A DNA stretch of 22,695 bases, from positions 1 to 22,695 of IMG/VR virus record IMGVR_UViG_3300024265_001305, one strand, 5' to 3'. The stretch comes from a virus. A program made the position numbers and the translations under genes. Numbering within the stretch: position 1 is the first letter of the stretch; the number at the start of each line of letters is the position of its first letter. The notes beneath the pieces are model-generated. The model had not been told where the DNA came from and did not search any database. It was given only the letters and a program-made list of their open reading frames with translations. This document shows, one piece after another, positions 1-22,695 of the stretch.

Positions 1-909
1 TCGGACGCCCAGCTTGCGGAGATAATGTCTGTTATTCAATCAGGCGTCCGTCGTGTCTACTATCCACTAGCAACAAGCGGGACTGGAGCGCCTGGTCATG
101 AGTGGTCTTGGCTGCGGCCAACTACTACACTCACTCTGACACAGGCGATTGATGGAGCATTGACTCGTGGCAGCTTCACGGCTGGCGACTCAATTACGCA
201 AACCACTACATTGGCAAGAGCGACTTATGTGAGCGACGACGGGTCCGAGTTGATTCTGTACGGTGTTTCCGGTGTAGCCGACGGAACGAATACGTGGTAT
301 CCAACCGATGACGACGATGACTCGGTGAATGCCTGGACGCCTACTGAGATCGCGGACACGTCGAAGTATGACTTGCCGGATGACCTTGGCCGCGTTGTCG
401 GCTCGATCCATTTTCCGACGAACGAATACCGTCGTTCTGTGACGATCGTTCCGATCGGAGCTCTCCTGGAAATGCGGGCCAGGAATGCCTATACCGCTTA
501 CCCAGTGTACGCGGCAATCCGCTACAAAGCGTCCGACGGATCAGGTGGACAGCGGCAAGAGATCCTTTTCTTTCCGCAGCCGGACCAGAACTGGACGATG
601 CTCTATGAGTATGAAGCCTATAACGGTGCATTGTCAGACAGCTATCCGTACCCGCTTGGTGGAATGCAGCTTGCGGAACTTTACATTGAGTCGTGTCTTG
701 CCGTTGCTGAGTCGCGGCTCAATGATGAGATTGGCCTCCATACGGCGCAGTACCAGGCCCTACTCATCGATGCAATTGCCCGTGACCGAAAACACGACGC
801 TCGCTCTTATGGACCGATGGGGCATGTTGAGGACACGCACGATCGTAGGCACCGTTATGGGGCCGCATACACAAACCTTCCAATCGTCATTGACGGAGTG
901 CCTTATTGA
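1..909 (+). CDS. Head-tail adaptor/connector protein, 5' end cut by window edge
   Basis: The frame is open from base 1, so the gene begins outside the window and 302 codons are visible. An ATG at 25 with GGAG before it looks like a start. However, the upstream in-frame residues (SDAQLAEI) continue the usual N-terminal helix of this family, which leads into I-x-S-G-x-R-R-x-Y-Y-P and then HEWSWLRP, so I treat that ATG as internal. Other family-like segments are DLPDDLGRVVGS in the middle, a YPLGGMQLAELYIESCLAVAE helix region, and NDEIGLHTAQYQALL. This pattern is typical of phage adaptor proteins that sit between portal and tail and complete the head after packaging; I recognise it from memory, without a search. 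The gene lies directly ahead of small structural genes, as expected for a head-completion gene. What is uncertain is the exact connector ring it forms. Confidence 0.72.
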   Translation, partial: SDAQLAEIMSVIQSGVRRVYYPLATSGTGAPGHEWSWLRPTTTLTLTQAIDGALTRGSFTAGDSITQTTTLARATYVSDDGSELILYGVSGVADGTNTWYPTDDDDDSVNAWTPTEIADTSKYDLPDDLGRVVGSIHFPTNEYRRSVTIVPIGALLEMRARNAYTAYPVYAAIRYKASDGSGGQRQEILFFPQPDQNWTMLYEYEAYNGALSDSYPYPLGGMQLAELYIESCLAVAESRLNDEIGLHTAQYQALLIDAIARDRKHDARSYGPMGHVEDTHDRRHRYGAAYTNLPIVIDGVPY

Positions 910-1130
910 TGCCAGAGACACCCAAACAAAGAGCAGCGAGGCTTGCGGAGCGTGCCAGGGTTGACGCTCATGCGTCTTCATTCTCACGTCCCGGGAAACC
1001 TAGGCCGCAATCAACGGCAAAGCAGATCCGAGATAAAAAGTCCGAGGAGCTTCGCAAAAGGGGCACGCCGTCAGGCTTGCAAGGCCTTGTCGATGTGATG
1101 ACTCAAAAGAAGAAGAAAAAGGAAAGGTGA
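909..1130 (+). CDS. Small basic hypothetical phage protein
   Basis: This 73-residue product is not recognised. The ATG at 909 overlaps the TGA of the preceding adaptor gene (TGATG), and GGAG at 895-898 gives a normal ribosome spacing; a TTG three bases earlier is in frame but less likely. The protein is very rich in Arg and Lys, has no hydrophobic segment, and ends in a run of lysines (QKKKKKER). The purine-rich DNA coding for that tail also supplies the Shine-Dalgarno of the next gene, so the two genes are physically interlocked. The composition suggests an unstructured, nucleic-acid-contacting or scaffold-like protein, which is inference only. The position between adaptor and decoration-type genes suggests a virion or assembly role. 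Confidence 0.6.
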   Translation: MPETPKQRAARLAERARVDAHASSFSRPGKPRPQSTAKQIRDKKSEELRKRGTPSGLQGLVDVMTQKKKKKER

Positions 1131-1133
1131 TAT

Positions 1134-1418
1134 ATGTCAAAGGGAAATTTTTCAGCCGGATCTGTTTCAGCCGAAATTATTGCTGCTGATGTTTATCGTG
1201 ATTATCTGACCATTCAAAAAACCAACACAACGCAAATAGCTCTTGGTCTCGGCGAGCCGGCTGTTGCCGGTGAGGGCATTCAGCTCATAAATATCGATTC
1301 GTCGGTGGAGTTGCATGGGGCATTAGCCCGCAGCGCCATCTACGCAATTGGTAATGGAGGTACTGGAACTTGGCAAGGCGGTCAGGTGACCTTCCGTCCC
1401 GGCCCGTATGCTGCTTAA
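1134..1418 (+). CDS. Small beta-rich virion-associated protein (putative)
   Basis: A 94-residue protein starting three bases after the previous stop, with a strong AAGGAAAGG ribosome site at about 1117-1127. The middle (YRDYLTIQKTNTTQIALGLG, then GIQLINIDSSVEL) has the alternating pattern of a small beta-sandwich. It resembles short phage proteins of the type 'R-x-Y-L-x-I-Q-N ... G ... I-Y-A-I' that occur beside capsid and tail genes. The tail is Gly-rich (NGGTGTWQGGQ) and could be flexible. No catalytic motif, signal peptide or membrane segment is visible. Decoration or tail-attached protein is the likeliest role given its neighbours, but this is inference. Confidence 0.6.
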   Translation: MSKGNFSAGSVSAEIIAADVYRDYLTIQKTNTTQIALGLGEPAVAGEGIQLINIDSSVELHGALARSAIYAIGNGGTGTWQGGQVTFRPGPYAA

Positions 1419-1429
1419 CGGAGAATGTA

Positions 1430-1744
1430 GTGACTAGGACAATTACCATACCGTCTGCCGATGAACAGATGGAAATCGCGATCGGCCGTAAGTCGAAACA
1501 GCACGAATCTATTGCACTCACTGCGGATCAGAAGTACGCAGTGGTCATCATGCCGTTGGCCCAGGCGGTGACGCAGGCAGACTACCCTGCGCTGAAGGCT
1601 GCGATCCAGGCGGTTCCGGGGATTCAGGATGGTGTCAGAATTATTATTGACGGCCGCACTCCAGCATCACTACCAGACGGCAAGGAGTTTTTCCTGGTGA
1701 CTCGTTGCCAGCTTCGCGTCTGCGACAGTTCCATTGATGGATAA
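1430..1744 (+). CDS. Hypothetical phage protein, GTG start
   Basis: A 104-residue product, not recognised. The frame is open from 1370, but that part overlaps the preceding gene and has no ribosome site. I chose GTG at 1430 because GGAG lies at 1420-1423, six bases upstream, and because the protein then begins cleanly (MTRTITIPSADEQ). It is an alpha/beta protein with a central helix (QADYPALKAAIQAVPGI) between beta strands (YAVVIMPL, GVRIIIDG, FFLVTRC). There are two cysteines near the C-terminus and no signal peptide or membrane helix. It is sandwiched between two probable virion genes and followed by a 54-bp gap, so it may be the last gene of its small translational unit. Confidence 0.6.
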   Translation: MTRTITIPSADEQMEIAIGRKSKQHESIALTADQKYAVVIMPLAQAVTQADYPALKAAIQAVPGIQDGVRIIIDGRTPASLPDGKEFFLVTRCQLRVCDSSIDG

Positions 1745-1798
1745 AGCCGCATGACGTCGTGTTTTTATTAACAACCAATTCTTGAATCGAGAAAACTG

Positions 1799-3859
1799 AT
1801 GAAACAACGAACTGCTGACGTACTGAGGATCAAGCCGCCTAGTGTGACCATTGATGGGTTGCTGTCTTTGTCTGGTGTTACCGTGCCGACAGACGGTGAT
1901 CCTGGTTATGAGACCGGGTGTATCTTTCAGAAAACTGATGGGGGGGTTGGGACCTCGCTCTATGTGAACGAGGGCTCTGTCACATCATGCTTGTTTAACG
2001 CCGTCGAGCCGCTTGAGTCTATCACCCTGGGTGACCTTGGTGATGTGGCTGATGCGTACCCTACCAGGCTTCTGGAAACCGGAACGTATCAGAGTACAGC
2101 CAGCGGCGGTGTCACTCTCAGTGCGACCAATACCAGGCCGTTCACTCTGCTGTACGATGATGCTGGTGCTGCCCTTGACGGCGGCGCTACGTATCGTGGG
2201 CTGCTTTCTAGGATTCTTCTGACAGTGGACACCCCGGCCGTTACGGTCATTTCAAGTCGCGGTCAATTGAAGCTGCTTGATCTTGTTGATGTCGCGACGG
2301 GAATCTTTGCTCCGGTTCAGGGCTACATCGAAGTAGCCGGCACGTCGATTGCAAGCAGCGGGGCGACACTTTCTTGCTTGTCGGCGAGTCTTGAGATTGG
2401 CACTGCTTTGACGGCCGCAAGCGGCGGTGAAATTGCCGGTCTCCATGTGGAGACAACGGGTTCTGGTACGCTCACGGCTACCGGCACTGTGGCTGGCATC
2501 TTGATTGACAAGGCGGCTGGTGCTGCTGACTGGCCTGTCGGTATTTCGATACTGAACACAACAGCTGGTCTTGCAATCACCGGTGCTGCAAATTATGCTA
2601 TCGACATCGCGACCTCTGGTGTCTTCCGCATGGGCGTACAGGACACTGGCATTGACCTGACAACTGCGTATCCGTTCGCGGTGGACGTGCAGTGTGAAGC
2701 AAACGCTGACATTGTAGCAGGTGCTACAGGTTCGTCTGCTGGCATCTATGCTCGCTATGCAATCGAAGTCGCCCAGACTTCAAACACTGCCAAGATCGGT
2801 ATGTTTGGAAAATTGCGAGTCAAAGCCGATATGGCTGATGGCAATCACGCAGGCGTAATGGGATGGGTGGAGATTTCTGGAACCACTGAAATCGCCGGAA
2901 CCGGAACCACCACGACCGCAGCCGGCAGTTTTGCCGTTATCGCGCCGTCGACCCTTGATCTCTCGACCGGACACCTGAACGGTATTGTCGTTGATTGCAG
3001 CGTTGACGATGCGGCAACTATCAGTGGTACACTGGCCGGAATTCGTCTCAAGAAAAGCTCAGGCTGTTATCCATGGGCGACGGGAATCCAGATTGAAGAT
3101 AGCGCAAGCGCCATTGGTATTGCTATCGGTACTTGTACAACTGGCATCAGTTTTACTGGAACAATGACGCCGAACACCGGCAGGACAAACCATGCCCTGA
3201 TGATTGGCGGCAGGTCCGCCGCCGAACTGCTGGTTACGTTTGCTGGGGGCGCTGGCGCAGAGAACTTCGAGCCAGTGCAGATGAACTACAATCTCGCTGG
3301 AACCAATCCGGCCTCCACCAGTACAATCAACCTCATCCAGCAGGGCCTCTACCATGACACAAACGACATGGCGAACCTGCGGCTGAAATGTGCTGACTGG
3401 TGGATCACTGTCGACAAAGACTGCAAAGATGTCTATGTCATGCAGGGCGAGATCAACGTCGGAGCAGGCACCAATACCATTAGCGGGGAGGTTGCGGTTC
3501 TTGGTTTGGTTCTAGACGGTGGAGCAGGCTCATTGACCAGCCCGTATTGGCATGGGATCAACATGACAATGCGTGGTGCCGGCACGCCGGCCAACGCAAG
3601 CGGTGTATTTGTTCGTGTTGAGTCCGGGGCGACAATCGCAAACGGCGTCGAGTTGCGGGCCGAAGGAACAATGACCACTGGTATTCGATACGGGAATATC
3701 TCTGGTGCCGAATGCCCAACCAATGCGTTTGCTGTTCCGACAGCCGGAACCGGCCTGACAGTAGGTAGCGTAGACGATGGTGACGGCGAAGGTTCAATCC
3801 CAATCTTGGTTGGCGGTTCCCAGAAGTGGATAAAATACTGGGCTAGTGCAACCTCGTAA
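1799..3859 (+). CDS. Large beta-repeat head fibre/decoration-type virion protein
   Basis: A 686-residue protein rich in Gly, Ala, Thr and Ser. The N-terminus has a module I associate with phage head-fibre or decoration proteins: VPTDGDPGYETGCIFQKTDG at about residues 29-48, then SLYVNEGSVTSCLFN to residue 67. After a GDLGDV stretch, most of the remainder is made of loosely repeated short strands of the type G-I-x-I-x-x-x-x-x-G-I-x-I-x-G (for example LAITGAANYAIDIA, GIQIEDSASAIGIAIG), which suggests a beta-solenoid or stacked beta fold. No enzyme motif or membrane segment is seen. The ribosome site is weak (GAGAA before ATG at 1799), and an in-frame stop at 1769 excludes a much longer gene. 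The gene is followed at once by a strong terminator, as is common for abundantly made capsid-layer proteins. Confidence 0.65.
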   Translation: MKQRTADVLRIKPPSVTIDGLLSLSGVTVPTDGDPGYETGCIFQKTDGGVGTSLYVNEGSVTSCLFNAVEPLESITLGDLGDVADAYPTRLLETGTYQSTASGGVTLSATNTRPFTLLYDDAGAALDGGATYRGLLSRILLTVDTPAVTVISSRGQLKLLDLVDVATGIFAPVQGYIEVAGTSIASSGATLSCLSASLEIGTALTAASGGEIAGLHVETTGSGTLTATGTVAGILIDKAAGAADWPVGISILNTTAGLAITGAANYAIDIATSGVFRMGVQDTGIDLTTAYPFAVDVQCEANADIVAGATGSSAGIYARYAIEVAQTSNTAKIGMFGKLRVKADMADGNHAGVMGWVEISGTTEIAGTGTTTTAAGSFAVIAPSTLDLSTGHLNGIVVDCSVDDAATISGTLAGIRLKKSSGCYPWATGIQIEDSASAIGIAIGTCTTGISFTGTMTPNTGRTNHALMIGGRSAAELLVTFAGGAGAENFEPVQMNYNLAGTNPASTSTINLIQQGLYHDTNDMANLRLKCADWWITVDKDCKDVYVMQGEINVGAGTNTISGEVAVLGLVLDGGAGSLTSPYWHGINMTMRGAGTPANASGVFVRVESGATIANGVELRAEGTMTTGIRYGNISGAECPTNAFAVPTAGTGLTVGSVDDGDGEGSIPILVGGSQKWIKYWASATS

Positions 3860-3874
3860 TCGACTGAGTTCTTT

Positions 3875-3910
3875 CCCGGCGGCACTCCTGTCGCCGGGTT
3901 TTCGTTTTTT
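3875..3910 (+). terminator. Intrinsic terminator after the head-fibre gene
   Basis: A 9-bp GC-rich stem (CCCGGCGGC at 3875-3883 with GTCGCCGGG at 3890-3898, one G-U pair), a 6-nt loop and a TTTTCGTTTTTT tract to 3910. The next start codon is only 18 bases further on, so there is no room for a promoter in between. The genes downstream probably depend on read-through. Confidence 0.9.
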
Positions 3911-3928
3911 AGGCAAAGGAGAAGAGAG

Positions 3929-4336
3929 ATGATCCTTGGACAGATTTTTCAGAGTTTAGAGTCGTGGCAAAAGTTGTCAGCAATCAACATGAATGCAGCG
4001 ATTGCTTACAAGATCCTCAAGTACACGAAGCTCGTCACTGATGAGTATGCCGTTATCGAAAAGCAGCGGGTTGCACTCATCCACGAGGCTGCCGGCACAG
4101 AAGACGGTGAAGAAGTTCGGCTTGAGTCCGGAACGCCAGAGTTTGAGTATTATGTTGAGAAATTCAACGCAGTGCTGGCGGTCGAGTCTGATCTCGCCGT
4201 GTCTTCTGTCGAATTCTCGGAAGTCGTGAATGCTGTCGATGAGAAGGACGAGTCGCTGTCTGTTCAGGACCTCGGGAAGCTGGAGCCGTTTTTTCTTAGC
4301 TCTGAAATAGATCCGCCGGCTGACTCGGATGCATAG
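3929..4336 (+). CDS. Small helical phage structural-region protein (DUF1617-like)
   Basis: A 135-residue acidic protein with a very good ribosome site (AAGGAGAAGAG just before ATG at 3929). It is predicted almost wholly helical at the N-terminus: a helix with SLESWQKLSAINMNAAIAYK, then KLVTDEYAVIEKQRVALIHE, followed by a Gly/Glu loop and an FEYYVEKFNAVLAVE helix, then an acidic tail. This layout (two long helices, a 'DEDG' loop, then 'F-x-x-x-x-N-x-x-L') matches small phage proteins such as DUF1617 members found between capsid and tail genes; the match is by pattern only. It lies between the terminator and the tail hub gene. Function is unknown; an assembly chaperone or connector component is possible. 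Confidence 0.6.
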   Translation: MILGQIFQSLESWQKLSAINMNAAIAYKILKYTKLVTDEYAVIEKQRVALIHEAAGTEDGEEVRLESGTPEFEYYVEKFNAVLAVESDLAVSSVEFSEVVNAVDEKDESLSVQDLGKLEPFFLSSEIDPPADSDA

Positions 4337-4338
4337 GG

Positions 4339-6675
4339 ATGGCCAGGAAACATAAGCTGATCGACATTAAGTTCCCCCTCGGTGGACTGAACCGCAGGGG
4401 GGCACATCGGCAGCAACCGCCCTACACCTCTCGCAACCTATCGAATGTGCGGCCGAAAGGCAATCTTCAGGGAAGGGAGCGAGGGGGCTCGCGCCCAGGT
4501 TTGATCGAGTCGCACCTCGACAGTCTGGGAGCGGCCGTTCGGTTGTTGGACCCCATGATTCTTGCGCTTGGTGACGGCTTCACATCTTGGTCGGATACGT
4601 TCGACGGGACAACGCTTGTCGCTGCGTGGACACAGGCCAGCTGGGCGGATGATGTTCCCAGTATTCTACCAACGGCACTGGCGAGTGTTGATACGTCTGT
4701 CAGCGAGGGTGAGGTTGTGCTCGACGCCTTGCCGATCGACACGTCTCAGCCTTATGTGGTGGAAATCTTCTTGACGCCTTGGAACGGCGAGTGGCACGGG
4801 GACTATCGGCTCTATTTCCGGCTGGATGATAGTAGCCCGGACGCGGAGACCGATGGCGTGGTTATCGAGTTGGTGCAGACAGGCAGTACAGGAGCTTATA
4901 CTGCGTCCCTTACGTCGCTTGTAAGTACCACGCCCTCAGTGATTGATACCGACTCCGGTACGATTGCTGTCCAGCCTGGGTGGCTGACGGCTACGATCTC
5001 AAGCACTACTGTGACGGTTTACTGGAATGGTACCCAGATACTCACGGGCGTTGTTGGTGCGCACGGTGGTGTACGAGTTGGCTTTGGCATGGAATGTACT
5101 ACGGAGTCGGGGATTTGTTTGGCGAACACGTTCCGTGTGCAGTATTATTCGACGGGTTCTGTTGATGCGCTTCGATCAATGCTCGTTGCCTCGGCCGGAG
5201 GTGACCTGTGGCGAGAGACTGCATATGGCCGGATGACTGTTATTACATCTGACCTGACGGTCCGCAGCGATGTTCCGCTTACATCGACGCAGAGCGGACA
5301 GAAGCTTTACATTGCGGACTACGGCGACACGCGCGACTCAGGGACTGATGGGGCAGTGTCAGGTTCGGTATTAGATGACGGAGGAGCGAATGACTGGTCA
5401 ACCCTTGGTATCGACCCCGACAGTGACGTATGCGTCATCTCAAACCCCACCGGAGCGACAGTTGCCGGAACCTACGGGATCGTGTCGGTCCACGCCACAA
5501 ACGGCGTCACCCTCGACAGCGCGCCTGGAGACGGAACTTGCGCTTACCGGATCGAGCGAGCCCCAAAGATTTACGACCCGCTGCTGAACACGATCACGAT
5601 CATGGCTGCGACGACCGGGCAGGTTCCGACCGGGAATCCGCTGATATGCCGCTATCTCGATCGAATTGTTATGGCCGGGGCCGAGATCGCCCCACACGTT
5701 TGGTACATGAGCCGACAAGGAGACTCACTTGATTGGGACTACTCGCAAGAAGACTCGCAACGCGCTGTCGCCGGAACTAGTAGCGAAGCTGGAGTACCTG
5801 GAACGGCTATCACCGCCCTCATCCCGCACAGCGACGATTATCTCATCATGGCATGCCGAAGCGAAATCTGGCGGCTTCGCGGTGACCCGGCCTTCGGCGG
5901 CCAGCTCGACTCGCTTAGCCAGGCGGTCGGGATTATTGGGCAGTCCGCATGGTGCCTTAATCCAGCCGGAGAGCTAGTTTTTCTGTCCCTGGATGGTATC
6001 TATGTACTGGCGCCCGGCGGCAGCACATATCCGAAGTCATTGTCAAGAGAAACGTTGCCTCGTGAGTTCCTGAATCTTGATCCGAATCTAGTCACGGCGT
6101 CCCTGGAATATGACATTCAGGGGCGGGGTGTTCATATCTACCTTACTCCCGATTCATACAACGCACGAACCCATTGGTGGCTTGACTGGGATCGCAAGAC
6201 GTTCTGGCCTGTGTCGCTTGATTCAGACTATGAACCGACTGCGACTTGTGCTGTTCAGGGTATTGTAATCGAAGATTCTGGTGTCATCCTCGGTGGTCGT
6301 GACGGGACGCTTCGCCGAATGAGTGAACTAGCTGAGTCAGATACTGGGACGGCCTTCTTGACGTATGCGGAGATTGGGCCGATTGCGTTGGGGAAAGACG
6401 GTAATACTGGATCGATTCTGACCATGTCTGGAGAGATTGCCATTGGAAGCGGCGATGTAACATGGACGACATATCCAGCACAAACATTTGAGGGAACAGA
6501 AACTGCTTCAGCTTCTGACACGGGGACCTTTGTTGCTGGCCTCAATGCCAGCGTTCGTCCTGGTTGCCGGGGGCAGGCGATGATGATTAAGCTGACTGGC
6601 GAAACTGCACGAAGCTGGAGCATCGAGCAGATTATAGCCACAGTAAAGCCCACCGGCCGACGGAGGCAGGCTTAA
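4339..6675 (+). CDS. Tail hub/nozzle-type virion protein
   Basis: A 778-residue protein. The N-terminal block FPLGGLNRRGAHRQQPPYT (residues 12-30), followed by NVRP and GRERGGSRPGL (to residue 55), is a recurring opening of large tail-stump proteins in short-tailed phages, where the chain begins by assembling against the connector. Residues about 79-272 look like an inserted LamG/concanavalin-type beta-sandwich (SDTFDG ... VVIELVQTG ... VTVYWNGTQI). The second half has blade-like repeats (RSEIWRLRGDP, GELVFLSLDGIYVL at about 545-558), suggesting a beta-propeller. The start is two bases after the previous stop with only a weak GGG ribosome site, so it probably relies on translational coupling. 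The stop overlaps the tail-fibre start (TAATG). Role as tail nozzle/hub is inferred from family pattern and position. Confidence 0.68.
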   Translation: MARKHKLIDIKFPLGGLNRRGAHRQQPPYTSRNLSNVRPKGNLQGRERGGSRPGLIESHLDSLGAAVRLLDPMILALGDGFTSWSDTFDGTTLVAAWTQASWADDVPSILPTALASVDTSVSEGEVVLDALPIDTSQPYVVEIFLTPWNGEWHGDYRLYFRLDDSSPDAETDGVVIELVQTGSTGAYTASLTSLVSTTPSVIDTDSGTIAVQPGWLTATISSTTVTVYWNGTQILTGVVGAHGGVRVGFGMECTTESGICLANTFRVQYYSTGSVDALRSMLVASAGGDLWRETAYGRMTVITSDLTVRSDVPLTSTQSGQKLYIADYGDTRDSGTDGAVSGSVLDDGGANDWSTLGIDPDSDVCVISNPTGATVAGTYGIVSVHATNGVTLDSAPGDGTCAYRIERAPKIYDPLLNTITIMAATTGQVPTGNPLICRYLDRIVMAGAEIAPHVWYMSRQGDSLDWDYSQEDSQRAVAGTSSEAGVPGTAITALIPHSDDYLIMACRSEIWRLRGDPAFGGQLDSLSQAVGIIGQSAWCLNPAGELVFLSLDGIYVLAPGGSTYPKSLSRETLPREFLNLDPNLVTASLEYDIQGRGVHIYLTPDSYNARTHWWLDWDRKTFWPVSLDSDYEPTATCAVQGIVIEDSGVILGGRDGTLRRMSELAESDTGTAFLTYAEIGPIALGKDGNTGSILTMSGEIAIGSGDVTWTTYPAQTFEGTETASASDTGTFVAGLNASVRPGCRGQAMMIKLTGETARSWSIEQIIATVKPTGRRRQA

Positions 6676-9600
6676 TGCGTCGCCCGCCAAATCCCAATAG
6701 TCCCGAAGAGGTGCGGAGAGCGATCCAGTTACTTAATCAGGGTGAGGACGAGGCTGCTAGTGGCCTTGCAGCGTTCATTGTCTTGGTTGCTGAAACGTAT
6801 GTCCCTTATGTCAATGCACACTCAAGCGTTGATCTTGACGACCAGAATATCACTTCGACTGGCAATGCATCGTTCGCAAATTGCACACTTACCGGCTACA
6901 TGGATGGGTACGCCGATGTGGCTGCTGACGGCGAGATACTGTATTGGGATACCGGAAACGCAAGGTTCGATGTTGGCGATCATGGAGACATTGCGGGGCT
7001 TGGGGACAATGACCACCCGCAATACTCGCATCTGAAAACCGGGTGGGCCCCTGGAACCGCTGCCGATGAAGCCTATACCCTTGCTATAGACACCCCCTCA
7101 CGAACATTCTCGCTGACACACTCCGGAACCGGTGAGTATTGGATTGCTGGTGTAAGAGAGACATTCGCTGCTCCACTGAGTGTCGTGTTCGATGACACGG
7201 AGGGAATGTGGCATATTTCCATAACGTCCGGCGGCACGATGGAGGCTTCACAGACTGACTGGAATTTTGACGACACAGCAGTATTTGTTTCGGAGTTTTA
7301 TTGGGATGCGGTCAATGGTGCGGTCGTTGGGATGTCTTCTGAGCTCCACTCATGGATTCTTTCAGATCCGTTACATGAGTATCTACACGAATCGTTTGGA
7401 ACGCGATGGGCCAACGGTCTTGGTGTTGCGATTAACGGGGATGAACTTGATGTCGGTATAGGGAGGATATTCGACGAGGATATCGAGTGTAATATTACCG
7501 ATGATCTCGGCTCTGGTAGATGGGATCAGACGCTTACCCCTTTGACCTGTCCGATATTGTACAGGGATGGTGCTGCCGGTAACTGGCGTGTCGACGCCGC
7601 AAGCTCGGTCCCTGTGATACTTACTGCAAATGTTCCACAAGTAAACTATGCAACCGGTGGGGTGTGGGACCTTGAGGATGTCGGTGTAAATAGGTATTTT
7701 GTTTACTGGATCATCGCATCGACCAATCAGAATTATCCGGTATACCTCGTCCCTGGGCAGGAAGATGGTGCCACACTAAATGCGACAAGGGACGGGAATA
7801 GCATCGCCGACATGGAATTTGGCAATTTGCCGGTTGAAGAGTCGAAAGTCATTGCCCGCGTCATTGTGCAGCGGCAGGCCGGCTCGCCATACTACAGCCT
7901 CATTGAGGTGAATGATTACAGGAATGTAGTGGACGAGCCTGGAGTCGGGGCCGTAGTTGGTGACCATGGAAACCTTGTTGGGTTAAACGATGACGATCAC
8001 GCCCAGTATCACAATGATGCCAGAGCGGCAACATGGCTTGCGGCAAATCACGAAACAACGTATAACCACGCAAATTATGACACTGCCTACGGATGGGGCG
8101 ATCATGCAGGGTTATATGTCCCAATTGCAAATGATGGCAAGGTGAAGGTTGACGTTGGTGCGACAGGGGATTATCTCGGTGCTGCATTCAATGATGGTGC
8201 TTTGCGTACGAGCACCGGGATCTCGTTTGCTGATGGGGGAAACTTCGTTACCTTAACGACTAACGATGGAGAGATTGTACACAACAGTCTGTCTGGATAT
8301 GACTCCAATGACCACGTAGATCACACTACCGTTACGTTCTCAGCAGGGAGTGGACTGACTGGTGGCGGCACGCTTGCAGCAAACAGGACGTTCGACTTAG
8401 ACATCAACGGCTTGGATGCGGATACAATTGTTGCTGCTGATACAATTGCGTTTTATGATGCAACTGGCACTCATAATAATAAAACCGCGTTCTCGGACTT
8501 CAATGCAGCTCTGGATCATGGTGCGTTCCTGGGTCTGGGCGACGACGATCACACTTCGTATCATACGGACGGTCGTGCTGCCACGTGGCTCGCAGCGAAT
8601 CACGAGACGACCTACGATCACTCGCTCATCGGTCCGGCGATACTCGATGACGTCACGTTTGATATCGGAACGTCTGTGGATTACTGGTTCTTGTACAACT
8701 CATCCGGTACTGCGTACGAGTTCTGGTCCACTAACGTGAATGGCGGCGGAGCCGATGGTCTCGTCATGGCTGTCCAGGACGGGACGGATGATGTTGATTT
8801 CACTGGGGACATTGCTGCCAGTGCTGGTACGTTTTCTGGCTTGATTACCGGCACTGCCGGAGCAGACATCACTGCAACTACCAACCAGGAGGCGACACCT
8901 GGAGTCACCTCTACGTCGGTTGCGACGGTGATTCAGGCCGGGACGTCATCCGGCTCAGACGAGACATACGATAATCTTTGGGAGGCAATGAAGTTTACGG
9001 CTTCTGGCAATCACGCTCTCCGTAGCTTTAGGGTGCAACTTAAGAAAACTGGTACAATCACCAACCTGTCGTCATTGATGACAGGTTATCTGTACACCGA
9101 TGTTGCCGGTAAGCCTGGCGCACAGATTGGGTCCCTTGGGACTGTTGTTGCGTACGGTTCGATAGGCACAGGTTATACGGTACTGTACTTTGGCGTCTCT
9201 TCCGGCGTGACATTATCATCTGGCTCTGATTATTGGATAGTGTTGAAGCAATCCATTCCGCCGGATGGAGGGACAGTTTTTATACGCCGATCCAGTTCCG
9301 GAACGGCAACATGGGCCTATTCGGCAGACGGGTCATCTTGGACGACAGAAAATAGCAAAACCGGGCGGTTTGATCTCTTGGGAATGGACGCACAGCCTAT
9401 TTATGGAATCAGCTTGAGCTCTATAGCTGTCTTTGGGGAGAGCACGACTGCTTCTGGTGTTCGCGGAGAGAGCATCAGTGATAACGGAGTGTATGGATTC
9501 AGCAAGAATTCCAGTGGGGTCTATGGAACAAGTACGCGCGGGCATGGTGTCAATGGCGTAAGTACAGATAAATACGGTGTTAGGGGGGAGAGCTCCAATG

Positions 9601-10985
9601 ATGCTGGTGTCAGGGGGCTCGGTGGTGGTTTTGGTGTGTATGGATCTTCCCCGGGCGGCATCGCTATGTATGGGGTTAGCACCAATAGCTATTCGGGTTT
9701 CTTCACCAGAAATACAGCAACTCCATCTAACCCAGTTGAAGTTGTCAGGATAAAACAAGACCATGCTTCAGATACGAATCATGCACTTGTCATTCAACAG
9801 GACGGCAGTGGTTCGATTTTACGGCTTTACGATGGTGCAGTGCTGGTTGCGGACTTCAAAGATGGCGGAGACGTCGATGTGACTGGTGTAATCACTTGTG
9901 ATGGGCTAGGAAGTGTCAATACTGGTGCCGGAACTGGGGCGTCAGGGACTAGCGACTCAGGCAAGGGTCTTCATGGCATTAGTACCTCCGGCACTGCCAT
10001 ACATGGGGCCAGTACCTCCGGGTGGGGCATATATGGCGAGAGTACCTCTTCCTGGTGCGGTTACTTTTATCGGAATGTGTCAGACCCGACAGTGAATGAT
10101 GAAGTCGTAAGAATTCATCAAGCACATGCTGGATGCTCTAAAGACGCTGCCAGAATCTATCAAACTGGAACCGGAAGTATATTGCAGCTATACGATGGCG
10201 CGGCACTTGTGGCCGACTTCAAGGACGCTGGAGACGTTGATCTTGTTGGGGACGTGGAAATAACCGGAGACCTAGACGTAACAGGAACGATTACTGGCAT
10301 AGTTGCTGGAGGAAACCCTGGAGACGACGTTGCTTTTGAATTCGGTGATGAGCCTGATTATTGGTTCGTGTACAATTCTGGTGGCACAATTTTTGAGTTT
10401 TGGACCTCAGACTCGGATGGAGGCGGGGCGGATGCCGTAGTGTGGTCAGTGGATGATGGAACAAAGGAGACTAACTTCTTTGGTGATGTCGATGTGACTG
10501 GGGTGTTCACTTGTGATGGGCTAGGAAGTGTCAATACTGGTGCCGGAACCGGCGCATCAGGAACAAGTGACGCGGGCAAGGGCCTTTACGGAATTAGTAC
10601 TTCTGGAGATGCGGTCTATGGACATAGCATATCCGGAAGAGGTATATACGGGGAGAGTCACGAATCATTCTGTGGATACTTCTACCGAAATATATCAGAC
10701 CCAAGTGTAGATGATGAAGTTGTTCGGATTCATCAAGCACATGCTGGATGCTCTAAAGACGCTGCTCGTATTTACCAGACTGGGACCGGGAGTATCTTAC
10801 AACTGTTTGACGGGGCGTCGCTCGAAGTTGATTTCAAAGATGGCGGGGATGTTGACTTTACGAGCATCGTCAAAGCGGGTGGCTACAAGTCATCGGACGG
10901 CACCGCAGGCGCGACTTCGGAATATGCGCTGGACGGTGGCGGAACCCTTTCTGTCAAAAACGGCCTCGTTACGGGGTACGCATAA
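6675..10985 (+). CDS. Giant modular tail fibre protein
   Basis: A 1436-residue protein starting in a TAATG overlap, with GGAGG at 6662-6666. It is a mosaic. Three fibre-type motifs (HGxxxGLxDxDHxxY) occur at residues 103-117, 431-445 and 615-629, two of them followed by RAATWLAANHETTY. A jelly-roll-like, possibly carbohydrate-binding domain spans about 750-905. A run of G-V-x-G-x-S repeats (about 916-1010) probably makes a beta-helix shaft. After this a 205-residue module is repeated. A 'DYWFxYNSxGTxxEFW...GGGAD' domain occurs near residues 660-715 and again near 1218-1275. The last residues (GGTLSVKNGLVTGYA) resemble the short C-terminal motif of many fibres. Known fibres bind the host surface; here that is inferred. 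No chaperone or endosialidase-type autocleavage motif was noticed. Confidence 0.82.
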   Translation: MRRPPNPNSPEEVRRAIQLLNQGEDEAASGLAAFIVLVAETYVPYVNAHSSVDLDDQNITSTGNASFANCTLTGYMDGYADVAADGEILYWDTGNARFDVGDHGDIAGLGDNDHPQYSHLKTGWAPGTAADEAYTLAIDTPSRTFSLTHSGTGEYWIAGVRETFAAPLSVVFDDTEGMWHISITSGGTMEASQTDWNFDDTAVFVSEFYWDAVNGAVVGMSSELHSWILSDPLHEYLHESFGTRWANGLGVAINGDELDVGIGRIFDEDIECNITDDLGSGRWDQTLTPLTCPILYRDGAAGNWRVDAASSVPVILTANVPQVNYATGGVWDLEDVGVNRYFVYWIIASTNQNYPVYLVPGQEDGATLNATRDGNSIADMEFGNLPVEESKVIARVIVQRQAGSPYYSLIEVNDYRNVVDEPGVGAVVGDHGNLVGLNDDDHAQYHNDARAATWLAANHETTYNHANYDTAYGWGDHAGLYVPIANDGKVKVDVGATGDYLGAAFNDGALRTSTGISFADGGNFVTLTTNDGEIVHNSLSGYDSNDHVDHTTVTFSAGSGLTGGGTLAANRTFDLDINGLDADTIVAADTIAFYDATGTHNNKTAFSDFNAALDHGAFLGLGDDDHTSYHTDGRAATWLAANHETTYDHSLIGPAILDDVTFDIGTSVDYWFLYNSSGTAYEFWSTNVNGGGADGLVMAVQDGTDDVDFTGDIAASAGTFSGLITGTAGADITATTNQEATPGVTSTSVATVIQAGTSSGSDETYDNLWEAMKFTASGNHALRSFRVQLKKTGTITNLSSLMTGYLYTDVAGKPGAQIGSLGTVVAYGSIGTGYTVLYFGVSSGVTLSSGSDYWIVLKQSIPPDGGTVFIRRSSSGTATWAYSADGSSWTTENSKTGRFDLLGMDAQPIYGISLSSIAVFGESTTASGVRGESISDNGVYGFSKNSSGVYGTSTRGHGVNGVSTDKYGVRGESSNDAGVRGLGGGFGVYGSSPGGIAMYGVSTNSYSGFFTRNTATPSNPVEVVRIKQDHASDTNHALVIQQDGSGSILRLYDGAVLVADFKDGGDVDVTGVITCDGLGSVNTGAGTGASGTSDSGKGLHGISTSGTAIHGASTSGWGIYGESTSSWCGYFYRNVSDPTVNDEVVRIHQAHAGCSKDAARIYQTGTGSILQLYDGAALVADFKDAGDVDLVGDVEITGDLDVTGTITGIVAGGNPGDDVAFEFGDEPDYWFVYNSGGTIFEFWTSDSDGGGADAVVWSVDDGTKETNFFGDVDVTGVFTCDGLGSVNTGAGTGASGTSDAGKGLYGISTSGDAVYGHSISGRGIYGESHESFCGYFYRNISDPSVDDEVVRIHQAHAGCSKDAARIYQTGTGSILQLFDGASLEVDFKDGGDVDFTSIVKAGGYKSSDGTAGATSEYALDGGGTLSVKNGLVTGYA
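9892..10240 (+). repeat. Fibre gene internal duplication, copy 1
   Basis: This 349-bp block aligns without gaps to 10507-10855 at a constant offset of 615 bp (205 codons), so the reading frame is kept. It encodes TCDGLGSVNTGAGTGASGTS ... CGYFYRN ... VVRIHQAHAGCSKDAARIYQ. Two segments are identical at the DNA level (9892-9934 and 10113-10150); the rest differs at many synonymous sites. A more diverged third relative of the 'GSILxLYDGAxLVADFKDxGDVD' part lies just upstream at about 9805-9880. Confidence 0.9.
10507..10855 (+). repeat. Fibre gene internal duplication, copy 2
   Basis: Second copy of the duplicated fibre module. The 43-bp block 10507-10549 and the 38-bp block 10728-10765 are exact matches to 9892-9934 and 10113-10150. 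Between and beyond them the protein stays highly similar (CGYFYRNISDP, GSILQLFDGAS) while codons diverge. Confidence 0.9.
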
Positions 10986-10987
10986 TA

Positions 10988-12241
10988 ATGGGCGGAGCAT
11001 ACACAGCAACACCAGCAGAAGAGACGCCGGCTGACTTGCCGCCGGGCTGGAATCTGACCTGGCCATATACGGGACCGTGGCCTCCGGGGTATGAGCCGGA
11101 TCTTTCTCTGAGCCTTGATGCCACGGCAGTAATAAACCCGACTGATGTGGTTGCCACGTTGTCAGTGCTTACTGACCAAGGAAGCTATGTCACCGCTGAG
11201 CCATCTTCTCAGATTGTATGGAGTGCCAAGTGGGACGACACCAATGAAACCTTAGACTTGAGGCAAAGTGAGGGTACGTTCAGCCAGGAGGTTAGCCTGG
11301 ATTACGCCGATGTCGGCGATAGTTTCTGGGGAGCCGACCCCATATTTTCGGTTGACGCAAGTGCGACCGATAACGGCCGAACGTTTACGCTGTCGGCAAA
11401 CAGCTCCCCATTCGATGGACAGCGTGTTCTCGCTCAGGCGGTGGTCACGGTGACGGTAGGTTCAACGTGTGAGGTTGATCGGGAATATCAGCAACCGACT
11501 AGACCCGTAGCTCCAGAAATGGCAAACGATTGCATGGATTATGTTACGGATGGCATGCGTGTATTTGAAGAAAATACAGACTCTGGTCCAGGTGGATGGC
11601 CGCCTTATATAAACAAGAAAATTACGGATGGATGCGACACTCCTAGATTTTGGATGTGGACACGGTATCCCCGTTTGAATTTTGAGGGGGCGACCGTCGG
11701 TGTTATTGACAAGTATGGCTTTGCGCATCCTCCGTTGGGCGGCTATGATGGTGGATGGACTGGTACGCCACAGACTGGCAGTGGCGACGGAGACGACCAT
11801 TGGTGGCTGATGCAGTTCTTGCAAGAGAGACCGGGTATCGAGGAAGATCCCACTAATACTAAGCCGATCTTTGGTACAATCCATTGGTCGGAAATTACGA
11901 CGTGGTCAATCTTGACATGCCATTTAGAGCGTGCTGCGGATGGGGCTTGTATCGTCTGGGAGGAGCGGGATCATTGGAGCTGGACTCTTGAACAAAATGA
12001 TTTATGTAACCCCGAAGATCGCCCTACCGTTTATGGCAACACCGATGTGTGCCGGGGTGTTCTTCCACCCTCCCCATGCACGAATTTAGCACAGGGTCCA
12101 CCCTTCATGGAGCCTGGGGACACAGAGGTTCAGGAGGTTTCAAGCACATTGCCTGAAGAGGACGAACCGTTGAGCACCGGAAGTAGTTTCTTCAAGACGT
12201 GGGGATATTATATTGACCAGATATTCCCGGATGGATACTAA
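10988..12241 (+). CDS. Cys- and Trp-rich hypothetical virion-region protein
   Basis: A 417-residue protein, family not recognised. Residues 1-40 are Pro/Trp-rich (LPPGWNLTWPYTGPWPPGYE). About 38-160 looks like one or two Ig-like beta-sandwich domains (LSLDATAVINPTDVVATLSV ... VLAQAVVTVTVG). The C-terminal part (161 onward) is different: it carries all eight cysteines (residues 161-364) and many Trp/Asp residues (GDGDDHWWLMQF, ERDHWSWTLE), and ends in an acidic Pro/Glu stretch. There is no signal peptide or membrane helix. The start is three bases after the fibre stop and has a poor ribosome site, so translational coupling is likely; the stop overlaps the next ATG (TAATG). An accessory fibre, tail-tip or receptor-binding protein is plausible from position, but not shown. 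Confidence 0.6.
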   Translation: MGGAYTATPAEETPADLPPGWNLTWPYTGPWPPGYEPDLSLSLDATAVINPTDVVATLSVLTDQGSYVTAEPSSQIVWSAKWDDTNETLDLRQSEGTFSQEVSLDYADVGDSFWGADPIFSVDASATDNGRTFTLSANSSPFDGQRVLAQAVVTVTVGSTCEVDREYQQPTRPVAPEMANDCMDYVTDGMRVFEENTDSGPGGWPPYINKKITDGCDTPRFWMWTRYPRLNFEGATVGVIDKYGFAHPPLGGYDGGWTGTPQTGSGDGDDHWWLMQFLQERPGIEEDPTNTKPIFGTIHWSEITTWSILTCHLERAADGACIVWEERDHWSWTLEQNDLCNPEDRPTVYGNTDVCRGVLPPSPCTNLAQGPPFMEPGDTEVQEVSSTLPEEDEPLSTGSSFFKTWGYYIDQIFPDGY

Positions 12242-12456
12242 TGCCGCGGAGAAAAGCGCCAATGGTCACGGTTACAGTCCGATCTCGTGGGCTCGGTGAT
12301 ACTGTGCGAAAGATAACAACTGCAATAGGCATTGCTAATGTTGTCAGTATCGTAGCGGCAGCGCTCAATGTTGATTGTGGATGTGAAGAACGACGGAAAA
12401 AGCTCAATGAACTTTTTCCATACTGTGTAGATACCGGAATAACGACCGAACAATAA
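12241..12456 (+). CDS. Small phage protein with CGCxxRRxxLNxxFPY motif
   Basis: A 71-residue protein. The notable part is C-terminal: D-C-G-C-E-E-R-R-K-K-L-N-E-L-F-P-Y at residues 45-61, preceded by GLGDTVRKITTAIGI (17-31). I have the impression that short phage proteins with this 'GxGDxxxxxTxxxGI ... CGCxxRxxxLNxxFPY' layout recur in environmental phages, but I cannot name a family. The two close cysteines, with a third at residue 62, could bind metal. ATG at 12241 overlaps the previous TAA but has no clear ribosome site. An in-frame ATG at 12262 is preceded by GGAG at 12248-12251, so a 64-residue product is a real alternative. It sits just before the ejection-protein genes. Confidence 0.6.
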   Translation: MPRRKAPMVTVTVRSRGLGDTVRKITTAIGIANVVSIVAAALNVDCGCEERRKKLNELFPYCVDTGITTEQ

Positions 12457-12467
12457 GGAGCAGAAAC

Positions 12468-13091
12468 ATGAGTATAGGGCTGAGAGCGGCGTTTCGGACG
12501 CAGGGTAAAGGCATTGCAGGCCGTCAGGCGCAGACAGCAGCGAACACTGCTGCTACTCTGGCTTCAATCGAAGTTGCAAAGGTCGGCACGACAGCCGCAA
12601 AGCGACAGTTGCAGTGGGCTACTCAGGATCGAGCAGCAAACGTCGGTGCGGCGGCCGGGGTTGGTGATAGTATGCAGCAGATGATCGATAACTATAACCG
12701 TGCCTACGGCGAGGCTAAAGACGTGAACGAAGCCCGCTACCAGCAGCAACTGGGCATCGCCGATGCGACAACCGGCCAAAGGATGGCCGACGTGTCGAGC
12801 GCTTTCGGTCGACAGGGTTCTGATATCGCGCAGCGACTTGCCGGGCTCGGCATGTCAAATACAACTGTTGCGCCGACTATGCAGCTTGGAGTTGAGCGAG
12901 AAAGACAATCGGCCCTCAATCGAACGGCTGATGAGATGCAACAGACGAAACTTGGAATCATTGGAGCCAGGGAGGACAGGTTCCCTGATCTTGGTTCGCT
13001 TCAGTCGACACTGGCAGGAGCTGCATCTGGGAAAATGACCCCGCAGGTCGCGGCGATGCTGAAGGCATTTGGAAACATCAGGAGCGTTTAA
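12468..13091 (+). CDS. Internal virion/ejection-type protein 1
   Basis: A 207-residue protein rich in Ala, Gln, Gly and Arg, with an AAGGAG ribosome site at 12455-12460. It is predicted mostly helical or coiled (MQQMIDNYNRAYGEAKDVNEARYQQQL), with small-residue stretches (ANTAATLASIEVAKVGTTAAK, ATLAGAASG). A helical pair with an 'R-x-G-x-x-L-A-G-L-G-M-S-N-T' turn (around residues 120-135) is common in small internal proteins of short-tailed phages that are packed in the capsid and ejected with DNA (P22 gp7 or T7 gp14 type). Sequence similarity to those cannot be claimed; the call is from composition, position and gene order. It is the first of three adjacent genes of this kind, and its TAA overlaps the next ATG. 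Confidence 0.6.
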   Translation: MSIGLRAAFRTQGKGIAGRQAQTAANTAATLASIEVAKVGTTAAKRQLQWATQDRAANVGAAAGVGDSMQQMIDNYNRAYGEAKDVNEARYQQQLGIADATTGQRMADVSSAFGRQGSDIAQRLAGLGMSNTTVAPTMQLGVERERQSALNRTADEMQQTKLGIIGAREDRFPDLGSLQSTLAGAASGKMTPQVAAMLKAFGNIRSV

Positions 13092-14173
13092 TGGCAATCA
13101 GAATAGAACGCGGTGGAAGTGGCAGCGATACGGCCGGACAAATCCTTGCCCAGGCTGGTCAAGGCGAAGCCAACCGCCAGCAACAGACGCTTCAGGCTTT
13201 ATTGCAGCTCGCCGGTGCAGCACGCCCCGGCCCTGTCGGTGGCGGAGGCGGAGGCGGCGGAGGCGGGGCCGGATACGACGAAAGGGCGCTGGCTATCCAG
13301 AAGCTTAATAGTGCCCGGGCCATGAAGACGGAGGAGATCCAGGCCCAGGCTAAGCGAGACCAGCAGGCGGCCGACCAGGCGACTGCAAAGACAGCCGTGA
13401 AATTCGGGCTAGATGAGCAGGTTCGTGAGCAAGAGTTCGAGAACACGGTCAGGGAAAAGCAGGAAGCAGCAAGGCTTGAGGCCGAGAACTTCGATTATGA
13501 GTATTCTCAGAAGTCGAAGCAGAGAATTGCCAGGATCAATCAGGCAAGACAGACACTTCGCACTAGCGAAGATTTCACCCCAGACGAGAAAGCAGATGGA
13601 GAACGGGAGTTGACTCGTCAACTGATGGGAATAACCCAGGATGCAATGCCGGCCGATCGGAACAGGTGGAAGGGTGACCCCAGGAAAGCTCCCGGGAACG
13701 GGGAGACCTGGCAGGATGAAGATGGTAATACCATGACAACGGGGCCGGATGGAGTGCCGAAGCTCATCTTGCAATACAAACAAAGCCGTGCGTATCAGGA
13801 GCTAGAACTGAAAGCTGAGCGAGCACAAAAGGTCGAGGACAAGCAGGCTGAATTGCAATCCAGCCGACGGGACAGTTACATGGAACTCTTGACCGGCGAA
13901 GTAACGGAGACGATAGGCGGGATTGAAGAAAAGCGCAAGCGAACGTCAGGCGAGGCCCAGGAAATCATGGCTAAACTGGATGCTTTTGACGCCGTAGGGC
14001 ATGGTGAAGCTCCCCAGACTTTACAGGCTCCACAGATGACGGCCGAGAATGCGGACGTGATTTATGAGAGCCTCAATCCAGGTGACGAGTACATTGGTCC
14101 TGATGGACAGCGACGACGTAAGCCTGGCTTACTTCCGCAGCAACCGATACCGATGAATATTCCGCAGTTCTAA
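13091..14173 (+). CDS. Internal virion/ejection-type protein 2, coiled coil with polyglycine
   Basis: A 360-residue hydrophilic protein with AGGAG at 13080-13084 and a 1-nt overlap with the previous gene. The N-terminal 45 residues are helical and Gln-rich, then ten consecutive glycines occur (codons at 13238-13267, mixed GGN codons, so not a pure DNA slippage tract). From about residue 60 to 155, and again near 230-290, there are long charged helices (QAQAKRDQQAADQATAKTAV, VEDKQAELQSSRRDSYMELL) typical of coiled coils. A low-complexity Trp/Gly/Asp stretch near 190-220 and a Pro-rich C-terminus (GLLPQQPIPMNIPQF) flank them. No enzymatic motif is seen. By position and style it is probably a minor capsid-interior protein. 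Confidence 0.6.
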   Translation: MAIRIERGGSGSDTAGQILAQAGQGEANRQQQTLQALLQLAGAARPGPVGGGGGGGGGGAGYDERALAIQKLNSARAMKTEEIQAQAKRDQQAADQATAKTAVKFGLDEQVREQEFENTVREKQEAARLEAENFDYEYSQKSKQRIARINQARQTLRTSEDFTPDEKADGERELTRQLMGITQDAMPADRNRWKGDPRKAPGNGETWQDEDGNTMTTGPDGVPKLILQYKQSRAYQELELKAERAQKVEDKQAELQSSRRDSYMELLTGEVTETIGGIEEKRKRTSGEAQEIMAKLDAFDAVGHGEAPQTLQAPQMTAENADVIYESLNPGDEYIGPDGQRRRKPGLLPQQPIPMNIPQF

Positions 14174-14184
14174 AAGGAAAAGTA

Positions 14185-17100
14185 ATGGGCTGGAGAGACG
14201 GCGAGATCGTAGCTGGCACAGGGTCCTGGCAGGATGGTGAGCCCGTAAGAGTAGCGCCAAGTGGGCCTGGGTCCTGGCAAGGCGGCAGGATTGTGGAACC
14301 AGAACAGCCTGCACTTACTGAGGAGCAGAGGGAGCACTTCTTGCTGGCCGCCAAGAGAGAAGCGGCATTAGCTTCAGAATGGGAGAAGTCTAGTAAGTCG
14401 AATCTTCCAGGGTTTAGGTCCATGGCTATCCAGATGGGGGCAAACATTGCCTCGCCGGTTGCCAGGCTACTCGGTCAAGGTGAGCGAGCAGATCAACTGA
14501 ATCGGCTGGCAACTGCTGCCGGGCAAGTTCAGGAAGAAAGGGAAAAAGGCGGGCCGATCCCAGACTGGCTGCAACGAGCCGCAAGGGGTGCCGGCGTGTC
14601 GATTGGAACTGCCGGAGCGGCAGGCATGTTCACGGGTCCATACGGTATTATCGGATCATTCTCTGCACAAGAAGGCAATCGAGCTTGGACTGAAGGGAAA
14701 GATGCTGGGCTCAAGGGCAAGAAGCTTGCTGAGTATGTCCTGAAGCAGGCTACGATCGAAGCCGTGCCAGCGCTTGTCATGCAGAAGTTGGGGTTGGGTG
14801 GCTTTGAAAAGATACTTGGTGGAAAACAGGCTGCTTCCGCTGGCTTGAGAGAAGGCTTTAAGCGAGCTGGACTGAATCTTGCGACGGAACTTCCTGAGGA
14901 GTTAGTAACAGAGCTTGCGCATAATTTTGAGTCTGCGTTTTCAGGCGTTGATCCGAACGCAATGAGTGCCGAGAACATCCAGCAGACAGTCCTTGATACC
15001 GTTGCTCAGACCGTCCTTGCCATGGGCGCAGCCAGTGTGCCTAGCCTGGCAGCAGCACACAAAGAAGGGAAGGTTGGCAAGAAAGACAGAGCGAAGACTG
15101 CCCTTGTCGAGTCTGCTGAGTCCGGTGTGCCCATATCTCGTAAGCAGTGGCGAAAACTAGACCTTCCAGAGAACGAGGGTCGCAGTCAGGCCGATCGTTT
15201 AGAGGCCGCAAAAGGGGCTTCCGCAGAGATTAGAGCGGCCGAGGCGGCAGCAATAGAACAGCAGGTACAGCCTGGAGCTGTCGAGGAGCTCACACAGGAC
15301 CCCAGGCCCCCCCAGGAAGCCGCTCAGGCGACTCCGCAGGCAGAACCCGGCGAGCAGCCGGTCCAGCCTCCGGTGGCCCCAGAAGGCGGCTTGGGGGCCC
15401 CTCCAGTGCCGCCTGGTGAGACTGAGAGCCAGTCGTTCGAGGCCATGGTGGCCGCCTCGCCAGTACCCCCTCAAGAGTCGGCCCAGAGGAATCTTACCAA
15501 GCAGGTCTCCGCGGCTAAGCAGCCGATTGGCGAGGCGAAAGGTCTAGTCAAGGACGAGAATGGGAGCATCTCAGTCCCGGTCGAGACGTTCGCGAAGGCA
15601 TGGCGAGGGACAAAGACGCTGCTCAAGCGAGGTTTTGCCACAGGTGGACTGCTCCCAGAAGTCGTCCAGACAGTGAAACTACGGAAGGAGGGACAGCAGG
15701 CAAAGCTTTCGAGGCAGATCAGTGAAGCTCAAAGCGACTACAAGACCGCAGCAAAAGAGACTTATGGAACCAAGAATCCGTCAGCCGTACACACCGAAGA
15801 AATCAGCGATGTGCTTGGTGGCAGGTCTGACATCAGCACGCTTCCTGATTCCATGCAGGACTCAGTGGCTGCTATGCGATCTGGAATAGATGCCAGCTCT
15901 CGTGAGCTCATTCGATCCGGGGCCGTCCAGGGTGCGCTGGCGGCGATTGTCGCGAGGAATACTGGAGTCTATCTGACCAGAACGTTCAGGGCATTTTCTG
16001 ATCCGAAGTGGCCAAGCAAGGTTCCAGAGAAAGTGATGAACCGGGCGATTGCCCTGATACGGGCAGAGTATCCAGGCAAGACTGAGGCTGAAGTGCATGG
16101 GCTTATTGCGGCAATCCTTTATGAGGGCAAGGCGGCACAGACTCCGCTTGCCCTCATACGCAGGGCGTCGCTCGGTGCTAAGGATCTCGGCATCCTCAGG
16201 AAAAGAAATCTTGAGATACCGGAAGAGATCCTGGACTTGTTAGGCGAGAATCGTGATCCACTTGTGAATTACACACAGAGCATGGCGAAGATTGGTAGCC
16301 TGATCGCCAACCACAAATTCCTGACGGAAGTTCGCGAGGCCGGCTTGGCTGGTGGATTCTTCAGCGAGGTGCCGACGGTCAATGAGTTCGGTGAGATGAA
16401 GACTAAGATTGCTAAGGAAGGCACCGCGTCAATGGAGCCACTCAGTGGACTCTACACGACGCCTGAGATTGCAGATGCGTTCATGCGGGCAACCGACCCA
16501 AAGAAAATCGGGCCGATCCTGCGGGCGTACTACAGATTAAACGCGCTGGTCAAGACATCTAAGACCGTCTATTCGCCGCAGGCGATCGTTAGGAACTTCA
16601 TAGCCAACCCCCTGATCGCAATCAAGAACGGGCACATAGACCTCACCGGAGATTACCTCGGCCAGGCAAAAGACTTTTGGAAGGCGGTGAAGGCGACCGG
16701 GAAAGATATCACGCCAGACTGGGCGAAGCGTCTTTCTAATAGGGTTTTGCCACAATTTGTCAATAATCTCCTTGCTATGAATGAAAAGGAGTTCAGGGCA
16801 TATATGTCCCGGGCTGCCGAGGCCGGCGTGATTGGGCACGATGTTATTGTTGGTGAGTTAAAGGCAACGCTGAAAGACGCTGGGCTATTTGGTGCAGACG
16901 CAGACATCGCAGGGGCGGACGCGCAGAGGCGCGGAAAAACACTCGCAGCATTTAGGGTGGCTGGGAAACAAGCAGTCAGTATCTATCAGGCTGGCGACTC
17001 AGTGTGGAAGCTTTTCGGCTGGAACCGCGAGATGAAGGCGTACCACAAGGCATACCCGGACATGCCTCAGGCGGAACTTGAACAGGCAGCCGCCGACATA

Positions 17101-18294
17101 GTGACTGATGTATACCCGACATACTCTAAGACGTCTGAGTTCGTTGGCTTAATGCGTAAGAATATACTGACTGGATCGTTCGTCAGCTTTCCAGCCGAGA
17201 TAATTCGCACATCGTTCAACACCATGGAGCTGACCCGTAAGGAAATGACATCGGACAATCCAGAGGTACAGAAGATTGGGTATCGCAGGCTTACTGGCAT
17301 GATATCCGCTGCGACCATTTCGATTGGCGTGCCGATCATGTCAAGGTTTATTGCTGGAGTCTCAGCAGATGACGAAGACGACATGCGGAAGTTCATGCCA
17401 GAGTGGCAGAGGAACAGTCATGTTGTGCATCTTAGTAAATCTAAGGCCGGGAACAATCGCTATATTGATATGTCGTATGCTGACCCGCATTCTATAATTG
17501 TGAAACCATTGAAGGCATTTTTTGCCGGCGCAAAAGAAGACGACATCAAAGCAGCATTCGAGGAGAGCTTCCGAGAATTCTTTGACCCGTTCATCAGCGA
17601 AGAGATTCTCATCAAGGCCCTGTCCGAAGCATGGCGAAATTCCAAGGGAGCCAACGGACTGGATGTCTACAATAAGGAAGACACTACATTTCAAAAAGGA
17701 CTGACCATTGGACAGCATGTCGGCAGAGCATTCCTGCCCGGAGCAGCCGTTTCCGCAGAGAGGATCGGTCGCGGGATGGCCGGTAAAGTGGAGCGAACCG
17801 GCAAGGTTCGCGACCCAGCAATCGAGGCGATTTCTGTGGTGACGGGGCAACGGATTGAAGAGATGGACATTCGGCAGAATTTATCCTATATCTCCAGGAG
17901 CTTCAGCGGCAGCCTCCGAGACTCAGAAAGCATCTTTCGTAGCGTGGTCAATAATCGGGGGAGCGTTAGTGAGAGTTCGATCATCGCTGCGTATGAGCGG
18001 TCCGACAACGCACGCAGGGACGCATTTAAGGAGATGACTGAGGTTGCTAATGCTGCTGTGCGGCTCGGCGTACCAGCCGCAGAAGTGGTTACCATTATGA
18101 GGGAACAAGGGCTGACAAGCAATGATGTGGTGCGTGTGATGCGGGGGACATATGAACCATATCAGCCGACAAAAGCGAGGCTCAAGACGATGCAGCGGTA
18201 TAACCCCGGTGAATTTGCGGGGCGGCGTGAAGCCTGGGGCGCTGCATGGCAATCTGCCATCAATCCTGAGGCAGGCGAGCCGGCTGTACAGTAG
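14185..18294 (+). CDS. Very large internal virion (ejection) protein with LPD38-like region
   Basis: A 1369-residue protein with an AAAGGAAAAG ribosome site. The N-terminus has three short repeats, W-R-D-G, SWQDG and SWQGG (residues 3-6, 14-18, 30-34). A Gly/Ala-rich hydrophobic stretch (about 131-163, including GVSIGTAGAAGMFTGPYGII) could insert in membrane. A Pro/Gln/Glu-rich linker spans about 360-420. From about 450 on it is helical. Around residues 795-815, VYSPQAIVRNFIANPLIAIK resembles the 'P-x-x-x-x-R-N-x-x-x-x-P' core of LPD38-type domains of large polyvalent phage proteins, followed at about 993-1060 by NILTGSFVSFPAEIIR and a hydrophobic segment. Such proteins are carried in the head and ejected with DNA. 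I see no peptidase, transglycosylase or polymerase motif. Size and place match T7 gp16-like or N4-like last internal proteins, by analogy only. Confidence 0.68.
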   Translation: MGWRDGEIVAGTGSWQDGEPVRVAPSGPGSWQGGRIVEPEQPALTEEQREHFLLAAKREAALASEWEKSSKSNLPGFRSMAIQMGANIASPVARLLGQGERADQLNRLATAAGQVQEEREKGGPIPDWLQRAARGAGVSIGTAGAAGMFTGPYGIIGSFSAQEGNRAWTEGKDAGLKGKKLAEYVLKQATIEAVPALVMQKLGLGGFEKILGGKQAASAGLREGFKRAGLNLATELPEELVTELAHNFESAFSGVDPNAMSAENIQQTVLDTVAQTVLAMGAASVPSLAAAHKEGKVGKKDRAKTALVESAESGVPISRKQWRKLDLPENEGRSQADRLEAAKGASAEIRAAEAAAIEQQVQPGAVEELTQDPRPPQEAAQATPQAEPGEQPVQPPVAPEGGLGAPPVPPGETESQSFEAMVAASPVPPQESAQRNLTKQVSAAKQPIGEAKGLVKDENGSISVPVETFAKAWRGTKTLLKRGFATGGLLPEVVQTVKLRKEGQQAKLSRQISEAQSDYKTAAKETYGTKNPSAVHTEEISDVLGGRSDISTLPDSMQDSVAAMRSGIDASSRELIRSGAVQGALAAIVARNTGVYLTRTFRAFSDPKWPSKVPEKVMNRAIALIRAEYPGKTEAEVHGLIAAILYEGKAAQTPLALIRRASLGAKDLGILRKRNLEIPEEILDLLGENRDPLVNYTQSMAKIGSLIANHKFLTEVREAGLAGGFFSEVPTVNEFGEMKTKIAKEGTASMEPLSGLYTTPEIADAFMRATDPKKIGPILRAYYRLNALVKTSKTVYSPQAIVRNFIANPLIAIKNGHIDLTGDYLGQAKDFWKAVKATGKDITPDWAKRLSNRVLPQFVNNLLAMNEKEFRAYMSRAAEAGVIGHDVIVGELKATLKDAGLFGADADIAGADAQRRGKTLAAFRVAGKQAVSIYQAGDSVWKLFGWNREMKAYHKAYPDMPQAELEQAAADIVTDVYPTYSKTSEFVGLMRKNILTGSFVSFPAEIIRTSFNTMELTRKEMTSDNPEVQKIGYRRLTGMISAATISIGVPIMSRFIAGVSADDEDDMRKFMPEWQRNSHVVHLSKSKAGNNRYIDMSYADPHSIIVKPLKAFFAGAKEDDIKAAFEESFREFFDPFISEEILIKALSEAWRNSKGANGLDVYNKEDTTFQKGLTIGQHVGRAFLPGAAVSAERIGRGMAGKVERTGKVRDPAIEAISVVTGQRIEEMDIRQNLSYISRSFSGSLRDSESIFRSVVNNRGSVSESSIIAAYERSDNARRDAFKEMTEVANAAVRLGVPAAEVVTIMREQGLTSNDVVRVMRGTYEPYQPTKARLKTMQRYNPGEFAGRREAWGAAWQSAINPEAGEPAVQ

Positions 18295-18358
18295 AATTTT
18301 TGTCATAATGAACGCTGATTAAACTGAAGAGAACGCTTCTTTTCCAGGGTGCCAGCAG

Positions 18359-18937
18359 ATGAAACCAGTCAATCTCTACGTCAAGCCAGGAGACATTATC
18401 GGCTTTAGCGGCAAGTCTCTGCGTAGCGATGCGATCAACATTGTAACTGGCGGCATTCCAAGATGGGGGATCAGTCATGTAGGAATTATTGGTGACCGTC
18501 ACGGCAGTAGGTATCTTTTTGAGGCCTCGGACAAATTGAACTGGTGTGAAATTCGTCACGAGATGTCCCGTGGCGTTCAGGCTCACCTCCTGGACGATGT
18601 ACTTGAAAGTTACAATGGTCGGGTATGGCACTACAGCCTTTATCGCAGGCTTTACCAACACGAGGATTTTCGGCTGTCTGCGTTCCTGCATGGATCGCTT
18701 GGCACGCCGTACGATCGAGCAGGCGCAATTCAGTCCGGCGGATTCCTATGGGGGCTTCTCAACTCGAAGCTGCGTGGCGAGTCGCTCACTGAAGATTTCT
18801 GTTCCGAGGTGTGTGCCGCCGCCGAGTCGCGCATCGGCATTTTTCCAACAACCAACGCAAGTCGTTGGAATCCTAACAAGCTGGTTCGTACAATGCGACG
18901 TGCCGGCCTCCTTCACCGTCCAATGAGGTTAAAATGA
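18359..18937 (+). CDS. Permuted NlpC/P60 (YiiX-like) papain-fold hydrolase, possible endolysin
   Basis: A 192-residue protein. It opens with KPGDIIGFSG (residues 9-18), then GISHVGII with His40, LFEAS with Glu55, and FCSEV with Cys148. This order, His before Cys, is the hallmark of circularly permuted NlpC/P60 papain-like enzymes (YiiX/YebB/DUF830 group), where the Cys is in a '[FY]CSE' motif. Such enzymes cleave amide bonds in peptidoglycan peptides or lipid/peptide substrates. There is no signal peptide and no separate cell-wall-binding domain. The start is 64 bases after the large internal protein, with a weak ribosome site, so a small untranslated gap separates the ejection genes from the envelope module. 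Its stop overlaps a small peptide gene (ATGA). It may be the endolysin, but a virion-associated or processing role is also possible. Confidence 0.72.
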   Translation: MKPVNLYVKPGDIIGFSGKSLRSDAINIVTGGIPRWGISHVGIIGDRHGSRYLFEASDKLNWCEIRHEMSRGVQAHLLDDVLESYNGRVWHYSLYRRLYQHEDFRLSAFLHGSLGTPYDRAGAIQSGGFLWGLLNSKLRGESLTEDFCSEVCAAAESRIGIFPTTNASRWNPNKLVRTMRRAGLLHRPMRLK

Positions 18938-19008
18938 GTAAAGTCAACTGTCTTGTTACTGCTATCGTCAAGTTTCTGAAAAGTCTGGCCTCGATCAAGA
19001 AATCGTAA
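18934..19008 (+). CDS. 24-residue cationic amphipathic peptide, translationally coupled
   Basis: A 24-codon reading frame starting in the stop of the hydrolase gene (ATGA, 18934-18937), with TGAGGTT at 18924-18930 as a good Shine-Dalgarno. The peptide has five Lys and no acidic residue. Its core, CLVTAIVKFLKSLAS, would form an amphipathic helix with hydrophobic V/I/F/L on one face and Lys on the other. Length and pattern resemble membrane-active peptides, but short phage frames are often missed or spurious, and no homologue is known to me. Genes on both sides act on the envelope, so a small lysis or membrane-modulating peptide is the natural hypothesis. Protein evidence is needed to confirm that it is made. 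Confidence 0.55.
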   Translation: MSKVNCLVTAIVKFLKSLASIKKS

Positions 19009-19051
19009 CCGGACGTTCCCAAGTTCTTTTCGTAAGAAGAGAGGAGACACT

Positions 19052-20155
19052 ATGAGTCTGAGACCAGTGAAACCAACATTTTGGGATTATGCTGTGGTTT
19101 TTTTGCTTCCAATAGTCATTGTATTTGCCATCACGTCCCTCGTGCTGTGGGCCACGTCTGCACCGGCCGCCATGGTGGATTGCATCAGCGCCACCTGCCG
19201 TGTGACATCTGTGGAAGGCGATAAAGTAACTGGCGTCGGCACCGGCTGTGTGTTTGAGATCAGCAACGGCAATGTGTTTGTGCTGACCAATGCCCATGTG
19301 GCCGACAGAGACAGAATGAAGGTGGAATTCTGGGAAGACGGACATTTGTCAAGGCCGCTTTATGGCAGCACTGTCATGCGCTCCGTTAGTCGGGATATTG
19401 CGGTCATTTCGATCGATGCTGCTGTCTTTGGACAGTCACTTCCGAACGTCATTCCAATAGCACCACTGAATACACAACTACACATCGGACAAACCATTAC
19501 CTCGGTTGGCTGTGCAAACAGTGCGTGGGCGACGGCGTTTAAGGGGCACATACGTAACCCTGTTGATGATGTGGGTGGCTTGATTGCGTTCGATCCAACG
19601 CCTGCGCTGGGCCGCAGTGGATCGGCAATCTTCGATGAAGATGGTAAACACATCGTAGCATTGTTGCGAGCTCAGAGGCTGGAATACAAGGACGGCCCTC
19701 CGATCTACGGCCTTGCCGTGAGCATCCGAGACATCTGGGCTTCGCTGTATGGCGACATGGTGGACACAGGTCGCACCATAAAGGATCGCGAGACCTTTTG
19801 GCCCCCGGCCATTCAGGAGCAAGTCCCGGTGCAGTGTGGGCCAAGGGGCTGTCCAACGCCGGGAGGGTCGGGGCAGCGTGTCCTGCCGTACCGACAGCGA
19901 CAGGACGACATCGATCGCCGTCAAGACAGGCGGATTGATGATCTGTATCCGACCAAGCCATTCGAGGTTCCGAAGCTTGAGGTGGAGCCTCCGGCGGACG
20001 GAGGGAATGTTCACGAGTCGGCCCCGCCGCCTCCGGTCGTCAAAGAGCGTGGGCCACCTATCGGCTTCATTGTCGGATTCCTGCTACTTGCGGCTGGTGT
20101 TGGTATGGTACTCGGCCTCGCTGTTCAGTGGAAGGCAACCTATCCGAAGTTGTAA
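19052..20155 (+). CDS. Membrane-anchored trypsin-like serine protease
   Basis: A 367-residue protein with GAGGAG at 19041-19046. An N-terminal membrane helix (about residues 14-34) is followed by a chymotrypsin-fold protease: GTGCVFEISNG then VLTNAHVAD with His82, RDIAVISID with Asp115, and GRSGSAIF with Ser189. This gives a complete S1-type triad in the usual order. After the protease comes a Pro/Arg-rich linker (CGPRGC around residues 267-272, RQRQDDIDRRQDRRIDD), and a second membrane helix (about 337-361) near the C-terminus. It is predicted to sit in the inner membrane with the protease domain outside (periplasm), consistent with the basic RPVK before the first helix. Phage serine proteases more often act in capsid maturation and lack membrane segments; here location and topology argue for envelope action. 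Substrate unknown. Confidence 0.8.
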   Translation: MSLRPVKPTFWDYAVVFLLPIVIVFAITSLVLWATSAPAAMVDCISATCRVTSVEGDKVTGVGTGCVFEISNGNVFVLTNAHVADRDRMKVEFWEDGHLSRPLYGSTVMRSVSRDIAVISIDAAVFGQSLPNVIPIAPLNTQLHIGQTITSVGCANSAWATAFKGHIRNPVDDVGGLIAFDPTPALGRSGSAIFDEDGKHIVALLRAQRLEYKDGPPIYGLAVSIRDIWASLYGDMVDTGRTIKDRETFWPPAIQEQVPVQCGPRGCPTPGGSGQRVLPYRQRQDDIDRRQDRRIDDLYPTKPFEVPKLEVEPPADGGNVHESAPPPPVVKERGPPIGFIVGFLLLAAGVGMVLGLAVQWKATYPKL

Positions 20156-20171
20156 CGAAGGAGGGATGCAC

Positions 20172-20315
20172 ATGGAGAGTCATGCTATCAGTATCGTTCT
20201 GTGGTGTCTTCTGGGGGTATTTGCTCTTGCATTCGTCTTGCATGTGATGATGCTGATTGACTGCATCAGATACAAGGTCAAGAAGCCAACCTCCAGGCGA
20301 TCAAAGCGTTCGTAA
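20172..20315 (+). CDS. Small single-span membrane protein (47 aa)
   Basis: A 47-residue protein with one hydrophobic helix (IVLWCLLGVFALAFVLHVMML) and a strongly basic C-terminus (KVKKPTSRRSKRS), giving the N-out/C-in orientation by the positive-inside rule. An upstream in-frame ATG at 20166 is only one base from the AAGGAGG box (20158-20164), whereas ATG at 20172 has a normal spacing, so I chose the latter. The gene sits between the protease gene and another membrane protein, 16 bases after the former. It could be a small holin, an antiholin or a partner of the protease. No family is recognised; the call is only of topology. Confidence 0.65.
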   Translation: MESHAISIVLWCLLGVFALAFVLHVMMLIDCIRYKVKKPTSRRSKRS

Positions 20316-20360
20316 GCTCAGTTTTTCTATCAATGAGAAAGTAACGAAAGAGAGTTCATT

Positions 20361-20753
20361 ATGGTCAGTCTCGTTATCAATGTTGTTCTCGGAGCCCTTG
20401 TGCTCGGAGCGGCCTGCTACTATGTCGTTCGTTGGATGTTTCGCAAGGATACGGAGATCGAAGATCGTCGCCGAGCTGCGGCCGAGCTTGCTGGCGTACT
20501 GTCTGGTCTTGGGCTGCGGAAGATCCCGGACTTCCTGATCGACTACAGCGTCGGTGACTACAGCGGCATGGGGAAGAAGATCGCAGACCTGGCGCGACTT
20601 TTCTTGTCGGGTGAAGCCGCCGTGCTCGAAGAATTCAAGGAGGCATTCGGTAGAGTGCTCGATGCCAAGCTGAAGACCCCTGAGGGCCGGGCGTACATCC
20701 GTGTCAAGCTGGAAGACTCCGATACGGCAGACCCTAGCCCCGTCGCGAAATAA
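20361..20753 (+). CDS. Membrane-anchored hypothetical protein with SVGDYSGM motif
   Basis: A 130-residue protein with an N-terminal membrane helix (about residues 4-23: LVINVVLGALVLGAACYYVV), then basic residues (RWMFRK) and a cytoplasmic-type soluble domain. The latter contains a helix EDRRRAAAELAGVLSGLG, then FLIDYSVGDYSGMGKKIADLARLF, and EEFKEAFGRVLDAKLKTPEGRAYIRVKL. The 'Y-x-V-G-D-Y-S-G-M' stretch looks well conserved by design but I cannot name the family. The ribosome site is purine-rich (AAAGAGAG near 20347-20354). It is the last gene before the 20784-20827 terminator. A holin-like or envelope-complex role is possible from context only. Confidence 0.65.
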   Translation: MVSLVINVVLGALVLGAACYYVVRWMFRKDTEIEDRRRAAAELAGVLSGLGLRKIPDFLIDYSVGDYSGMGKKIADLARLFLSGEAAVLEEFKEAFGRVLDAKLKTPEGRAYIRVKLEDSDTADPSPVAK

Positions 20754-20783
20754 CCACCCCCAGGGCAAGAAGAAGGCCTCGCT

Positions 20784-20827
20784 GACCAGCCGGGGCAACC
20801 TACCAGAGCCCTCGGCTGGTCGTTTTT
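20784..20827 (+). terminator. Intrinsic terminator inside the envelope module
   Basis: A 9-bp stem (GACCAGCCG 20784-20792 with CGGCTGGTC 20813-20821), extendable by GGG/CCC inside the loop, followed by TTTTT at 20823-20827. As with the terminator at 3875-3910, the next gene begins too soon (20850) for a promoter between them. Confidence 0.85.
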
Positions 20828-20849
20828 ATAGAAAAGAAGAAAGGAAGAC

Positions 20850-21212
20850 ATGAAAGAAGAACACTTTGGTCTCGCTGTTGGTTTCTTGCTCCTTGCGGTG
20901 ACCATTTTGTGCGCGTGCATGGCTGGTTGCTCGCATCAAATGGGGCCCGACACTTATGATTATTCCATGTATACCGTGGTCGCATACATGGACGATCAAT
21001 GCGACCCGTGCCAAGAGGTAAAGCAGTCCCTTGAGCTCCTTGAGGCGGCTGGAGCTCGGGTCATCATTGTTGATGTCCATGAGGACCCACGCAAAGCAGA
21101 AATATGGGGCGTCACGGACGTTCCAACTTTTTTCATTTCCTCACCTCACAGTGACACGATCCGCACGTACACCATTGAAACGGTCTTGGCCGTGTGCGGG
21201 GGCTACTTGTGA
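20850..21212 (+). CDS. Thioredoxin-fold lipoprotein (CxxC)
   Basis: A 120-residue protein with AAGGAAG at 20841-20847. The first 26 residues form a signal peptide ending in a lipobox-like M-A-G-C (Cys27), so a lipid-anchored, exported protein is predicted; methionine at the -3 position is less usual. The rest is a small thioredoxin fold: TVVAYMDDQCDPCQEVK with the redox pair Cys51-x-x-Cys54, a helix SLELLEAAG, strand VIIVDV, then WGVTDVPTFFI with the cis-proline Pro92. The acidic CDPC pair differs from CGPC of thioredoxin. Such enzymes reduce or form disulfides in the envelope. The 3' end overlaps the next start (GTGA). Its substrate may be another phage envelope protein, or a host one; unknown. 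Confidence 0.78.
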   Translation: MKEEHFGLAVGFLLLAVTILCACMAGCSHQMGPDTYDYSMYTVVAYMDDQCDPCQEVKQSLELLEAAGARVIIVDVHEDPRKAEIWGVTDVPTFFISSPHSDTIRTYTIETVLAVCGGYL

Positions 21213-21508
21213 GACTAGCGGCCTGCGGCATCTTCGGCAGCGTCATTGCGATGGGGTCAGCCGACGCTCTGAGCGGCCCGATCATCGTTCAGTATGGAGC
21301 ACTAGCTATACTGGGTGGGGCGGTCCTGTATCTCCTCAAATACGCCATTCCATCCATCCTGAAGGCACAGAAGGATGAGCGGACGGCGCTTCTTGCCGAT
21401 CAGGAACGAGCCAGACACGATTTCTGTGAAGCCCTCGCCGGGGTGTCGAGATCAGTTGACAACATGGCAATTGTCATATCTGGGGCCCGGCGATCAGTAG
21501 GCCCATAG
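21209..21508 (+). CDS. Holin-like small membrane protein with C-terminal helix
   Basis: About 99 residues from the GTG at 21209 that overlaps the previous TGA; a GTG at 21194 is also in frame, but has no better ribosome site. A hydrophobic N-terminal segment (LAACGIFGSVIAMG) and a clear membrane helix (YGALAILGGAVLYLLKYAI) are followed by a charged amphipathic helix (KAQKDERTALLADQERARHD) and a final segment VSRSVDNMAIVI. One or two membrane spans followed by a basic/acidic coiled helix is the general shape of small holins and of BhlA/UviB-like proteins, but no diagnostic motif is present. It is the last gene on this strand before a convergent terminator, a common place for lysis genes. Holin is therefore a hypothesis. 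Confidence 0.55.
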   Translation: MRLAACGIFGSVIAMGSADALSGPIIVQYGALAILGGAVLYLLKYAIPSILKAQKDERTALLADQERARHDFCEALAGVSRSVDNMAIVISGARRSVGP

Positions 21509-21532
21509 CTGAGACGTCCACAGAGCCCCGAT

Positions 21533-21560
21533 AAGAGCCACGGACCGCCCGTGGCTCTTT
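21533..21560. terminator. Convergent, probably bidirectional hairpin terminator
   Basis: An 11-bp stem (AAGAGCCACGG 21533-21543 with CCGTGGCTCTT 21549-21559), a 5-nt loop and a short T tail on the plus strand. It lies in the 78-bp gap between plus-strand and minus-strand genes that converge, so it may end both transcripts. The U tract is short (TTT), so termination strength is unsure. Confidence 0.75.
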
Positions 21561-21586
21561 CTACTGGTAAACGGAGCGAGAGGCCA

Positions 21587-21946
21587 CTACAGGGCTTTCT
21601 GGGTGGCGCGAGGCGGTTTCTTTCCGCAGACGAATACCACGGCCGTTGGGATTTTCGAGTAGTATCGTACAATTGACGCAACTACCGACCCCGGAGGTAG
21701 GCCGTCGTGCTGGAGCTCGCTGTCCATGTGGGGGGATACTTTCCAGAAACCTTCTTCTCCGGCAATCTGGAACCGGCCGGCACGTGCTGTTCGAGTTGCT
21801 TCCGGCATACCGAATGTGCGCCATTCCGGCGTGCGGGTGCCGTGCTCTCGTTCGCAGAAGAGGTAGCCGCCAGCATGGAGTAACTGCTCACCACAACTTG
21901 GGCATTTTTTTTCAGCGGCCTTGTGTGTAAACTGTGTTGATTTCAT
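21587..21946 (-). CDS. Zinc-finger paralogue A (C-x2-C-x12-C-x3-H)
   Basis: A 119-residue protein. The frame is open for 45 more codons upstream, but that part overlaps the next gene. I chose the ATG at 21946 because it makes a 4-nt ATGA overlap with the upstream gene's stop and has GAAGG before it. The N-terminus carries Cys15, Cys18, Cys31 and His35 (CPSC ... FCEREH), a likely zinc-binding knuckle. The C-terminal part contains RFQIAGEEGFWKVSP (residues 58-72), shared almost position for position with the gene upstream. The basic tail ends in KKPPRATQKAL. Function is unknown; a regulator or DNA/RNA-binding protein is plausible. Confidence 0.7.
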   Translation of the reverse strand: MKSTQFTHKAAEKKCPSCGEQLLHAGGYLFCEREHGTRTPEWRTFGMPEATRTARAGRFQIAGEEGFWKVSPHMDSELQHDGLPPGSVVASIVRYYSKIPTAVVFVCGKKPPRATQKAL

Positions 21947-22275
21947 GTCGCCTTCACTCTCGGGGGCTTTGCTGGCCTGAATGTCCTGGCCATCCAACGT
22001 CCCCGCTTGTTCACTTGCATTTTGGCTACGAGGTAGGCCGGGGATTCTGGGGCATGTTCCATGCAATCTACATGAGCCCACGGAACATATTCCCAGAATC
22101 CTACGGCTCCTTCGATAGTGAATCGCTTATAATCTCGACGGGTTGCCCGTGAAAGGTCCATGATGCCCCACAGCAAGCGCGCTTTCGAGTTGCCGCATAT
22201 GCAGACCATGAGCTTGCTGCTGGTCCTGTACATCCGCAGCCCGCATGTTTTACAGATCCAGTCTCTACGTCTCAT
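21943..22275 (-). CDS. Zinc-ribbon paralogue B (C-x2-C-x13-C-x-C)
   Basis: A 110-residue protein whose start overlaps the stop of the upstream gene (TAATG, 1 nt) and whose own stop overlaps the next ATG (4 nt), so the genes form one operon. Cys8, Cys11, Cys25 and Cys27 (WICKTCG ... VCICGN) suggest a zinc ribbon, differing in its second half from the finger of its neighbour. Residues 51-65 read RFTIEGAVGFWEYVP, matching RFxIxGxxGFWxxxP of the neighbour. The C-terminus is strongly basic (KRGRWMARTFRPAKPPRVK), which would suit nucleic-acid contact. I do not recognise a named family. A pair of related zinc proteins in tandem suggests a duplication followed by divergence. Confidence 0.7.
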   Translation of the reverse strand: MRRRDWICKTCGLRMYRTSSKLMVCICGNSKARLLWGIMDLSRATRRDYKRFTIEGAVGFWEYVPWAHVDCMEHAPESPAYLVAKMQVNKRGRWMARTFRPAKPPRVKAT

Positions 22276-22619
22276 TATTTTTCCTCCATAGTATCTGCGG
22301 CTTCGTCGGCATCTTCCATGCTGTCGAAGACAAGATGATCTGACTTTTTAACAACCACAAAAATCTTCGGCATTTCGTGAAGCGGACGCAGCGTGACAAC
22401 TTCACCCACATCACGCCCGTCCACTGCGTCATGAATTTCATCAAAAGCAGTGTCCAGGTTGTTATCATCCCAATACCAGAACTGGCCGGTCTTCGCGTCC
22501 ATGATGATCTCATTCAAGCGGTCAATGTTCTTTTTGGCTGACACCAGCAGCAAAAAGAAACGGATCGCCACTGCGAGACTAAGCAACACTATCAATAACC
22601 ACAGTAACCACAGCGTCAT
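22275..22619 (-). CDS. Membrane-anchored acidic hypothetical protein
   Basis: A 114-residue protein with a GAGGTG ribosome site (minus strand, about 22622-22628) ahead of the start. The first 26 residues are a membrane helix (LWLLWLLIVLLSLAVAIRFF), with little charge before it. The following KKNIDRLNEIIMDAK is a short amphipathic helix, then an acidic soluble part (WYWDDNNLDTAFDEI) with strands EVVTLRPL and KIFVVVKKS and an acidic C-terminus (MEDADEAADTMEEK). No catalytic motif is visible. It is upstream of, and overlaps by one base, the zinc-ribbon gene, so all three are probably co-transcribed. Function unknown. Confidence 0.65.
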   Translation of the reverse strand: MTLWLLWLLIVLLSLAVAIRFFLLLVSAKKNIDRLNEIIMDAKTGQFWYWDDNNLDTAFDEIHDAVDGRDVGEVVTLRPLHEMPKIFVVVKKSDHLVFDSMEDADEAADTMEEK

Positions 22620-22630
22620 TTCACCTCATG

Positions 22631-22695
22631 TTATTTTTGTTCGTCCCATTTTTCCCACATCGAATAAATGGCAGCGTACGCAACCCCCCATGCAC
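22631..22695 (-). CDS. C-terminal end of a further minus-strand gene (partial)
   Basis: A reading frame ends in TAA at 22631-22633 and runs out of the window, giving the C-terminus AWGVAYAAIYSMWEKWDEQK. Its stop lies 11 bases before the start of the downstream gene. The next gene's ribosome site falls inside that gap. This spacing fits an operon, but only 20 codons can be seen, so the gene could still be an accidental frame. Confidence 0.45.
   Translation of the reverse strand, partial: AWGVAYAAIYSMWEKWDEQK

Follow-up and report, generated by a model that had tools for sequence, protein, structure and literature searches.

A conserved phage gene module with an exported protease unit and a thioredoxin, possibly serving release from planctomycetes with disulfide-rich protein walls

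The DNA analyzed here, referred to as the window, is a 22,695-nucleotide stretch of the viral record IMGVR_UViG_3300024265_001305. Seven ORFs, designated A to G, occupy positions 18359 to 21508, all on the plus strand, downstream of a gene for a 1369-aa ejection-type virion protein (14185 to 18294, plus strand; phrog_22602, virion structural protein, E 9.4e-41), which lies outside the module. A first-pass annotation had described seven consecutive genes behind the ejection proteins, and this arrangement was confirmed. Relatives in other phages were found for A, C, E, F, and G. The putative gene B (18934 to 19008), a 24-aa cationic ORF read from the sequence and overlapping the end of A, has no known relatives and is too short for testing, and phmmer matches to D (20172 to 20315), a 47-aa protein with a single transmembrane (TM) segment at residues 5 to 23 and a basic C-terminal tail, were confined to loci of the window's own phage; B and D are therefore without independent support as ORFs, and neither is conserved. 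No match was obtained among 50,697 phage records, either by megablast with the right half of the window or by tblastn, for which the queries were A, a single E protein, and a pair of C39 proteins from relatives.

The 192-aa product of A (18359 to 18937), searched alone, matched no Pfam family at an E value of 1. A profile for A (A1) matched the permuted cysteine peptidase 3kw0 (E 2.1e-4), a PHROG search returned phrog_1128 (E 5.1e-7), and Peptidase_C92 was found in 2 of 63 scanned proteins (best E 6.3e-5), the window's A not being one of them. H40, Y118, and C148 are invariant among 11 sequences, with E55 present in at least 90% of them, and these positions correspond to the catalytic His, Tyr, Cys, and Glu of BcPPNE (PMC3142127). 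With His preceding Cys, a Glu and a Tyr, and similarity to the superfamily, A belongs with the permuted NlpC/P60 enzymes (C92, YiiX-like); it shares the His-Glu-Tyr-Cys residues in permuted order with YiiX, BcPPNE (3kw0), and Tox-Act1 but forms a phage family of its own, for which lipid or peptidoglycan activity is putative. For the YiiX-like enzymes that have been studied, action on lipids has been either proposed or demonstrated (PMC3142127 and PMC12994826). Judged from these relatives, A is probably lipid-acting rather than a peptidoglycan endolysin. The earlier description of a permuted papain-fold hydrolase is retained, and an endolysin role for it is lowered. No signal peptide was detected in A, and the envelope target proposed for all seven products is putative for A. 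C and F bear export or anchor signals, and E and G are membrane proteins.

C (19052 to 20155) encodes a 367-aa trypsin-like serine protease with N- and C-terminal TM segments. Trypsin_2 was matched at E 8.5e-11 (43.2 bits; cutoff, 27.6), and the motifs TNAHV, SRDIAV, and GRSGSA, starting at residues 79, 113, and 187, give a His-Asp-Ser triad read from the motif positions as H82/D115/S189. The catalytic domain is predicted to lie outside the inner membrane, consistent with the periplasm-facing protease of the first-pass annotation. Trypsin_2 is the domain of HtrA/DegP-type proteases, and C shares with these the domain, the triad, and the predicted extracytoplasmic location; unlike them, it gave no PDZ match in Pfam and ends in an LPxR-linker-TM tail, and its relatives may be fused to thioredoxin.

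The usual protease unit of related phages is a C39-like cysteine peptidase, absent from the window, with a membrane-anchored partner that was given the working label TrxTM. The model of the C39-like protein (pLDDT 90) has 3erv as its top Foldseek match (E 3.3e-4), and the structures ranked highest comprise a C39-like peptidase along with leader-peptide proteases; C86 and H161 are invariant in 59 sequences. The protein thus has the Cys and His of C39 peptidases and their papain-like fold, the fold of 3erv, PCAT1, and ComA, from which it differs in being stand-alone, exported, often equipped with a lipobox, and without a C39 Pfam match at E 0.01. TrxTM is not claimed as a thioredoxin: CxxC occurs in 0 of 61 viral copies, a set of 55 showed no similarity to the F profile, and two prophage copies that do have CxxC gave no Pfam match and a weak link to F (46% probability).

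The C-terminal tail of C, LPYR-linker-TM-QWK, is common to the TrxTM partners of the relatives. An HMM built from TrxTM tails only matched C at E 1.2e-4 among 29,051 ORFs (2.9e-11 for locus L126 and 8.9e-6 for L120), and the score of 24.3 bits stands above the best of 5000 shuffles (20.8 bits) by a modest margin. The window variant has a trypsin-like protease in place of C39 and its partner, with the partner's membrane tail kept. Of 28 clusters found with E as the query, the three outside the 25 with C39 and TrxTM (the window, L120, and L175) have a trypsin-like protease before E. The forms of the unit are interchangeable: C39 with partner, trypsin-TM, and a thioredoxin-trypsin-TM fusion. The fusion, a CxxC thioredoxin joined to trypsin-TM in a single ORF, occurs in 8 distinct contigs, no pair of which shares more than 10% of 25-mers; E is the next gene in 5 of the 8, and the thioredoxin half of one fusion matches PDB thioredoxins at 1.1e-15. 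Because the two activities are one polypeptide in these contigs, it is very likely that reduction and proteolysis operate jointly. There is good support for export as well as for the coupling of protease and redox protein. A tree of A, restricted to rows with the module or trypsin plus L015 (61 rows, 4 with trypsin), needs three protease changes; its well-supported branches force only one, and 44 of 500 label shuffles scored as low, so that independent origins of the swaps are not shown.

F (20850 to 21212) has a lipoprotein-type start and a CDPC active site. Its Pfam Thioredoxin score (21.3 bits, E 2.8e-4) is under the cutoff of 23.5; the family profile matches PDB thioredoxins, CxxC and cis-Pro are invariant in 47 aligned sequences including the window's, and CxxC is found in 50 of 51 called genes. 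The exported thioredoxin-fold lipoprotein recognized earlier therefore stands. E (20361 to 20753), an inner-membrane protein, has one N-terminal TM segment and an all-helical domain (AlphaFold2 pLDDT 95) with no significant PDB fold match in Foldseek. Of the two small membrane proteins proposed, E is a core member of the module, present in 83 of 99 viral clusters (a count biased by the use of E as a query), and D is the one limited to a single phage. Charges suggest that the E domain faces the cytosol, which lowers the idea that F and E form a spanin pair; F combines a lipoprotein start with a thioredoxin fold, and no spanin family was among the matches listed, a result of little weight given how diverse spanins are. 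G (21209 to 21508, GTG start) is a holin candidate by size and its one TM segment. Relatives of G were found by phmmer in 8 further clusters (E 4e-15 to 4e-4), adjoining the end of F in five (L045, L059, L214, L013, and L055) and following E in three without detected F (L048, L052, and L064). G has no Pfam or PHROG family below E 0.1, and neither G nor E matched a holin family.

The module, as delineated with a home-made gene caller, is common to many phages and consists of A, an exported protease unit, E, and usually F. A, C39, TrxTM, and E occur in that order on one strand in 59 of 99 viral clusters (loci of cellular genomes, L090 to L117, counted apart), with F after E in 41. Wherever A, C39, partner, and E share a locus, order and strand are identical (59/59), as expected of genes that stay together in relatives. 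Among clusters with enough flank, those found with C39 contain A, E, and TrxTM in 30 of 30 and F in 24 of 30 (not detected in 6), and those found with E contain C39 and TrxTM in 25 of 28. Family alignments used 59, 72, 55, and 47 sequences, a part of the members of each. Position was assessed in 64 clusters with either a 7-kb flank or a match: a terminase lies within 7 kb downstream in 40, an ejection gene upstream in 16, and neither in 8; 56 of 64 adjoin terminase or ejection genes on the same strand. Such sites are a usual place for lysis genes.

Standard lysis genes were not seen in the proteins scanned. No peptidoglycan-hydrolase family was found in the window cluster (Pfam and PHROG), in 57 other proteins of the phage (G002/window; full Pfam lists; contig not closed), or in 57 of the 63 nonmodule proteins of 100 to 420 aa from two relatives, G005 and G011; PHROG comparison of the G002/window proteins gave none among the best 25 of 32 families. 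Amidase_2 was present in 0 of 30 records and phage lysozyme in 0 of 29. No standard endolysin, holin, or spanin, and hence no separate complete set of the kind that would speak against a lysis unit, was among the matches listed for the scanned part of the nonmodule proteins of G005, G011, and two prophages (G013, 90 to 450 aa; G403, 60 to 800 aa; piece ends set aside).

Hosts were sought as genomes bearing the C39 unit of relatives, as distinct from the host of the window's own phage. Of 392 Planctomycetota genomes, 6 gave C39 matches, five of them strong and one marginal; none of 378 genomes of a control phylum did so, and none of 23 that carry distant A-like genes. YTV wall proteins, a marker of Cys-rich protein walls (PMC3035269, PMC8567305, and PMC10632474), are encoded by all six, compared with 42 of 392 Planctomycetota overall; for the five strong genomes the association has a hypergeometric p of 1.1e-5, confounded by phylogeny and genome quality. 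Phage regions that carry the C39 unit thus occur in genomes of YTV-bearing Planctomycetota, in keeping with the suggestion that a protease and a redox protein act on a disulfide-bearing envelope. All six hosts checked have MurB_C and are not those that lost such genes. PMC10632474 states that peptidoglycan was found in Planctomycetia, and it may therefore remain a barrier. In five planctomycete stretches (L239, L241, L242, L243, and L244), C39 and TrxTM occur and A was not detected.

We propose, at about an even chance, that the module digests host envelope proteins by coupled disulfide reduction and proteolysis late in infection, releasing progeny from planctomycetes that have a protein wall rich in disulfides. 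Reduction of envelope-protein disulfides by F, or by the fused thioredoxin, would open these proteins to C, which would be held in the inner membrane beside E by its LPxR-TM tail; A, in the cytosol, may attack membrane lipids or lipoproteins, and G (or E) would let the inner membrane fail. Acting together, A, C, E, F, and G would stand in for the endolysin and spanin steps of ordinary lysis. The lysis role is inferred from position and from the standard lysis genes not seen.

The same reductive-proteolytic chemistry could instead serve envelope remodelling of an infected or lysogenic cell, such as a superinfection block by stripping of surface proteins, or nonlytic release. Membrane-tethered proteases and a lipoprotein thioredoxin suit slow, local action, the C39 unit is carried in phage regions of planctomycete genomes, and release of a planctomycete phage without lysis has been reported (PMC10945688). 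The position next to terminase or ejection genes speaks for lysis, as does the want of other lysis genes among the proteins scanned, and we regard remodelling as unlikely. The original interpretation is thus supported in part: of the two functions offered, lysis and remodelling, neither is discarded; the union of protease and redox protein stands, A is a less likely endolysin, and B and D lack conservation.

A peptidoglycan lysis cassette is improbable; in it, A or the C39-like enzyme would be an endolysin of papain fold, with the protease and thioredoxin as accessories. Papain-like folds include peptidoglycan amidases, PeiR and Ly7917 turn up low in the C39 fold search without significance (E about 0.1), and the hosts keep MurB. 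The top C39 matches, however, are the peptidases named above, a serine protease can take the place of C39 and belongs to a class not known to cut peptidoglycan, and the structures closest to A are those of permuted enzymes whose pockets are hydrophobic (PMC3142127). A DegP-like service to the phage itself, in which its exported or virion proteins rather than the host would be the target of processing or quality control, is very improbable: Trypsin_2 is typical of HtrA/DegP proteases, and copies in L242 and L244 lie, by eye, amid head genes, but virions of tailed phages assemble in the cytosol, and a casual look noticed no conserved exported phage substrate beside the module.

Release by reduction and proteolysis would have parallels. 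The holin-endolysin-spanin cassettes of lambda and T7 likewise lie by terminase or ejection genes and combine small membrane proteins, a lipoprotein, and an inner-membrane-anchored envelope protein; the module differs in having a protease and a thioredoxin and no detected known endolysin, holin, or spanin family. Microbial keratin digestion, in which a lipid layer is removed and a disulfide reductase acts with proteases including S1, follows the same principle of reducing and then cutting (PMC10655438), by analogy only, as saprophytes secrete that system for food and it is no phage module.

Even without lysis, a conserved module is defined in which C39, TrxTM, and E have no convincing Pfam match, and its thioredoxin-trypsin fusions are single polypeptides open to expression and assay. 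Its phages are linked to a phylum with few described phages among the literature matches listed (MF098554 is a putative Gemmata phage record named in PMC5707555), for which the open-licence literature on phage lysis genes had nothing on this module among the matches listed, and the module can help link environmental phages to planctomycete hosts. More broadly, and tentatively, tailed phages of Planctomycetota may exit by reductive proteolysis: rather than only dissolving peptidoglycan, a membrane-tethered protease and a thioredoxin, at times fused, would dismantle a protein wall held by disulfides, and a lipid-acting enzyme would assist. Such a route would be distinct from endolysin-based lysis. 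If so, phage release would be aimed at protein and not at peptidoglycan, which would bear on the long-disputed load-bearing layer of planctomycetes.

The window, a virus record of 22,695 bases, belongs to a phage also represented by two longer contigs, G002 (49,427 bases) and G001 (26,679 bases), in which A and C are identical to those of the window. The first-pass annotation described seven consecutive ORFs after an ejection protein, and all seven were found (18359-21508, plus strand): A, a permuted NlpC/P60 enzyme; B, a 24-aa ORF; C, a membrane-anchored trypsin-like protease; D, a 47-aa transmembrane (TM) protein; E, a helical inner-membrane protein; F, a thioredoxin-fold lipoprotein; and G, a small membrane protein and candidate holin. 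A 1369-aa ejection-type protein directly precedes the cluster, and the genes past its far end lie on the minus strand. Relatives were gathered from IMG/VR with A and with profiles of A, E, and one C39-like cysteine peptidase; the 200 loci, including the window and cellular loci, formed 124 clusters by shared 25-mers (99 viral), and profiles from the first alignments were run over all of their ORFs.

A, the C39-like enzyme (C39), its membrane-anchored partner (here labeled TrxTM), and E occur on one locus in 59 of the 99 viral clusters, on the same strand and in the same order in all 59, and F follows E in 41 of these. Since these same queries had been used to gather the loci, counts per query among clusters with enough flank give a fair measure. 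A, E, and TrxTM were present in 30/30 C39-query clusters, and F in 24/30; E-query clusters (n = 28) contained A in 24 and both C39 and TrxTM in 25; A-query clusters (n = 47) contained E in 31 and C39 in 30. The 14 A-query clusters with no other module gene carry distant A-like genes, at 26 to 32% identity in 13 and 39% in L015. Terminase adjoins the module in 40 of 64 clusters, an upstream ejection gene in 16, and neither in 8. HNH/endonuclease VII-like ORFs, recognized by eye, lie between module genes in L008 (5001-5561 and 6084-6524) and L011 (12031-12522); they resemble homing endonucleases in behavior, and module order is otherwise unchanged. An Endonuclease_7 match was seen in 3 of 57 proteins from G005 and G011. 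In L010, a 502-aa protein of unassigned kind with an N-terminal hydrophobic stretch (4250-5758) separates A from the C39-like gene.

Across 11 aligned A sequences, H40, Y118, and C148 never vary and E55 hardly does; these four residues correspond to His49, Tyr127, Cys154, and Glu64 of BcPPNE (structure 3kw0), for which, as for YiiX, excerpts of the original report give lipid-linked substrates as the authors' inference (PMC3142127). Another permuted member, Tox-Act1, is described in excerpts of PMC12994826 as a phospholipase. An N-terminal hydrophobic stretch was found in only 2 of 62 A proteins. The family phrog_1128 matched the permuted papain-like A family in 13 of 63 scanned proteins, a set that included 13 A proteins; its label, "enoyl-CoA hydratase/carnithine racemase-like," looks wrong for the part that matches A.

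The C39 model (pLDDT 90) gave 3erv and the peptidase domains of PCAT1 and ComA as top structure matches; of 57 copies of the enzyme, 53 carry a hydrophobic stretch at the N terminus and 36 show a lipobox pattern. F carries CxxC in 50/51 copies and a lipobox in 39/51. CxxC is absent from residues 26 to 160 of TrxTM in 61/61 viral copies; the TrxTM proteins that have it are the prophage copies L242 and L244, which align weakly with F (46% probability). Pfam matches to C39, TrxTM, and E are few and weak and look like low-complexity matches. E is all-helical, and a structure search returned no fold match for it. G has relatives in eight further clusters: in five the relative is next to F, and in the remaining three, in which F was not detected, it comes after E. 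An 87- to 98-aa protein with a polar N-terminal part and a C-terminal TM segment recurs downstream of E/F in L012, L014, L120, L126, L175, and L176, and is a candidate for a second class of holin in the place of G. In L048 and L052 a 65- to 70-aa membrane protein with a Cys-rich tail occupies the position of the missing F, between E and the G relative.

Three E-query clusters lack C39 (the window's, L120, and L175), and in all of them a trypsin-like protease lies before E, with D sitting between C and E in the window. C retains the tail of the absent TrxTM, in which an LPWR/LPYR motif and a Pro-rich linker lead into a TM segment and a terminal QWKxxY. A profile built from 41 TrxTM tails only was run over 29,051 ORFs; apart from clear TrxTM proteins, it matched the proteases of L126 (2.9e-11), L120 (8.9e-6), the window's phage (1.2e-4), and, weakly, L175 (0.066), as well as a truncated protein in L143 (7.4e-7), a TrxTM of divergent sequence in L049 (0.0011), and an ORF from a cellular locus (0.062). 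The window tail scored 24.3 bits against 20.8 for the best of 5000 shuffles, a modest margin. On these sequence comparisons, a serine protease appears to stand in for the cysteine peptidase and its partner's outer domain, an exchange which argues that the task common to both units would be proteolysis outside the membrane. The tree of A needs three state changes, only one of them forced by well-supported branches. Nine clusters carry a separate trypsin-like gene with an intact C39 unit on the same locus (L013, L014, L048, L052, L055, L059, L060, L061, and L214), so the two proteases can also coexist. Upstream of the trypsin-E variants of L175 (6114-6794) and L176 (1481-2086) lies a very divergent permuted NlpC/P60-like ORF that apparently replaces A, judged by eye from a His in ASHAG/THAG and a Cys in FCSQ.

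L176 encodes thioredoxin and trypsin in a single reading frame; its thioredoxin spans residues 30 to 116 (PDB match, E = 1.1e-15), and its protease is 43% identical to that of L175. A further scan, which kept the best 80 of 142 relatives, brought the number of contigs with a fused thioredoxin-trypsin gene to at least eight: L252 (which is the L176 contig), L253, L254, L255, L256, L257, L259, and L271. No two share more than 10% of their 25-mers; L253 and L256, from the same sample, are close at the protein level. Each of the eight fusions carries CxxC, a GDSG motif, and, C-terminal to the protease, a TM segment; six also have an LPWR/LPYR-type motif, which was not found in L257 and L271. E follows directly in five of the eight (L252, L253, L254, L256, and L257) and was not detected in L255, L259, and L271. 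Among the same best 80 relatives, trypsin lies directly before E with thioredoxin undetected in L258, L260 (from the contig of L175), L261, L264, L265, and L267 (from the contig of L120); L262 has a truncated trypsin in this arrangement. That the two occur naturally fused is the strongest indication in these data that F and C would work on the same substrates.

A search of 84,980 species genomes with the A profile yielded 28 loci. Only two are close (53% and 50%); they lie in metagenome-assembled genomes labeled Planctomycetota and Pirellulales, and each has A, C39, TrxTM, E, and F. The first is by eye an apparent prophage, at ∼12 to 92 kb of a 444-kb contig that carries ordinary chromosomal genes outside this region. 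In the G013 prophage (contig C1, 12 to 92 kb, L229-L233), a 5-hmdU DNA kinase domain occurs together with matches to AbiEii and AbiEi and a pair of ParB-like genes, a hint that its DNA may be modified and that it may carry defense genes. With the best 8 candidates per genome scored, the C39 profile matched 6 of 392 Planctomycetota genomes, which served as positive control (five strong, one marginal with two stops), and 0 of 378 genomes from the phylum of a Kordiimonas genome. The smaller profile A4 matched the same five strong genomes, which include two chromosome-sized contigs (7.7 and 7.0 Mb). We infer the window's own host from those of its relatives.

Excerpts of PMC8567305 describe wall preparations that contain Cys-rich YTV proteins and report that most Planctomycetales lack peptidoglycan genes. 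According to parts of PMC10632474, most peptidoglycan-synthesis genes of P. limnophila are not essential and a YTV protein is in the essential set; peptidoglycan has nevertheless been detected in Planctomycetia. The YTV domain was detected in 42 of 392 Planctomycetota genomes and in 0 of 14 control genomes. All six genomes with a C39 match belong to these 42; counting the five strong matches gives P = 1.1e-5, and both phylogeny and assembly quality confound the association. G014, outside that sample, also has YTV, and the peptidoglycan-synthesis marker MurB_C is present in all six hosts checked (G013, G014, G347, G371, G395, and G403).

The first-pass annotation held that a separate holin/endolysin/spanin set elsewhere in relatives would speak against a lysis unit; none was seen among the relatives' proteins scanned and listed. 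Pfam (E 0.01) listed no peptidoglycan hydrolase among 57 non-module proteins of G002 and the window's left end, nor did PHROGs among the families listed (25 of 32 for one half); for G002, an unclosed contig, this covers genes of at least 40 aa outside the gap. None was found in 57 of 63 non-module proteins of 100 to 420 aa from G005 and G011 (19 families), which include an additional Trypsin_2 protein and a Clp protease, or among 25 of 34 families listed for the G013 prophage (62 proteins, 90 to 450 aa) and 25 of 31 for the G403 prophage (39 proteins, 60 to 800 aa). Amidase_2 was found in 0/30 records and phage lysozyme in 0/29, many being fragments. Among the papers listed in literature searches on planctomycete phage lysis, none describes this module.

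The most economical account in which every part has a role is that, late in infection, the inner membrane would carry the protease unit on its outer side, with the thioredoxin lipoprotein in the periplasm; disulfides of envelope proteins would be reduced and the chains cut, and A and the small membrane proteins would break the membranes. Of the two roles initially proposed, alternative lysis or envelope remodeling, lysis is an even call: the main argument for it is that the module adjoins terminase or ejection genes, and against it stand planctomycete copies without detected A and copies amid head genes. Action of the module on envelope proteins through coupled redox chemistry and proteolysis is, in our view, probable.
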